The position numbers and the translations under genes were made by a program. 64,000 bases of DNA, taken from the NCBI RefSeq assembly GCF_001693735.1, contig NZ_LWDV01000006.1, forward strand, positions 29,023 to 93,022, given 5' to 3'. Under the pieces are notes generated by a model, which was not told the DNA's origin, did no database searches, and saw only the letters and a list, made by a program, of their open reading frames with translations. Positions 1 through 64,000 of the stretch are shown piece after piece (position 1 is the stretch's first letter; every line of letters starts with the position of its first letter). The DNA comes from Orenia metallireducens (GTDB lineage Bacteria; Bacillota; Halanaerobiia; Halobacteroidales; Halobacteroidaceae).

Positions 1-736
1 GAAATTTATATATATGTAACAGCCAATATGATAGGCTAAAGACTTCAACTTTAAAGAGTGCTAAACTCTCACAAAATAGTAAAAATATAAACCCCTTAAA
101 TATGTAAAAACTAAGCTCTTTCTTGTAAGATACGCACCCTTTAATATAGATATATATATTTATGACTATCATTAAAGTTAATAATAACTTAACTAAAGGC
201 ATGACATTTGCAAAGGAAAGCCATATCTTAAAAGTTAAATAAAAGATAATAAAGGATGATAATAAACTAAATAGGATAGTAGAATAAAGATAATATTTAT
301 TTCTCTCTTTCTTATCTTTAATCAACCAACTTAATAAAATAGCAAAGACCACTATTAGTCTAGTACTGACTGCAAAGACCTCTGAACTACTATTATATTT
401 TAAATAAGAGTTATTAAAGACCAAGATAGAGTGAATTAAATTCATCAAACCTGCAAACAAGAACGTTATAGAAATAAATAGACTCTTTACATTATTATTA
501 TGACGATAAGAAAAGACCAGTAATAAAAAGACATTGATACATATTAATGAAATTAATAACTCTAATATCCCTTCTAAAGAATTAAAATCTAATATATTTA
601 GAAGAAAGCTTTGAGAAATATTCATATCCTCTTTGAAAATAAATAAACCTTTCAATACTAAAAAAGGTATCAAAACTAGAGAAAGAATATCAAGATATCT
701 TCTTAGACTTTTATAACCTGTTAAACTATATTCCAT
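1..736 (-). CDS. Partial multi-pass membrane sensor protein, MASE3-like (runs off left edge)
   Basis: The reading frame is open from an ATG at 736 (AAGATGGTGA ribosome binding site) to base 1, so 245 codons of the N-terminus are present and the C-terminal output domain lies outside the window. The protein is very hydrophobic, with about seven predicted membrane helices. A segment around residues 90-125 (FLFAGLMNLIHSILVF, then a conserved-looking TRL and SWL) resembles the MASE3 membrane sensor domain found at the N-terminus of histidine kinases and diguanylate cyclases. The likely role is sensing at the membrane; the output (kinase or GGDEF) cannot be told. It is transcribed in the same direction as the kinase gene next to it, 165 bp away. 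The MASE3 assignment is by pattern only. Confidence 0.7.
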   Translation of the reverse strand, partial: MEYSLTGYKSLRRYLDILSLVLIPFLVLKGLFIFKEDMNISQSFLLNILDFNSLEGILELLISLICINVFLLLVFSYRHNNNVKSLFISITFLFAGLMNLIHSILVFNNSYLKYNSSSEVFAVSTRLIVVFAILLSWLIKDKKERNKYYLYSTILFSLLSSFIIFYLTFKIWLSFANVMPLVKLLLTLMIVINIYIYIKGCVSYKKELSFYIFKGFIFLLFCESLALFKVEVFSLSYWLLHIYKF

Positions 737-901
737 AAAATCACCATCTTATTTCTTAATAATACCGACTTAACATGCAACATTCGACAGAGTTTAAACA
801 TTCCCCTGCATAAAATGAAAATATTTTAACAATTTATGATTAAATATTAAATTATCTAACTAAAAGAAAACATCTGTAAATAAAAGTAAATTCAAATTAG
901 C

Positions 902-1966
902 TTAGGTCCTCTGAACCTTAGGCAAGGTACAGATAAATTCTGTTATAAAATCCTCCTTAGTTGTAACATTAATCTTGCCCCCATACTCTTCTAATAAGCT
1001 CTTAACTATATAGAGACCAAATCCTCTATCTTCACCTTTAGTAGAGTACCCCGCCTCAAAGATACTAGCTAATAGACTCTGTGGAATAGTAGGTCCATTA
1101 TTTTGTACAACCAAATCTATCCTATTTTGTTTATCTAATAATTTAACCCCAATAAACTTATTATCTTGTGAAGATTTGTCCAAGACATCTAGAGCATTAT
1201 CTATTAAATTGAATAATATTCTAAAGAGTTTCTTCTGTGGTAGAGCAATCTGCTCTAAATTAGCAGTCGATTTAACCTCAAAATCTATTCCGGCTCGTCT
1301 AGCTTCTTCTCTTTTAGGTAATAATACCACAGGTAATAAAGAATCCTCTACCAAACTCTCTTTAACCTCCTCTAAATCAGAGCATAACTCTTTTAAGTAG
1401 TTTTTTACCTTATCGACCTTATCCAACTCTAACATAGTATAAATAACCTGTAATTGATTTTTAAAGTCATGCCTTTCCATCTTTAATCTCTTAATATCCC
1501 TCTTATATGAGTTCAATTCTAGCTGATTGACCTCAGATTCTTCTTTACCTAAGTTACTTTTAAAGGGATTTTTACCAAATGTAACTTTAAAAAAATATAG
1601 ATATAATGCTCCTTTCAAGAAATAATAAAGATGATAACTAAACTCAAATAACTCTCCTTCTAGTTGAAAGAATCCTAAAGAGTACTTTAAAATAATTATA
1701 CTTATCAACAATAGAGTATCTAGCACCAACAAAAAGAATAACTTTCTATTATAGGCAGCTTTATTTATTAATATAGCAAATATATTCCAACAAATAAAAG
1801 CAAATAGGATTTCTATCAATATTCCACTCAAATAATTACTTCCACCAAAGAGAGAATTGGAACCTTCCCAGAATGTCAGTAATAAATTAATACTCAATAT
1901 TAAAGTCAATATCAAGTTTACATAATTAAATCTCTGTCCCTTTGTCCCATCTACCATAACTTTCAA
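902..1966 (-). CDS. Sensor histidine kinase, Spo0B/NatK-like (GHKL)
   Basis: The product is a 354-residue membrane histidine kinase. Four hydrophobic segments occupy about residues 17-130. A dimerisation helix follows with the phospho-acceptor motif RHDFKNQLQV (His near residue 166), then a GHKL ATPase domain with NLIDNALDVL (N box), NNGPTIP (G1-like) and GFGLYIVKSLLEEYGG (G2). The RHDFKN H-box is typical of the Spo0B-like class (CitA, NatK, AgrC relatives) rather than the classical HExxxP class. No response regulator lies beside it, so it is an orphan kinase in this window. The start is uncertain: a TTG at 1966 has AAGGTGG five bases upstream, while a GTG at 1975 overlaps that site and an ATG at 1957 is far from it. 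Confidence 0.85.
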   Translation of the reverse strand: MKVMVDGTKGQRFNYVNLILTLILSINLLLTFWEGSNSLFGGSNYLSGILIEILFAFICWNIFAILINKAAYNRKLFFLLVLDTLLLISIIILKYSLGFFQLEGELFEFSYHLYYFLKGALYLYFFKVTFGKNPFKSNLGKEESEVNQLELNSYKRDIKRLKMERHDFKNQLQVIYTMLELDKVDKVKNYLKELCSDLEEVKESLVEDSLLPVVLLPKREEARRAGIDFEVKSTANLEQIALPQKKLFRILFNLIDNALDVLDKSSQDNKFIGVKLLDKQNRIDLVVQNNGPTIPQSLLASIFEAGYSTKGEDRGFGLYIVKSLLEEYGGKINVTTKEDFITEFICTLPKVQRT

Positions 1967-2052
1967 TTCAACCACCTTTATATTTTAATATATTACTTTT
2001 TACAATATTAGGCAAAAAGAACAGAAATCCTCCTTTTATATTGAACAAAATT

Positions 2053-2088
2053 AAAAAAATCTCCAATTTAAATTGGAGATTTTTTTTA
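2053..2088 (-). terminator. Rho-independent terminator after uraA
   Basis: A perfect 22-base palindrome (2059-2080, ATCTCCAATTT arms) is followed on the minus strand by seven T. It begins right after the uraA stop codon. The flanking A and T runs make it usable from both sides. Confidence 0.85.
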
Positions 2089-3417
2089 TTAAGCTACATC
2101 TTCTCTTTTAACTTTTTTATTAGATGACTTTTTAATTCTAGGTAATAGGATGTTAAGTGCTATACCAACCATAGCTGCTAAGCCCATCCCTTGAAATTCT
2201 AACACTTTAATCTGATTTACAATAGTCTGAATTATCGCTACATTATCTAAGTGTAAAAACTTAGATATAGCTATAAAATCTATTGTTAAAGGTATTCCAC
2301 TGATTCCAATAACTAAGATTGTTGAAACAATAACTAGATTTCTATTTATACTCAAATCAACCTTGTTATCTATTAAAGTTCTAAGTCCAATAGATGCTAT
2401 CATTCCAAAGAGTAAGATTACAATTCCACCCATTACAGCTTGAGGAATGGTCTGAATCAAAGCACCTATCTTTTGAATAAAACTCATAGCCAAAACTATC
2501 ACTGCTGCCATCTCTACAATCACTGGGTTATGAACCCCTGTTAAAGCCAATACCCCTATATTCTCTCCATAAGTTGTATTAGGTGGACCTCCTGCTAAAG
2601 AAGCAAAGGCTGTAGCAACTCCATCACCTAATAATGTTCTATGCAATCCTGGCTCTTCAATAAAGTTCTTGTTTACAGTTTTGGATAATGCTAGAACATC
2701 TCCCAAATGCTCTACCATAGTTACAATTGCTACTGGAGCAATTAAAGCGATAGCTGAAATACCTGCTCCCCAAGAATCTAAAGCAAAGATTGAATTAAAC
2801 TCTGGTAGGGCAAACCAACTAGCTGCTTTTACTGCTGAAAGATCTACTAAACCATTAAAGGATGCAAAGATATATCCACTGATAATCCCCAGTAAAATTG
2901 GAATTACTTTAAAGATTCCTCTTCCTAAGACACTTACTCCAATAGTCACTGCCAAAGTAAAGATTGCTGTTGGTAGGTGAGTCATTGCCATATCTTTAGC
3001 TACTGGAGCTAAGCCTAACCCGATAGTCATAATTACAGGACCTACTACTACAGGTGGTAAATAATTATCGATAAAATCTGTTCCAATCTTATGAATTACA
3101 GCTGACATCACAATATAAATTAGACCTGCCACAAAACAACCAAGTAAAGCTGCTGGTAAACCATAACCTTCTTGGGCTGCAATGATTGGGCCGATAAATG
3201 CAAATGAAGAACCTAAGTAAGCAGGTACTTGCCCCTTAGTAATTAGATGAAAGATCAAAGTTCCAACTCCAGAAGTAAACAGAGCTACAGCTGGATTTAA
3301 ACCAGTCAAGGTTGGAACCAATACTGTAGAACCAAACATTGCAAATAGATGCTGTATTGCCAATATTAAACCTTTAGATAAAGTTATATTATCTTTTGCT
3401 AACCTTTCTTTAACCAT
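2089..3417 (-). CDS. uraA: Uracil permease (NCS2 family)
   Basis: The 442-residue polytopic membrane protein has the NCS2/UraA signature: FGSTVLVPTLTGLNPAVALFT near the N-terminus, GSSFAFIGPI (TM3 strand), the substrate-site region MVEHLGDVLALSK, and the GGPPNTTYGENIG motif. It is expected to import uracil by proton symport. It ends in a lysine-rich tail. AGGAGGAGA precedes the ATG. The gene lies downstream of pyrR and has its own PyrR-type attenuator in the 148-bp gap, so it should be repressed when UMP is high. Xanthine specificity is less likely given the pyr regulation. Confidence 0.93.
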   Translation of the reverse strand: MVKERLAKDNITLSKGLILAIQHLFAMFGSTVLVPTLTGLNPAVALFTSGVGTLIFHLITKGQVPAYLGSSFAFIGPIIAAQEGYGLPAALLGCFVAGLIYIVMSAVIHKIGTDFIDNYLPPVVVGPVIMTIGLGLAPVAKDMAMTHLPTAIFTLAVTIGVSVLGRGIFKVIPILLGIISGYIFASFNGLVDLSAVKAASWFALPEFNSIFALDSWGAGISAIALIAPVAIVTMVEHLGDVLALSKTVNKNFIEEPGLHRTLLGDGVATAFASLAGGPPNTTYGENIGVLALTGVHNPVIVEMAAVIVLAMSFIQKIGALIQTIPQAVMGGIVILLFGMIASIGLRTLIDNKVDLSINRNLVIVSTILVIGISGIPLTIDFIAISKFLHLDNVAIIQTIVNQIKVLEFQGMGLAAMVGIALNILLPRIKKSSNKKVKREDVA

Positions 3418-3446
3418 AGTTATCTCCTCCTAAATGTTTGTTTAAT

Positions 3447-3549
3447 ATAAAAAATCCCTAAGCCTGTGAGACAAAGGGTTTAGAAGAAACTAATATGGTT
3501 ATATTCAGCTAAAAGCTCTCTATAACTCCCCTTATAGCCTCGCAGGACT
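3447..3549 (-). promoter_or_regulatory. PyrR-binding attenuator upstream of uraA
   Basis: On the minus strand the leader contains AGTCCTGCGAGGCT (3536-3549), matching the PyrR-binding anti-antiterminator loop, followed by a terminator hairpin with an internal loop (3456-3478, CCCT..AGGG and GTCT..AGGC) and a run of T. UMP-bound PyrR would stabilise the first stem and allow termination before uraA. Confidence 0.75.
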
Positions 3550-3565
3550 ACTTTAAAAAGGACTA

Positions 3566-4147
<582 letters not shown>

Positions 4148-4149
4148 CT

Positions 4150-4260
4150 ATAAAAGCCTTCTTACTAGTAAGAAGGCTGGATAATCTAAATAAACTTTAG
4201 TTATAACTAATAAGAAATTTATAACTAAATCTCCACTCCCCTTACTAGCCTCACTGGACT
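4150..4260 (-). promoter_or_regulatory. PyrR-binding attenuator upstream of pyrR
   Basis: The minus-strand leader carries AGTCCAGTGAGGCT (4247-4260), a close match to the PyrR-binding loop, followed by AAGGGGAG and then a terminator with a 12-bp arm palindrome (4155-4178, AGCCTTCTTACT) and a T-rich tail. This is the second copy of the element, the other preceding uraA. Confidence 0.85.
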
Positions 4261-4307
4261 AATTTAAAAAGGTTTTAAAAACGTCATTATTTCTTCTTGT
4301 CTAGGAA

Positions 4308-4336
4308 AGTATATCAAATAAATTTACTTATGTCAA
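4308..4336 (-). promoter_or_regulatory. Sigma-A promoter of pyrR
   Basis: On the minus strand TTGACA (4331-4336) and TATACT (4308-4313) are separated by 17 bp. The start point would lie about 50 bp before the PyrR loop. Confidence 0.8.
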
Positions 4337-4361
4337 CAAGATTACCCAATCTTCTTAATCT

Positions 4362-5276
4362 TTATTCAAGACTATCTAAAACTTCTCTCATATCATCTAA
4401 TAAAGGTGCTTCAAACTCAACCCATTCTCCTGTTCTTGGGTGATAAAAACCTAATAGATGAGAATGTAACATCTGCCGTTTCACATCTAAAGTCTTTTGA
4501 TTATATCCATATAGCTCATCACCAACAACTGGATGCCCCATATAATCCATATGTAGACGAATCTGATGGGTTCTTCCTGTCTCCAAATTGACCTCTACCA
4601 GTGAGTGTTTAGTATAACGTTTAAGGACTTTAAATGTAGAGACTGCTTTCTTACTATTTTTACTGGTAACAGCCATCTTCTTTCTATTTTTAGGATCACG
4701 TCCAATAGCAGCATCTATCTTACCTTTTTTATACTTAACTTTTCCTTCTACCAAAGTCAAGTATACCTTTTTAGTATCCCGCTCTTTAAATTGCTCTGTT
4801 AAATTAAGATGAGCTTCATCATTTTTAGCAACCACCATTGCTCCAGAGGTATCCTTATCTAGTCTGTGTACAATTCCTGGTCTAATTACCCCATTAATTC
4901 CTGATAGGTTATCACAATGGTATAATAATGCGTTAACTAAAGTACCATCTTCATTACCAGGTGCAGGATGAACCACCAAATTAGGTTGTTTATTGATAAC
5001 AATTATATCATCATCCTCATAGATAATATCTAAAGGAATATTTTCAGCCTTTACTTCCAACTCTTCAGGTTCTGGGACAAGTAACTCTAGCTTATCACCT
5101 AATGCTAACTTATAACTCTTTTTAACAGGACTTCCGTTGACTAAAACCTTATCATCATCAATTAACTCTTGTAAATAACTTCTTGATAAGTCATCATTAT
5201 TCTTAGATAAAAATTTATCTACTCTTTTATTAGTATAATCAGCTTCAATTACAAATTCTCGTTTATCCCTCATCAT
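4362..5276 (-). CDS. rluD: RluD-family 23S rRNA pseudouridine synthase
   Basis: The 304-residue protein has an N-terminal S4 RNA-binding domain (about residues 17-75, KRVDKFLSKN) and a pseudouridine synthase domain with the catalytic motif HRLDKDTSG (Asp140). It would convert specific uridines of large-subunit rRNA to pseudouridine. It lies 60 bp downstream of lspA, the usual lspA-rluD order in Firmicutes. The start codon pair ATGATG follows GGAGTGATAA. Paralogues RluA/RluC share these motifs; the S4 domain and the lspA neighbour favour the RluD group (YlyB in Bacillus). Confidence 0.92.
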   Translation of the reverse strand: MMRDKREFVIEADYTNKRVDKFLSKNNDDLSRSYLQELIDDDKVLVNGSPVKKSYKLALGDKLELLVPEPEELEVKAENIPLDIIYEDDDIIVINKQPNLVVHPAPGNEDGTLVNALLYHCDNLSGINGVIRPGIVHRLDKDTSGAMVVAKNDEAHLNLTEQFKERDTKKVYLTLVEGKVKYKKGKIDAAIGRDPKNRKKMAVTSKNSKKAVSTFKVLKRYTKHSLVEVNLETGRTHQIRLHMDYMGHPVVGDELYGYNQKTLDVKRQMLHSHLLGFYHPRTGEWVEFEAPLLDDMREVLDSLE

Positions 5277-5336
5277 TTATCACTCCGTCTAACAAATTTA
5301 AATTTAAGTATAAGTTCAATTAAAACTCAGACTAAT

Positions 5337-5783
5337 CTATTCTTCCCCTTGGTCAACAATTAAAATCCAATAACTAAAGATTATTACTGAGATTACAATT
5401 GCTGAATCTGCAATATTGAAGACAGGCCAAACTCTAAAATCAAAAAAATCAACTACAAATCCCAACCTGACTCTGTCAATAAAGTTACCGATAGTACCAC
5501 CTAAAGCCATCCCTAAAGCAATCTTATTCCAGCTACTTCCTAATGGTAATTGGCGATAAAAATAAAATAATAATGCTAATACTGCTAAAGTAATGATTAT
5601 AAAGAAAGGTAATTGGTTCTGTAAAATTCCAAATGCAGCCCCTCTATTCTGTACATAAGTTAAATGAAAGATATTCTGAATGATTGGTATAGATTCTCCT
5701 AAATTAAAATTATCTAAGACCAAATACTTTGTAACTTGGTCTAAAACTACAGTTGCTAAAAATATGATAAAAATAATCATCAT
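5337..5783 (-). CDS. lspA: Lipoprotein signal peptidase (signal peptidase II)
   Basis: The roughly 148-residue integral membrane aspartic protease has four membrane helices. Conserved boxes include LDQVTK, QNRGAAFGIL, GNFIDRVRLGFVVDFFDF (first catalytic Asp) and FNIADSAI (second catalytic Asp). It cleaves signal peptides of diacylglyceryl-prolipoproteins such as the ABC binding protein at 51386-52378. The start is placed at the ATG at 5783, which has GGAG six bases upstream; an in-frame ATG at 5795 lacks a binding site. It sits between the yteA-like gene, which has its own terminator, and rluD. Confidence 0.94.
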   Translation of the reverse strand: MMIIFIIFLATVVLDQVTKYLVLDNFNLGESIPIIQNIFHLTYVQNRGAAFGILQNQLPFFIIITLAVLALLFYFYRQLPLGSSWNKIALGMALGGTIGNFIDRVRLGFVVDFFDFRVWPVFNIADSAIVISVIIFSYWILIVDQGEE

Positions 5784-5886
5784 CTTCAACTCCATCTACT
5801 AAAATTGTTCATATCAGCCTTATATATTAAATTATGACCGATTCAAAAGAACATATAACATTTTAGCATAATTAGCATGAAAAAAC

Positions 5887-5910
5887 AAGAGAGCAAGCTA
5901 GTGCTTACTC
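5887..5910 (-). terminator. Terminator overlapping the end of the yteA-like gene
   Basis: An 8-bp stem (5891-5910, GAGTAAGC/GCTTGCTC) followed by a T run on the minus strand. The stop codon of the upstream gene lies inside the stem. Confidence 0.75.
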
Positions 5911-6642
5911 CCATTCTTTTCTTCTTCTCTTCTGCCTTTGACCTGTGAGCTGATCATCTTTATCTATGACTTCACCATCACCCAAACTTTTATCCATAAT
6001 TTCATCACCCCAATCGACCAGTCCTTGGTCTTCATCAGCATCAATATAAGTGTCATCATAATTGACTGCTCCAAGAATGTCTGAGGGGGTATTAGATGTA
6101 CCATATTGTGCTACATCCTGCCAAGCATCTTCACCATCATAGCCATTATAATCTTTAGACTCTCCACCAGTAGCTCCAATATCATCATTCATAGCAAATG
6201 GGTTTCCATTATGAAGAGAGTCTATAGCATTTTCTTCAATTGGTCGTGAATTGTGTCCATTTGTACCAATTCTTAATTCACTTTTGGACTTACAGTCAAA
6301 GCAGAAGGTACTATATGGCATAGCCTCTAATCTCTCGGGATTAATCTCTTTACCACAAGAGTCACAATGACCATACTGCCCTGTTTCAATCTTATCTAGA
6401 GCATCATCGATCATCTGCAATATCAATTGAGCATTACCACGTATACCAATATCTTTAGCCCTATCAAAAGTATTAGTACCCTGATCGGCAGGATGATTAT
6501 CATAAAAGGATAATTCTCCTGTTGAATATCTTAAGCTATGACCTAAGCCTTCATATCCTTTGTCATCAACCTCACCTATCTGATGCAACATACTCTGTTT
6601 TTCCCATAATAACTTCTTCTTATAGTAGTCTAAATCTTGCAT
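5905..6642 (-). CDS. TraR/DksA-type zinc finger protein, YteA-like
   Basis: The 245-residue soluble protein has an N-terminal coiled region (KKKLLWEKQSMLHQIGE), a central stretch typical of YteA proteins (ELSFYDNHPADQGTNTFDRAKD), and a C4 zinc finger CDSCGKEINPERLEAMPYS..CFDC around residues 93-120. The C-terminal half is acidic and ends in a basic tail RQKRRRKEWE. The architecture matches the YteA family, annotated as sporulation-associated in Bacillus, rather than true DksA. Its molecular role is unknown. It is the first gene of the yteA-lspA-rluD series. The start ATG has AAGGTGGG about ten bases upstream. Confidence 0.85.
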   Translation of the reverse strand: MQDLDYYKKKLLWEKQSMLHQIGEVDDKGYEGLGHSLRYSTGELSFYDNHPADQGTNTFDRAKDIGIRGNAQLILQMIDDALDKIETGQYGHCDSCGKEINPERLEAMPYSTFCFDCKSKSELRIGTNGHNSRPIEENAIDSLHNGNPFAMNDDIGATGGESKDYNGYDGEDAWQDVAQYGTSNTPSDILGAVNYDDTYIDADEDQGLVDWGDEIMDKSLGDGEVIDKDDQLTGQRQKRRRKEWE

Positions 6643-6836
6643 AATTTATTATCCCACCTTAATTAATGATAGTTTCTAAAGAGTAAGCTGTAGTAATATT
6701 ATTGTGTTAATGTTTTTTATTATCTCTTTACTATCATTGATTAATTTACCCCAAAATAACAAATTTAATTATAGAATTTTCAAAAGTGGATTAAAGTTAA
6801 GTTTGAGTATGAAGTTTAGATAGTGTTCATATAAGT

Positions 6837-6874
6837 TAAAGCACTAGATTTTAATCTAGTGCTTTAACTTATAT
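6837..6874. terminator. Long hairpin downstream of the amylase gene
   Basis: An inverted repeat with about 17-bp arms (AAGTTAAAGCACTAGAT) lies 36 bp beyond the amylase stop codon. A T-rich stretch follows on the plus strand; on the minus strand the tail is weak. It probably ends the minus-strand amylase transcript. The rest of the 6643-6909 gap shows nothing else recognisable. Confidence 0.55.
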
Positions 6875-6909
6875 TATTTTTCATTTCTCTAGTGATAGCT
6901 CATCACTAG

Positions 6910-8931
6910 CTACTCATTATTATCTACCTTTAAAATAGCTACACTATAACCTTCCAGATTAATTTTAATCTTATTATCTTCTACTTGATACTCTTTATTA
7001 GATAATAACTCTATAAATAAACTTGTATCTATATTTAACTCTTCTAAGTCAAACTCTAACTGGGTAACTAAATTACTATTATTAAAGATAATCAATAATT
7101 GATTATTACCCTTTTTACGAGTAAAGGCATATATATTATTAATTGCATCCTTCTTTATTAAGGTAAAATCACCAGTCCTTAAAGCTGGATTATCTTTTCT
7201 GATAACAATTAAATTTTTATACCAGTCAAACATCTCTCTGTCCTGCTTCTTTTCATCCCAAATCATTGTTCGTCTACAATCAGGATCACTTCCACCTTCC
7301 ATAGCTAGCTCATCACCATAATAAACCATTGGAGCACCTATATAGGTCATCTGGAATGCTACCGCTAACCTTTGACGCTCTTTATCACCATCTGAAATAG
7401 TTAAAACACGCTCTGTATCATGGCTATCTACTAAATTCAATGATGCTAACTGAGCAGGCAACTTATATAATGTTCTAACCTTAGATAGCCTATCCTCAAA
7501 AGTATTAACATTAATCTTCCTTCTACAGAAGAAATCCCAAACTGATGTTGCAAATAGATAGTTCATTACACCATCAAATTCTTCTCCACCCAACCAAGGG
7601 GTTGCATCATTCCATACCTCTCCTACAATATAGGCTTCAGGGTTAGCCTCTTTTACTACCTTTCTAAACTCTCTCCAGAAATAATGGTCAACCTCATCAG
7701 CAACATCTAATCTCCAACCATCTATCCCTATATCTTCAATCCAATATCTAGCTACCTCCAATAAATACTCCCTTACTTCTGGATTAGCAGTCTTCAACTT
7801 AGGCATCTTCCAAACACCATTAGCGAAGGTTTCATAATTAGGATAGATAATCTTTGCCAATTCATCAACCTCAGCTGCTCTTTTCCAGAGCTCATGACTA
7901 TCTAATTTAGAGATATCTTCACCCTTGTTACTCTGTTCTATAAGATAATCTACCAAACCTAAAACATAATCCCTATCCTCTTTACTCTCTATCTGTAATT
8001 GAACAACTATCTCCTCTTTCAAACCATCTAAGCTTATTGGATCTGGTTGAAGTAGCTTCTCTATAACCTCATTTGCTATCTCTCTAGTTAAACTAGGAGC
8101 TTTCTTTACAGGAAAATCATAAATATAATACCAATCTTTATATTTTGAATCTTCACCTTTCTCTATTATATCTTGAAAAGCAAAAAATTCATCACTTGTA
8201 TGATTAAATACTCCATCAAAGATAATCTTAATTCCACGTTGATGAGCCTGATTAACTAACTCTTTACATGTATCTATATCACCAAACTCTGGATCAATTT
8301 CCATATAATCTATAGTATTATACTTATGGTTAGTAGAAGATTTAAAGACAGGGGTTAAGTAGATTGCTGTAATACCTAGCTCCCCTAAATAATCTAATTT
8401 CTGAATAATCCCTGCCAAATCTCCCCCATAGAAAGAACACCATTTTGGCATCTCACCCCAATCTGTGAGATTATCAGGATTAATATTTGAATTTCCATTA
8501 CAGAATCTATCAGGAAATATCTGATAGAATACTGCATCTTTAACCCAGCTAGGTATATCAAAATAATCCTTTTCACAAATATATGTATATTGAAAACATC
8601 CATTATAATCTATCACATCTTTGGCAAAACCATAACTAGAATAATAAAACTGCTCTGTACCATCATCTAATAAGAAATAATATTTAAATCTCTTTTTGGA
8701 AAACTGCATCTCTGCTCTAAAGTAATCAAAGAATTCATCTGAACTATACCTGTCCAACTTAAGAGTAAAACGTGGTGAACTACTATCCCAATCTCTAAAT
8801 CTCTCATCATAGACTACATGTACCTTCTTCAAATCTCCCTTTTTTGCCCTTAACTGTATAAATAGTTTATCATCAGCTATTGGATAAGCATAATTTCCAT
8901 AAGGTTGATGATAAACTGCCTCCTTTAACAT
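6910..8931 (-). CDS. GH13 alpha-glucosidic hydrolase (neopullulanase/cyclomaltodextrinase type) with a large insertion
   Basis: This 673-residue cytoplasmic enzyme (no signal peptide) has an N-terminal CBM34-like domain (about 1-115), a GH13 barrel and a C-terminal beta domain. Catalytic motifs are DGVFNHTSD (region I), GWRLDVADEVD (nucleophile Asp409), GEVWND (acid/base Glu438) and VDSHDTE (Asp505). It should hydrolyse cyclodextrins, maltodextrins or pullulan taken up by the cell. Between DFPVKK and NYETFA there are about 88 residues of charged, helix-rich sequence not expected in this family. The start is set at the ATG at 8931, which has AAGGGGG seven bases upstream. An upstream in-frame extension would place a cre operator inside the gene and lacks a binding site. 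Confidence 0.92.
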   Translation of the reverse strand: MLKEAVYHQPYGNYAYPIADDKLFIQLRAKKGDLKKVHVVYDERFRDWDSSSPRFTLKLDRYSSDEFFDYFRAEMQFSKKRFKYYFLLDDGTEQFYYSSYGFAKDVIDYNGCFQYTYICEKDYFDIPSWVKDAVFYQIFPDRFCNGNSNINPDNLTDWGEMPKWCSFYGGDLAGIIQKLDYLGELGITAIYLTPVFKSSTNHKYNTIDYMEIDPEFGDIDTCKELVNQAHQRGIKIIFDGVFNHTSDEFFAFQDIIEKGEDSKYKDWYYIYDFPVKKAPSLTREIANEVIEKLLQPDPISLDGLKEEIVVQLQIESKEDRDYVLGLVDYLIEQSNKGEDISKLDSHELWKRAAEVDELAKIIYPNYETFANGVWKMPKLKTANPEVREYLLEVARYWIEDIGIDGWRLDVADEVDHYFWREFRKVVKEANPEAYIVGEVWNDATPWLGGEEFDGVMNYLFATSVWDFFCRRKINVNTFEDRLSKVRTLYKLPAQLASLNLVDSHDTERVLTISDGDKERQRLAVAFQMTYIGAPMVYYGDELAMEGGSDPDCRRTMIWDEKKQDREMFDWYKNLIVIRKDNPALRTGDFTLIKKDAINNIYAFTRKKGNNQLLIIFNNSNLVTQLEFDLEELNIDTSLFIELLSNKEYQVEDNKIKINLEGYSVAILKVDNNE

Positions 8932-8951
8932 AATCAAGCCCCCTTCTATCC

Positions 8952-8965
8952 TGAAAACGTTTTCA
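8952..8965. promoter_or_regulatory. cre operator (CcpA / LacI-family site)
   Basis: The 14-bp palindrome TGAAAACGTTTTCA matches the cre consensus TGWAANCGNTNWCA at every position. It lies 21 bp upstream of the amylase start codon, so binding would block initiation or early elongation. CcpA is the expected ligand, but another LacI-family regulator such as a maltose repressor is possible. Confidence 0.85.
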
Positions 8966-9072
8966 CAATATGAATAATCTTCTCCCAATAAATTAAGTAA
9001 CTGTAAGATTATAATTACTTGCCTACTTAATATATTCTATATCAATTTTAAATAGTCCTGCAAAAAATAAAA

Positions 9073-9148
9073 TGGCTCCCCGAGCAGGACTCGAACCTGC
9101 GACTCGATGGTTAACAGCCATCTGCTCTACCAACTGAGCTATCGGGGA
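9073..9148 (-). tRNA. tRNA-Asn (GTT anticodon)
   Basis: The 76-base cloverleaf is complete: acceptor TCCCCGA/TCGGGGA, D arm GCTC..GAGC, anticodon stem GATGG/CCATC with loop CTGTTAA, T arm GCAGG TTCGAGT CCTGC, and an encoded CCA end. The anticodon lies at 9113-9115. Confidence 0.97.
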
Positions 9149-9285
9149 ACACTAAGAAGTTATTTATTTGATTTGATATCTTAATTATAAAGCAATCTCT
9201 ACTTTATGTCAAACTAAAAATTATGGAATTTATATAAGAATTCGGAAATTTATTTTCTATTCATTAATTATTTCTTGACTATAAC

Positions 9286-9924
9286 TTATACTTCTTCTCC
9301 TTGATTTTTCAGCTCTAAATATCTATTATAAGCTTTCTTTATCTTTAAAAAATCCTTCCAAACAGGTAGCTTCTTCTTTTCATCTCTTAATAATGCTGCA
9401 GGATGAAATGTAGGTAGAAAATAATAACCCTTAGACTCAAACCATCTTCCCCTAATCCTAGTAATACGCCCCTTTGGGTCTAATAATCCACGTAATGCAG
9501 TTGACCCCAAAGGAACTATAATCTTAGGGTTGACCAATCTAATCTCCTGTGCTAAAATCCAGAGACAGCTCTTCATCTCATCAAATGTAGGTTGGCGATT
9601 TCCAGGAGGACGACACTTAACCACATTAGTAATATAAATATCCTCACGTTCAATCTCAGCAGCATCTAATATCTTATTTAATAGTTGCCCTGCCTTACCT
9701 ACAAAAGGAATTCCTTCTTTGTCCTCATCAGCACCAGGTCCTTCTCCTACTAACATCAGACCCGCTTTAGAATTACCATTACCAAAAACAACCTGTTTAG
9801 CCTTATCACATAAAGAACAACGTTGGCATTTAGTAGCTATAGATTTTAGTTCTTCTAATGATTTAAATCTACTTTCACCTTTCTCATCAAATAACTCCAA
9901 TTGTTCCTTGGAATAAAACAGCAT
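9286..9924 (-). CDS. Uracil-DNA glycosylase, family 4 (Fe-S)
   Basis: The 212-residue protein carries the family 4 UDG signatures: the [4Fe-4S] cysteines C33, C36, C104 and C120, motif GEGPGADEDKEGIPFVGKAGQ and the C-terminal HPAALLR motif. It removes uracil from DNA, starting base excision repair. The ATG at 9924 has AGGAG seven bases upstream; a TTG immediately before it is closer than usual to that site. The gene is followed on its own strand by an unremarkable gap of about 140 bp and then tRNA-Asn. Confidence 0.93.
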   Translation of the reverse strand: MLFYSKEQLELFDEKGESRFKSLEELKSIATKCQRCSLCDKAKQVVFGNGNSKAGLMLVGEGPGADEDKEGIPFVGKAGQLLNKILDAAEIEREDIYITNVVKCRPPGNRQPTFDEMKSCLWILAQEIRLVNPKIIVPLGSTALRGLLDPKGRITRIRGRWFESKGYYFLPTFHPAALLRDEKKKLPVWKDFLKIKKAYNRYLELKNQGEEV

Positions 9925-9952
9925 CAAACCACTCCTGTATAGCTTAATAATA

Positions 9953-9977
9953 AAAAACCAGTAGATTTACTGGTTTT
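9953..9977 (-). terminator. Terminator of the 9999-10649 gene
   Basis: AAAACCAGTA/TACTGGTTTT hairpin with a T-rich tail on the minus strand, 22 bp beyond the stop codon of the upstream hypothetical gene. Confidence 0.8.
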
Positions 9978-9998
9978 ACTAATTTTTTATTCTCTTAA

Positions 9999-10649
9999 TT
10001 ATACTAAGAAATTAGGATAAGGTTGTATTAAATTATATAAATTAGCCTTTTTTTCATCTAATTCTTCTACTAAAATTCCCTTCCAATCCAGATTCTCCTT
10101 ATTCTCAGTTAATAGATAATCTAAATGCTTGTACAATTGACTGAACTCTTTCTTTTCTAATAGTAATTTTTCTTCATAAAACCATTTACCAATACTTAGT
10201 AATATATTAATGTTCTCTTGGTTAAGTTGAAATAGCCTCTTCTCTTTTAATTTAAGAGATCTCTCTAAACGTACCTTCTGTTCTTCTGCATTTTCTTTAG
10301 TCTTTAGATTTAAATAGACCAAATTTTCAAACTTCAATTCCACATTAGCAACCTCTTCTTTTAAGTTAAAGATACGATTTTGAAGTTGATTACAGAGTAA
10401 CAGATTATTAATTACTAAAGTCAACAAATCTTTTATATCAACATTTAATTTATGATCATAATTTAAGATAATCTCTGAATAGTTCTTTACAACCAAACAG
10501 CCTAATGAGATAAATATATTCTTTATATCACAGTTACTAATCTTAAATTCCTGATATTTATCTATAGCCAAATTTAACATTAGATGAATCAGCCCCCACT
10601 TATCAAACTTATTAAAATCAGTTAATTTCGCAAAATAATTACTGACCAT
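9999..10649 (-). CDS. Hypothetical soluble protein with a coiled-coil segment
   Basis: I do not recognise this 216-residue protein. It is Leu/Lys/Asn-rich with no signal peptide or membrane helix. Residues about 85-145 are strongly heptad-like (LQNRIFNLKEEVANVELKFE and following), suggesting a coiled coil. The first 85 residues are more hydrophobic and may be a globular helical domain. It has its own terminator and is divergent from the fliK-like gene, separated by 345 bp of AT-rich DNA in which I see no clear element. The start site is weakly supported: no good GGAGG is seen just upstream of the ATG. Confidence 0.6.
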   Translation of the reverse strand: MVSNYFAKLTDFNKFDKWGLIHLMLNLAIDKYQEFKISNCDIKNIFISLGCLVVKNYSEIILNYDHKLNVDIKDLLTLVINNLLLCNQLQNRIFNLKEEVANVELKFENLVYLNLKTKENAEEQKVRLERSLKLKEKRLFQLNQENINILLSIGKWFYEEKLLLEKKEFSQLYKHLDYLLTENKENLDWKGILVEELDEKKANLYNLIQPYPNFLV

Positions 10650-10994
10650 AATAATTACGAAATTCCCTGAAACTCTTCAAGCCTTGAATTCAACTTAAAA
10701 TCTAAAACAAATGATTTGTTATTTTAAAGAAGGTTTGTAACTAAAAATATAGAATCTATTGAGTAAGAAAGTAATTGTTATTCCCTCTAATTGATTGGAG
10801 ATTCCATTACCTTCTTAGTACTTGTCCAATTAAATATTTAAGTTAATTAGTCTTATAATTTAGAATTATTAGGATAGATTCTGATGTATTATTTATTACT
10901 TAACTTTCTTTACTATAATAAATATAAAGTCTATAAATGATTATTGAAAAATCTAAAAATTATAGATACTTTGAATATCTTACGAGGTGATGTT

Positions 10995-12503
10995 ATGATT
11001 AGAATAAATAATAGTCCAATACTAAATAAGTATAACTTAAATAAGGATAAAATGTCAAATTCAATTAAAGAAGATATAGGTCAATATAAGAAGAATTCTT
11101 TAACTATCGACGAATTACTACATAATTTAAAGTTAGAATTAAATAAAACTAATAAAGCCATTTTGATAGAACTCATTAAGACAAATATGCCTTTAAAAGA
11201 AGATTTCTTTGCAGATATTAGTAAATTTCTCGATAGCTTTGAAGATAATTCTTCTACAGAGGATCTCCAAACTAAAATAAAGGTTGCCTTATTATTAAAG
11301 AAGTTAAACCTCCCTCTTAATATTAAATTCTTCAAATTATTTAAGGAAAATACTAACTTAAAAGATAATTTATTAAAGGAGCTGATTAATTGGAGCAGTA
11401 AAGATACTTTAACTAATATTAATAATAAGCAGGAAACCTCTCAAAATAAAAATAATCTTCTTAAGGAATTTAAACTAGAAGATAATTCCAAGAATAAAGA
11501 GATTTTAAAATCAATGTTGAAATTTGGTATAAAGATAAACAAAGAGAACTTCATTAGTATCTCTAAAGAGATTTCTACCTATGATTTTAAGCAAATAGAA
11601 ATTACAACATTACTTAAAAAACTACAATTACCTACTAACAACCAAGCTTTAAGGAATTTATTCTCTCAGCTAAAACTTACAGATTCAGATAATCTAAGTA
11701 CATCAATAGAAAAGTTAGTCTCCACTTTGCTAACTAAGGAGTCCAAAACCGATTCTTTTACCTTAATCTTTCCTAAAATTAGAGAAATAATTGACGAGAA
11801 TCCAAAGATACTTCTTGAAATTAAGGAATCCTTATCTAAAAGGGAGTTTAATATTTTAAGTAAGAAACTCAGCCTTTCTTCTAAAGAAGAAGTCAAGATT
11901 TTAAAGAAGTTGGTCAAAGAAGAATTAATCCCAAAAATAATTACCCAAAATAACTTAACAATAGAGAACTTAAAAGATTCTTTAACAACTATAAACTCCA
12001 ATAATGATAAGGCAGATAAACTCTTAAAGGCTCTATTTCATCTCACAGGAAATAATTCTGAAGAGATATCTCAAAGTAGTGATAAACTACTAAAACAACT
12101 ACTTACTCATAGAACACTTAATTATAATAACGACTTAACAACTCTCTTCTTACCTTTTTTTATCGAAGAGAATATTAATTTAGCTGAAATCCAAATTGAC
12201 CAAGAAAGTAAGAGAAACTCTTCAGAGAATAATGACTTAAATTTATCTTTTGCAGTCAGAACCGCCAAACTTGGCGATGTAGAAATTAAGCTCAAGATTA
12301 AGGATAAACAGATTAATGGGTTATTGAATACTGATAATCCTAAAACTTTAAGGTTATTACAGGAAAATTTAAATCAATTAAGGACAAATTTAGCCAATAG
12401 TAACTATCAAGTAAATTATCTTCATTGTAAACTATCAGAGCCAGAAATAATTACAAAGAATGAAGAAGGTATCAAAATGACCAATGTAGATTTTAAAATT
12501 TGA
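10995..12503 (+). CDS. FliK-like protein (orphan hook-length-control C-domain)
   Basis: The 502-residue protein is dominated by Lys, Asn, Leu and Ser. The last about 100 residues (FAVRTAKLGDVEIKLKIKDK, then NPKTLRLLQENLNQLRTNL) match the Flg_hook domain of FliK: a short beta segment followed by a helix with the LxxNLxxLRxxL pattern. The first 400 residues are helical with repeated KLLKxLxLP-like segments. It is followed 55 bp later by an FlhB-like gene, the same pairing as YlqG-YlqH in Bacillus. It may act with a type III secretion switch or be a divergent paralogue; no flagellar genes are nearby. The ATG at 10995 has GAGGTGATG upstream; an earlier in-frame ATG at 10944 has none. Confidence 0.72.
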   Translation: MIRINNSPILNKYNLNKDKMSNSIKEDIGQYKKNSLTIDELLHNLKLELNKTNKAILIELIKTNMPLKEDFFADISKFLDSFEDNSSTEDLQTKIKVALLLKKLNLPLNIKFFKLFKENTNLKDNLLKELINWSSKDTLTNINNKQETSQNKNNLLKEFKLEDNSKNKEILKSMLKFGIKINKENFISISKEISTYDFKQIEITTLLKKLQLPTNNQALRNLFSQLKLTDSDNLSTSIEKLVSTLLTKESKTDSFTLIFPKIREIIDENPKILLEIKESLSKREFNILSKKLSLSSKEEVKILKKLVKEELIPKIITQNNLTIENLKDSLTTINSNNDKADKLLKALFHLTGNNSEEISQSSDKLLKQLLTHRTLNYNNDLTTLFLPFFIEENINLAEIQIDQESKRNSSENNDLNLSFAVRTAKLGDVEIKLKIKDKQINGLLNTDNPKTLRLLQENLNQLRTNLANSNYQVNYLHCKLSEPEIITKNEEGIKMTNVDFKI

Positions 12504-12558
12504 TAAACTTAAAACCTTTCAATTCCCAACTATCAAGTTTGAAAGTAGGTGATTTAAA

Positions 12559-12834
12559 TTGAAGAAGAATAAGAAAGAAATACAAGAAGAAGCTGTTGCT
12601 TTAAAATATGATTCAGTAGAGAACTCTGCACCAATTGTGATTGCTAAAGGACGAGGAGAGTTGGCAGAAGAAATTATCAAAAAAGCTAAAGAATGTGAAA
12701 TCCCTATCAAAGAAGACAGAGATTTAGTACAAGTACTATTGCAACTACAGTTGGGTGAAGAGATACCTGAAGAGCTCTATACTGTGGTAGCAGAGATTTT
12801 AAGTTTTATCTATAGTTTAGAAGAGCTAGCTTAA
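12559..12834 (+). CDS. FlhB-like C-terminal domain protein (FlhX/YlqH family)
   Basis: The 91-residue protein corresponds to the cytoplasmic domain of FlhB downstream of the NPTH cleavage site. It has AVALKYDSVENSAPIVIAKG, then LAEEIIKKAKECEIPI and the EIPEELYTVVAEIL segment. It lacks the membrane domain and the NPTH motif itself. In FlhB the liberated domain controls substrate switching with FliK; stand-alone versions (FlhX, YlqH) can partly replace it. It starts with TTG preceded by AGGTGA six bases away. Its last nine bases overlap the convergent nth gene. Confidence 0.88.
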   Translation: MKKNKKEIQEEAVALKYDSVENSAPIVIAKGRGELAEEIIKKAKECEIPIKEDRDLVQVLLQLQLGEEIPEELYTVVAEILSFIYSLEELA

Positions 12835-13491
12835 ATCTTCTGCTGCCTCATCAAGTTCTTGATAGTAATTACAGTACTTTTTGACAGGACACTCAAAACA
12901 TTTAGGTCGCCTTGCTTTACAGATATTTCGCCCATGGAATATCAACCAATGGTGAGCAGGTGACCATAACTTTTGGGGAATAACCTCCATTAAATCCTCT
13001 TCAGTTCCTCGTACATTGTCACTATCAGCTAAACCAATCCGATTTGAAACTCGAAAGACATGAGTATCAACAGCAATAGCATCCTTACCAAAGATAATAC
13101 TAGTCACTACATTAGCCGTCTTTCGCCCTACTCCTGGTAACTTCATTAACTCTTTTCGCTCTTTGGGCACTTGACCATCATACTCATCTATTAGCATCTG
13201 ACAAGCCTTTATAATATACTTGCTCTTATTTCTATATAAACCAACCCCCTTAATATGCTCCTCTAACCCTTCTGGCTCTAAGGCAGCAAAATCTTCTGGA
13301 GTTTTAAATTTTTTAAATAAATCTTTAGTAACATTATTTACCTGTTTATCGGTAGTCTGAGCTGACATAATTACAGCTATCAATAACTCAAAGGGATTAC
13401 TATAATGTAATACCGTCTGTGGCTTATCATATGTATCTTTTAATATTTCTAATATTTCTTCTGCTTGATTACTACTTTTTAGATTCTTCAT
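12826..13491 (-). CDS. nth: Endonuclease III (DNA glycosylase/AP lyase)
   Basis: The 221-residue enzyme has the helix-hairpin-helix LPGVGRKTA with catalytic Lys124, the catalytic Asp142 in VDTHVFRVSNR, and the [4Fe-4S] loop C191-x6-C198-x2-C201-x5-C207. It removes oxidised pyrimidines from DNA and nicks the resulting abasic site. Length and motifs are standard. GGAGTGAGAATAA precedes the ATG. It converges with and overlaps the flhB-like gene by nine bases. Confidence 0.96.
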   Translation of the reverse strand: MKNLKSSNQAEEILEILKDTYDKPQTVLHYSNPFELLIAVIMSAQTTDKQVNNVTKDLFKKFKTPEDFAALEPEGLEEHIKGVGLYRNKSKYIIKACQMLIDEYDGQVPKERKELMKLPGVGRKTANVVTSIIFGKDAIAVDTHVFRVSNRIGLADSDNVRGTEEDLMEVIPQKLWSPAHHWLIFHGRNICKARRPKCFECPVKKYCNYYQELDEAAEDLS

Positions 13492-13617
13492 TTATTCTCA
13501 CTCCTCTGCTTATTAACTTATCCATTATTAAAAGAATTTCTTCATATTTTAATAAGGTTTATCCACACTTTAAATCTATCTACTATATCAACCTTTCTCT
13601 TAATCTCATATCAGACT

Positions 13618-14433
13618 CTATTTAAATACTTCCTCCAACCACTCTATACAGAGCTTCATCCAGGTAGCTACATGGGGGTAAGTACCCATCTGACCATTAT
13701 CTGTCTCTTCAGTTGCTAATGATAGACCATGAGGACCCTTAGGATAGAGATGAAATTCAAAAGGTACCTTCTTTTTACGCATCTGTTGGACAAATAACAG
13801 ACTATTTTCTACTGGTACAGATATATCCTCAAGGGTATGCCAAATAAATGTTGGTGGTAGTTTTTCATTGACTTGAGTTTCTAGAGACATCTCCTTTAAT
13901 AATTCTACATCAGGCTCAGCTCCTAAGAGATTATTAAAAGAGCCTTGGTGAGCAAATTCTCCAGCCGTAATAACAGGATAAGATAATATTAAGGCATTAG
14001 GCTTATTCATTCCAATTTCAATTCCTGGAACATCTAGATATGGCTTTTCCCAATGTACACCTAGACTAGCTGCAAGATGACCTCCAGCTGAAAAACCACA
14101 TACCGCAACATTTTGAAAATCTACCTTCCATTCATCAGCATTTTCTCGAATTATACAGATTGCACGTGATAAATCAAGTAAGGGCTGAGGATGCTTGTTA
14201 GGAGCTACGCTATAATCTAAAACGAAAGCATGAAACCCTGCAGAGTTAAACTGTAAGGCTATTGGTTCAGCTTCTCTCTCAGAGGTATATTCATATCCTC
14301 CACCAGGACAGATTAGAACAGCACCTCTCTTTTTATCTCCAGCTAAGATAAAGGTCTCTAAAGTAGGCTCAAAAACACCTTCTTTACTTTCTAAAGAATT
14401 ATCTTCCCATATTTTTATAGTTTTATTTATCAA
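13618..14433 (-). CDS. Alpha/beta hydrolase, BD-FAE/acetyl-esterase type
   Basis: The 271-residue cytoplasmic hydrolase has an oxyanion-hole motif CPGGGYEYTS, a nucleophile elbow GFSAGGHLA, and a C-terminal acid and histidine in HTLEDISVPVENS and GPHGLSL. The pattern is that of feruloyl/acetyl-xylan esterase-like proteins (BD-FAE, COG0657), which remove acyl groups from carbohydrates or small esters. The exact substrate is unknown. The start is a TTG seven bases after GGAGG. The gene stands alone, divergent from the ymaF genes. The 306-bp divergent gap holds an imperfect 21-bp palindrome at 14561-14581 and nothing else I can name. Confidence 0.85.
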   Translation of the reverse strand: MINKTIKIWEDNSLESKEGVFEPTLETFILAGDKKRGAVLICPGGGYEYTSEREAEPIALQFNSAGFHAFVLDYSVAPNKHPQPLLDLSRAICIIRENADEWKVDFQNVAVCGFSAGGHLAASLGVHWEKPYLDVPGIEIGMNKPNALILSYPVITAGEFAHQGSFNNLLGAEPDVELLKEMSLETQVNEKLPPTFIWHTLEDISVPVENSLLFVQQMRKKKVPFEFHLYPKGPHGLSLATEETDNGQMGTYPHVATWMKLCIEWLEEVFK

Positions 14434-14739
14434 TTCAAATCCTCCTTAATTATAATTAATATATTAGAATATAAAGATAGAAAAAAGACATTTTTTTCAT
14501 ACTAACAAATACTATTTAGATCTTCTTATTTATCCTTATTTTATCATTATCCAGATATGCATTCAATTGGAATTCAGTTGAATTTGATAATTATACAATA
14601 TGATAATTTATATCTTAAATTTAATTCTCAAATTCAATATCAGTAAACTTCAATCAAACACAACTAATATTTATTAACCAAGAAAAGTAACACTCAAATA
14701 TTGATAAACATATTATAAATGAGAAAAGGAGGGATTAGA

Positions 14740-15087
14740 ATGGGAAATTACCCTGATGATGGTGAAAGACCTGTTAGAGATAGAATATACCACCTACATA
14801 GATATAGGGGGACTACTTCTAACGAAGATAGACATGACCATAATTATGAGGCGGTTACTGGACCACCTATCTATGAGAATAACACCCACTATCATGGTTA
14901 CCACTCTACAACTGATGTTGTTGAAAGGCACAGGCATAGTTGCCAAGGAAGAACTGGACCAGCAATTCCAAATCTTTTGGGTCATACCCACATACTTGAT
15001 GGAAAAACAGAGTTTGAAGATAATCATAGACACAGTTATCAAAGTAAGACTTCCAATCCAATTATCAAAATTAGCAACAAAGACTGA
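14740..15087 (+). CDS. YmaF family histidine-rich protein, copy 1
   Basis: The 115-residue protein is built from repeated units of about 20 residues, each with an HxH pair and a following TG/TT turn: HLHRY, HDHNY, HYHGYH, HRHSC, HTHIL, HRHSY. This is the YmaF family (PF12788) pattern. Function is unknown; regularly spaced HxH pairs suggest metal binding, and relatives are found in sporeforming Firmicutes. There is no signal peptide or membrane helix. AAAGGAGGG lies six bases before the ATG at 14740, so an upstream in-frame ATG (14719), which would include that site in the gene, is rejected. The paralogue follows 80 bp downstream. Confidence 0.88.
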   Translation: MGNYPDDGERPVRDRIYHLHRYRGTTSNEDRHDHNYEAVTGPPIYENNTHYHGYHSTTDVVERHRHSCQGRTGPAIPNLLGHTHILDGKTEFEDNHRHSYQSKTSNPIIKISNKD

Positions 15088-15167
15088 TAACTAATATCTT
15101 ATCTTTATAAATTTGTAACCAACTAAGATTTATCCCATATCATAATCTTAAGAAAGGAGGGATTTAA

Positions 15168-15596
15168 GTGGGCAGATATCGTAGAGATAGAGAACGTAGA
15201 AGAAATTCAAGGGATTCTGACTATCGACGAAGACCAAAGAACGAAAATCCAGATTTTCCGGACTTTCCAGACTTTCCAGACTTCCCAGACCTACCTGAAC
15301 CTGAAGGAAGACAGCATGTGCATAACTATCGTGGTATAACCTCTTATGATGATAGACATCGCCATAGATTTGAAGGTCAAACAGGTAGACCTATCCATAA
15401 TGGAGATACCCATTACCACAATTATCAAGGTGTAACTACAACAGATGATGGGCACCAGCATCATTATCGTGGTAGAACTGGACCAGCAATTAGAACTAGA
15501 CGTGGTCATACCCATGAAATGGCAGGAGAAACAAGTCTTAATGATGGACATCGCCATAGTTATGGAGAGAGAACTTCTCGTCCAATTCCAGAGTAA
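15168..15596 (+). CDS. YmaF family histidine-rich protein, copy 2
   Basis: The 142-residue paralogue of the preceding gene starts with GTG behind AAAGGAGGG. The first 30 residues are very Arg-rich (MGRYRRDRERRR), then come tandem FPD tripeptides from a 9-bp DNA repeat, then the YmaF units HVHNY, HRHRF, HYHNY, HQHHY, HTHEM and HRHSY. Both copies share the RTGPAI segment. The basic, disordered N-terminus is absent from copy 1 and echoes the short basic peptide encoded next (15741). Function unknown; co-transcription of the three is likely. Confidence 0.88.
   Translation: MGRYRRDRERRRNSRDSDYRRRPKNENPDFPDFPDFPDFPDLPEPEGRQHVHNYRGITSYDDRHRHRFEGQTGRPIHNGDTHYHNYQGVTTTDDGHQHHYRGRTGPAIRTRRGHTHEMAGETSLNDGHRHSYGERTSRPIPE
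15252..15296 (+). repeat. Five tandem 9-bp repeats inside ymaF copy 2
   Basis: Five units related to GACTTTCCA encode FPD-type tripeptides. The units diverge toward the edges, as in a slippage-prone coding minisatellite. Confidence 0.9.
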
Positions 15597-15740
15597 TAAT
15601 ATAAAGTAAAAATTTCATCTTATATCCCATTGATTGATAATTTTATATATAGATTTCATTAATTTAATATACCTTTTTAGTAACTATTTCCTGATCAATC
15701 ACATACTATAGGATTAACAGGAAAGGGGTGACTATAATAA

Positions 15741-15827
15741 ATGGGAAGGTATCCTAGAAAATATGATGATAAAAGAGGAAGAAAGGATAAAAGGCACAAA
15801 AAGAAAAGATATTCCACTGAAAATTAA
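15741..15827 (+). CDS. 28-residue strongly basic peptide
   Basis: ATG at 15741 opens a 28-codon frame ending in TAA. The peptide begins MGRYPRKYDD and is then dominated by Lys and Arg (RGRKDKRHKKKR). Its MG(R/N)Y start matches both YmaF proteins upstream, and a strong terminator follows directly. AAAGGGGTGA lies nine bases before the ATG. The shared N-terminus and conserved orientation argue for a real gene in the ymaF transcript. Function unknown; a nucleic-acid or polyanion binding role would fit the charge. Confidence 0.55.
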   Translation: MGRYPRKYDDKRGRKDKRHKKKRYSTEN

Positions 15828-15832
15828 TAAAA

Positions 15833-15859
15833 GTAAGGTGAGCATTTTGCTCACCTTAC
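15833..15859. terminator. Bidirectional terminator between the ymaF cluster and ribH
   Basis: A perfect 11-bp stem (GTAAGGTGAGC) with a five-base loop lies between two convergent genes, six bases after the small peptide stop and 13 bp after the ribH stop. Confidence 0.8.
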
Positions 15860-15872
15860 CTTATTTAAAACC

Positions 15873-16346
15873 TTAAAATTGATTCATTAAATTTGCCATC
15901 TCTAGTGCTCCAACAGCTGCTTCCCAGCCTTTATTTCCTGCCTTAGTGCCAGCTCGCTCGATAGCCTGTTCAATTGTATCTGTTGTAATAATTCCAAACA
16001 TCACTGGTAATCCACTGTCTAAGCTCACCTTAGCTATACCTTTAGATGCTTCTGCACAGACATAATCAAAGTGTGGTGTAGCACCTCTAATTACCGCACC
16101 TAAGCAGATAATAGCATCATACTTATTTGTATTTGCCATTCTTTTAGCCACTAAAGGAACTTCAAAAGCTCCAGGGACCCAAGCAACCTCTATATCCTCT
16201 TCCTTTACTCCATGGCGCTGTAATGCATCCAATGCTCCACTTAATAACCTACTAGAGATGAATTCATTAAACCTTCCCACTATAATCCCAAATTTAAGTC
16301 CTGTTCCTACTAATTTTCCTTCATATGATTTAGCAAAGTTATTCAT
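15873..16346 (-). CDS. ribH: 6,7-dimethyl-8-ribityllumazine synthase
   Basis: The 157-residue subunit has the lumazine synthase motifs [47 protein letters not shown] (catalytic His) and [15 protein letters not shown]. It condenses 3,4-dihydroxybutanone phosphate with the ribitylamino pyrimidine in the penultimate step of riboflavin synthesis. It is the last gene of the ribD-ribE-ribBA-ribH operon controlled by the FMN riboswitch at 19641-19757. Confidence 0.97.
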
Positions 16347-16401
16347 TTTTTATTTCTCTCCTTTATTTACTTATTATATTAAAATTCAACTATCAACAAT
16401 A

Positions 16402-17601
16402 CTAATTATTCTCCAACATATGCCCTAACTTCTCTTTTTTAGTCTCTAAATAACCCTTATTAGCACAATTAGCTTCCACCTGATGGGGTACTCTTTCTAA
16501 TATATTTAGTCCATACCCTTCTAGTCCTACAATTTTACGAGGATTATTGGTCATCAATCTAATACTACTCAAACCTAAATCAGCCAATATCTGTGCCCCT
16601 ATTCCATAATCTCTCATATCATCAGCAAAGCCCAATTCATGATTAGCTTCCACAGTATCTCTACCTAGATCCTGTAAATGATAGGCCCTTAATTTGTTAG
16701 CTAAGCCTATACCCCTTCCTTCTTGGCGCATATATAAAACTATGCCCTCTCCTTCTTCTTCAATCCTTTTTAGAGAGGCTGCCAACTGATCACGACAATC
16801 ACAACGTAATGACCCCAAAGCGTCTCCTGTTAAGCACTCAGAGTGGACTCTCACCAATACATTCTCTTTTCCTTCTACTTCACCTTTGATAATAGCCAAA
16901 TGACACTTATCATCAATATCATTCTCATAACCAATTACTCTAAAGTCACCAAATTTGCTTGGAAGCTTTACTTCTGGTAATGGTCTAATCAACCTATCCT
17001 TATTCATTCTATACTTGATTAAATCTGCTATAGTAATTATCTTTAAATTATGCTTTTTAGCAAATTCCATCAACTCAGGTACTCTAGCCATAGTTCCATC
17101 ATCGGACATAATCTCACAGATTACTCCAGCTGGATAAAGCCCAGCTAAACGAGCTAAATCAACTGCTGCTTCAGTATGTCCAGCCCTTCTTAAGACTCCA
17201 CCATCTTTGGCTCTTAGAGGGAATATATGACCAGGACGAGCTAAATCAGTAGGTTTAGTCTTAGAATCAACTACTGCCTGAATAGTCTTTGCTCTTTCAA
17301 AAGCCGAGATTCCAGTAGTAGTATCCTTATGGTCTATAGATACTGTAAAGGCCGTTTCATGACTATCAGTATTATTATCTACCATCTGATTTAAGCCTAA
17401 TTCTTTTAAACGATCTGCTGTGGTTGGCAAACAGATTAAACCTTTACCATATGTAGCCATAAAATTAATACTTTCAGGGGTAGCCTTTTCAGCAGCCATT
17501 AATAGGTCTCCTTCATTCTCCCTCTCTTCATCATCTACTACAATTACCATCTTACCTGCTTTAATATCTTCAATTGCTTCTTCTATTTTATTGAATTTCA
17601 T
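16402..17601 (-). CDS. ribBA: Bifunctional DHBP synthase / GTP cyclohydrolase II
   Basis: The 399-residue fusion has the RibB domain first ([41 protein letters not shown]) and RibA second ([21 protein letters not shown] with the zinc cysteines, and [10 protein letters not shown]). RibB makes dihydroxybutanone phosphate from ribulose 5-phosphate, and RibA opens GTP. GAGGTGAATAAG precedes the ATG at 17601; a GTG inside that ribosome binding site is not used as the start. Both active sites look intact. Confidence 0.97.
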
Positions 17602-17655
17602 CTTATTCACCTCTTCTAATTAGTTATTGGCTATTATCACTTAATTAATAGCTAC

Positions 17656-18315
17656 TTAAGCCAATAAGAAACCATTATCCTTTAACAATTCCATATCTAT
17701 ATCTGATTTTTTATTATTGTTATCTTTCTTAGAATCAAGCATTCTCTCTACATACTTACCAATCATATCTACTTCTAAATTAACCTTAGCACCAACTTCC
17801 TTTTTGCCAAGTAAGGTAACTTGGCTTGTATGGGGGATTAATGAGATATCAAAACTATTCTCACCTAAATTAGCTACCGTCAAGCTGACTCCATCAATAG
17901 CAATTGAACCCTTATGAATGATATATTTTAATATATCATTCGAAGCTTCAATAGTTACCACAGTAGCATTATCCTCTCTTTTTTTGGCTGTAATAGTACC
18001 TAGCCCATCTATATGTCCAGAGACTAAATGCCCACCTAGTCTATCTCCTAGCCTTAATGCCCTTTCTAAGTTGACCTCTGAAGCAACCTTCAACTCCCCC
18101 AGACTAGAATGCCTCATTGTCTCAGGCATTACATCTACAGTAAATTCCTGTTCCGTAAAGGAAGTTACTGTCAAACAGACACCATTGGTAGCAATACTAT
18201 CACCTAAGCTTACATCTTCTAAAACCTTAGCTGCTTCTATCGTCAAAACAATAGACTTACTTCCTCGTTGAATCCTCTTTACCTTCCCTAGCTCTTCGAC
18301 AATACCAGTAAACAT
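17656..18315 (-). CDS. ribE: Riboflavin synthase, alpha subunit
   Basis: The 219-residue protein shows the internal duplication of riboflavin synthase: MFTGIVEELG at the start, SIATNGVCLTV in the first half and SIAIDGVSLTVA in the second, plus GHLVSGHIDGLGTI. It dismutates two lumazine molecules to riboflavin and the pyrimidine. AAGGTGGTGA precedes the ATG. It follows ribD after 92 bp in the rib operon. Confidence 0.96.
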   Translation of the reverse strand: MFTGIVEELGKVKRIQRGSKSIVLTIEAAKVLEDVSLGDSIATNGVCLTVTSFTEQEFTVDVMPETMRHSSLGELKVASEVNLERALRLGDRLGGHLVSGHIDGLGTITAKKREDNATVVTIEASNDILKYIIHKGSIAIDGVSLTVANLGENSFDISLIPHTSQVTLLGKKEVGAKVNLEVDMIGKYVERMLDSKKDNNNKKSDIDMELLKDNGFLLA

Positions 18316-18407
18316 CGACTCACCACCTTCTTAATTTACATTTAGAATGTCCGATTTATAATCAAATGATTTTAAATTTGAATTTACCAATTCTCAATTA
18401 TAAATTG

Positions 18408-19508
18408 TTAGTTTCTATTGTATTCTGGATATCCTACTACAAGTATATCTTCCCCCACTAATTTTACCTCTTTATCGACAATTTTAATTCCATCACTAAC
18501 CTTTTTGACACCTTCTCCTCCAACTACAGAAAAAGCTTCTTTTCCTCCAATAATCTTAGGAGCAATAAAGTAATATAATTTATCAACTAGCCCTTCTTCT
18601 AAGAATGATGAGCTGACTTGACTTCCTCCTTCAACCAATAAACTTGTTATCTCCCTTTCTGCTAGTAAGTCTAATAATAGCTTCAAATCTATATTATTTC
18701 CTTCTCCAGCTTCAATAATCTCTATTCCCTTTGCAATTAGCTTCCTCTTCTTATCTTCATCACTGATCTTTAGAGTAGCAATTATTGTTTTAGCATCAGA
18801 TTCTTGATTAATAATATCAGCATTCAATGGAATTCTCAACCTACTATCTAAAACAATTCTTGTTGGGTCCTGTCCACCTTCTGGTAAACGGGTCGTTAAA
18901 CGGGGATTATCTGCTAAAACTGTTCCTATTCCAACTAAGATCCCATCCACTTTATCCCTTAACTGATGAACCAAATGTCGAGACTCTTCACCACTAATCC
19001 ATTTGGAATCACCAGTTTTAGTTGCTACCTTACCATCTAAGGTCATAGCATTTTTTAAGATAACAAAGGGTTTTTTAGTATTGATATATTTAAGAAAAAC
19101 TTCATTAACTTTTTTAGCTTCATCCTCTAATACCCCTAGCTCAGTCTCAATTCCAGCCTGATTAAGTAGCTCAATGCCACTGCCTGCTACCTTAGGATTT
19201 GGATCTTCCATAGCTATCACTACTCGCTTAACCCCTGCTTTAATTAAAGTATTAGCACAGGGAGGGGTCTTCCCATAATGGGAACAAGGCTCTAAAGTCA
19301 CATAAACAGTAGCCCCCTTAGCATCCTCTCCTGCCTCCTTTAAGGCATGAACCTCTGCATGAGCACCTCCAGCATAATGGTGGTATCCTTCTCCTATTAT
19401 CTTTCCATCCTTTACTATTACAGCCCCTACTATAGGGTTAGGGCTTGTCCTTCCTTCTGCTTGTCGAGCCAGATTTAATGCAAGTTGCATATAATCTTTG
19501 TCGGTCAT
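18408..19508 (-). CDS. ribD: Riboflavin-specific deaminase/reductase
   Basis: The 366-residue bifunctional enzyme has an N-terminal zinc deaminase domain (HAEVHALKEAG and PCSHYGKTPPC) and a C-terminal reductase domain (ILKNAMTLDGKVA, LLVEGGSQVSSSFL). It deaminates the pyrimidine intermediate and reduces its ribose chain. As first gene of the operon it lies directly behind the FMN riboswitch and terminator, so the whole set is shut off by FMN. AAGGAGAATCAGAAT precedes the ATG. Confidence 0.97.
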   Translation of the reverse strand: MTDKDYMQLALNLARQAEGRTSPNPIVGAVIVKDGKIIGEGYHHYAGGAHAEVHALKEAGEDAKGATVYVTLEPCSHYGKTPPCANTLIKAGVKRVVIAMEDPNPKVAGSGIELLNQAGIETELGVLEDEAKKVNEVFLKYINTKKPFVILKNAMTLDGKVATKTGDSKWISGEESRHLVHQLRDKVDGILVGIGTVLADNPRLTTRLPEGGQDPTRIVLDSRLRIPLNADIINQESDAKTIIATLKISDEDKKRKLIAKGIEIIEAGEGNNIDLKLLLDLLAEREITSLLVEGGSQVSSSFLEEGLVDKLYYFIAPKIIGGKEAFSVVGGEGVKKVSDGIKIVDKEVKLVGEDILVVGYPEYNRN

Positions 19509-19582
19509 ATTCTGATTCTCCTTTAGCTATTTTAAGTGTTTCACTATAATTATAGATTGACCTATCAGTTTATTTCTGATAA

Positions 19583-19616
19583 TAAAAAAAGCTCTCAGAG
19601 AAAATTCTCCGAGAAC
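19583..19616 (-). terminator. FMN-controlled terminator upstream of ribD
   Basis: On the minus strand a 12-bp stem with G-T pairs (19591-19616) is followed by seven T. It lies between the FMN aptamer and ribD, as expected for riboswitch-controlled termination. Confidence 0.88.
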
Positions 19617-19640
19617 TTTAATAGAACAAAGCTATGTAAA

Positions 19641-19757
19641 GATATCTTTCTCTTCTCTCATCCAGACTTTAACTGTCGGCTCTGGAATTTCACCAGATCT
19701 GCTTGCGCTCGCGGGCTATTACCGCCGGTTAGGAATTGCACCTGACCCCGAAGAATT
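19641..19757 (-). promoter_or_regulatory. FMN riboswitch (RFN element)
   Basis: The minus strand carries the conserved RFN blocks in order: CTTCGGGGTCAGGTG, TTCCTAACCGGCGGTAATAG, CCCGCGAGCGC, GATCTGGTGAAATTCCAGAGCC, GACAGT and GTCTGGATGAGAGAAGA. FMN binding would favour the terminator at 19583-19616. Confidence 0.97.
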
Positions 19758-19788
19758 TGACATTATTAAATTTTCTACTTTACAAATA

Positions 19789-19817
19789 ATAATATCACAT
19801 TATAGTAGCTAAAGCAA
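19789..19817 (-). promoter_or_regulatory. Probable promoter of the rib operon
   Basis: On the minus strand TTGCTT (19812-19817) and TATTAT (19789-19794) are 17 bp apart, about 30 bp before the riboswitch. The upstream rpe gene is transcribed toward it and ends at 19832. Confidence 0.55.
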
Positions 19818-19831
19818 CTTAAAATTAGAAA

Positions 19832-20476
19832 CTATCCTCTCTTCAATTCTGCTATAGCCTTTGCTCTATCCTCAGCCCCAAAGACTGCTGAACCAGCTAC
19901 TAAGACATTTGCTCCAGCTTCAACTGCTTCAACTGCTGTAGTATTTGGCTTGATTCCACCATCTACCTGAATATCAATCTCCAAGCCTTGCTCTTCAATC
20001 ATTGCTCTTAGCCTTTTAATCTTAGGCAATACCTCTGGAATAAAGCTCTGCCCTCCAAAGCCAGGATTAACTGTCATCAACAAGACCATATCAAGCTCGC
20101 TCAATACATATTCAATAGTACTTAGTGGTGTAGCAGGATTTAACGCTACTGCTGCTTTAACTCCATTTGCCTTAATATTTTGAAGGGTACGATGCAAATG
20201 AGGACAAGCCTCAGCATGGACAGTGATGATATCTGCTCCTGCCTTAGCAAATTCAGGGATATATTTATCAGGGTTCTCAATCATCAAATGAACATCTAAT
20301 ATATGTTCTGTCTTGTCTTGGATAGAGTCCAATACTAAAGGTCCAATTGTAATATTAGGTACAAAATGACCGTCCATTACATCAATATGTAGATACTCTG
20401 CTGACTTTACTGTTTCAATCTCTTCTGCCAATTTACTGAAATCTGCTGATAAAATCGATGGTGCAATTTTAATCAT
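19832..20476 (-). CDS. rpe: Ribulose-phosphate 3-epimerase
   Basis: The 214-residue TIM-barrel enzyme has [13 protein letters not shown], the metal-site motifs [12 protein letters not shown] and [22 protein letters not shown] and [10 protein letters not shown]. It interconverts ribulose and xylulose 5-phosphates in the pentose phosphate pathway, supplying the ribulose phosphate used by RibBA. The ATG at 20476 follows GGAGGAG and lies two bases past the rsgA stop, so the two are translationally linked. Confidence 0.97.
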
Positions 20477-20478
20477 AA

Positions 20479-21369
20479 TTATCTCCTCCAATTCTTCTCT
20501 TCTGCTTGCTGTATCTCTGCTAAAAACTCTAAATAATTTTCATAGCGATGCTCTGCAATCTTGCCCTGCTCTAAGGCATCCTTAACTCCACATTTTGGTT
20601 CATGGCTATGAGAACAGGGATAGAACTTGCAATAATCTAAGCTCTCTAAAATCTCAGGGAAGAAGTATTGTAAATTCTCTGAAGATATAGAGGTAACATC
20701 AAGGGAGCTAAAGCCTGGTGTATCAGCAACCCATCCTCCAAACTCTAAAGGTAACAACTCAACATGGCGAGTAGTATGGCGCCCTCGCTTAATTTTGTCA
20801 CTAATTTCACCCATCTTCAACTCTAAACCTGGTTGAAGAGCATTTAATAAACTAGACTTGCCTACCCCAGAAGGTCCTGCAAAAACTGAGACCTTATCCC
20901 TAAGGGCTTGCCTTAATTCATCGATTCCTAAATTATCCTCTATACTGGTATAAATAACCTTATAATTAATCTTTTCATAAGGTCTTAGGGTTTCTTTAGC
21001 CTTCTCTAACCCTGATAAATCAATCTTATTAATACAGATAATAATCTCAAAGTCTTCAGCCTCAGCCAATACCAATAATCTGTCTAATAATTTATAATGT
21101 AAATCAGGCTCCATAATAGCTGAAGTAATCACAACCTGCTCCACGTTAGCAATAGGTGGACGAAAGAGATAGTTATCTCTCTCCTTTCTATTCTCCACTA
21201 TCCCAGTCTGATCCTCAAAGATAGTAAAATCAACTATATCCCCAGCTATAATATCGACCTTCTCTTGCTTTAATCTACCTCTAGCCCTACATTCATAGAC
21301 ATCTTTACTTTCAAAATCATAAACATAAAAAAATCCTCCGAAAGCCTTTAATATTCTTCCTTCTTTCAT
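20479..21369 (-). CDS. rsgA: Ribosome small-subunit-dependent GTPase A
   Basis: The 296-residue circularly permuted GTPase has an N-terminal OB fold, then G4 (NKIDLS), G1 ([14 protein letters not shown]), G3 (DTPGFSSL) and a C-terminal zinc site of the C-x4-C-S-H-x5-C type. It checks late 30S subunit assembly. The ATG at 21369 has AAAGGAG seven bases upstream; a GTG at 21375 is too close. In Firmicutes rsgA regularly follows prkC, as here, and is followed by rpe. Confidence 0.96.
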
Positions 21370-21390
21370 AACCACGCTCCTTTTTTTATT

Positions 21391-21470
21391 CAGTAAGAAG
21401 TAAAGAGTGACAGAATAAAGTTCTTATTAATTAATATTACTTGTCACTCATCACTTGTTACCAGTTACCG
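21391..21470. repeat. Dispersed palindromic repeat, copy A
   Basis: Arms CAGTAAGAAGTAAAGAGTGA and ACTTGTCACTCATCACTTG belong to the GTGACAAGTAACGAG-type repeat family scattered through the window. It fills the rsgA-prkC gap. Confidence 0.65.
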
Positions 21471-21473
21471 CTT

Positions 21474-23450
21474 TTAAACTTGCTTTTCATAATATAACTG
21501 TCCATCTAGATAGATTCTAATTGTTCCAGGACCTACGATAATAACATCCTTAACTACTGTATCGCCAGGTTGATGGACTTGATCATAGACTGTTCTCTGT
21601 CCATTATCATCTCGAACCACAAACTCTACCTTCTTCTCATCTCCAGGTGGTATATTAAAACGAATTTTGCGGTCTTTAATCTCAGATCCTCGTGGATTAC
21701 GAATTCCTGTACTAACAATTAATTGAACCGTTGATCCTTCCATTATCTTAGTTCCTGTAGTAGGTTTTTGAGCAATTACTCTACCTTGATGATAGTCTAA
21801 GCTCTCTCTATTTAAGACTTGACCTAAGATCAAATTCAATTGCCTTAACCGCTCTACAGCCTCTTCCTGGCGTAACCCAACTAAGTTAGGAACTTCCACC
21901 TCTTGAGGCTCTCTACCTTTACTGATTACAAGATTGATATTGGTGCCTTCTTTGACCTCTGTCCCTGGCTGAGGATCTTGAGAGATAATCAGACCTTCAG
22001 TAACTTCATTACTATACTCTTCTTTTATTTCTCCTGTTTGGAGGTCTAATTTATCAAGCTGAATCTCTGCCTCCCTTAAAGTGGTATTAATCAGTTTAGG
22101 AACTGTAGATAACTTAGCACCCTTGCTAACTACTACCTCAATCACTCTAGCCTTCTTTACCTTACTATCAGGAGGGATACTTTGAGAAATAATATGGTCC
22201 TTCTCAATTTCTTGACTATGACTTTCATAATAGACCTTCAAACTCAATCCCTTAGACTCTAAATCTTGGCGTGCAACCTCTAAATGCTTGCCTACCAAAT
22301 TTGGTACCTTTACCTCTTCAACATTAACATACTGTACTAACATAAAATAACCAGCACCTGCAATTACAATGAAGGTGGCCATTAAAATTAACACAGCTGT
22401 TAATAAACTACTTCTCTTCTTCTTAGCCGGAATCTTCTCCTTTGAAGTGGGTTCTTTATCCTTCTTTTCCACTACATCCACTCCCCTAAGCTTTTGTTGA
22501 ACTTCTTCTCTTTTTGGTATATTAATATTATTCTTCTCTTTCTCTTTTTTTATCTCTTTTTGATAATCCTGTTTAGACATAATCATCGTATGCTGATTGG
22601 CTATATTCTTAACTTCCTTAGTCTGATTAATAAACTGCTCATCAACTTCCTTTAAATCTCTTAACATCTCTACAACAGAATTATATCTATTTTCTGGCTC
22701 TTTAGCTATTGCCTTAAGAATAATTCCCGATAATTTATCTGGAATATCAGGATTTATCTCTTTAGGATTTACTGGTGGCTCTTCAATATGCTTTAAAGCA
22801 ATTGAGACATGGTTATCTCCAGTAAAGGGTACTTTACCTGTTACTAATTCATAAAGTACAATTCCTAGAGAATAGATATCAGACTTGGTACTGACCTTTC
22901 CTCCTTTTGCCTGCTCTGGTGAAAGGTAATGGGCTGAACCCATAATCGAATCTGTTTGACCAATAGTTGCTGAGGTTACAGCTTGAGCAATACCAAAATC
23001 AGTTACTTTAACTCTACCATCATTTGTCAAGAGAATATTATGTGGTTTAATATCACAATGAACAATATTATTACGATGAGCCTTAACTAAAGCATTACAG
23101 ACTCCAGCTACTATATCAGTAGCTTGACCAATCTCAACCCTTTTAACCTCTTTTAAATGCTCTTTTAAGTCCTTTCCAGTGATGTATTCCATCACTATAT
23201 AATTAATATCATCCTCTTTACCTATATCAAAGATATTAACTATATTTGGATGGGAAAGGCTTGCTACTGCTTGAGCTTCATGCTTAAAGCGTCTAACAGC
23301 AGTCTCATTATCAGCAAAGTGGGGTTGTAAAATCTTAATAGCCACTTCACGACCTAATAGTTGATCTTTAGCCCGATAGACAATAGCCATACCACCAGTG
23401 CCAACCTTCTCTACAAGTTCATATCTCGAATTTAAGACTTTACCGATCAT
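21474..23450 (-). CDS. prkC: PASTA-domain serine/threonine protein kinase
   Basis: The 658-residue membrane kinase has a cytoplasmic Hanks-type domain (about 1-270) with the glycine loop GTGGMAIVY, Lys39, catalytic HCDIKPHN (Asp133) and DFG (151-153). A Lys/Glu-rich linker and one membrane helix (about 350-372) follow. Outside are three PASTA domains (starting near 378, 447 and 515) and an extra beta-rich C-terminal tail. PASTA domains bind muropeptides and couple growth or germination signals to phosphorylation. HRD reads HCD here, as in many PknB-type kinases. The ATG at 23450 follows GAGGTGA. The partner phosphatase prpC is immediately upstream. Confidence 0.96.
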   Translation of the reverse strand: MIGKVLNSRYELVEKVGTGGMAIVYRAKDQLLGREVAIKILQPHFADNETAVRRFKHEAQAVASLSHPNIVNIFDIGKEDDINYIVMEYITGKDLKEHLKEVKRVEIGQATDIVAGVCNALVKAHRNNIVHCDIKPHNILLTNDGRVKVTDFGIAQAVTSATIGQTDSIMGSAHYLSPEQAKGGKVSTKSDIYSLGIVLYELVTGKVPFTGDNHVSIALKHIEEPPVNPKEINPDIPDKLSGIILKAIAKEPENRYNSVVEMLRDLKEVDEQFINQTKEVKNIANQHTMIMSKQDYQKEIKKEKEKNNINIPKREEVQQKLRGVDVVEKKDKEPTSKEKIPAKKKRSSLLTAVLILMATFIVIAGAGYFMLVQYVNVEEVKVPNLVGKHLEVARQDLESKGLSLKVYYESHSQEIEKDHIISQSIPPDSKVKKARVIEVVVSKGAKLSTVPKLINTTLREAEIQLDKLDLQTGEIKEEYSNEVTEGLIISQDPQPGTEVKEGTNINLVISKGREPQEVEVPNLVGLRQEEAVERLRQLNLILGQVLNRESLDYHQGRVIAQKPTTGTKIMEGSTVQLIVSTGIRNPRGSEIKDRKIRFNIPPGDEKKVEFVVRDDNGQRTVYDQVHQPGDTVVKDVIIVGPGTIRIYLDGQLYYEKQV

Positions 23451-23472
23451 CAATGTCACCTCAAAATTTTAC

Positions 23473-24183
23473 TTAATGATTACAATAGATAACTACTGTA
23501 ATATTATCATATCCACCCTGTTGATTAGCCAATAATGCCATTTTATCAGCCTTCTTCTGCAAATCTAAGTTCTCTGATAAAACCTCAGAAATCTTATCAT
23601 CAGACAACATATTGGTCAATCCATCAGAACATAATAAAATTAAATCATTGGACTCTAAATCTAACTCAAATAAATCAGCCTCAATCTCTTCTTTCACACC
23701 TAAAGCATTGAGTAATAGGTTCTTTTTTGGATGATTATCTGCTTCTTTTTGACTGATTATATTATTTCTAAGCAATTCACCTACATAAGAATGGTCATTT
23801 GTCAACTGCTGTAATTTACCATCTCTAAACAGATAAGCTCTACTATCTCCAATATGTCCAATTATTAATATTCTATCTTTAATAACCCCCATAGTCAAGG
23901 TCGTTCCCATTCCCTGATACTCTTCTTTAGCTAAGCCTTCTTGCTGAATTCTCTGATTTACTAGCTCTATACACTCTTTGATACTATCTTTTAAAGAATC
24001 ATGATTAAAATCATACTCTTTTATTCCTTTAATGGCTAAAGAACTGGCTACATTTCCTCCTTGATGTCCACCCATACCATCAGCTACAACGATAATATCT
24101 AAGCTATCCTTATTAATCACCAGATAATTATCTTGATTCTCTCTTCTAACCTTTCCTACTTCACTAGTAGCTCCATACTTCAT
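23473..24183 (-). CDS. prpC: PP2C-type protein phosphatase
   Basis: The 236-residue enzyme has the PP2C metal motifs RRENQDNYL, VVADGMGGHQGGNVAS, GHIGDSRAYL, LLCSDGLTNML and QQGGYDNITVV, all with their metal-binding Asp residues. It reverses PrkC phosphorylation. GGGGTGATATA precedes the ATG. It lies between the FHA gene and prkC in one transcript, giving reader, eraser and writer in order. Confidence 0.95.
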   Translation of the reverse strand: MKYGATSEVGKVRRENQDNYLVINKDSLDIIVVADGMGGHQGGNVASSLAIKGIKEYDFNHDSLKDSIKECIELVNQRIQQEGLAKEEYQGMGTTLTMGVIKDRILIIGHIGDSRAYLFRDGKLQQLTNDHSYVGELLRNNIISQKEADNHPKKNLLLNALGVKEEIEADLFELDLESNDLILLCSDGLTNMLSDDKISEVLSENLDLQKKADKMALLANQQGGYDNITVVIYCNH

Positions 24184-24196
24184 TATATCACCCCAC

Positions 24197-24958
24197 TTAC
24201 ATCTTAAGGCAGAATTCTAATTCACTCTCCCCTAATCTAATTTTATCACCATCTACCAACCTCTTACTTTCAACCAACTGATTATTAACAAAGACACCAT
24301 TTGTACTATTGAGATCATTAATTAGATAATAATAACCTTTTTTAATAATTTGAGCATGAACCCTTGAGACTTTATAATCTACTAAGACAACCTCATTATT
24401 CTCTTGACGACCTATATTAGTCTCTATTGAATTAATTTCAAACCTCTTTACCTCAACCCCATTATCTAAAAGCCTTAGATAACATTCCCTTTCAGAAAGA
24501 GGTCTCACTTTTACAGTATGATTTATCTTTTCTAAATTATTACTATTTTCACCTTCAACTTTAAATATTTTCGTTCCACCATCTTCTGTATTCTCCAAGT
24601 TAAATTCATCAAGGGTAAACTCACCTGTGACCAACACCTCTTCTTCAACCTTAGCACTGATTGCAAAATCTAACTTCAGCTCTCCTCTAAGTTTGAACCC
24701 CTTCTTAGCAACCTCCTCTAAAATTACTTCTCTTAACTTATCTTTAGCTTCCTGATTCAAGTTATTAAGCTCATCCTTATATTTTAAAGGGATTATAACT
24801 TTATAATCATTAGGAACATACTCACCTTCAGTTCCCTTTCTTAATTTCCTCTCCATATCACTGACTATCTTTCTAATTACCCTTTGATAAAAAGGGTTTA
24901 AAGAGTCAATCAAAAAGATCTTCTTAAGCTTTCGAGCCAATTTTATTGGAAACTTCAT
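24197..24958 (-). CDS. FHA domain protein with FhaA-type N-terminal domain
   Basis: The 253-residue soluble protein has an N-terminal DUF3662/FhaA_N-like domain (about 1-130, with NDYKVIIPLKY) and a C-terminal FHA domain (about 165-253) with NIGRQENNEVVLVDYKVSRVH and LNSTNGVFVNN, the phosphothreonine-binding loops. It is a likely substrate reader of PrkC, next to prpC and prkC. The start at 24958 follows AAGGAGGGAAGAG and lies inside the end of rlmN, overlapping it by 35 bp. Confidence 0.88.
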   Translation of the reverse strand: MKFPIKLARKLKKIFLIDSLNPFYQRVIRKIVSDMERKLRKGTEGEYVPNDYKVIIPLKYKDELNNLNQEAKDKLREVILEEVAKKGFKLRGELKLDFAISAKVEEEVLVTGEFTLDEFNLENTEDGGTKIFKVEGENSNNLEKINHTVKVRPLSERECYLRLLDNGVEVKRFEINSIETNIGRQENNEVVLVDYKVSRVHAQIIKKGYYYLINDLNSTNGVFVNNQLVESKRLVDGDKIRLGESELEFCLKM

Positions 24959-25991
24959 CTCTTCCCTCCTTGGCTTGTAATTGCCCACAGGCTGCAGCAA
25001 TATCAGCACCCCGTTCGAGCCTAACTGTAACTGCTACTCCTTTTTGCTCCAATTCAGCTTTAAAATTATTTATTGCATCCCTATCTGGTTTACTATACTC
25101 TAGGCCTTCAACTTGGTTGATTGGAATCAGATTCACATGGCATAGTATTCCTGACAATAATCTTGCCAACTCTCTAGCATCTTTTGGTGAGTCATTGACC
25201 CCTTTGACTAAAGAGTATTCAAAGCTAATTCTTCGTCCTGTTTTATCTATATAATAACGGCAACTATCCAATAAATCTTCTAGGGGGTATTTATCATTAA
25301 TGGGCATCATTTGACTTCTCATCTTATTATTTGGAGCATGTAAAGAGATTGCTAAAGTCAACTGCAAATCTTCTTCTGCCAACCTCTTAATCTGTGGTAC
25401 TAAACCACAAGTTGATAAGGTTATCCTTCTCATCCCTATATTCAACCCATTGTCATCATTCATTAAGGTAATAGCTTTAAGTACTTCTTCATAATTAGCT
25501 AAAGGCTCTCCCATTCCCATTAAAACTACATTGGTAATCTCTTCACCTCTCAATCTAGCAATGGTTATAATCTGATTAATAATCTCTCCTGTGCTTAGAT
25601 TTCTAGTTAATCCATTTAATCCTGTAGCACAGAAGTTACACCCCATCCCACAACCTACTTGGGTAGAGATACAGACACTCCTCCTATTATCTTGATAAGG
25701 CATAAACACACTCTCTATCCACTGACCATCCTCCAATTCAAAGAGATATTTAATAGTACCATCTTTAGATTTTTGAAGAGTAATAACTTTCAATTGGCTA
25801 ATATAAGCGTTATCAATTAACTTTTCCCTTAAATTTTTAGATAGATTACTCATTTCTAAGAAGTCTGTAACCTTCTTATCATATACCCAATTAAATATCT
25901 GTTTTGCTCGAAAACTTGCTTCACCTAAAGAACTAACTACTTCTTTCAACTCTTCTAAGTTAAGTCCCATCAAATCTATTCTTTCTTCCAT
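24924..25991 (-). CDS. rlmN: Dual-specificity rRNA/tRNA adenine C2-methyltransferase
   Basis: The 355-residue radical SAM enzyme has CGMGCNFCATG (CxxxCxxC cluster motif), GMGEPLANY, the SAM-binding strand segments and a C-terminal AACGQL with the methyl-carrying Cys. It methylates A2503 of 23S rRNA and A37 of tRNAs. The start is set at 25991 (AAGGAAG upstream); an in-frame ATG at 26009 is possible. It lies between rsmB and the FHA gene. Confidence 0.95.
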   Translation of the reverse strand: MEERIDLMGLNLEELKEVVSSLGEASFRAKQIFNWVYDKKVTDFLEMSNLSKNLREKLIDNAYISQLKVITLQKSKDGTIKYLFELEDGQWIESVFMPYQDNRRSVCISTQVGCGMGCNFCATGLNGLTRNLSTGEIINQIITIARLRGEEITNVVLMGMGEPLANYEEVLKAITLMNDDNGLNIGMRRITLSTCGLVPQIKRLAEEDLQLTLAISLHAPNNKMRSQMMPINDKYPLEDLLDSCRYYIDKTGRRISFEYSLVKGVNDSPKDARELARLLSGILCHVNLIPINQVEGLEYSKPDRDAINNFKAELEQKGVAVTVRLERGADIAAACGQLQAKEGRDEVSNKIGSKA

Positions 25992-26012
25992 TCTTAACTT
26001 CCTTCCCATGTA

Positions 26013-26098
26013 TGATGACAGTGATAAGTGATGAGTAACTAATAAAATCCTTTTCTAACTCTACTCACTTGTCACTTGTTACTCGTCACTACTTACTA
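26013..26098. repeat. Dispersed palindromic repeat, copy B
   Basis: Left arm ACAGTGATAAGTGATGAGTA and right arm ACTTGTCACTTGTTACTCGT can pair. The right arm runs into rsmB and provides its last codons and stop. Confidence 0.75.
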
Positions 26099-27432
26099 CC
26101 TTTAAGCAATTTTGCTATAAAGAATCCTTCAATTAAATCCTCATCAGGAATTAACTGTAAAGTCCCCTCTTTTAAATACTCTGTTAATCCAAACCTTTCA
26201 GCATCTTTGCTTAGATCAACCAATTTAAAATTATCATGGTCCTCTAAAAATTCTCTAATAATATCTATATTCTCTTCATCGGTAAAGGTACAGGTACTAT
26301 AGACTAATACTCCGCCATCTTTAAGCATCTTAGCTCCATTTTCTAGTAATTCTACTTGTAGCTGCTGTAACTCTGCCAAATCTTGAGGCTTCTTCTGCCA
26401 ACGAATCTCTGGCTTTTTAGCCATAATCCCCAAACCAGAACAAGGTGCATCTACTAAAACCTTATCTATCTTTTCAGCAAAGCTGACCTCTCTTCCATCA
26501 TTACAGATGGTCTCTACATTATCAATCCCTAATCTATCACAGTTCTGATGAATTAAATCGAGCTTATGTTGATGTACATCGACAGCATAGACTTGCCCCC
26601 TATTATCCATCAACTGTGATAGGTGGGTTGTTTTACCACCTGGAGCACTACATAAATCTACAACCTTATCATCAGCTTCAGGAGCCAAGATATGGGCTAC
26701 CAACATTGATGCCAAACCTTGTACCTGAAATCTACCTTCTTCAAAAGCCTTTAACCTATCTATTGATGGGTATTTAAGTAGATTGATTGCCTCTGGCACT
26801 AAAGCTATAGTTTCAGCATCAACTTTATCCTCAGATAGTTCCTGAATTAGAGCCTCTCTATCAGTTTTTAAAGTATTTGTTCTAATTACAGTAGCAGGAA
26901 CTTTATTTAGGTTTTCAGCAATCTCAATAGCTTTCTTAGTCCCATAAATCTTAACCCACCTCTCTACCAACCATTGTGGCTGTGAATACTTATATCTAAT
27001 ATATTGAACTGGGTCTTTCTCTAACTTAGGATACTCAATCTTATCTAAACTGCGGATAATATTCCGTAAAACACCATTGATAAATTTAATAGCTCCTCGA
27101 TTACACTTAGATTTAGCAGCCTCTACAGTTTCATTAACAGCCACTGGAGTAGGTATCTTGTCCAAGTAATAGACCTGATAAACTCCCAATCTCAAAGAAT
27201 TTCTCACCCATGGTGTCATCTTATTGATTTTACGACTAGCAAACTTATTAATAATCCAGTCTAGAGTATTTCTTCTTCTGATAACTCCATAAATAAGTTG
27301 TGTAGCCAAACTTCTATCCCTTTTATCTAAATTAGATCTATTTAATAAACTATTTACTACTAGATTAGAGAATCCATCTTCTTCATTAATCTTATAAATT
27401 CCCTCTAATGCTATCTCTCTTGCAGTTCTCAT
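26089..27432 (-). CDS. rsmB: 16S rRNA m5C967 methyltransferase
   Basis: The 447-residue protein has an N-terminal NusB-like RNA-binding domain (about 1-130) and a SAM methyltransferase domain with VVDLCSAPGGKTTHL, DAPCSGLGIMAKKPE (catalytic Cys region) and YSTCTF (second Cys). It modifies C967 of 16S rRNA. GGAGGAATTTAT precedes the ATG. The final residues and TAG stop lie in a palindromic repeat arm, so the C-terminus may be slightly altered relative to relatives. Confidence 0.95.
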   Translation of the reverse strand: MRTAREIALEGIYKINEEDGFSNLVVNSLLNRSNLDKRDRSLATQLIYGVIRRRNTLDWIINKFASRKINKMTPWVRNSLRLGVYQVYYLDKIPTPVAVNETVEAAKSKCNRGAIKFINGVLRNIIRSLDKIEYPKLEKDPVQYIRYKYSQPQWLVERWVKIYGTKKAIEIAENLNKVPATVIRTNTLKTDREALIQELSEDKVDAETIALVPEAINLLKYPSIDRLKAFEEGRFQVQGLASMLVAHILAPEADDKVVDLCSAPGGKTTHLSQLMDNRGQVYAVDVHQHKLDLIHQNCDRLGIDNVETICNDGREVSFAEKIDKVLVDAPCSGLGIMAKKPEIRWQKKPQDLAELQQLQVELLENGAKMLKDGGVLVYSTCTFTDEENIDIIREFLEDHDNFKLVDLSKDAERFGLTEYLKEGTLQLIPDEDLIEGFFIAKLLKGSK

Positions 27433-27607
27433 ATAAATTCCTCCATTTATGTAATTATTATAACAGTGACCAGAAAAAATTCCACTGATTACTCGCTAAT
27501 AAATTCTAGTAGTTTCTATGTTCTATAATAATATTAAATTTTTAACCCCTAATTTATATAATACCAAGATATAATCTATTATTCCATAGATATATCAAAT
27601 TAACTCA

Positions 27608-27662
27608 TTAAAAAAGAAAAGCCGATTCATCCTTACCTATTATAAGTAAGGCTTTCTCGGCT
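27608..27662 (-). terminator. Branched terminator after the Zn peptidase gene
   Basis: An outer AGCCGA/TCGGCT stem encloses an inner CCTTAC/GTAAGG hairpin and is followed on the minus strand by TTTCTTTTTT. Confidence 0.75.
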
Positions 27663-27686
27663 AATTTCAATAATATCTAGAACATA

Positions 27687-28379
27687 TTAATCATCATCCA
27701 TCATTCGGCTAAGTATTAATAATCTAATTAAATGCCCTATTGCCACCAAGGTAGCAGCAACATAAGTCAAAGCAGCTGCATTTAAGACCTTCTTAGCTCC
27801 AGATATCTCTTGTTTATCTAAATAGTTATGCTTTTCTAATAATTTTAAAGCTCGACTACTTGCATTAAATTCTACTGGCAAAGTAACAACTTGGAACAAT
27901 GCAGCACCAGCAAAGAATATCAACCCTAAATTCAACAAGAAGCCTGAACCAAATACTAAACCAATCATGGCTAAAAAAGGTCCAGCTTGAGATCCTAAAT
28001 TAGCAACTGGTACTAAAGAATGGCGAAATCTCAAAGGTGCATAATCTACATTATCCTGAATAGCATGACCAGTCTCATGGGCCGCCACTCCCAGAGCTGC
28101 TAAGGAATTACTACCATAGACATTTGATGATAATCTTAAAGTCTTAGAGCGAGGATCATAGTGGTCTGTCAACTCACCACTTACCCTCTCAATGCTGACA
28201 TCATAAATCCCTTCATTTCTCAATAATTGATAAGCTACATCGGCTCCAGTCATATTGCTTTTGGCTCTAACATCTAAATACTTATTAAAGGTACTCTTAA
28301 TCTTCATCTGTGCATAGAAAGCCAATAAAATCGCTGGTAATACAATAATCATCGTTGGATCAAAAAAGAAGAAAGGCAT
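27687..28379 (-). CDS. Zinc metallopeptidase, YugP family
   Basis: The 230-residue membrane protein has the zinc motif HETGHAIQ near residue 100, with a hydrophobic N-terminus (PTMIIVLPAILLAFYAQ) and further membrane segments in the second half (about 120-170 and 200-225). It matches the neutral zinc metallopeptidase family 2 (YugP). Substrate unknown. AAAGGGGGTTAAGATA precedes the ATG. It lies between rsmB and the DUF116 gene, a common arrangement in clostridial fmt-rsmB clusters. Confidence 0.9.
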   Translation of the reverse strand: MPFFFFDPTMIIVLPAILLAFYAQMKIKSTFNKYLDVRAKSNMTGADVAYQLLRNEGIYDVSIERVSGELTDHYDPRSKTLRLSSNVYGSNSLAALGVAAHETGHAIQDNVDYAPLRFRHSLVPVANLGSQAGPFLAMIGLVFGSGFLLNLGLIFFAGAALFQVVTLPVEFNASSRALKLLEKHNYLDKQEISGAKKVLNAAALTYVAATLVAIGHLIRLLILSRMMDDD

Positions 28380-28424
28380 TATCTTAACCCCCTTTTAATT
28401 AGTTGATAACTTTAAAAGTATTAT

Positions 28425-28461
28425 TCCAACTCATTACCTGTTACTCGTCACTTGTTACTTA
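28425..28461. repeat. Dispersed palindromic repeat, copy C (one arm)
   Basis: The arm GTTACTCGTCACTTGTTACT matches the other repeat copies. It overlaps the last three codons and the stop of the DUF116 gene (28448). Confidence 0.65.
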
Positions 28462-29200
28462 TCAACTGCTGTATCGCTTCTTCTATCTTCTCTACCTCAA
28501 CACCAGTATTAATACAAGGACCATGAGGTCTTAGATTAACCACCCCAATTACTGGCATAGGGTAGATGTCTTGAATTCCACTACTTAAATCACGTTCACA
28601 AGCTACGGCAATAATTGCCTTTGGTCTTATCTCTTTGATAATCTTTCTAGCTAAAGTTCCACCAGTTGCAATTGCTAAATGAATTCCATACTTTTCAGTA
28701 ACTTCAATTAAATCCTGTACTTGACACCTTCCACAACGTTTACAATTGTTTAAATTACTGGTTACTCTATAGTTACATTCTGAATTCTGAATACAATGGG
28801 GAACCAATACCATAATATCATCAGGAGATAATTTCATCTTACTAGGATTAATTAATTGATTACTTACATTGATAAAGGATGATTGAATTGACTCTTTGTC
28901 AAGACCAAGTAGCCCACCTAAATGAATAATTATAGGCAGAAAATAAGAGATAACCACCTTAGTGGGAATAATTAAAGGCTTAATAGGCTGACCCAATCTC
29001 AAAGTTAAGACGATACCTAAAATACCTAAGATTAATAGCAATGCAAAAACAGATAGCGCCAGACTTATAATTATTAATACCCCTTTACTAAGTAAACTAA
29101 AACCAAAAAAGTTCAGATACCAGACTCCTCCTACAAAGATACTTAATATAGCTAATGCTAGTAATAATAGTCCCATAAATAGTCTTTTTGATTTTTCCAT
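28448..29200 (-). CDS. DUF116 family membrane protein
   Basis: The 250-residue protein has two or three N-terminal membrane segments (about 8-32, 38-65 and 78-95) and a cytoplasmic Cys-rich domain with LVPHCIQNSECNYRV, CKRCGRCQVQDL, ACERDLSSG and a later HGPCINTG. This is the DUF116 pattern. The six or more conserved cysteines suggest a metal or Fe-S site, but function is unknown. It is typically found between fmt and rsmB in anaerobic Firmicutes, as here, and starts six bases after fmt ends. The last residues come from a palindromic repeat arm. Confidence 0.88.
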   Translation of the reverse strand: MEKSKRLFMGLLLLALAILSIFVGGVWYLNFFGFSLLSKGVLIIISLALSVFALLLILGILGIVLTLRLGQPIKPLIIPTKVVISYFLPIIIHLGGLLGLDKESIQSSFINVSNQLINPSKMKLSPDDIMVLVPHCIQNSECNYRVTSNLNNCKRCGRCQVQDLIEVTEKYGIHLAIATGGTLARKIIKEIRPKAIIAVACERDLSSGIQDIYPMPVIGVVNLRPHGPCINTGVEVEKIEEAIQQLISNK

Positions 29201-29205
29201 AAAAT

Positions 29206-30153
29206 TTATTCTCCTAACTTGCTTCCTACTCTGATATCATATCCTCTTAAATAATCAGTAGCATCTATTCTCTGTTTACTAGCAGGCTGTACCTCTGTCA
29301 ATAATAATTGTCCCTCACCAGTCTGTACTACTATTCCCAACTCATCATCTACTTTAACAACAGTTCCAGGAATTACTCCTTCTGCAACCTTCTTGTTATC
29401 ATAGATTTTAGAGTTCCATAGTTTTAGCCGACTCCCTTCTTGATATGTATAAGAACCTGGCCAGGGATTCATCCCTCTAATTAGATTCCAGATACTCCTA
29501 ACATCCTTAGACCAATCGACTAGACCTTCTTGTTTAGAAATCTTAGGGGCATAAGTAGCTTGCTCATCATCCTGTTGCTCTCTAGGTGCACTGCCAGCTT
29601 CAATCTGCTTTAAGGTCTCTACTATTAAATTAGCACCTATCTCTGATAATTTATCATGTAATGTACCTACAGTATCTTCAGGGCTGATCTCTAGCTCTTC
29701 TTTTAAAATCATATCCCCTGTATCCATTCCTTTATCCATATGCATAGTTGTAATTCCTGTCTTCTCTTCACCATCTATAATAGCTCGATGAATTGGGGCT
29801 GCACCTCTATACTTTGGTAATAAAGAAGCATGAATATTGATACAACCATATTTAGGCAGATTCAATACTTCCTCTTTTAGAATCTGCCCATAAGCAACTA
29901 CCACAATCACTTCGGGGTTCCACTCCTCTAATTTAGCTATTCCCTCAGCAGTAGAGACCTTCTCTGGTTGAAATACCTCTATATCATGCTTTAAAGCTCT
30001 CTTCTTAACTGGAGTCGGCTTTACCTTCTGCCCTCTCCCTCTTTTACGATCTGGTTGGCTAACTACTCCAACTACATCTAGAAAATCCGCTTCAATCAAT
30101 GCCTGTAAACAAGGAACTGCAAAGTCTGGTGTTCCCATAAATGCAACTCTCAT
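29206..30153 (-). CDS. fmt: Methionyl-tRNA formyltransferase
   Basis: The 315-residue enzyme has MGTPDFAVPCLQALI, the catalytic region GCINIHASLLPKYRGAAPIH (Asn, His) and MDKGMDTGDM (Asp), and a C-terminal OB-like domain. It formylates initiator Met-tRNA with 10-formyl-THF. It belongs to the priA-def-fmt translation-initiation set. GGAGGGATAGA precedes the ATG. A 293-bp gap holding an inverted repeat separates it from def. Confidence 0.97.
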   Translation of the reverse strand: MRVAFMGTPDFAVPCLQALIEADFLDVVGVVSQPDRKRGRGQKVKPTPVKKRALKHDIEVFQPEKVSTAEGIAKLEEWNPEVIVVVAYGQILKEEVLNLPKYGCINIHASLLPKYRGAAPIHRAIIDGEEKTGITTMHMDKGMDTGDMILKEELEISPEDTVGTLHDKLSEIGANLIVETLKQIEAGSAPREQQDDEQATYAPKISKQEGLVDWSKDVRSIWNLIRGMNPWPGSYTYQEGSRLKLWNSKIYDNKKVAEGVIPGTVVKVDDELGIVVQTGEGQLLLTEVQPASKQRIDATDYLRGYDIRVGSKLGE

Positions 30154-30194
30154 TCTATCCCTCCAATCTGGAAATCAAATAACTTTAAAAAATT

Positions 30195-30346
30195 TATTAC
30201 CACGGATTAGCACAGATCAAACACAGATGCTATTGACTAGTAGAAAAACCTTTAGAAATTAAATTAAGAATTAAAATATCCAATTATTGTTTTAATTTAT
30301 TGATTTTAATTCGTGTTAATCCATGTAAATTCGTGGCAAAAATAAG
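30195..30346. repeat. Imperfect inverted-repeat element in the def-fmt gap
   Basis: CCACGGATTAGCACAGATCA near 30201 and, on the opposite strand near 30345, CCACGAATTTACATGGATTA face each other about 95 bp apart. Nothing coding is seen in the gap. Confidence 0.55.
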
Positions 30347-30446
30347 GTTTTATATTCTATTTCTTACCTATATTACTTATAATTCTGGAGCAAATCCAGT
30401 CCATATAAATCACAAATAGTTTCTACTAATATTCACACTCTAGATT

Positions 30447-30884
30447 CTAAAGATAATCAACAAATAATTTACCATCTAAATGATCTATCTCATGTTGTAA
30501 AGCACGAGCTAATAGCCCTTTTCCTTCAACTATTATCTCTTTTCCATCTCTATCTAAAGCTTTAACCTTGACCTTATAAGCTCGCTCTACTTTAGCAGTC
30601 TTACCTGGAATACTTAAGCATCCCTCATTATCGATATAAGTCTTAACAGAGCTCTCAATAATCTCTGGATTAATCAATTCAAAAAGCCCAGAACCTACAT
30701 CTATGACAACAATCCTTTTAGAGATTCCAATCTGGGGAGCAGCTAGTCCTACTCCTGGTGCATCATACATAGTCTCTGCCATATCATTAAGTAACCTTCT
30801 AGTTTTATCAGTTACCTCTTCTACCTCTTTAGCTTTAGTCCTTAAGACAGGATCTCCTATCTCTCTAATCTTTAACAACGCCAT
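30447..30884 (-). CDS. def: Peptide deformylase
   Basis: The 145-residue metalloenzyme has the three deformylase motifs [18 protein letters not shown] and QHEIDHLDG (metal ligands Cys and two His). It removes the N-formyl group put on by Fmt-charged initiator tRNA. GGAGGTGTAAAG precedes the ATG. It lies between priA and fmt. Length matches short class I deformylases. Confidence 0.97.
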
Positions 30885-30953
30885 CTTTACACCTCCGAAA
30901 ATTCAATTCACAATCTATAATTGACAATTTACATTGCCAATTAGTAATTATTA

Positions 30954-33200
30954 TTATAACATTCCCAATGGGTCAACATCAACACTTACCTTAATAGTCT
31001 TTAAAGTAGATAACTCATTTAATCTAAGTAGACTCTCTTGATTGACCTTTCTTATCTTCTCTAACTCTTTACCTTTAAGTAGTAGCTGCCACCGATATTG
31101 TCCTCTTACCCTACTTAAAGGTGCTTGCACAGGACCTAAGAGCATTATCCCCTCATCATCTATTTTATTCAACTTCTCCCTAATAATATCACTTAATAGA
31201 TTTGAGACCTCAATTACTTTATCTTCCCGTTCATCACTGATAACTATACTTATAATATGGGTAAAGGGTGGATAAGAGGCAAATTTTCTTGTCTCTATCT
31301 CAAAATTATAAAAGCCATTATAATCATGGTTTTTAGAGAATTGAATACTATAATGCTCCGGAGTATAGCTTTGAATAATAACCTCTCCCGCTTTCTCTCC
31401 TCTACCAGTCCTTCCTGCTACCTGTGTTAAGAGTTGGAAGGTTCTCTCTCCTGCTCTAAAGTCAGGAAGATTAAGAGCTGTATCAGCAGTAATCACTCCA
31501 ACTAAGGTAACATTGGAAAAATCATGACCTTTAGCAATCATCTGAGTTCCTACCAAGATATCTATCTTCCCCTGCTTAAAAGCCGATAATATCCTTTCAT
31601 ATTCCCCTTTACGCCTAGTTGTATCTACATCCATTCTAGCCACTTTAGCCTCTGGAAAGAGCTCCTTTAAACCCTCTTCTACCTTCTGAGTTCCTACACC
31701 AAAATATTTAATATAGATACTTTCACAGTTAGGACAGATATTAGGAACCCCTTCTTTATGATCACAGTAATGGCATTGTAAGATATTTGGAGTAGCATGA
31801 TAGGTTAAGGAGACATCACAGTCATTACACTTCATTACATGTCCACATTCACGGCATTGAACAAAGGTAGAGAAACCTCGTCGATTAAGAAAGATCATCG
31901 TCTGCTCACCCTTCTTTAAGCGATCAATCATCCCCTCTTGTAAGGGCTGGCTGAACATAGTCTTATTACCAGTTTTGAGCTCCTTTCTCATATCAATAAG
32001 TTCTACTGTTGGTAAAGGTCTATCATCAATCCTTTTTTTAAGTTCTATTAACTTATATTCTCCAATCTCTGTGCGATGATAAGCCTCCAATGATGGGGTA
32101 GCTGTTCCTAATAAAGTCACTGCCCCTACCAACTCTGCTCTTTTGACAGCCACCTCTCTAGCATGATATTTAGGGTGATCCTCCTGTTTATAGCTGGTCT
32201 CATGCTCTTCATCAATGATAATCAATCCTAAATTATTAAAAGGAGCAAAAACTGCCGATCTAGCTCCTACTACAATTTTAACATCACCAAATTTAATTCT
32301 ACGCCATTCATCAAAACGCTCACCTGCCGACAGTTGACTATGCAAGACAGCTACTTGATCTCCAAAACGACCTTTAAATCTAGCTATAGTTTGAGGTGTT
32401 AATGAAATTTCAGGGACTAAAACGATAGTGTCTTTTCCTGACTCTAAGGTTTTGGCAATCACTTGGAGATATACCTCAGTCTTTCCACTACCTGTAACCC
32501 CCTTTAAGAGAATAGTAGAGCTCTCTTTCTGCTCTAAAGCACTACTGATCTCTTCTATGGCAACCTTCTGTTCAGGCGTTGGATCTAAGGGGGTAGTTGT
32601 CCTAAAATTATGGTGGCTATGAGGATTTCTCTTAACCTCTTTTTCTACATATTGTAGATAACCTTTGTTAATCAATGTCCTAATTATTCCTGAAGTGGTC
32701 TCTAACTTCTCTGCTAACTCAGTATTAGTTAAATTAATCTTAGGGTTATCTATCAAAAAAGAGAAGACCTCCTTCTGCTTATAAGCCCTATCACTGATCT
32801 TATCAAGTAACTTCTTACTCTCTTCTACCGATTGAGCCAACTTAACAACCTGCTTAGTCTTAATCTTAGTCTGACCACTAGGAACGATTGCTTTTAAAGA
32901 ACTAATTAAATACGACTGATAATACTCTGACATCCATTTAGCCAATTTTAATAACTCTTCATCAAAAAAAGCATAGTCTGTTAACACTTTATTGATAGGT
33001 TTTACCGCAAATTCAAAATCATCTTCATCAGCCTCAAACTCTCTTATTATGTATCCTTCTACCCTCTGACGACCAAAGGGTACAAGTACTTTTCTACCAA
33101 CCTTAATTTGACTCTCCAACCTCTCTGGTACTTTGTAAGTAAAGGGCCTATCAACCTGTTCAACTGATACATCAACCATTACTTCTACATATTTAATCAT
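30954..33200 (-). CDS. priA: Primosomal replication restart helicase
   Basis: The 748-residue helicase has an N-terminal DNA 3'-end binding domain, Walker A GVTGSGKTEVYLQ, DEEH box, and the zinc-binding cysteines CRECGHVMKCNDC, CHYCDHK and CPNC. Motif VI reads QVAGRTGRG. It reloads the replisome at stalled forks. The ATG at 33200 follows GAGGTGG by six bases. In many Firmicutes priA follows coaBC; here coaBC is 19 kb away. Confidence 0.97.
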   Translation of the reverse strand: MIKYVEVMVDVSVEQVDRPFTYKVPERLESQIKVGRKVLVPFGRQRVEGYIIREFEADEDDFEFAVKPINKVLTDYAFFDEELLKLAKWMSEYYQSYLISSLKAIVPSGQTKIKTKQVVKLAQSVEESKKLLDKISDRAYKQKEVFSFLIDNPKINLTNTELAEKLETTSGIIRTLINKGYLQYVEKEVKRNPHSHHNFRTTTPLDPTPEQKVAIEEISSALEQKESSTILLKGVTGSGKTEVYLQVIAKTLESGKDTIVLVPEISLTPQTIARFKGRFGDQVAVLHSQLSAGERFDEWRRIKFGDVKIVVGARSAVFAPFNNLGLIIIDEEHETSYKQEDHPKYHAREVAVKRAELVGAVTLLGTATPSLEAYHRTEIGEYKLIELKKRIDDRPLPTVELIDMRKELKTGNKTMFSQPLQEGMIDRLKKGEQTMIFLNRRGFSTFVQCRECGHVMKCNDCDVSLTYHATPNILQCHYCDHKEGVPNICPNCESIYIKYFGVGTQKVEEGLKELFPEAKVARMDVDTTRRKGEYERILSAFKQGKIDILVGTQMIAKGHDFSNVTLVGVITADTALNLPDFRAGERTFQLLTQVAGRTGRGEKAGEVIIQSYTPEHYSIQFSKNHDYNGFYNFEIETRKFASYPPFTHIISIVISDEREDKVIEVSNLLSDIIREKLNKIDDEGIMLLGPVQAPLSRVRGQYRWQLLLKGKELEKIRKVNQESLLRLNELSTLKTIKVSVDVDPLGML

Positions 33201-33249
33201 TATATCCCACCTCAATAATACTCATAAACTAAAACAATCACTCTAAATA

Positions 33250-34293
33250 TTACCCTATCTTCTTAACTACAGATTTTGCTATCATCCTAAATAATATCAC
33301 TCCACCAAAGATGATTACTAGATAAAAGGTCAGAAATCTCCAAACTATTGCTAATAACCCCACTAAAGATGAGGGTACAAAGCTAGAAAAAAGGGTTGCA
33401 AAACCAAATTCTGCTGCTCCACTCGCTCCTGGAGTTGGCATATATGGTATAATCAGATAAAATATAGTCTGTATAATAAATGCTCTAAAAAAGTAGGGTT
33501 TGACACCTAATCCTAACAATATTACCGGTGCAATAATAAAGAATAACACCCAAAATATTATAGTAAAAAAAACAGCCAAAAGCAAACTGCTTTTCTTATA
33601 CTTAGTCAATTGCCACAGACTTTCATGAAAATCTTCCATCTCTTTATATAATTTATCTATCAATTGATTAGCCTTTTTACTCTTCATTAAACCTTGTAGA
33701 AACCTTAAATTTCTCAACCTTTCTGTTAATACTTTAATCTTATCGGGTTTCCAGATAAAATAAATCATAATCGCTGAAATAGATAAAGAAAGCAAGATTA
33801 AAAGGTTGAAAATCTCCTCTGGAATTACCCCAGAACTGATCAAATCAGAAAATAGAAAGAAGAATAGGGGGGATAGTATACTAAAGAACAATAACCTAAT
33901 TACAAACTGGACAATGATTACTGTTGATGACTTTCCTAAAGAGATCCCTTTACGATGTAATAAGAGCACCTGTATAGGACCTCCCCCTGAAGCAAAAGGA
34001 GTAACATTTGAGATAAAAGCCCCTACTAAGAAGTTTTTTATAGCAAACTTTAAAGATATCTCTTCTCCTAAAGCATTTGTAATTAACTTAATTCTCAAAC
34101 CACCTACGACCCACATCAAAAAATTTATTACTATGGCTAATAGCAGATAGAACGAATTTACTCTCTTTATTTGTAAGAAGGTCTCTTCATTTATAGTTAA
34201 AGAGAATAGTAATACTAAAGCTATCACACTGACTAATAGTGAATATTTCAATCCTTTCTTGATCTTCCTCTGGTCTATACTACCTTCATTCAT
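33250..34293 (-). CDS. Flippase-like / lysylphosphatidylglycerol synthase TM-domain protein
   Basis: The 347-residue polytopic protein has eight or more membrane helices and the family motifs NFLVGAFISNVTPFASGGGPIQVLLLHRKG and PTPGASGAAEFGFATLF (PF03706, YbhN/AglD-like). Family members move or transfer lipid-linked groups; those without the soluble synthetase domain, as here, are of uncertain substrate. GGGGGATTATATCG precedes the ATG. It is the first gene of the priA-def-fmt run, 49 bp before priA. Confidence 0.88.
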   Translation of the reverse strand: MNEGSIDQRKIKKGLKYSLLVSVIALVLLFSLTINEETFLQIKRVNSFYLLLAIVINFLMWVVGGLRIKLITNALGEEISLKFAIKNFLVGAFISNVTPFASGGGPIQVLLLHRKGISLGKSSTVIIVQFVIRLLFFSILSPLFFFLFSDLISSGVIPEEIFNLLILLSLSISAIMIYFIWKPDKIKVLTERLRNLRFLQGLMKSKKANQLIDKLYKEMEDFHESLWQLTKYKKSSLLLAVFFTIIFWVLFFIIAPVILLGLGVKPYFFRAFIIQTIFYLIIPYMPTPGASGAAEFGFATLFSSFVPSSLVGLLAIVWRFLTFYLVIIFGGVILFRMIAKSVVKKIG

Positions 34294-34469
34294 CGATATA
34301 ATCCCCCTAAAATAATTATAACTTCTTTAAAGTCACTTTTATTATTATTCAATATCTAGTGCTATATTCCTATGTTAAATTATATTTAATTTAATAGATT
34401 AGCTAAAAATAAGAGTATAACTTCTGTATAGATAATTATCCAACTTTAGAATACAATTTAAGTATGTCG

Positions 34470-34699
34470 TTATAGAGAGATAATGCGACACTTTTATAGT
34501 TAAAAATTAAGTTCAAAACCTCACACCTCACACCTAACCCCTTAATCCCCTTTCAGGTCTATCGACCACTTCATGCAAAACCAGCCTCTCCTTAACTAAT
34601 GAGAAGGGAAACTCTTTCTCTTTTACTTTTCTCCCTTCTCCTAAGAGCAGGAGAAGGGTTGGGGATGAGGTGTGAAAACTGTCGCAATATACCCATTAA
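34470..34699. repeat. Composite palindromic element (repeat ends with a CCTCACACC-type core)
   Basis: The ends TTATAGAGAGATAATGCGAC and TGTCGCAATATACCCATTAA match the outer ends of the repeats at 38279, 39891 and 46786. The core is different: CCTCACACCTCACACC...GGGGATGAGGTGTG inverted repeats with internal CTCC-rich palindromes, shared with the element at 60932-61117. Confidence 0.7.
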
Positions 34700-34737
34700 A
34701 CCACACTTTAGACTTAGAATTTATCATTTAATTTACT

Positions 34738-34765
34738 AAGCCACAGACTAAAAGTCTGTGGCTTT
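34738..34765 (-). terminator. Hairpin after the 34819-36171 gene
   Basis: An AGCCACAGACT/AGTCTGTGGCT stem lies 54 bp beyond the stop codon. T tracts are weak on both sides, so termination is probable but not certain. Apart from this and the repeat at 34470 the 525-bp gap shows nothing. Confidence 0.5.
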
Positions 34766-34818
34766 CAAACTAAGTTAAATTATAAACTTATAAATATCAT
34801 TTCAGCTCAAATTCAAAA

Positions 34819-36171
34819 TTAAATATCCATTCCCTCTATCTTAGGATTAGCAAAAGTTCCACTTATATCAAGGAGAATATCATCACCCTCTCTAGGAAAC
34901 TCTTGACCCATACGCACCTCTAACATTCTAATAAGTTCCTTCAAGTTATCATTTAGCTTAGCTACTCTTAGTATTAAAGTAGTAATACTAGAATCACCAA
35001 GGTTATCTCTATTAATGTCAAGGTTTCCTGTCAAATCTATATCTATAATTGAACTATTGACCTTACCTTGAGATATATTAATATTATTATTGTCAACTTT
35101 ATAATTAATAGTAATTTCATCTAAAGAGATATTATTTAAGTCTATACCACTCATAAAGACAATAGGATTATATGATAATCTCTCCTTGAGTCTACCTGCA
35201 AACTCTGCTTTAAATCCTCCTAAAGTAAAGTTATACTCTCCATCACCAATGTTCTTAATGGAGTCTGCCCAAACATTAATAACATCTTTAGGGTTAGTAA
35301 TATCATTCCTAATTAATTTCTGCTTATAGGTACTATTAAATTTGGAGTTTGTAGTAATATTTCCAAGGGTATAACGACCTGTGGTTTCAGCATCACCAAA
35401 TTCTACTCCATCACCCTTAAATTCAAAATTACCTTCTCCAGAGATACCAGTTATCTCTAAATCTTTTAAATTATTACCACTATAATGAATTGTTTCAGAA
35501 GCCTCACCAAAAAATAATGGAGCATCCACCTTATAATTATTAATCTTAATCTCCTTCTTATCAGGGTCATAATTAATATCAAGAATAAATTCGTCTATCC
35601 CAGTTAGCTTTCTTTCTAGTTCTGGAGAAGATAAATTTTGCCTAATATTCTTTGGTAATTTGACATTAAATCCAGTGAAGGATATGGCTATTGCTTGCTT
35701 ATCTTGGAGTAATTGAGCAGAATCATCATTTAACTCCTCTACAGATAACTGTCCTTTATAATCTATATTCAAATCATTAAAGTCAGCTGACAGATCTTCT
35801 AATCTATCTTCAATCCTTAAATTATCTATCTGAGCCACCAATCCATGCAGCTCCTTAAGTTCATCTTCTTTAGCTAAAGCAAAGGAGTCTTGATAAGGTA
35901 ACTTGACTACGATCTTATCAGAACTTATATACCCATCCTTATAATTTTTGACTTTCATTACTACCTGATTATAAGTAACTTGACTTAATAGGGGATTTGC
36001 TGATACTTTACTGTACTCAACGTCAAAAGGAATACCATCTTTCTTTAATTTTAGCTCAAGGCTCTCTGTAAGTCTATCTTCTACTATATTTCCTACATAC
36101 CAGTTAGCACCTAAGATGATGACTATTAAAGCCACGATAGTCCCAAGTAATATCTTATTTTTCTTATCCAT
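34819..36171 (-). CDS. Membrane-anchored extracytoplasmic protein, DUF945/AsmA-like
   Basis: The 450-residue protein has one N-terminal membrane anchor (LLGTIVALIVIILGANWYVG, residues 8-27) and a long outside region of alternating beta strands and Asp/Asn-rich turns. The start plus anchor plus repeated LDI..YD and GNLDINRD stretches resemble DUF945 or AsmA-like proteins, but I cannot assign a family firmly. GGAGGCATATA precedes the ATG. It stands alone, with a possible hairpin terminator. A cell-envelope role is the only inference I would make. Confidence 0.6.
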   Translation of the reverse strand: MDKKNKILLGTIVALIVIILGANWYVGNIVEDRLTESLELKLKKDGIPFDVEYSKVSANPLLSQVTYNQVVMKVKNYKDGYISSDKIVVKLPYQDSFALAKEDELKELHGLVAQIDNLRIEDRLEDLSADFNDLNIDYKGQLSVEELNDDSAQLLQDKQAIAISFTGFNVKLPKNIRQNLSSPELERKLTGIDEFILDINYDPDKKEIKINNYKVDAPLFFGEASETIHYSGNNLKDLEITGISGEGNFEFKGDGVEFGDAETTGRYTLGNITTNSKFNSTYKQKLIRNDITNPKDVINVWADSIKNIGDGEYNFTLGGFKAEFAGRLKERLSYNPIVFMSGIDLNNISLDEITINYKVDNNNINISQGKVNSSIIDIDLTGNLDINRDNLGDSSITTLILRVAKLNDNLKELIRMLEVRMGQEFPREGDDILLDISGTFANPKIEGMDI

Positions 36172-36340
36172 TATATGCCTCCTAAATTAAAATTCTCCCC
36201 CTAAATAATTGCTTTTCTTAATTTAAAGATTTTATCATACTTCTATTCCAGCATTATAAAAACAATCAAAGAAGGGCAATCTTTTAATTCTATATTCTTT
36301 AGATAGACTTATTATCCTTTTCTATCTAGCTAAATAAATA

Positions 36341-36367
36341 AAAAAAGAAGGGAATATCCCCTCTTTT
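36341..36367 (-). terminator. Terminator after wrbA
   Basis: AAGAGGGGATATTCCCTTCTT-type hairpin in two parts, followed by seven T on the minus strand, nine bases past the stop. Confidence 0.75.
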
Positions 36368-36375
36368 CTACTCAA

Positions 36376-36990
36376 CTATTTAATTAATTTAGCAGTAATC
36401 TCTGCTACATGTTTACCTTGGAATCTAGCAGCAGCTAATTCATTCTCACTAGGCATTCTCTGACCTTCACCACCAGTAATTGTTGTTGCCCCATAGGGAG
36501 AACCACCACTGATCTCCTCCAGAGTCATTTGTCTAGCAAAGGTATAAGGAAGGCCAACAATAATCATCCCATGATGTAATAGTGTAGTATGTAGACTTCG
36601 AATAGTAGTCTCCTGTCCACCATGTTGGGTTGCAGTACTAACAAAAACACTACCTACCTTCCCTACCATGGCACCCTCTTGCCATAGTCCACCTGTAGTA
36701 TCTAAAAAATTCTGCATTTGTCCAGATACATGTCCAAAACGGGTTGGTGTCCCAAAAATAACTCCATCGGCATCCTTCAAATCCTCTAAAGTACACTCTG
36801 GAATACCCTTAAACTCCTGTTGGGCCTCTAAAGCCCCCATCTCTTTAAGTCTCTCTTCAGGAATTGTTTCAGGGATTCTCCGTAATTCTACTTCTGCACC
36901 ATTTACTTGTTGAGCACCTTCTGCTACTGCCTTGGCCATCTGATAGGTATGACCATATGTTGAATAAAAAGGAATTAAAATCTTCATCAT
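36376..36990 (-). CDS. wrbA: NAD(P)H:quinone oxidoreductase, WrbA type
   Basis: The 204-residue flavodoxin-like protein has the FMN phosphate loop ([13 protein letters not shown]), [38 protein letters not shown] and [15 protein letters not shown]. WrbA reduces quinones by two electrons and limits semiquinone-driven oxygen radicals. The start is the first of two adjacent ATG codons behind AAGGGAG; an upstream in-frame extension to 37053 has no binding site. It begins the redox-defence block. Confidence 0.93.
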
Positions 36991-37164
36991 ACCATCTCCC
37001 TTCTTAATAAAGCGATCTAACATCACCATTATTTGTAAAAAGATATTATTCAATAGCTCAAAAACTTAAAAACCTATATCTTGAATTAGCTCAATATTTA
37101 TAGATACAACTTTTTAACCATAGGGTCGCTTAGGAAATTAAATTTTTCCTTATCTATCTTAAAA

Positions 37165-37515
37165 TTATTCTACTGTAATCTCTTTAGCAGCTTCCCATTG
37201 CCCATGTATATTACAGAATTCATAGGCTCTTAAAGTACAATCCTCTTCTAATTTGATAGTAAGAGTGACTTCTGCTTTCATCTCTGGAGTAAAGCTTACT
37301 CTACCTAACTGATAGTAGTCAGCATATAACTCTACATATTGAATAAAGTGCCCTTCTTCCATTGGATGGTCAATACCCTCACCCATCTTAAGTTTAACTT
37401 CAAAATATTCCCCTTTTTTAACTCTATCTGGAGCATCTATCACAGGAACATGCTTATCTTCTAAATTTGTTTTATCATCAGCATTAGTCGCCTTTTTAAG
37501 TTTATAATAACTCAT
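37165..37515 (-). CDS. Superoxide reductase, class II (neelaredoxin type)
   Basis: The 116-residue protein lacks the N-terminal desulforedoxin domain and so is class II. The catalytic iron ligands are visible: His22 (KHVPVI), His50 and His56 (HPMEEGHFIQYVEL), Cys101 and His104 (CNIHG). The nearby Lys21 is kept, but the position of the usual Glu of the EKHVP motif is Asp20. It reduces superoxide to peroxide without releasing oxygen, normally with rubredoxin as donor; no rubredoxin gene is seen in the window. It is neighbour to the rubrerythrin gene, which would remove the peroxide. Confidence 0.93.
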   Translation of the reverse strand: MSYYKLKKATNADDKTNLEDKHVPVIDAPDRVKKGEYFEVKLKMGEGIDHPMEEGHFIQYVELYADYYQLGRVSFTPEMKAEVTLTIKLEEDCTLRAYEFCNIHGQWEAAKEITVE

Positions 37516-37577
37516 TATATCGCCTCCTAAAATTTATTAATTGTTAATTATTGATATTCACCAGTTATAACTATATA

Positions 37578-38133
37578 TTATTTATGAAATTCTTTAAATC
37601 TATCCTTCTTAACACCATGGATTGGACATTGATCAGGTGTACCATCTTTTACAGTATGACCACATTTTTCACAGATACTAACATACTCTAACTCATAATC
37701 CTTGCCTTTTTCAACAGCCTCTTTAGCCTCAGAAAATAATTTAGAGTAGATCTTCTCCGCCTCTAAAGAGTAGTAAAAAGATTTTACAGCATCACTCTCT
37801 CCTTGATCACTAGCCACTAAATGATATGTAGGGTACATCTGTTCGATTTCAAGTTCTCACCTGCAATTGCTCCTTCTAAATTCTTAGCTGTAGAAACCAA
37901 TCCAAACTCAGCACCAGAAACAACTAAGAAATCACCATCAACATTCTCATGTGCTCAAAATGATTACCGGCATGAACCTCTTCTGCATAAGCAATGGCAT
38001 CAAATAATAAAGCTACCTTAGGAAAACCATCTTTTTCTGTTTTTCTAGCCCACACCTTATACCTTTGATAGGCTTGACTCTCCCCACCAAAAGCTGAGCG
38101 TAAGTTCTGTGCTGTCATTTCATTCTTTACCAT
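37578..38133 (-). pseudogene. Rubrerythrin gene broken by two single-base deletions
   Basis: The frame from the ATG at 38133 encodes a rubrerythrin N-terminus (TAQNLRSAFGGESQAYQRY, EEVHAGNHFEHM) and stops early. Inserting one base near 37944 restores NVDGDFLVVSGAEFGLVSTA; a second base near 37852 restores GENFEIEQMYPTY and joins the C-terminal part. That part has the second diiron motif region EAEKIYSKLF and a rubredoxin-like CEKCG..CPIH, where the last position is His rather than Cys. The two lesions lie within 95 bp. Either the gene is freshly inactivated or the sequence has two homopolymer errors. The repaired protein would be a peroxide reductase. Confidence 0.88.
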
Positions 38134-38278
38134 CTCAACACCATTCTTTTTAGTATTAATAATCGTTACTATTAATATATTAACATCTAATAGACCTTTT
38201 GTCAAATTATAACTTAGTTTATCATGGGTTTCTAAATTTCATCTTAAATAAAACTTATGCTAATAGAAAAATTGATAG

Positions 38279-38379
38279 AATAAAAAGATATTGGAACGTT
38301 TTAGTAACGAGTGATAAGCGACAAATAACCAGTAAATAAACTTAACTTTCATCTATTACTATCTTAATATATCCATAAA
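38279..38379. repeat. Dispersed palindromic repeat, copy D
   Basis: Degenerate copy: TAGTAACGAGTGATAAGCGA on the left and the end CTATCTTAATATATCCATAA on the right, matching the other full-length copies. Confidence 0.6.
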
Positions 38380-38397
38380 GAGTCATTAACCTAGTAA

Positions 38398-38435
38398 AAA
38401 AATAAAGCCTTGACTACAATATTGTAATCAAGGCT
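38398..38435 (-). terminator. Terminator after fprA
   Basis: A 14- to 15-bp stem with one mismatch (AGCCTTGA.TACAA/TTGTA.TCAAGGCT) is followed by TTTATTTTTTT on the minus strand, 13 bp past the stop. Confidence 0.85.
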
Positions 38436-38448
38436 CTTTTCAAAGTTT

Positions 38449-39639
38449 CTATCCTTTTATCTCTTCAGCTACCTTTCTAGCTAAAATAGCACAATCATCA
38501 AACTCCTTTTCTGTAGGAGCACATTTAACCTCAATAATTGGATGGACAGGCTCACAACCAATCTTATTAGCAAAATCCTTCAACCTATCACGGGACTCTC
38601 CACTCCAGCTGTAGGAACCAATTAGACCTAAAGTTTTATTCTTAATCTTCTTATTCTCTAAAAAACGAAGAAGGTTATCCATCAAAGGAAATACTCCTGT
38701 ATTATAAGTACAGCTTGCCAAAATCAAGCCCTTATAACGCCAAACATCATTGATAATATAGGACATATGGGTTTTAGAAACATTATATACCCTAATATTC
38801 TTGATTCCCTCTTTTGCAAGCTGGCGAGCAGTAGCTTCTACCATCTTCTCTGTATTACTATACATTGAACCATAGGCTATGACAACTCCATCTTCTGCTT
38901 CCTGATTACTCCACTTAACATATTTATCAATAATATATTGAGGATTACTACGCCAGATAGGTCCATGGGCTGAGCAGATAGTCTGAATATCTACCCCTTC
39001 TAATTTAGATATAGCTCTTAATACCATTTGACTATACTTGCCAACTATATTAGTAAAATAACGGGATATCTCATCTTCATAAAAATCAATATTCAATTCA
39101 TCATCGAAGATACCACCATCTAAATTTCCAAATCCACCAAAGGCATCACCTGAAAAGAGTACCTTATCCTGTTGATCATAGGTCATCATCGTTTCAGGCC
39201 AATGTACCATAGGTGTTAGATAAAATTTAAGTTGTCGATCTCCTAAATCTAAAGTATCTCCATCCTTAACCTCATGAAAATCTTCTGTAATTCCATAAAA
39301 ACCTTCAACAAAATTCAAAGTCTTTTTATTACCTACAATTTTAATATTGGGATACTCACTCTTAATCGCCTTAATAGAACCTGAATGATCAGGCTCCATA
39401 TGATTGATAATCAAATAATCTATCGGCCTATCTCCAATAACACCCTTAATATTTCTCAGATAAGAATTCATATAGCTATTCTTAACTGTATCTACTACAG
39501 CTACCTTCTCTCCAACGATTAGATAAGAGTTATAAGCTACCCCTTTAGGTAAAGGCCATAAAGCCTCAAATAACTCAGTCTCCCGATCATTAACACCGAC
39601 CCAATAAATATTATCAGTTATTGATGTAATCTGATTCAT
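38449..39639 (-). CDS. fprA: A-type flavodiiron protein (FprA)
   Basis: The 396-residue protein has a metallo-beta-lactamase-like diiron domain with HMEPDHSG, HWPETM, SGDAFGGFG and SAHGPIWR (all six expected ligands), followed by a flavodoxin domain (VIAYGSMYSNTEKM, SYSWSGESRDRL). There is no C-terminal rubredoxin. It reduces O2 or NO to water or N2O in anaerobes using reduced rubredoxin or similar. GGAGGGGTAAA precedes the ATG. It forms an oxidative-stress group with superoxide reductase and rubrerythrin. Confidence 0.95.
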   Translation of the reverse strand: MNQITSITDNIYWVGVNDRETELFEALWPLPKGVAYNSYLIVGEKVAVVDTVKNSYMNSYLRNIKGVIGDRPIDYLIINHMEPDHSGSIKAIKSEYPNIKIVGNKKTLNFVEGFYGITEDFHEVKDGDTLDLGDRQLKFYLTPMVHWPETMMTYDQQDKVLFSGDAFGGFGNLDGGIFDDELNIDFYEDEISRYFTNIVGKYSQMVLRAISKLEGVDIQTICSAHGPIWRSNPQYIIDKYVKWSNQEAEDGVVIAYGSMYSNTEKMVEATARQLAKEGIKNIRVYNVSKTHMSYIINDVWRYKGLILASCTYNTGVFPLMDNLLRFLENKKIKNKTLGLIGSYSWSGESRDRLKDFANKIGCEPVHPIIEVKCAPTEKEFDDCAILARKVAEEIKG

Positions 39640-39890
39640 TTTACCCCTCCTGGAAATATCTGCAATTTTATCAATTAAGGATAATTAACTTATGTAATCA
39701 TTTATTTTACAACTACTTCTATGCTTTAAAATAGAAAAACTATAATTAATAGCTCCTATATCTATTAGATATTATTATCATTATTATAAATAAATATAAT
39801 AATATTTTCAAGCAATTGACTAAATATGTAATTACTAATCATTTAGAAATTTATAGGTCTTTAAATCTAGAATTTAATTTGAAAATGGTG

Positions 39891-40004
39891 TTATAAATAG
39901 ATAGTGCCACATTTAAGCAACTAGTGACAAGTGACGAGTAACCAGTAAAGAACTTAACTTGTCATCTGTTACCCCTACTAGTTACTATCGCAATATATCC
40001 ATAG
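39891..40004. repeat. Dispersed palindromic repeat, copy E (full length)
   Basis: Ends TTATAAATAGATAGTGCCAC and CTATCGCAATATATCCATAG flank the GTGACAAGTGACGAGTAACC core and its inverted counterpart. The rest of 39640-39890 is AT-rich with nothing I can name. Confidence 0.7.
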
Positions 40005-40041
40005 TATCTTATTTTCACTTCACATTTCTAAGATATTATTC

Positions 40042-40182
40042 AAAAAAAATAAAGAAGCTGGTATCATCCGAAATACCAGCTTCTTAACGATTATATATAA
40101 CAAGGGAGGCTTGTTATTTAAGTAAAACCATTTTAACTAAGGGGAGGAATTTAGCAGTTCTTAGCTAGTAATGATTATCGTT
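40042..40182 (-). ncRNA. Candidate small RNA with two exposed CCUCC loops
   Basis: A perfect promoter (TTGACA, 17 bp, TATAAT at 40189-40217) and a strong terminator (stem 40052-40063/40074-40085 plus eight T) define an RNA of about 140 nt on the minus strand. It holds no credible ORF. The predicted fold has an AACGAT/ATCGTT closing stem, a CTAA-ATTCCTCCCC-TTAG hairpin, and a perfect AACAAG-CCTCC-CTTGTT hairpin. Both loops are complementary to the GGAGG ribosome binding site, as in C-rich regulatory sRNAs of Firmicutes such as RsaE/RoxS. Homology to those is not claimed. Confidence 0.72.
40052..40085 (-). terminator. Terminator of the candidate sRNA
   Basis: A perfect 12-bp stem AAGAAGCTGGTA/TACCAGCTTCTT followed on the minus strand by TATTTTTTTT. 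Confidence 0.9.
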
Positions 40183-40188
40183 ATCTAA

Positions 40189-40217
40189 ATTATATTATTA
40201 ATTGATCAATTTGTCAA
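40189..40217 (-). promoter_or_regulatory. Consensus sigma-A promoter of the candidate sRNA
   Basis: TTGACA (40212-40217) and TATAAT (40189-40194) with a 17-bp spacer on the minus strand, all 12 consensus bases matched. Confidence 0.9.
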
Positions 40218-40489
40218 GTGATTCTATTATCTTTTCCATTGATGAAAATTTTATTATGATTCACTAAATTTCATTAGATAAACTATCCATAATTTCAACA
40301 GAACTTGCATAAACTTATCTTAAGAGTATTAGTTGACAGAGCTTAAAAATAATAGAAATGAGATAGCTTCTAAACTAATGTTAAAGCAAATCTTATTTAA
40401 TTAAAGATATTCAAGATTAATTAATATTAACAATTATTATTATTTTCCGATAATAATAAGACTACTCCCATTAAAAGGAGGGATTTATT

Positions 40490-41074
40490 GTGGAAAAACT
40501 GGGCAAGGTTAATCCTATTGAAGCCATCAGCAAGATTGCTAAAGTAAGCAAGAATAATTCTAAAAAAAATAATAATCAAAATAAATCTAAAGAACATAAA
40601 GAACATACTAGTGATTTTATTGATATTACTTACAAGCATCGAGTCAATAATAATGAAGTTATTTATTCTAAACCAAATAACCACTCTAAAGATAATAATG
40701 ATAAAAACTTCTCAATAGATAATATTTCAGATAATGTCTTTACCTTCCTAAAATTAATGTATGAAGTCTATAAAGAAGAGAACCCAACCAATGAAGCAAC
40801 TATATTAAATAATTTTTATCATCTATCCTATGAGGGAATTACCTTAGGCTATGAGGAAGCTATCGATAATCTAAACGCATCTGAAGAGAATATAAGAAAG
40901 CTAATTAATAATACCTATAACCATATAATAGAAAAATTAGATAGCTGGTTTGCCAAGTATAATATCGAATTAAAAGATACAAAACCTTCTGACCTCAAAT
41001 CCATTGAGGTTGAAGAAGAGATTAAAAAATTTGTCAGTAAACTATTAATAGAACAGAAATTTCATAAATACTAA
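40490..41074 (+). CDS. Hypothetical protein, DUF5610-like C-terminus
   Basis: The 194-residue soluble protein has a Lys/Asn-rich, disordered first half (residues 15-80) and a helical second half. The segment GITLGYEEAIDNLNASEENIRKLINNTYNHIIEKLDSWFA fits the general shape of DUF5610 proteins, but this is only a weak resemblance. It starts with GTG behind AAAAGGAGGG and ends before a strong plus-strand terminator, so it is a single-gene transcript. I cannot give a function. It lies divergent from the candidate sRNA, whose loops could pair with this gene's binding site. Confidence 0.6.
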   Translation: MEKLGKVNPIEAISKIAKVSKNNSKKNNNQNKSKEHKEHTSDFIDITYKHRVNNNEVIYSKPNNHSKDNNDKNFSIDNISDNVFTFLKLMYEVYKEENPTNEATILNNFYHLSYEGITLGYEEAIDNLNASEENIRKLINNTYNHIIEKLDSWFAKYNIELKDTKPSDLKSIEVEEEIKKFVSKLLIEQKFHKY

Positions 41075-41141
41075 TATAATTCAAAGTTAAATTTTCAGTA
41101 AAACTATAACTAAACTGTTATTCTGAATTTATAGATTATTC

Positions 41142-41178
41142 AATAACTATCCAAATATATATTTGGATAGTTATTTTT
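41142..41178 (+). terminator. Terminator after the 40490-41074 gene
   Basis: A perfect 16-bp arm palindrome centred near 41158 (AATAACTATCCAAATA) followed by TTTTTAT on the plus strand. Confidence 0.88.
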
Positions 41179-41324
41179 ATCATTTATTTTAAGCAGTTTG
41201 GCTTTTAATTGAAAATTATAATACCTTAATATTTGAAATCTAATAACCTATCTAAAAATTTAACATAGTATTAATCTATAGATTACATCTTCTTAATAAT
41301 TAGCTAGTATAATCTTATTATAAG

Positions 41325-41419
41325 GGAAGTTTAATAATTAGAATTGTATTTAAAATTAGATATATCCATTAAGAGGTCAATCGATCTACCTCCCCTTTAA
41401 ATCTATTTATTAAACTTCC
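41325..41419. repeat. 95-bp element bounded by 13-bp perfect inverted repeats
   Basis: GGAAGTTTAATAA (41325-41337) and its exact inverse (41407-41419) enclose further pairing segments (TTAAGAGGT against ACCTCCCCTTTAA). The interior exposes CCTCCCC on the plus strand. It could be a small MITE or a structured RNA. Confidence 0.6.
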
Positions 41420-41444
41420 AAAAAATAAATTAAAGGAGAGTCTC

Positions 41445-41492
41445 ATGATAAAAGAAATCAATTCGGCTATTTTTTCAAGATTTTGTTGTTAA
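41445..41492 (+). CDS. Possible 15-codon leader or peptide ORF
   Basis: ATG at 41445 follows AAAGGAGAG by six bases and opens 15 codons (MIKEINSAIFSRFCC). The ribosome binding site can pair with the CTCCCCTTTAA stretch about 40 bases upstream, one mismatch in 11, which would hide it. A seven-base-pair hairpin (AACATAA/TTATGTT) begins over the stop codon. It may be a leader peptide, a toxin-like peptide or chance. Confidence 0.3.
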   Translation: MIKEINSAIFSRFCC

Positions 41493-41518
41493 CATAAAGA
41501 GAGCTTATGTTGATTTAT

Positions 41519-41660
41519 ATATAAATACAAATAGTCCCAGGGATTCAGGTAGACTGTCAAGATGGATAACTTCTCTAAGTTCTCTGAAATAAAGAATAGT
41601 TTTTACAATTGCTGTTCACTATTAGCTGTAATAGGAAAGCACCTGCCTTCCACAATATAA
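41519..41660. ncRNA. Structured non-coding region, unidentified
   Basis: The sequence is less AT-rich than its surroundings and holds a closing stem GGGA-TT-CAGGT (41540-41550) with ACCTG-CC-TTCC (41641-41651), an inner CTATTA-GCTG-TAATAG hairpin and an AATAGT/ACTATT pair. There is no ORF. The long closed-rod shape with a side hairpin recalls 6S RNA, but I do not recognise conserved 6S sequence. Strand and ends are unknown. Confidence 0.4.
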
Positions 41661-41662
41661 TA

Positions 41663-41700
41663 TAACCCCTAGCATAGTTAACTATCTAGGGGTTATATTA
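41663..41700 (-). terminator. Terminator after metK
   Basis: AATATAACCCCTAG/CTAGGGGTTATATT stem 19 bp beyond the metK stop, flanked by AT-rich tails on both sides; could serve both strands. Confidence 0.75.
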
Positions 41701-41718
41701 TTGATTCTATTCTATTTT

Positions 41719-42900
41719 CTATAATCCAGCATCAGCTTTTAATACATCTACCTTATCAATTCTTTCCCAAGGTAAGTCTAAATCATTACGTCCAAAGTGC
41801 CCATAAGCAGCAACTTGACGATAATGTGGTTTGCGTAAATCTAAGGCTTCAATAATCTTTCCTGGTCTTAAATCAAAATGCTTATTTACTAGCTCCACTA
41901 TCTTACTCTCTTCAATCTTAGCAGTACCAAAAGTATCTACCATAATAGATACAGGATAAGCTACACCAATAGCATAAGACAATTGTACTTCACACTTATC
42001 AGCTAAACCTGCTGCTACAATATTCTTAGCTACATAGCGGGCAGCATAAGCAGCAGAACGGTCTACCTTAGTAGCATCCTTACCAGAGAAAGCTCCTCCA
42101 CCATGGCGAGCCATCCCACCATAAGTATCTACTATAATCTTACGCCCTGTTAGTCCTACATCACCTTGCGGTCCACCAATTACAAAACGCCCTGTTGGAT
42201 TAATAAAATATCTAGTATCTTCATCTAATAAATCAGTATCAATCACTGGTTTAACTACATATTCAATCATATCTTCTCTAATCTGCTCTAAGCTTACCTC
42301 TGGATGATGTTGAGTTGAGATAACAATAGTATCGATTCTTACAGGCTTGTCATCTTCATACTCAATAGTTACCTGGGTCTTACCATCAGGTCGTAAATAA
42401 TCTAAAATCTCTTCTTTTCTTACCTTAGCTAAACGTCTAGCTAATTTATGAGCTAAAGTAATTGGTAATGGCATCAACTCTTCAGTTTCATTACTAGCAT
42501 AGCCAAACATTAGTCCTTGATCTCCAGCACCAATCTCTGCACTCTCTTTTCCTTCCTTAACCTCTAAAGCTTCATCTACGCCTTGAGCAATATCAGGAGA
42601 TTGTTCATCAATTGAAGTCAATATTGCACAAGTATCAGAGTCAAAACCATACTTAGCACGAGTATAGCCAATCTCTCTAACCACATTACGAGCAATTTTT
42701 GGAATATCAACATAGCAGTTAGTAGAAATTTCACCAGCAACTAAAATCATACCCGTTGTTACTGTAGTTTCACAAGCAACCCTTGCCTGTGGATCTTCAC
42801 TTAAAATTGCATCTAGTACAGAATCAGAAATCTGGTCAGCTACCTTATCTGGATGCCCCTCTGTAACTGATTCAGATGTGAATAAATATCTCTTACTCAT
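41719..42900 (-). CDS. metK: S-adenosylmethionine synthetase
   Basis: The 393-residue enzyme has [32 protein letters not shown], the phosphate loop [21 protein letters not shown] and the C-terminal [13 protein letters not shown]. It makes SAM from methionine and ATP. It lies behind a SAM-I riboswitch, so its product represses it. GGGGGTAATCAA precedes the ATG. Confidence 0.98.
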
Positions 42901-42983
42901 TTGATTACCCCCTATAAATAATATGTAATAAATAGTTTACAGTGTATAGTGTACCTGCTCACTCTTAACTGTTTAATTTAAAA

Positions 42984-43008
42984 TAAAAAAACCCTCCTGT
43001 AAGGAGAG
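42984..43008 (-). terminator. SAM-controlled terminator upstream of metK
   Basis: On the minus strand a 7-bp stem CTCTCCT/AGGAGGG with a three-base loop and seven T. The CATCTC stretch just before it can pair with GGAGATG of the aptamer as an antiterminator. Confidence 0.88.
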
Positions 43009-43025
43009 ATGAGTTAATAAGAACC

Positions 43026-43128
43026 TGAACATCTCCCAAGGTATTTCCTTGTAGGAATTAGCACCTTTCCCTTATAGGTGGTTGCCGAGCTTCATAGGGC
43101 CTGTCCCTCCACTACTCTTGATGTATCT
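43026..43128 (-). promoter_or_regulatory. SAM-I (S-box) riboswitch
   Basis: Conserved S-box blocks on the minus strand: ATCAAGAGTAGTGGAGGGAC, AGGCCCTATGAAGCTCGGCA, ACCACC...GGTGCTAATTCC and P1 closing pair ACATC/GATGT (43120-43124 with 43029-43033). Confidence 0.97.
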
Positions 43129-43163
43129 TATTCTCTTTTTTTGATAATTTTATTATCTTCATT

Positions 43164-43192
43164 AGTCTAACATCTCAACCCTTATTTGTCAA
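43164..43192 (-). promoter_or_regulatory. Sigma-A promoter of metK
   Basis: TTGACA (43187-43192) and TAGACT (43164-43169) with a 17-bp spacer on the minus strand, about 40 bp before the riboswitch. Confidence 0.75.
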
Positions 43193-43229
43193 TAGCCATC
43201 CCTTATATTTTGTATCATCATATTTAATC

Positions 43230-43928
43230 TTATACATCCACTTCTACCTCCTGATCTATACTTACTTCTCTAGTAGTTACAGTGCAGTTATAAGCATAGA
43301 CTTCTACGCCATTTTCAGTGGCTTCCTTCAATTTCTCTGCAAACTTTAAATCTATTCTCTGATGTGGAATAAACTTATAGGCATCATTGCGTTGAATAAT
43401 AAAAATTACTGCCACTCTATAGCCTTCTTGATAAGCCTTAATCAGTTCATCTAAATGTCGTCTACCCCTTTTAGTTGGAGCGTCTGGAAATTTAGCTACT
43501 CCCTCTTCTACCAAAGTTGCAGATTTGACCTCAATTAAACACTTTTTATCCTTACCTCTCAAATAAAAGTCTAAGCGACTATTACCATAAGTGTACTCTG
43601 CTCTAATCTCTTCATATCCCCTAAATTGAGATAAAGTCCCCTCTAAAAGAGCATTCTCTACCAGCTTATTAGTCAAATGACTATCTATAGATATTAGCAT
43701 ATCATTATATTCTACCAACAATAAGCTATAATCGGTCTTTCTCTGAGCTTTAGGATAATGGGCTACAAAAACTTTAGTCCCCGGAATCATTAACTCTTCC
43801 ATCCGTCCTGGATTAGGAACATAAGCCTTAACTTCCTGCCCTTTTAAATCAACTTTAGCTACAAACCTATTCTCTCTTATAATCAGTCTCCCTTCTTTAA
43901 GCTCTCTATCCATCACTACTCTTGCCAT
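43230..43928 (-). CDS. sfsA: SfsA family DNA-binding/nuclease-like protein
   Basis: The 232-residue protein has the SfsA motifs FVAKVDLKGQEVKAYVPNPGRMEELM, RLDFYL, CLIEVKSATLVEEGVAKFPDAPTKRG and RGRRHLDEL. SfsA proteins combine an OB-like and a PD-(D/E)xK-like fold; the cellular role is still unsettled (named for sugar fermentation stimulation in E. coli). The ATG at 43928 follows AAAGGGG; an upstream in-frame ATG lies before that site. Confidence 0.92.
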   Translation of the reverse strand: MARVVMDRELKEGRLIIRENRFVAKVDLKGQEVKAYVPNPGRMEELMIPGTKVFVAHYPKAQRKTDYSLLLVEYNDMLISIDSHLTNKLVENALLEGTLSQFRGYEEIRAEYTYGNSRLDFYLRGKDKKCLIEVKSATLVEEGVAKFPDAPTKRGRRHLDELIKAYQEGYRVAVIFIIQRNDAYKFIPHQRIDLKFAEKLKEATENGVEVYAYNCTVTTREVSIDQEVEVDV

Positions 43929-44139
43929 ATATCTAACCCCTTTCATTCTGAAGTTATTTTATCAAAGATTAATAGTATATGTATCTCTTTATTTTTAATT
44001 AATTTTTTAATTTATTATACCTATTTTTTATCATTTGTCATCAGATTCTATAAAATGTATTTATCTTCCCAAAATTTACAGATTGAGATTAAGACTAACT
44101 TGTGTTATTCTAATCACAGCCAATTAATAAAGGAGGTAT

Positions 44140-45153
44140 ATGAAAGTGGTAAAAAATAAACAATATATAGTTGCACTTATATTATCTACAATACTAATTC
44201 TTGCAGTAGCTACAAATAGTTACGCTGGTGAACTATATAGAATTCAGTCAGGTGATTCTCTATTTACAATTGCACAAAGGTTCAATACTTCAATATCTGA
44301 TTTAATCAGAACTAATAATATTAGTAACCCTAATATTATCTATTCTGGAAAAGCACTAAATCTACCTTCTACTGCTAAAAAAACAAGCTCTAGCTTTTAC
44401 AATATTAATAAGGTGACTAGTGACACCAGAAAAAGTTCTAATAGCTCCTTTAATACAAATTATAACAACATTAATTGGAAAAGTAATAATAATGTTGTTA
44501 TAGCAGAGCCAAAGAAGGAGAATACTGCTAAAAAAATATATCGTAAAGGTCCTAGCACCATGAAAGTAGCTCTAACCTTTGATGATGGTCCAGATCCAGT
44601 ATATACTCCTCAAGTGCTTGATGTATTAAAGAAGTATAATGTTAAAGCCACTTTCTTCTTAGTTGGACAAAGAGTAGAAAAGAATCCAAGTATAGTTAAA
44701 AGAATCTATGAAGAAGGGCATACTATCGCTAATCATTCCTGGGATCATGCTAATTTAACTACTTTAGATGAATTTGAATTAGAACAGAATATGACTGCTA
44801 CAGATAATTCTATTAAAGAGATTATAAAGAAGAGACCTGAACTGATGAGACCACCTTATGGTGCTGTAAATAGTTCCACTTTAGAACAACTTAATAATCT
44901 GGGCTATAAGGTAATTCATTGGTCTGTAGATTCATTAGATTGGAAAGCTAAGACTAAAGAAGAGGTACTAGCTAAAACTTTACCAGATATTCATGAAGGC
45001 GCTATTATTCTCTTCCACTCTGCGGGAGGAAAAGGGCAAAGTCTAATGCCAACTATTAATGCACTTCCAACTATTATTGAAACATTACAAGAAAAAGGTA
45101 TTGAAATGGTTACTGTTGATGATTTATTATTATTATCTGCTTATAGAAGGTAG
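44140..45153 (+). CDS. Exported LysM-polysaccharide deacetylase
   Basis: The 337-residue protein has a signal peptide (VALILSTILILAVATNSYA), a LysM domain (about 30-75, YRIQSGDSLFTIAQRFNTS), an Asn/Ser-rich linker and a NodB deacetylase domain with TFDDGPDP, HSWDHANL (metal site) and RPPYGAVN. It likely deacetylates peptidoglycan sugars while held to the wall by LysM. A GTG at 44146 has better spacing from AAAGGAGG than the ATG at 44140, so the true start may be two codons later. Confidence 0.93.
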   Translation: MKVVKNKQYIVALILSTILILAVATNSYAGELYRIQSGDSLFTIAQRFNTSISDLIRTNNISNPNIIYSGKALNLPSTAKKTSSSFYNINKVTSDTRKSSNSSFNTNYNNINWKSNNNVVIAEPKKENTAKKIYRKGPSTMKVALTFDDGPDPVYTPQVLDVLKKYNVKATFFLVGQRVEKNPSIVKRIYEEGHTIANHSWDHANLTTLDEFELEQNMTATDNSIKEIIKKRPELMRPPYGAVNSSTLEQLNNLGYKVIHWSVDSLDWKAKTKEEVLAKTLPDIHEGAIILFHSAGGKGQSLMPTINALPTIIETLQEKGIEMVTVDDLLLLSAYRR

Positions 45154-45164
45154 ATTTATGATAA

Positions 45165-45186
45165 GTCAAGCCTTTAAAGGCTTGAC
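45165..45186 (+). terminator. Hairpin after the deacetylase gene
   Basis: Perfect 22-base palindrome GTCAAGCCTTT/AAAGGCTTGAC 12 bp beyond the stop; the plus-strand tail is not T-rich. Confidence 0.55.
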
Positions 45187-45230
45187 AGTACATAAGAATT
45201 AAAAACCTCGCCTATACGACAAGGTAGAAA

Positions 45231-45449
45231 TTAAACTTCTTCTTTAATCATTTGATATAGGTCATCTACTGTCTCTGCTTGAAAAAGGTCCCCATCTACC
45301 AAAGCAAAAGGACCCATAGCACAATCTCCACAAAACCCCAAACAGGCCTCAACTTCTACACTTACACCATCAAGTTCTTCCTCTATTCTATCTAACAACT
45401 CTTCAACCCCATGGATAAAATTATTCTCACAAAAGCTTACTACTACCAT
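45231..45449 (-). CDS. DUF1450 (YuzB-like) protein
   Basis: The 72-residue protein has FCENNFIHG at the start and CLGFCGDCAMGPFALVDG, the cysteine pattern of DUF1450 proteins such as YuzB, which resemble thioredoxin-like ferredoxin folds. A redox or Fe-S role is possible but not established. GGAGGTGGAGTA precedes the ATG. It follows the FAD oxidoreductase by 33 bp, so the two are probably co-transcribed. Confidence 0.82.
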   Translation of the reverse strand: MVVVSFCENNFIHGVEELLDRIEEELDGVSVEVEACLGFCGDCAMGPFALVDGDLFQAETVDDLYQMIKEEV

Positions 45450-45482
45450 TACTCCACCTCCAAATTAATTAGTTATCATCCT

Positions 45483-46688
45483 CTATCCATTCTTTATTAT
45501 CTCTATTAGCTCTTCAACTGATAGATTATTAAAGTCTAAATCATCTAATTCTAAGCTTTGATTAACAGCCTTTCTTAAAGTAGCCGACTTACTCATATCC
45601 CCTATTACAATTGCACCGATGATAACTCTATCTTTAATTTTAACCTTGATGTACTTATCTTCTTGCTGTTCACAAATTATATTTATTCCATTCTGATCAT
45701 TCTTATCCCCTATAGAGAATAAGGATAATCCAAAGGCATTAAGCATAACTGTTGGGTTAATATGCTGATAGATAGCATCTTCATCTACAATATTATACCC
45801 TGCTATCTTGCCCTGCTCAATAGCAATTGGCCACAGTCCAAAGCCTTTACTGTCAATCTCTGATACATCACCAACAGCATAGATATCAGGATAATTAGTC
45901 TGCATTCTATTATTTACAACAACGCCAAAGTCTGTCTTTATATTCGTCCCTTCTAATATATCCAAATTAGGTCTAATTCCAGTAGAGTAAATAACCATAT
46001 CACATTCTATTTTCTTCTCTTCACCAGTTATAAAACCTTCAACCTTGTCTTGACCAACTATCTTTTTGATTGAAGTAGCAACTAAAATTTCGATATTATG
46101 TTCACTAACCTTCTCTTCTAGTATCTTACATGACTTCTCATCTAATTGTTCTGGCATAAGATAAGGGCAGATCTCAGCAATCATAACCTCTTTTCCTGCT
46201 TGGCTAAGAACCCATGCCATCTCTAAGCCTAATACTCCTCCACCAATAATTAAAACCTTATTACTATCTTCAGCATAAGCCTTAATCTCTCTAGAATCTG
46301 CTAACCTTCTTAATGTAAAGACCCCTTCTTTATCTATTCCAGCAATAGGTGGGGCAGCATTTTTAGCACCATTAGCCAATACTAACTGGCTATAGCTTAC
46401 CCTCTCTCCATTGTCCAAGACTACCTCCTTACTCTCTGGCTTTATAGCAGTAACCTTTGTATCTAAATAGACCTTTACATCATTCTCATCATACCATTCT
46501 CTCTTTTCTAATAGGATCTTATCTATCTTAATATCATCCATTAACCTCTTTGATAGTTTGATTCGATTATATGGGTAATTATCTTCCTCTCCAAATAGCT
46601 CTATTCTACATTCCTTATCATGCTCTCTAATAGCCTTAATTGCACTAATAGCAGCTATACCACTTCCTACTATTACTACCTCTTTCAT
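45483..46688 (-). CDS. FAD-dependent NAD(P)H oxidoreductase, rubredoxin-reductase/NirB-like
   Basis: The 401-residue flavoprotein has the FAD GxGxxA motif VIVGSGIAAISAIKAIR, the pyridine-nucleotide loop VLIIGGGVLGLEMAWVL and the second FAD motif YAVGDVSEI, with a short C-terminal domain. It fits the NADH:rubredoxin reductase or nitrite-reductase large-subunit N-domain group. As electron feeder it could supply rubredoxin to the superoxide reductase and FprA encoded 6-9 kb away, which is inference. GGGGGATAATATTA precedes the ATG. Confidence 0.85.
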   Translation of the reverse strand: MKEVVIVGSGIAAISAIKAIREHDKECRIELFGEEDNYPYNRIKLSKRLMDDIKIDKILLEKREWYDENDVKVYLDTKVTAIKPESKEVVLDNGERVSYSQLVLANGAKNAAPPIAGIDKEGVFTLRRLADSREIKAYAEDSNKVLIIGGGVLGLEMAWVLSQAGKEVMIAEICPYLMPEQLDEKSCKILEEKVSEHNIEILVATSIKKIVGQDKVEGFITGEEKKIECDMVIYSTGIRPNLDILEGTNIKTDFGVVVNNRMQTNYPDIYAVGDVSEIDSKGFGLWPIAIEQGKIAGYNIVDEDAIYQHINPTVMLNAFGLSLFSIGDKNDQNGINIICEQQEDKYIKVKIKDRVIIGAIVIGDMSKSATLRKAVNQSLELDDLDFNNLSVEELIEIIKNG

Positions 46689-46785
46689 TAATATTATCCC
46701 CCTCTGTTTAAGATTTCTTAAATTTATTCTCTCTATTCTTAAAGCTTATTATTAATACAGCTCATGCTAGTAAAAAAATGATTCT

Positions 46786-46899
46786 TTATAGAGATATTAC
46801 GACAGTAACGAATGATAAATAACAAGTGACGAGAGGAGATTTTTACTCGTTACCCATCACTCGTCACTAATTACTAAACTGTCACAATATACTCATTAA
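46786..46899. repeat. Dispersed palindromic repeat, copy F (full length)
   Basis: Ends TTATAGAGATATTACGACAG and CTGTCACAATATACTCATTA enclose GTAACGAATGATAAATAACA, a short spacer and the inverted TACTCGTTACCCATCACTCG. One of the clearest copies. Confidence 0.8.
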
Positions 46900-47028
46900 C
46901 AATCACCAGATATTAAACTAGCATAGCCTGTAATTATATTAATCCTAAAGAACTTAATTATATTATTTATACTAAACTGGTGGAAATACCTTCTAATTTT
47001 ATAATCAATTAAGTTATAATAATAGATA

Positions 47029-47052
47029 AAAGGATGCAAAATTGCATCCTTT
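47029..47052 (-). terminator. Terminator after the MFS gene
   Basis: AAAGGATGCAA/TTGCATCCTTT stem eight bases past the stop; on the minus strand the tail is TTATCTATTATTA. Confidence 0.7.
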
Positions 47053-47059
47053 ATCAAAA

Positions 47060-48292
47060 TTAATTTTCAATTTTAGGTTCTTTTAACATCACACTAGCAA
47101 TAATTATACCTAGTATTGCAAGACCGATCGTTGGATAGAAGGTATATAGATAACTTCCTAAGATATCTCTTAATTTACCTGCAAGTAGATTTCCTAATAC
47201 AGCACCTACACCATAGGCAGTAAACAAGAATCCATAATTCTTACTATAATTTTTTGCCCCAAAGAATATGCCTGTAGCAGCAGGAGCTATAGCCAGCCAA
47301 CCACCAAGATTTAACCAGAATATAGCAAAGGCCAAGCCATATAAGAATACATTTCCTTCACCAGTATTCAAGATTAAGATAGAAGCCAAAACTATCAATG
47401 TATATGAGATTATAGCAGCCTTCTTAGGATTGAGTTTATCTGTAACACCTCCAAAGATAGGACGCCCAATCCCATTAAAGATTGCAAAGAAAGATACCAT
47501 AAAGGCTGCTGTACTAGCATCTAATTTAACTACTTCCTCTGCTACAGGGCTTGAAATTCCAATAGCCATTAAACCTACCAATGTCCCTATTACAAAACAA
47601 AGCCACAGACCATAGAAAGTTGATGTCTTTAACATCGCTTTAGCGTCTAAGTTTCTCTCAGCTAGAGTAGAATCCTCGGTATCATCACCATCAACAACTA
47701 AATCTTTCTCTGGAAACTTTAGAGGTAGAGCCAAAACTGTAATAATAATAGCAAAAGCTATTCCTAAGATTCTAAAGGTCTGAAAAGGTCCATAAAAGTT
47801 TACCAGCCAGTTTGCCACAGGAGCAGTCACAAAAGGTGATAAACCAAAGCCTCCCAAGGTCAAGCCTACTGCTAGTCCTTTCTTATCAGGAAACCACTTA
47901 GCAGCTACTGCCATAGGAGCACCATAAGCTATCCCTACTCCCCCACCTGCAATTATACCATAGGTAATAATCAATATAGTTATATTAGAAGCAAACCCTG
48001 ATAATATCCAACCAATAGAGACAATCAGTCCTCCAACTATAGTCATTACTCTAGGACCATACTTATCTATTAATCCTCCTGCAATCGGCATACTAATAGC
48101 ATAAAACACTAAGAAGAACATATAAGGCAAGCCACTTTCAGTGGCACCAATATTAAATATCCCCTCTATAGGTTTTCTAAATACACTCCACGCATAAACT
48201 GTTCCCATACACATAAAGATTATCAATCCTAAAGGTATATATAACCACCTTATATTCCCTTTAGAAATACTCGAACCTGACATACTTTCCAA
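47060..48292 (-). CDS. MFS transporter, OxlT (oxalate:formate antiporter)-like
   Basis: The 410-residue protein has 12 predicted membrane helices and the OxlT-family start IFMCMGTVYAWSVFRKPIE, with GGLIDKYGPRVM (motif A) after helix 2 and GRPIFGGVTDKLNPKK in the second half. Family members exchange organic anions such as oxalate/formate or lactate; the substrate cannot be read from sequence. It starts with TTG, seven bases after GGAGGAGG. Upstream lies an unusual palindrome-bearing leader (48563-48902). Confidence 0.87.
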   Translation of the reverse strand: MESMSGSSISKGNIRWLYIPLGLIIFMCMGTVYAWSVFRKPIEGIFNIGATESGLPYMFFLVFYAISMPIAGGLIDKYGPRVMTIVGGLIVSIGWILSGFASNITILIITYGIIAGGGVGIAYGAPMAVAAKWFPDKKGLAVGLTLGGFGLSPFVTAPVANWLVNFYGPFQTFRILGIAFAIIITVLALPLKFPEKDLVVDGDDTEDSTLAERNLDAKAMLKTSTFYGLWLCFVIGTLVGLMAIGISSPVAEEVVKLDASTAAFMVSFFAIFNGIGRPIFGGVTDKLNPKKAAIISYTLIVLASILILNTGEGNVFLYGLAFAIFWLNLGGWLAIAPAATGIFFGAKNYSKNYGFLFTAYGVGAVLGNLLAGKLRDILGSYLYTFYPTIGLAILGIIIASVMLKEPKIEN

Positions 48293-48562
48293 GTTAATTC
48301 CTCCTCCTTATTGACAATTTTATTAATTGAAATTATGATACCATATATAAAAACAAACTTACCAAACAATAATCTAATACTAATAAACTTTATTATATCT
48401 TAGCTTATTTATTAAATCCTAAGATATAATATGCTAAAATCATTATTAATATTTATAATCTTCAAATTGATAATAATAACTATTCTACCCTTATAAGTCT
48501 ATATACATCTACAACTTCCTCCTTTAATTAAAAAGATCTTAATTTTCTAAATACATAAAAAA

Positions 48563-48614
48563 AGGTCAACACCAGATTAGCTAAGATTAATCTTAGCTAA
48601 TCTGGTGTTGACCT
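48563..48614 (-). terminator. Perfect 52-base palindrome with T tail
   Basis: 26-bp perfect arms (from AGGTCAACACCAGATTAGCT) followed by seven T on the minus strand. It lies between two promoter-like sequences and the MFS gene, 270 bp before the MFS start codon. Confidence 0.85.
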
Positions 48615-48873
48615 ACATGCGACTGGTATATTATACCCTTCTTTTGTCTGTCAACTGGGTTGTTTATCTTTATAGGGTTACCATAATAATCTCAAATATA
48701 ATTAAAATGTACATTATAAAAATAGAATTCAAATAAAATATTTATCTTTCAATAATAGAATTATATCAAAAATCGAAGATTTATTTGCATTACTATCATT
48801 AGTTATTTTTAATTTACACTTCTTTTTAATAAAGTAAAGAACAATTTAGTATTACTTGGGAATTACTGTACTT

Positions 48874-48902
48874 ATTATACCGATATAATATCGGCTTGTC
48901 AA
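48874..48902 (-). promoter_or_regulatory. Consensus promoter with an operator-like palindrome in the spacer
   Basis: TTGACA (48897-48902) and TATAAT (48874-48879), 17 bp apart on the minus strand. The spacer contains CCGATATAATATCGG (48880-48894), a perfect 7+1+7 palindrome. No gene with a ribosome binding site follows before the palindrome at 48614. Confidence 0.85.
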
Positions 48903-49006
48903 GTATTTTTATCAAATAAAATATCAAGCCATTATAAATCTATACTTTTAATCTCATCTCCATATATTTAAAATGTTCTTTTAAAAATTCCCTCATCAGC
49001 TCTATG

Positions 49007-49369
49007 TTAAGAGGTTATTTTCTGCTCTAAATCAGCAGATAGTTTGAAGACCATAATTCTCTCACCAGTTTTTGTACTAATATCACTATGAAAGATAATT
49101 ACTTCTTCACCAGTCTGCTCCTTGATGATTTCACCTAATTTCTCTCGTCCAGCTTCCACCAAATCAGCACGGATCCTTTTAATAGATAGCAAACCTTCTG
49201 TAGTCTCAGAAAGTTTATGTTCAGCAGGTGTTAAAAGCCCCTTCAAAACAACAATTACCATATCGCGAAGAATATCAGTCTTGACCATAACAGGTCCTCT
49301 ACCTAGAAAATCCTTCTCCCATTGTGTTAGCTCCTTGCTGATTTCTGCTTCTAATTGACCCTTTGTCAT
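49007..49369 (-). CDS. DUF2294 family protein (MpsC-like)
   Basis: The 120-residue protein matches DUF2294: KDFLGRGPVMVKTDILRDMVIVVLKGLLTPAE, then RADLVEAGREKLGEIIKEQTGEEVI and HSDISTKTGERIMVF. Members have been linked to the MpsABC sodium/membrane-potential system in Staphylococcus, but mpsAB are not here and the role is unclear. GGAGGGAGAACT precedes the ATG. A promoter and a perfect hairpin with T tail precede it, suggesting attenuation. Confidence 0.85.
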   Translation of the reverse strand: MTKGQLEAEISKELTQWEKDFLGRGPVMVKTDILRDMVIVVLKGLLTPAEHKLSETTEGLLSIKRIRADLVEAGREKLGEIIKEQTGEEVIIFHSDISTKTGERIMVFKLSADLEQKITS

Positions 49370-49383
49370 AGTTCTCCCTCCTA

Positions 49384-49436
49384 ACCCAAAAAAACATATA
49401 TCATATTACCATATATGGTAATATGATATATGTTTT
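49384..49436 (-). terminator. Perfect 46-base palindrome with T tail just before the DUF2294 gene
   Basis: 23-bp arms (49391-49413/49414-49436) followed by TTTTTTT on the minus strand, ending about 15 bp before the DUF2294 start codon. It may end the ABC operon or attenuate DUF2294. Confidence 0.85.
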
Positions 49437-49471
49437 ATCTCAATTTATTACAAATTTAACAGACTAAATAC

Positions 49472-49500
49472 ATTTTAAAATAAAGCTATTTAGTTGTCAA
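49472..49500 (-). promoter_or_regulatory. Promoter upstream of DUF2294
   Basis: TTGACA (49495-49500) and TAAAAT (49472-49477), spacer 17 bp, on the minus strand. The start would be about 30 bp before the palindrome. Confidence 0.75.
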
Positions 49501-49580
49501 GACTAAAACTTGTTTGCTAATACCAATCATTTATATTTTATTAAATGAAAATTCCTTAGATAAAATTTATATTCTCTAGC

Positions 49581-50378
49581 TTATTGAGCCAATAATATTC
49601 TATCGTTAGTTAATCGATGACCACTTACCTTAGTAAATTTCTCAAGTAAGTCATCTATGGTCATTCCTTCTCGTTCTTTACCTTTAACATCCAATATAAT
49701 ATTACCATTATTCATCATAATAGTCCTAGTACCTAACTCTATTGCATGGTCTAAATCATGGGTAACCATTAAAGTTGTTAAATCATGATACTTGACTAAC
49801 TTCTGGGTAATCTCTATAATATTTTGAGCTGTTTTTGGGTCTAAAGCTGCAGTATGCTCATCTAATAATAAGACCTTAGGCTTCTGTAAAGTTGCCATTA
49901 TTAAGGTAAGTGCCTGCCGTTGACCACCAGATAATAGACCAACTTTGTCATCTAATCTATCCTCTAAACCTAAATCCAAGATACTTAAAGCCTCTTGGAA
50001 CTTCTTACGTCTAGCAGACTTTACACCAATACCCAACCCTAAACGTGATCCTCTTTTTAAAGCCAGAACAAGATTTTCAGCAATGGTCATAGAGGCTGCT
50101 GTTCCTTGCAAAGGATCTTGGAAGACTCTGCTAATTAAATTTGCTCGCTGATGATCAGATTTATTCGTTAAATCCTTATCAGCAACGATCACCTGACCTT
50201 GATCTAAGATTAAATTTCCTGCAATTACATTCAATAAAGTCGATTTACCAGCACCATTACTACCGATAACTGTGATAAATTCACCCTTATCCATCTCTAA
50301 ATTTACACCCTGTAAAGCTACCTTCTCATTGATAGTACCTCGATTAAATATCTTTACTCCATCAATAACCTTTAACAT
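49581..50378 (-). CDS. ABC transporter ATP-binding protein
   Basis: The 265-residue ATPase has Walker A GSNGAGKSTLLNVIAG, signature LLSGGQRQALTLIMA, Walker B VLLLDEHTAALD and the switch His in MVTHDLDHAI. It powers the permease encoded directly upstream: its ATG at 50378 overlaps the permease stop by one base (TGATG). With the TrpX-type binding protein it forms a COG1101/COG4120/COG2984 importer. Confidence 0.94.
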   Translation of the reverse strand: MLKVIDGVKIFNRGTINEKVALQGVNLEMDKGEFITVIGSNGAGKSTLLNVIAGNLILDQGQVIVADKDLTNKSDHQRANLISRVFQDPLQGTAASMTIAENLVLALKRGSRLGLGIGVKSARRKKFQEALSILDLGLEDRLDDKVGLLSGGQRQALTLIMATLQKPKVLLLDEHTAALDPKTAQNIIEITQKLVKYHDLTTLMVTHDLDHAIELGTRTIMMNNGNIILDVKGKEREGMTIDDLLEKFTKVSGHRLTNDRILLAQ

Positions 50379-51271
50379 CAATTAACCCCCCTTTCTAACT
50401 TTCTAAAGCTAAACTGCTCTTTAATTGCTGGTGCCCCTAATGCAACAATTACTAATATTGCAGTGATTAACTTTAAGTCATTAGGGTTTAGACGCATCCT
50501 TAAAGCCATAGTAATTACCAATCGATAAATTAATGATCCCAGAACTACTCCTAAAGTAGCCCATTTAATATTAGTATTTCTAATGATAGCCTCACCAATA
50601 ATAACTGAAGCCAAACCGATAATAATCATACCTATCCCCATCTTTACATCTGTAAAACCTTGATATTGGGCTACCAAAGCCCCCGATAATGCTACTAAAG
50701 CATTTGATAACCCCAAACCTAAGATTACAGTCAAATCTGTATTTACACCTAAACTTCTAACCATCTGTTTATTATCACCAGTAGCTCTTAGTGCTAAACC
50801 TACTTCTGTCTTCAAAAACCAGTCAATCACTAATTTAACGATTACTACAACTAATAAGAAGAAGATAAAAGTACTTGTTCCTTCTGACAAACCCAAGTCA
50901 GTTAGCAATTCAAAGATTTTATTGCTCCCTAACAAAGAGATATTAGCTCGCCCCATAACTCTTAAGTTAATCGAATAAAGGGCTGTCATAGTCAAAATAC
51001 CTGATAATAAGCCTGTTATCTTCAACTTAGTATTTAAGATTCCTGTTAGAACACCTGCAAGTAAACCACATAAAGAGGCAACTATAATAGCTAAAACGGG
51101 ATTCCATCCCGATACAATCAACTTTGCACCTACTGCTGCTCCCAAAGGAAAACTACCATCTACAGTCAAATCAGGAAAATCTAATATTCTAAAGGTTAGG
51201 TAAACACCTAAAGCCATAATTGCATAGACCAATCCTTGCTCAATAGAACTTAAAACTACACTTATATTCAT
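50378..51271 (-). CDS. ABC transporter permease
   Basis: The 297-residue polytopic protein is related to the branched-chain amino acid/BPD_transp_2 permeases (GLVYAIMALGVYLTFRILDFPDLTVDGSFPLGAAV, GLALRATGDNKQMVRSLGVN, GLSNALVALSGALVAQYQG). It is the membrane part of the putative tryptophan or related-substrate importer. GGAGGAGTAGTT precedes the ATG. A 44-base perfect palindrome separates it from the binding-protein gene. Confidence 0.93.
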   Translation of the reverse strand: MNISVVLSSIEQGLVYAIMALGVYLTFRILDFPDLTVDGSFPLGAAVGAKLIVSGWNPVLAIIVASLCGLLAGVLTGILNTKLKITGLLSGILTMTALYSINLRVMGRANISLLGSNKIFELLTDLGLSEGTSTFIFFLLVVVIVKLVIDWFLKTEVGLALRATGDNKQMVRSLGVNTDLTVILGLGLSNALVALSGALVAQYQGFTDVKMGIGMIIIGLASVIIGEAIIRNTNIKWATLGVVLGSLIYRLVITMALRMRLNPNDLKLITAILVIVALGAPAIKEQFSFRKLERGVN

Positions 51272-51333
51272 AACTACTCCTCCTACTCAATTACTTTTCC
51301 AATTGCTTTAGACATTAGAAATTGAAATTAATT

Positions 51334-51377
51334 AAAAATAATTAGGTGGTTACTTAAGTAACCACCTAATTATTTTT
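51334..51377 (-). terminator. Intercistronic 44-base perfect palindrome
   Basis: 22-bp arms (from AAAAATAATTAGGTGGTTAC) between the binding-protein and permease genes, nine bases after the former's stop. It likely gives partial termination or mRNA stabilisation so that more binding protein is made. Confidence 0.8.
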
Positions 51378-51385
51378 GTGAGTTA

Positions 51386-52378
51386 CTACTCAATAATCCT
51401 TTTAGCTTGATTAAGTAACTCTTCAGGTAAATCTACTCCCATTTCTTGGGCTGCCTTTAGATTGATTACTAAATCTGTATTCTCTAAATATTGAATTGAC
51501 ATCTTAGCTGGGTCTGCTCCATCTAAGACCTCCACTGCCATCTTTCCAGTTTGACGCCCTAATTGATAATAGTTAATTCCTACAGTAGCTAAGCCTCCAT
51601 TCTCTACAGAGTTATCCTCTCCAACAATCAGAGGTAAGTCAGATTCATTGGCTACCTTAACTACAGATTGAATTGCTGAAACTACTGTATTATCTGTTGG
51701 AACATAGATTCCATCTACCCTACCTACAAGAGATTGTGCCCCTTGATAAACCTCATTACTAGAAGTAACAGTAAGATTTATCAACTCTAAATCTAACTTC
51801 TTCGCCTCTTTCTCAGCCAACTCTGCCTGCACAACGGAATTGACCTCTCCTCCATTATATATAATTCCTATCTTTTTGATATTAGGGTCTATCTTCTTAA
51901 ACAACTCCAATTGTTGCTTGACAGGTGTCAAATCACTCGTTCCAGTAATATTAGCCCCTGGTACTTCTAAGCTATCTACTAACCCAGCAGATTTTGGATC
52001 TGTTACTGCAGTGATCAAAATCGGGGTATCCTTTACACTATTGGCTACTGCTTGAGCTGTTGGAGTAGCTATTGCCAATATTAAATCTAACTTATCATAA
52101 GTAAATTGCTTAGCTATAGTTTGAGCTGTAGACATGTCACCTTGAGCATTCTTATAGTCATAAGTAATATTATCTCCTTCTTTATACCCTGCCTTAGCCA
52201 TCTCCTCAATAAAACCTTCTCTTGCTGCATCTAAAGCTGGATGCTCTACAATTTGAATAATCCCTACCTTAATAGAACTGTTATCTGCAGAAGTCTTATC
52301 TGACTCTTGACTTGAACAACCTATTAACAATCCTAATGATAAGACAATCACTAAAAGACTAAATACTCTACTTCTCAT
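51386..52378 (-). CDS. ABC transporter substrate-binding lipoprotein, TrpX-like
   Basis: The 330-residue lipoprotein has a signal peptide ending in the lipobox LLIGC (Cys21) and the COG2984 fold motifs VGIIQIVEHPALDAAREGF, ILAIATPTAQAVANS, TAVTDPKSAGLVDS and IYVPTDNTVVSAIQSV. Relatives (TrpX) bind tryptophan or other amino acids, but no tryptophan T-box is present here, so the ligand is open. It is first of the three ABC genes, behind a structured leader (52405-52508). GGGGGAATAAGAAG precedes the ATG. Confidence 0.92.
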   Translation of the reverse strand: MRSRVFSLLVIVLSLGLLIGCSSQESDKTSADNSSIKVGIIQIVEHPALDAAREGFIEEMAKAGYKEGDNITYDYKNAQGDMSTAQTIAKQFTYDKLDLILAIATPTAQAVANSVKDTPILITAVTDPKSAGLVDSLEVPGANITGTSDLTPVKQQLELFKKIDPNIKKIGIIYNGGEVNSVVQAELAEKEAKKLDLELINLTVTSSNEVYQGAQSLVGRVDGIYVPTDNTVVSAIQSVVKVANESDLPLIVGEDNSVENGGLATVGINYYQLGRQTGKMAVEVLDGADPAKMSIQYLENTDLVINLKAAQEMGVDLPEELLNQAKRIIE

Positions 52379-52404
52379 CTTCTTATTCCCCCTAAAATTT
52401 AATA

Positions 52405-52508
52405 TAAAAAAAGAAAAACACCCCCGTAGGAGTGGTAAAATTTATCAATAAATAGGTAAACTTAACCTATTTATTTAGCAATTATTCGCTACTAAGCTAC
52501 CATCCTAC
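52405..52508 (-). promoter_or_regulatory. Candidate riboswitch/attenuator leader of the ABC operon
   Basis: The minus-strand leader can form P1 (GTAGGATGGTA at 52498-52508 with TACCACTCCTAC at 52426-52437), enclosing a TAGC/GCTA hairpin and a perfect 11-bp AATAAATAGGT/ACCTATTTATT hairpin. A terminator (CACTCC-TACG-GGGGTG, 52419-52434, then T-rich) shares its left arm with the P1 3' strand, so P1 and terminator exclude each other. This is not a T-box, SAM or purine class that I recognise. Confidence 0.6.
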
Positions 52509-52635
52509 TCTTTTTATAAAACTACTCTACTAAATTAAATAAAACAGATAAACCTACATAAATTACCAAAATACTATTATTACAATAAATTATATTCAAT
52601 TTATTGTATAATGTCAAGAGATATAGTATTAAAAC

Positions 52636-53832
52636 TCAATTTAAAAGCTTGACTACTTCATCTAATATCCCCATTGCTATCTCTAGCTTATCTGCTTTAG
52701 GTAAATTAATTTGAGTATCATTACCAATAATTACAACTTGATTATCATCAGCTGCAAAACCTGTATCTTTAGCACCAATATCATTTGCAACTATCAAATT
52801 AGCCTTCTTTCTTTTAAGCTTACTTTGAGCATTCTCTAGTAGATTATCAGATTCGGCTGCAAAACCTACCAATATCTCATTACCCCTCTCTTTACCTAAT
52901 CTAGCTAAAATATCCTCAGTCCTCTCCAATTCAATCAACAAATCTCCATCTTTCTTCTTAATCTTAGTATTAGAAAATTCCTTGGGTCGATAGTCAGCCA
53001 CTGCTGCTGCCATAATAATCACATCTTGTCCCTCTTTATATTTAAAGACAGCTTCTGCCATTTCAGCTGCTGTTCTAACATCTATTCTCTCTACCCCTTT
53101 AGGCTTAGTTAAATTACTAGGTGCTGAAATTAAAGTTACCTCTGCACCACGAGCTGCTGCTATTCTAGCTAAAGCATAACCCATCTTCCCAGAAGAATGA
53201 TTACTTAAGAACCTAACTGGATCTAAAGGCTCCTGAGTCCCCCCTGCAGTTATCATTACCTTTCTTCCAAGTAAATCCTGATCTTCAGCCAATAAAGCTG
53301 CTGTAGAAGTTGCTACTATCTCGGCTGGCTTAGGAAAACGTCCAAGCCCCTCATAGCCACAGGCTAAATAGCCAGCATCAGCTTCGATAATTCTATATCC
53401 TCTCTCCCTTAAATAATTCATATTCTCTTGGACAATAGGATTATGATACATATTGACATTCATCGCTGGGGCTAAAACGACCTTTCCTTTAGTTGCCATT
53501 ACCGTTGTAGATAACATATCATCAGCAATACCATTCTTAATCTTGCCGATAATATTTGCCGTAGCAGGAGCAATCAAAAATAAATCAGCTTTGTCTGCTA
53601 AAGAGATATGCTCGACATCCCAATATTGGGCTCTACCAAACATCTCTACTACAACTGGATTATGGCTGATCGATTGGAAAGTCATCGGCTGAACAAACTC
53701 TGTAGCAGCCTTGGTCATAATTACATAAACATCAGCTCCCAATTTCTTAAACCTACTTACTACCTCTACAGCTTTATAAACTGCTATTCCTCCAGTAACA
53801 CCCACTACAACATTCTTCCCCTTTAAAAGCAC
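52636..53832 (-). CDS. coaBC: Bifunctional phosphopantothenoylcysteine decarboxylase/synthase
   Basis: The 398-residue fusion has the CoaC flavin domain (VGVTGGIAVYKAVEVVSRF, SLADKADLFLIAPATANIIGK, APAMNVNMYHNPIVQEN with the catalytic region) and the CoaB synthase domain (VMITAGGTQEPLDPVRFLSNHSSGKMG). It makes phosphopantetheine for coenzyme A. A GTG at 53832 follows GGAGGAG; an ATG at 53850 places that site inside the gene and has no site of its own. It lies next to rpoZ-gmk-remA. Confidence 0.95.
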   Translation of the reverse strand: MLLKGKNVVVGVTGGIAVYKAVEVVSRFKKLGADVYVIMTKAATEFVQPMTFQSISHNPVVVEMFGRAQYWDVEHISLADKADLFLIAPATANIIGKIKNGIADDMLSTTVMATKGKVVLAPAMNVNMYHNPIVQENMNYLRERGYRIIEADAGYLACGYEGLGRFPKPAEIVATSTAALLAEDQDLLGRKVMITAGGTQEPLDPVRFLSNHSSGKMGYALARIAAARGAEVTLISAPSNLTKPKGVERIDVRTAAEMAEAVFKYKEGQDVIIMAAAVADYRPKEFSNTKIKKKDGDLLIELERTEDILARLGKERGNEILVGFAAESDNLLENAQSKLKRKKANLIVANDIGAKDTGFAADDNQVVIIGNDTQINLPKADKLEIAMGILDEVVKLLN

Positions 53833-53882
53833 TTTGCTCTCCTCCTCCATATCAAAACTGAATTTACCATTAAGCTAAACCT

Positions 53883-53932
53883 TCAGTAACTAGTAAAGAG
53901 CTTGACTTATCGCCTGTTACTCGTTACTGTCT
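53883..53932. repeat. Dispersed palindromic repeat, copy G
   Basis: CAGTAACTAGTAAAGAGC and CCTGTTACTCGTTACTG arms with almost no spacer, between rpoZ and coaBC. Confidence 0.65.
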
Positions 53933-53939
53933 AAATATA

Positions 53940-54010
53940 ATAAAAAATGCCTCCTTTTAACTCAAATAAGCTTAATCCTTTAAACTCATGAGTTAAATTA
54001 GAAGACATCT
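53940..54010 (-). terminator. Large terminator after rpoZ
   Basis: On the minus strand ATGTCTTCT and TTTAACTCA pair with TGAGTTAAA and AGGAGGCAT, followed by TTTTTTATT. It separates the remA-gmk-rpoZ transcript from coaBC. Confidence 0.75.
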
Positions 54011-54044
54011 ATCTTATTTACTAAATTTTTAAATAACAATTAAT

Positions 54045-54245
54045 TTATCTTTTAGTTACAGGTCTTAACTTACCTGCCACAATCTCCTCTAAAGCTTTAG
54101 ATACATCTTTAGTACCTTTATAGTTATCCAATAATCCTTCTGCTCCTTCATTCATCTTTCTAGCTCTTTTAGCTGAAATAATAACAGCAGAAAAAGCAGA
54201 ACCACATTTCTCTACTAACTCGTTCATCCCTGGATAAGATAACAA
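54045..54245 (-). CDS. rpoZ: RNA polymerase omega subunit
   Basis: The 66-residue protein has the omega signature (AVIISAKRARKMNEG, then KALEEIVAGKLRP). Omega helps assemble RNA polymerase. The start is a TTG eight bases after AAAGGAG, giving MLSYPGMNELVEK; a GTG nearer that site is unlikely. It follows gmk by 32 bp. Confidence 0.93.
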   Translation of the reverse strand: MLSYPGMNELVEKCGSAFSAVIISAKRARKMNEGAEGLLDNYKGTKDVSKALEEIVAGKLRPVTKR

Positions 54246-54277
54246 AATAATCACTCCTTTTGACTATTAGCTAATAG

Positions 54278-54865
54278 TTAAATTTTACATCTTTCTGCAA
54301 TAATAATTGATTTTAATTTATTTACTGCATTTTCAACCTCATCATTGATAATCAAATAATCATACCTATCAATCTCTTCTAACTCTTTAGTAGCATTACT
54401 CATTCTAGTCTGAATTACATCTTCAGTCTCTGTACCTCTTTTATAGATTCTAGATTTCAATTCTTCCATAGATGGAGGTGCTAAAAAGACAAAAACTCCC
54501 TCACTAAAACTATCTGCAACTTGTCGAGCCCCTTGAATATCAATTTCTAAAATTACATCTTTTCCACTCTTTAAAGTATCTTCAACATAGTTTCTAGGAG
54601 TTCCATAATAATTATTATGTACCTTTGCCCACTCAATAAATTCATTATTCTCGATTGACTCTTTAAATTTATCTTGGCTCATAAAGAAATAATGTACTCC
54701 ATTCACCTCTCCTTTACGAGGCTCTCTAGTTGTTGCTGATACAGAGTAGCATACATCATCATATTCTTCTAGTAAAGCTCTTAATACTGTTCCTTTTCCC
54801 ACTGCAGAAGGTCCAGATAAGATTATTAGATTTCCTCTGTTTTCATTAGTCTTTAACATACTCAT
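54278..54865 (-). CDS. gmk: Guanylate kinase
   Basis: The 195-residue enzyme has the P-loop LSGPSAVGKGTVLRAL, SVSATTREPRKGEVNGVHYFF (GMP-binding) and VILEIDIQGARQV. It phosphorylates GMP to GDP. It lies between remA and rpoZ as in most Firmicutes. The start could be the ATG at 54865 or the one two codons later. Confidence 0.97.
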   Translation of the reverse strand: MSMLKTNENRGNLIILSGPSAVGKGTVLRALLEEYDDVCYSVSATTREPRKGEVNGVHYFFMSQDKFKESIENNEFIEWAKVHNNYYGTPRNYVEDTLKSGKDVILEIDIQGARQVADSFSEGVFVFLAPPSMEELKSRIYKRGTETEDVIQTRMSNATKELEEIDRYDYLIINDEVENAVNKLKSIIIAERCKI

Positions 54866-54893
54866 AATCTTCCTTCCTCTATAACTCTCTTAA

Positions 54894-55139
54894 TTACTCA
54901 TCATCTTTTAAACGCTGTGAAACTGTTTCTGGCTGAACTGCGGATAAGATGATATGGTCACTATCTGTAATAACAACAGCTCTAGTTCTTCTACCATAAG
55001 TAGCATCAATCAACATCCCTCTATCCCTTGCATCCTGGATAATCCTCTTTATTGGCGCCGATTCAGGGCTTACAATAGCGATGATTCTATTAGCTGCAAC
55101 AATATTACCAAAACCGATATTAATTAATTTAATATTCAT
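54894..55139 (-). CDS. remA: RemA-family regulator (DUF370)
   Basis: The 81-residue protein has [26 protein letters not shown] and the basic [11 protein letters not shown] motif. RemA forms DNA-binding rings and activates matrix genes in Bacillus; in clostridial relatives it is found in the remA-gmk-rpoZ cluster regardless. GGAGGAGTCATA precedes the ATG. The 326-bp gap behind it is AT-rich with no feature I can name. Confidence 0.94.
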
Positions 55140-55465
55140 TATGACTCCTCCTTAATTTAGTAATAACTCAGCTTATAACTACATCTATATTTAAATAATA
55201 TAGCTAATAGATTTTATTAAGATTTAGACTAATTTATAATATATCATAACTTAAATATAATTTGCAAGTAAATTATTGATTACTATTTTATCAAACTTTC
55301 TAATTTATAATTCAAAAGAAGATAAAATAGAGATTTTTCCCAATATTTCTTAGCTATTTTATCTATAACAATCACTAAACAATCTCACACTAGCTTAATT
55401 AATATAATTAGTATACTTAAAAGCTAAAGGCTAATAAATAACCCTTCAATCAACTCAGATAGTCC

Positions 55466-55954
55466 TTAATTTCCTTCTATTATTCTCCTTCTTATCTCCT
55501 TAATAATCATCTTATGAGTTCTAGGATGGGAAAATAAATAAGAGACCAACATGTTATAGTCATTTTGATTAATCTGATCATAATATAACATAGTATCTAA
55601 GATAGGAACTGGAAATTTATCCTTTGGAACAATAGCTACTAGCTTTTTCTGTCCATCAGACATTTGAGCATATATCTTCAAATCATAAATCTCACCATAA
55701 AAAAATGATAACTTGCTCTTCTCTACTATAAAGTCCCCTAGCTTCAATTCAGAAAAGTCACAATTAGTACTTGGAGTAGCCACTAAATAATATATCTGCT
55801 CAAAGGAGAATTCTAAATCTTCTAACCTTTGACCTATTTTAAGCAGCTTCTTTTTGGCAAAAAATTCAAGACCTAAAAAATAAAAACGATCTCCACAGTA
55901 TAGTAAAAGAACAATATAAATAAAAATTCCAATAACCAGTAAATTGCTTGACAT
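55466..55954 (-). CDS. Hypothetical membrane-anchored protein
   Basis: The 162-residue protein has one N-terminal membrane helix (NLLVIGIFIYIVLLLYCGDRF) and a cytoplasmic or external soluble region with several aromatic, charged segments; I recognise no family. GAGGGGTGATAGG precedes the ATG at 55954; an upstream in-frame extension would overlap the GGDEF gene and lacks a binding site. It follows the GGDEF gene by 79 bp in the same direction, so it may share its transcript and be a partner. Confidence 0.65.
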   Translation of the reverse strand: MSSNLLVIGIFIYIVLLLYCGDRFYFLGLEFFAKKKLLKIGQRLEDLEFSFEQIYYLVATPSTNCDFSELKLGDFIVEKSKLSFFYGEIYDLKIYAQMSDGQKKLVAIVPKDKFPVPILDTMLYYDQINQNDYNMLVSYLFSHPRTHKMIIKEIRRRIIEGN

Positions 55955-56033
55955 CCTATCACCCCTCTTCCCATTTAGGAAATTAATCAAGCCATTAACC
56001 ATCTCTAACTCTATGATAAACCTTGAATAAAAT

Positions 56034-57575
56034 TTAAATATTCTTGTGTAATTTGACATTATTACGCCCACAAGATTTAGCATGGTATAAAGCCTCATCA
56101 GCTACATTTAATAACTCACGATCAGTACTTGCATCCTCTGGAAACATCCCTATACCTACACTAATTGTCACATTACCATTAGGTTGGGTCTCTTGATTCT
56201 TAAAAGGAGTATCAGCAACCATAGCTCTAATTCTTTCTGCTATAGTATAGGCCACATCTTCTAGTACATTTGGTAGAATAATAGCAAATTCCTCCCCACC
56301 AAACCTACAAACTATATCATTCTCCCTTGTATTATCCTGTAATATTCTAGATAATAGTTTTAGGGCTTCATTTCCTGCTGGATGACCATTATTATCGTTA
56401 TAAGCCTTAAAGTAATCTATATCCATCATTAATAGAGCTAAAGAATTTCCAGTCCGCTTAGCATTCTCTATCTCTTGCTCAAGACTTGTTTGGAAATGCC
56501 TTTGATTATATATACCAGTAAGATTATCTTTAACAGCCATATTCTCTTTTAATTTATGTAACTTAGCATTCTGTATAGCCAAAGCAGCTTGATTGGCAAA
56601 GGGTAATAATGAATCTATACTTTTATAAGTAATCTCTCTTTTATTAGCGATATTATCGACAACCAAAACCCCAATAGCACTTCCTTTAACAATTAACGGT
56701 ACAATAGCAAAAGCTTCCATCGCTAATTTAGCAGCTAAAGTACATTGAAACTTATCATCAGGGTTCATCAATTTAATATTATAAGGCTCTTTATCCTTAA
56801 TTACTTTACTAGCTATATGATCCTTATCCAATTTAAAAGATAGGTTTTGAATAATATCATTTAATTTCTTATCACTTAGCTCTAGTTCTTCTTGTACAGC
56901 AATCATACCTTCTAAATTAATCTTATCCTTAGCAACATTCTGCCAAGTCTGTAACCCTTCTCGCTTGTCTAGAGGACCGATACCAATCTTGCCTGTTAAT
57001 TTACTCTCATCCTCATCATCTATTAGAAATAGGATAGCACGGTTAAATTCTAAACCATATCCAGCAGTTACAGCAGATAAAATTATCTGTAATACTTTAT
57101 CCAGCTCTAATGTCCCTTGTAAAATAGCACTAATCTCTCTAAGGACTCTTAGTTCTTTAATTTGATTTGATAATTCCATATTTAATTTAATAATACTTTT
57201 AATCTTCTCTTTAATCATATTATTTGAGCAACCTGAAACCAAAGAGATAAATAAGAATAAGGATAAATGATAAAAAATCTCTATGGTATTAAAATCTGAC
57301 CATATTAAAGCAGGTAAAACCGCTAAGGAAGTCATTAATCCTCCCTTTGTCCCTGTTAAAATTGTACTTGCAACAATAAATAAATATAGGGAAGCAGTTC
57401 CAATAATACCATTGATAGGATTTCCAAATAAGGAATAATTTATAATAAAAATTATCATAAGTCCAGATAATAACAAATAAGAATTAGCAGTCAATTTCCT
57501 ATTAAAGGAGGATACTATTATTAAAATTATAGGTAATATTACTGATATAAGTAAAAATAATATTATTTTAATCAT
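56034..57575 (-). CDS. Membrane GAF-GGDEF diguanylate cyclase
   Basis: The 513-residue protein has five or six N-terminal membrane helices (about 1-125), a coiled linker, a GAF domain (about 150-330) and a GGDEF domain with FGGEEFAIILP. Five residues before GGEEF is REND, an RxxD inhibitory site, so the cyclase should be active and product-inhibited. It would make c-di-GMP in response to a small ligand or redox cue through GAF. GGAGGGATTTAT precedes the ATG. No phosphodiesterase or PilZ protein is near. Confidence 0.93.
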   Translation of the reverse strand: MIKIILFLLISVILPIILIIVSSFNRKLTANSYLLLSGLMIIFIINYSLFGNPINGIIGTASLYLFIVASTILTGTKGGLMTSLAVLPALIWSDFNTIEIFYHLSLFLFISLVSGCSNNMIKEKIKSIIKLNMELSNQIKELRVLREISAILQGTLELDKVLQIILSAVTAGYGLEFNRAILFLIDDEDESKLTGKIGIGPLDKREGLQTWQNVAKDKINLEGMIAVQEELELSDKKLNDIIQNLSFKLDKDHIASKVIKDKEPYNIKLMNPDDKFQCTLAAKLAMEAFAIVPLIVKGSAIGVLVVDNIANKREITYKSIDSLLPFANQAALAIQNAKLHKLKENMAVKDNLTGIYNQRHFQTSLEQEIENAKRTGNSLALLMMDIDYFKAYNDNNGHPAGNEALKLLSRILQDNTRENDIVCRFGGEEFAIILPNVLEDVAYTIAERIRAMVADTPFKNQETQPNGNVTISVGIGMFPEDASTDRELLNVADEALYHAKSCGRNNVKLHKNI

Positions 57576-57640
57576 ATAAATCCCTCCTCTTTATTAATTA
57601 ATATTCTATACCTTATATTTTTTTCCTGCAAAACAATTAC

Positions 57641-57666
57641 AAAATGTTAATAACTATTAACATTTT
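57641..57666. promoter_or_regulatory. Perfect palindrome upstream of the GGDEF gene
   Basis: 12-bp arms (AAAATGTTAATA) with a two-base centre, 66 bp before the start codon. It looks like an operator or small hairpin; no regulator is suggested. The remaining gap to 58069 is AT-rich with nothing recognised. Confidence 0.45.
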
Positions 57667-58063
57667 AAGAAATAAAATTTAACTTTTTTATAAACTTGAT
57701 TTAGAGAAAATTTAATTTACTGTTGGTGATATCTGATAAACAATACTAGTGCAAATAACTGATATTCTAAAAACATATTTTTAAGATTAAAAAATTCAAT
57801 CTTGAACTTATAATGATAATTTATAAATTATAGATAGAACTTTGATTTCTGTTTGACAATAGCATTTCTTTAAATTTATTTATTATGCTCTATAAAGCTT
57901 TCAATTTATCCTTTATCAACTAATCAATTTATAATCAATACCATTCAATCTATTCATTTTAAATTTGGCTTTATTTGCAAAATTTAACCTGCTATAAGTT
58001 AAAAATATTAAGTAATATTCATTTATAACTTGTTGTATGCCATAATCTTTCTTTAACATATAA

Positions 58064-58101
58064 TAAAAAAAGCTTGTAACTGAAAATTCAGTTACAAGCT
58101 T
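58064..58101 (-). terminator. Terminator after ileS
   Basis: 15-bp stem AAGCTTGTAACTGAA/TTCAGTTACAAGCTT with six T on the minus strand, 14 bp beyond the stop. Confidence 0.92.
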
Positions 58102-58114
58102 TTCTAATTAAAGA

Positions 58115-60892
58115 TTATAAATTCTTTACTACCTCTAAACATCTAGCACATACTGTTGAATGCTCATCATCAACTCCAACAGTTTCACTATAATTCCAGC
58201 AACGGTCACACTTTTCACCAGCTGCTTGGCTTACAGCTACTTTAATATCAGATTCTTTACCTTCATATAACTCTCCACTTACTTCTTCGTCAGCTTCTGC
58301 TAGTTGAGCAACAGAAACGATAAATAGCTCTGCTAAATTATCAAATTGAGCTAAGAAGTCATACGTCTTTTCAGTTGGATAAATTTTAACAGCTGCATCT
58401 AAAGAATGTCCTACAACCTTCTCTTTACGAGCAATCTCTAAAGCTTTAGAGACATCCTTTCTAATAGCTAATAATCTATCCCATTTAACTGCTAATTCTT
58501 CATCAATATATTCTTCTTTAACTTCTGGCCAGTCTTCTAAGAAGACACTCTCTGCTTTATCTCCAGGCAAGTACTTCCATACCTCTTCTGCTGTATGAAC
58601 TATTACTGGAGCAATAATCTTAATCATGGTAGTTAAAATTTCATACATAGCAGTCTGACCTGAACGTCTTACTGGATCATTTGGCTCTAAAATATACATT
58701 CTATCTTTAAGAATATCCATATAGAAAGAACTTAACTCTACTAAACAGAAATTATGCACAGCATGATAAATCTTATGGTATTCATAATTCTCATAAGCTT
58801 CTTTTACCAATTTAACTAGTTTCTGTAGCTGCATCAATGCCCAACGATCTAATTCAGTCAATTCATTATACGCTACAGAATTTTCTGCTGGATCAAAGTC
58901 AGCTAAATTACCTAAGATATAGCGAGATGTATTTCTGATTCTACGATAAACCTCAGCGTTCTCTTTTAATATCTTATCAGAAACTCTAACATCCTCTTTA
59001 AAGTTAGAAGACGCAACCCATAATCTCAAAATATCAGCACCATATTGCTCAATAATATCATGAGGTGAGACAACATTACCGATAGATTTAGACATCTTCT
59101 TACCTTTCTTATCAACAGTAAATCCATTTGTTACAACAGCCTTATAAGGAGCTTCTCCTCTAGCTGCAATTGAAGTCAATAATGAAGAGTTGAACCAACC
59201 ACGATATTGGTCTGTACCTTCAAGATAAAGGTCAGCAGGTCTATCTAAGATATCATAATTCTCTAATACTGCTGCATGGCTTGCACCAGAGTCGAACCAT
59301 ACATCCATAATATCATGCTCTTTTTCAAAGTCACTGCTACCACATTCACAAGTAGTGCCTTCAGGCACTATCTCATTGGCTTCTAATTCATACCAGATAC
59401 CAGATCCCTTCTTGCCAAATAACTCTTTTACTGCTTCTATAGTCTCTTCAGTTACTATAGTCTCTCCACAGTCTTTACAATAGAAGATTGGAATTGGTAC
59501 TCCCCAAACTCTCTGACGAGAAATACACCAATCTGTTCTATTTTCAATCATATTAGTAATTCTAGTCTCTCCCCAACTAGGATACCACTTTACGTTTTTA
59601 ACTGCTTCTAAAGCCTCATCCTTAATTGCATCAACACTAGCAAACCATTGCTTAGTTGCTCTAAAGATAACTGGATTCTTACATCTCCAACAATGTGGAT
59701 AAGAGTGATCAATAAAGCTTAAATTCATTAATAGATTTTGCTCTTTTAATAGATTAGTTACTTTGATATTAGCATCATCATAATACATACCTGCAAACTC
59801 TGGTCCTGCTTCCTCAGTGAATGTTCCTGTATTATCCATTGGAGCAAATACTGGAATATCATAGTCCTGACAGACAACATAGTCATCATGACCATGACCT
59901 GGAGCTGTATGTACACAGCCAGAACCTTGTTCTAAGGTAACATGGTCCCCTAAGATCAATTGTGATTCTCTATTATAAAATGGATGCTTACACTTAACAC
60001 CTTCTAGTTCTTCACCTTTAAATTCAGCTACTATACTATACTCCTCAATCTTACAAGTCTTCATCATTTGATCTAATAGCTCTTTAGCAGCAACAATTCT
60101 ACCATTATCAGTTTGAGCTATTACATAATCAAAGTCAGGATGAACTGAAATCGCCATATTTGATGGGATAGTCCATGGAGTAGTAGTCCAGATAACTACA
60201 AAGTCATCACTTGTTAACTCTTCTCCTCCTAAAACCTTACCTTCTTTAACCGGGAACTTAACAAAGATTGAAGGTCCTCGACTATCTTGATATTCAATCT
60301 CTGCTTCTGCTAAAGCAGTCTCACAATCAGTACACCAATGAACTGGCTTCAATCCTTGGTATAACAATCCCTTTAATGCCATTTGACCAAAGATATCAAT
60401 CTGCTTTGCCTCATATTTAGGATTTAAGGTTACATAAGGATTATCCCAATCTCCCCAAACACCTAAACGTTTGAATTGTCCTTTTTGGCGTTCTACATAC
60501 TTAAGAGCATAATCTCTACATCTATCTCTTAATTCAGTAGTAGATAATTCTTTTCTCTTCTCACCTAACTCCTTAGTTACTTTATGCTCAATTGGTAATC
60601 CATGAGTATCCCAACCTGGTACATAAGGTGCTTGGAATCCTTTTAAGTGATTGTATCTAGTTACGATATCCTTTAAAATCTTATTTAACGCATGTCCAAT
60701 ATGGATATCACCATTGGCATAAGGAGGACCATCATGTAAGATAAATTGCTTAGCCCCTTCTCTTTTCTTTAATGCTTTTTCATAGATGCCCTTCTCTTCC
60801 CAAAACTTTTGAAATTCTGGTTCACGCTTTGCTAAGCTAGCACGCATGGGAAAATCAGTTTTAGGTAAATTTAACGTATCCTTATAATCCAT
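58115..60892 (-). CDS. ileS: Isoleucyl-tRNA synthetase
   Basis: The 925-residue class I synthetase has the HIGH motif [17 protein letters not shown], the editing domain, KMSKS ([12 protein letters not shown]) and a C-terminal zinc finger [13 protein letters not shown]. It charges tRNA-Ile. It lies behind an Ile-specific T-box and has its own terminator, so it is a single-gene unit. The ATG at 60892 follows GAGGAG; a GTG within that site is not used. Confidence 0.97.
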
Positions 60893-60931
60893 TATTTCCA
60901 CTCCTCTTTTTTATAGTTGATAGTTGACATC

Positions 60932-61117
60932 AGACCTCACCTAACCCTCTCCTTAGCTAAGGAGAGGGAACTTTTTAATATGCGTCTTCTCTCCCCTTCT
61001 CTACGGGTCTGATGACCACTTCGCACAAGACCATTTCCTAAGAATAGGAGAAGCCGAACTTGCATGAAGTTGTCTCGCCTTTTAGACCCGAAAAGGGGTC
61101 GGGGGATGAGGTGTGTT
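60932..61117. repeat. CCTCAC...GTGAGG-type palindromic element
   Basis: AGACCTCACCTAACCCTCTC at one end and GGGGGATGAGGTGTGTTC at the other, with an internal CCCTCTCCTTAGCTAAGGAGAGGG palindrome and GACCACTTC shared with the core of 34470-34699. Lies between ileS and its T-box. Confidence 0.7.
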
Positions 61118-61189
61118 CTTTTAAGTTAATACTTTTGATATAAAAAAATTTATGAACTTTCTTCATAAAAGCTCAAGTATCTTCAAAAA

Positions 61190-61440
61190 ATAAAAAATCT
61201 CCTCCCAGAAAGGGACGAGGTTATCATCGCGGTACCACCCTAATTAGCACATAGTAAGCCAAAAGCTCACAGATATACTCACTTAAACAGAATAACGGTC
61301 TGCATCCGATTTCTCTTACTATTAATTTCAGAGAAATAGCTAAGAGGTGATCTTCAATACAGCTTCTGTTCCTAGGCTTCCACCATCCCTAGTTCGCTAT
61401 AACTTTCACCGTACCTACTCTTCTCTATCATAGCTTTTAT
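61190..61440 (-). promoter_or_regulatory. T-box riboswitch, isoleucine specific
   Basis: On the minus strand Stem I includes the specifier loop with GAAG-ATC-ACC; ATC (61349-61351) is an Ile codon. The T-box GGTGGTACCGCG lies at 61228-61239 and a terminator (61192-61220) follows with six T. Uncharged tRNA-Ile would favour antitermination. Confidence 0.95.
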
Positions 61441-61460
61441 GATATAACATTTTGTCTTAC

Positions 61461-61489
61461 ATTATAATACAAATTTTAAGTTTAGTCAA
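61461..61489 (-). promoter_or_regulatory. Promoter of the ileS T-box
   Basis: TTGACT (61484-61489) and TATAAT (61461-61466) with a 17-bp spacer on the minus strand. Confidence 0.8.
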
Positions 61490-61663
61490 TGGAGAATTGA
61501 GAATCCAATATATTTTTATTTAATTTGTATTCTTAGATTAACTTATTATAGTAGCTAGATATTTAATAGTTGTAGATATATTGTTATAATTTTTCTTTAT
61601 CTTTTTAATCAATTACTTTATGTTAAATTAATATTTCCTAAATTGCAATATTAAATTGAACTA

Positions 61664-61860
61664 GTCTCAAACTGTAATAATTTAACCGTATAAAATATCT
61701 CTTAATTGATCTTCAAATGCTTCATCTTTCATAAGAATTTAGGTGTTTATTTTTTCGAAATAATGGTGTATCATTTAAGTAGTCCATAGTGTGCACCTCC
61801 CTGTAATTTATTTGTTTTGTGGTGATTCAATTATATTACAGTTCGGTCCACTATGGGTAT
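61664..61860 (-). mobile_element. Internally deleted IS remnant (IS30-like)
   Basis: Inverted ends AACTGTAATATAATT (about 61830-61845) and AACTGTAATAATTT (61671-61685, opposite strand) bracket about 190 bp. From one end a frame with GGGAGGTG encodes MDYLNDTPLFRKNKHLNSYER then stops; the start resembles IS30-family transposases. A second fragment (61687-61737) ends EDQLRDILYG. The middle of the transposase is gone. The rest of 61861-62272 has no gene; a short run near 61985-62045 reads like a decayed protein C-terminus. Confidence 0.55.
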
Positions 61861-62272
61861 TTTTTATTTAGTTCAATTTTATTTTACAATGAAGCATAAA
61901 AATATTACTAAAAACTTAATTCTTAATTATAAAAGTATTACCTTTACTTATTAAATTTCACTTTAAACTTAAATATTCTTCAACATCTCAATTACTATCT
62001 TATAAGAATTATCAGCAGCCTTCTCACAAATTCCTCAAATGGATACTAACCTTTCACTTTACAAGACATAGAACAAATGATTATAAAAGGCTTAAAGTTT
62101 AAGCTAGACTTGTCCTAGTGCAACCCCTTCCAGTTTAGTACAATATCGAAAAAAGTATCTTCTAAGAAATCTCCTCTATACCTAGTATCTATAAATTAAT
62201 CTCTAAAAAATTTCTTTCAGTCAACATTATTTTAATATTATCATCAAAAAGAGATTATCAAAAAAGATATAA

Positions 62273-63781
62273 TTAAACATTAAAACTACTGATTAACCCC
62301 TTTAATTTTTGAGCCATTACAGCTAATTCTTGAGATGAATTAGTCACCTCATCAGACATAGTTTTAATATTTTGAGAAGCTACCATAATCTCATCACTAT
62401 TTTCTGCTAAACTTTGAGCTGAAGCTGCAGTATGCCCTATATGACTAGAAGTCTGTTCGCTTGCTTGCGCAATCTGCTCAAAAACTTCTCCTGTCTTTTC
62501 TGCTATAGCTTGTCCCTCTTTAACCTTAGCTGATACCTCTTCAACAGACTTTACCCCTACTGCTGACTGTTTTTGAGTCTTCTTTATTAAAGTAGCTATT
62601 TTATTCGTTGCTTTACTAGTATCTTCAGCCAATTCCCTAATTTCCTCTGCTACAACTGCAAAACCTTGACCATGTTCTCCTGCTCTTGCAGCTTCAATAG
62701 CTGCATTCAAAGCCAATAAGTTAGTCTGTTCTGCTATATTAGTAATTAAGTTGACTATATCTCCAATCTCTTTGGAGTTATTATCCAAATCATTAATGAC
62801 CTCTACTGTTTGTTTAACTGCCCTATTAATCTCTTTCATACTATTTATTGTATCCCTAATATTTTTATTACCAATTTTAGTTTGGGAAGTAGACTCTTGA
62901 GCAAAGCCAGTTACTTCTTGACTACTTGCAGATATTTCTTCAATACTGGCTGACATGTTTTCAATCAACTGATTAGTCTCCTCTATATGAGCATTACCTT
63001 CCTCTGAGGACGCTGATAATTCCTCACTATAAGCTGATAAATTTTCAGAAGTTTCTATCAGGTCTATCATCATTTTTTTCAAATTATTACGCATAATATT
63101 AAGGGCATCAGCTAAATCCCCTATCTCATCATTTGCTTTTATGTTAATCTCTTCTACATTTAAGTTTCCATCAGCAATCTCTCTTGCAAAATTCACAGCG
63201 GAATTTATCGGCTTTGAAATAAATCTAGCCAAAAATATTCCTATCCCTATAACGATAACCCCAACTAGTACTATAACTAATATAATATTTCTCATCATAT
63301 TATTAGCTATTGCAAAGACTTCTTTAGCTGGAGCATAAGCCCAAAAAATCAAATCTAATTCCTCATTGTATCGTAAATAAGATATATTCTTTTCGCCTTC
63401 ATACTCATATGAATAATATCCTTCCTTTTGTTCTAAAATAGGCTTTATAGTTCGATTATTAGCTACATTTTTACCAATTAGCTCCTCAACCTGATTATAT
63501 ACCATAGTCCCATCTGGTGTTAAAATTGCTAAATTACCAGTATCAAAATATCTTTCTTCTTTAGCTTTCTCAATTATTAAATTTACTACTCTTTCACTAG
63601 AACCATTTAAAGTTTTTTCTTCTACCATTGTCATAAAAGACCCTAATTTAGCCTCCATAATATTTTTAGCATCATCCTTTAGAAGATTAACAACAGTTAT
63701 ACTAGAATAAACCCCAATAATCATCATTGGTACTATACAAAATAACACAAATACACTTATTAATTTTGCTTTTAAACTCAT
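62273..63781 (-). CDS. Methyl-accepting chemotaxis protein
   Basis: The 502-residue receptor has an N-terminal membrane helix (about 5-27), an external sensor region of about 130 residues (single Cache-like), a second helix (about 165-187), a HAMP domain and a cytoplasmic signalling domain with the conserved hairpin tip [36 protein letters not shown]. It would relay a ligand signal to CheA. No chemotaxis genes are in view. The ATG at 63781 follows AGGGTGA. Confidence 0.94.
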
Positions 63782-64000
63782 TAAATTCACCCTACCTATC
63801 ATAATTGAATTTTAAATTTTTTTCATTTTCTTTTATAAAAATCCTCTTCATAATATAAGACAAGAAAGAATTATCACCCCCACACCCTAAAGAAAAAACT
63901 ACTAAAAACAATTACTAAAGGAAGTCTGGGATTTATGGTAGGAAAAGTTTTTGCGTTCAATTGTTTATTTATTATATAAATAGATATATTCTCTAATGTT

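Follow-up and report, generated by a model that had tools for sequence, protein, structure and literature searches.

Regulatory RNAs that use C-rich loops to pair with Shine-Dalgarno sequences are represented in Firmicutes by RsaE/RoxS, which is under redox control, while RyhB and PrrF are known as iron-sparing RNAs repressed by Fur. FsrA of Bacillus subtilis (RF02273) is a small RNA under Fur control that pairs with Shine-Dalgarno sequences via C-rich stretches (PMC9410917, PMC12871923), and IsrR of Staphylococcus has Fur boxes in its promoter, C-rich hairpin loops, a variable terminator, little covariation in its conserved stems and a range of one genus (PMC9410917). Translational block by a C-rich RNA has been described for both FsrA and IsrR (PMC9410917, PMC12871923). 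In the papers that we searched, no small regulatory RNA was described for Orenia or for the order to which it belongs. Here we describe a predicted small RNA of Orenia metallireducens that appears to be an independently evolved counterpart of the iron-sparing small RNAs of E. coli, Bacillus and Staphylococcus.

The small RNA lies on the minus strand (40217-40042) of the 64,000-nt stretch of DNA that we analysed (hereafter the window), in a gap of 850 bp between a flavodiiron protein gene (38449-39639, minus strand, start at 39639) and a DUF5610-like gene (40490-41074, plus strand, start at 40490). ORF inspection from 39639 to 40490 revealed no further fitting ORF of at least 50 aa, in line with the otherwise empty gap of the original prediction. 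The consensus promoter claimed there, TTGACA-17-TATAAT of the sigma-A type (40189..40217, minus strand), matches at 12 of 12 positions. Such exact promoters are frequent in this genome, with 26 in a sample of 864 kb, four of them within the window, and one alone is weak evidence, unlike the combination of promoter, Fur-like box, C-rich stretch and terminator, which is rare. The predicted RNA, whose ends we place by the positions of promoter and terminator, is ~138 nt long (40042..40182, minus strand; matched by a covariance model), close to the 140 nt first suggested, and its four homologues (see below) have in common no small ORF preceded by a plausible ribosome binding site, for which reason a small protein gene was rejected. 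The closing stem and two hairpins that had been described were recovered in our fold as an outer stem, hairpin 1 and a hairpin 2 with a perfect stem of 8 bp. Hairpin 1 and its lower stem span 40126..40176, the 5' arm coinciding in part with the operator sequence discussed below, and the 18-nt loop includes CCUCCCC (40141..40147, within AAAUUCCUCCCCUUAG), the final C of which is paired. Hairpin 2, AUAACAAG-CCUCC-CUUGUUAU, spans 40097..40117, with the loop motif CCUCC at 40105..40109. The intrinsic terminator (40042..40085) is as strong as claimed, with a stem of 14 pairs, five of them G-C, at 40085-40052 and a U-rich tail; all these elements are on the minus strand. With the terminator the minimum free energy is -39.3 (z = -7.1), better than 200 of 200 shuffles, and without it z is -3.95, equalled by one shuffle in 200.

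Using BLAST and a covariance model on 59 genomes of the class, we found the small RNA in all three Orenia genomes (that of the window, G000; O. metallireducens MSL40, G012; and a further Orenia, G011) and in Halonatronum saccharophilum DSM 13868 (G008), and in none of the other 55. The model gave the four homologues E-values of 1e-21 to 4e-16, which only rank them against the rest, since it was built from the same four sequences; its further matches over the 59 genomes were terminator-like only. In one genome (G006) the DUF5610-like neighbour is present and the small RNA was not found. We searched 84,980 genomes for exact copies of hairpin 2 and obtained O. metallireducens, Halonatronum and 11 scattered records in unrelated taxa, which we judged, from taxon alone, to be chance matches. 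With all other matches scattered or terminator-like, wider homologues beyond Orenia and Halonatronum were rejected. In MSL40 and Halonatronum the small RNA sits between the same two genes as in the window; in G011 the DUF5610-like neighbour alone is kept, with a sulfurtransferase-like gene on the other side, and the small RNA is retained. Conservation of promoter, loops and terminator in relatives had been proposed as a check, and it held in all four homologues for the promoter (TTGACA-17-TANNAT), for hairpin 2 and loop 2, which are identical throughout, and for a paired terminator, and failed for loop 1 (AAAUUCCUCCCCUUAG), which the three Orenia share unchanged and Halonatronum has lost. The terminator stem has a wholly different sequence in G011 and Halonatronum with its pairing retained, that is, by compensation, and the pairs of hairpin 1 are retained where one or both partners have changed. 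Over the whole structure 95% of pair cells are kept, which no shuffle attains, and nine pairs are changed on both sides (3.4 in shuffles), covariation evidence that is modest because it comes from four sequences. Hairpin 2, being invariant, is neutral on whether its stem exists, and the AACAAG/CTTGTT stem, for which compensatory changes had been suggested as a further check, never varies across the four homologues, which is uninformative either way. With its own promoter and terminator, no ORF and conservation beyond its neighbours, the locus is an autonomous small RNA gene, as had been proposed.

No Rfam family matches this small RNA, in keeping with the earlier suggestion of a new one. Kinship with RsaE/RoxS, also suggested, was not supported, as cmscan gave no match at the locus at E up to 10; the likeness lies in Firmicute C-rich loops for Shine-Dalgarno pairing, whereas the Orenia RNA has a Fur-type box and two different hairpins. 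FsrA identity was rejected too: model RF02273 had no match at the locus in the four genomes at E up to 10, and its best matches elsewhere reached at most 25 bits against a cut-off of 80. FsrA is also shorter, at 84 nt compared with ~138 nt. Its promoter is controlled by Fur; that of the Orenia RNA carries a strong putative Fur-type box in the window's genome and MSL40 and a half-site in G011 and Halonatronum. IsrR has 174 nt, three C-rich regions and two Fur boxes (PMC9410917), and the Orenia RNA, with two C-rich loops and one clear box, is set apart from it by description. RyhB and PrrF resemble it in probable physiological role, that of a Fur-repressed iron-sparing RNA, but there is no sequence match in Rfam, and pairing would be through C-rich loops instead of the RyhB core. 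Because it matches neither Rfam nor FsrA and follows an IsrR-like plan with other counts, we assign the Orenia RNA to a new family, of a functional type already known, its function being predicted; the best reading is that it is functionally like FsrA and IsrR and not homologous to FsrA.

The original prediction did not mention a Fur-type operator, GATAACGATAATCATTACT, which we predict just downstream of the -10 box (40167..40185, minus strand), where it overlaps the transcription start; its sequence comes close to the classical Fur box. The Bacillus 7-1-7 Fur consensus reads TGATAATNATTATCA, and by our own count the operator agrees with 11 of its 14 specified bases. For B. subtilis, Fur boxes with 10 to 13 matches of 15 have been discussed (PMC6212828). 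We scored the operator with a weight matrix made from the boxes upstream of fur, feoA and an iron-uptake operon in the three Orenia genomes; its score of 14.6 is the best in the window, with four sites as good in 864 kb, on a matrix that is not independent of the classical Fur consensus because its boxes were chosen by resemblance to it. The operator is identical in MSL40 and scores low in G011 and Halonatronum (1.6 and 5.1, as expected in ~5% and ~2% of promoter-sized stretches), where the half-site AATCATTA alone is clear. This half-site has the same position in each of the four homologues, its last base variable, and all four genomes have a Fur homologue.

A Fur-type operator on the promoter of a small RNA points to iron. 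On balance, we favour somewhat the reading that the locus encodes a stand-alone small RNA that is repressed by Fur, induced by iron starvation and able to block Shine-Dalgarno sites with its C-rich loops, most likely to the effect of sparing iron. Iron-loaded Fur would repress the gene and, when iron becomes scarce, would leave the operator overlapping the transcription start, upon which an RNA of ~138 nt would be made. CCUCCCC in hairpin 1 and CCUCC in hairpin 2 could then pair with target mRNAs at their G-rich Shine-Dalgarno sequences and so keep them from being translated, and the result would most likely be iron sparing, as with FsrA and IsrR. It is less probable, and in our view unlikely, that the same RNA is under the peroxide sensor PerR and answers oxygen or peroxide, not iron. 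The autoregulatory sites of PerR-like genes score 12 to 14 with our matrix, which leaves Fur and PerR boxes unseparated, similar boxes precede the genes for a peroxiredoxin (G011) and a rubrerythrin-like protein (MSL40), and the genes at 36.4-39.6 kb of the window encode a flavodiiron protein, rubrerythrin, desulfoferrodoxin and a flavodoxin-like oxidoreductase. This redox neighbourhood, to which the original prediction had tentatively tied the RNA, is however not retained in G011, where the downstream side differs, and that tie was not supported. Moreover, the operator core GATAATCATT, which recurs in the fur box of all three Orenia (AAAAATGATAATCATTAAG) and in the feoA box of O. metallireducens (ATTAATGATAATCATTGAC), is nearer to these than to the ATAATTATTAT-like self-box of PerR. 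As PerR-type boxes also score well, the operator reads as a Fur family site, for which Fur is favoured over PerR.

The loop motifs CCUCCCC and CCUCC are the complements of GGGGAGG and GGAGG, each a strong core of a Shine-Dalgarno sequence, which agrees with the earlier claim that the C-rich loops are suited to such pairing, and translational block would thus be the natural mode of action. All four genomes have hfq; FsrA and IsrR function without Hfq (PMC9410917, PMC12871923). Our target tests were crude and covered a genome sample of about a quarter of the whole. In this sample, GGGGAGG start sites hardly exceeded the reversed control, and a comparison of duplex energies over 596 genes showed no better pairing with the loops for those with cysteine motifs of the Fe-S type (19 vs 577 genes, p = 0.93 and 0.74), a test of low power. 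Target prediction with the loops, which had been proposed as a check, thus gave no enrichment of Fe-S genes, nor did GGGGAGG and AAGGGAGGC start sites, duplex energies and iscR and hfq in the relatives yield a conserved iron-related target. The best single candidate is an iscR-like regulator gene before a cysteine desulfurase gene, whose ribosome site TTAAGGGAGGCTC could form a perfect 11-bp pairing with loop 2 in the window's genome and MSL40 (L286, L287); this pairing is lost in G011 and Halonatronum. A 12-bp pairing with hfq occurs in G011 only, and further candidates are fumarate hydratase alpha (fumA) and quinolinate synthase (nadA), these two being named by eye from sequence. The iron-sparing role is therefore suggested by the operator and not by the targets. 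The lack of iron bias in these tests would suit an mRNA regulator whose C-rich loops act on general or other targets (any strong GGAGG site, genes of the envelope or of growth), with a Fur-type box that was added in a lineage-specific way in two Orenia. CCUCC is the anti-Shine-Dalgarno core, and a strong operator is confined to two of the four genomes; nevertheless, the half-site AATCATTA keeps its place in all four, and a second candidate RNA with a Fur box and a C-rich stretch exists. We give this explanation a rather low probability.

Of 356 promoter-like sites (at least 10/12) in the 864-kb sample, nine have a Fur-like box, and only two of these nine have a C-rich stretch and terminator as well: the window's RNA, which we read as Fur-repressed, and a second candidate at G000:C9:97.8k (L233:17767-17907 = G000:C9:97767-97907, plus strand). 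The latter has a perfect promoter, a Fur-like box, AUCACCUCCU and a terminator, in the order TTGACA-17-TATAAT, GATAATAAGAATTGTTATT, AAAUCACCUCCUAAAAU and a long terminator hairpin. It was found after the fact, and one such pair could be chance; what makes it credible is its conservation in O. metallireducens MSL40 (L307:13435-13570), with the same promoter, ACCUCCUAAAAU and a terminator that is changed but paired. At the syntenic place in G011 it was not found. Its AUCACCUCCU resembles the anti-Shine-Dalgarno end of 16S rRNA, and presumably corresponds to the 16S rRNA 3' end. It is conceivable, although we hold it only tentatively, that Orenia has two unrelated Fur-controlled anti-Shine-Dalgarno RNAs which jointly form an iron-sparing circuit of independent origin in the Halanaerobiia. 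If the window's RNA is controlled by Fur, the iron-sparing RNA response would have had a further independent origin, beyond the Bacilli and Proteobacteria, among fermenting halophiles, one of which, O. metallireducens, is a reported iron reducer, as we take it to be from its name. It would also support C-rich loops directed at Shine-Dalgarno sequences as the recurrent solution in AT-rich Gram-positive genomes.

That the RNA is instead a leader or premature terminator of the downstream flavodiiron gene (39639), which lies on the same strand ~400 bp away in three of the four genomes, is highly improbable and was rejected, since in G011 the downstream gene is a different one and the small RNA remains, the terminator is strong in every homologue, where we saw no anti-terminator as an alternative fold, and the flavodiiron gene has its own promoter-like site at 39811.

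Some further observations concern the same genomes. Three other Orenia promoters (G011 and G012; L033, L035 and L043, near position 1500) share with the small RNA the layout of TTGACA-TATAAT and Fur-like box and are followed directly by very small reading frames or short transcripts. Upstream of an apparent gene for ribosomal protein S4, in Orenia as well as in Halonatronum (L045, L053 and L040, near position 1500), there is a Fur-like box of the GATAATAATAATCATTT type, an unexpected site for an iron or peroxide regulator. The rubrerythrin gene of the window (37578-38205, minus strand) is spread over different reading frames, its N-terminal part stopping at 37924 and its rubredoxin-like C-terminal part beginning at 37838, which indicates either a frameshifted pseudogene or a sequencing error. 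Elsewhere in the window, Rfam cis elements (T-box, SAM and FMN riboswitches and a PyrR site) were matched at 61208-61440, 43026-43127, 19646-19759 and 4147-4275 (minus strand).
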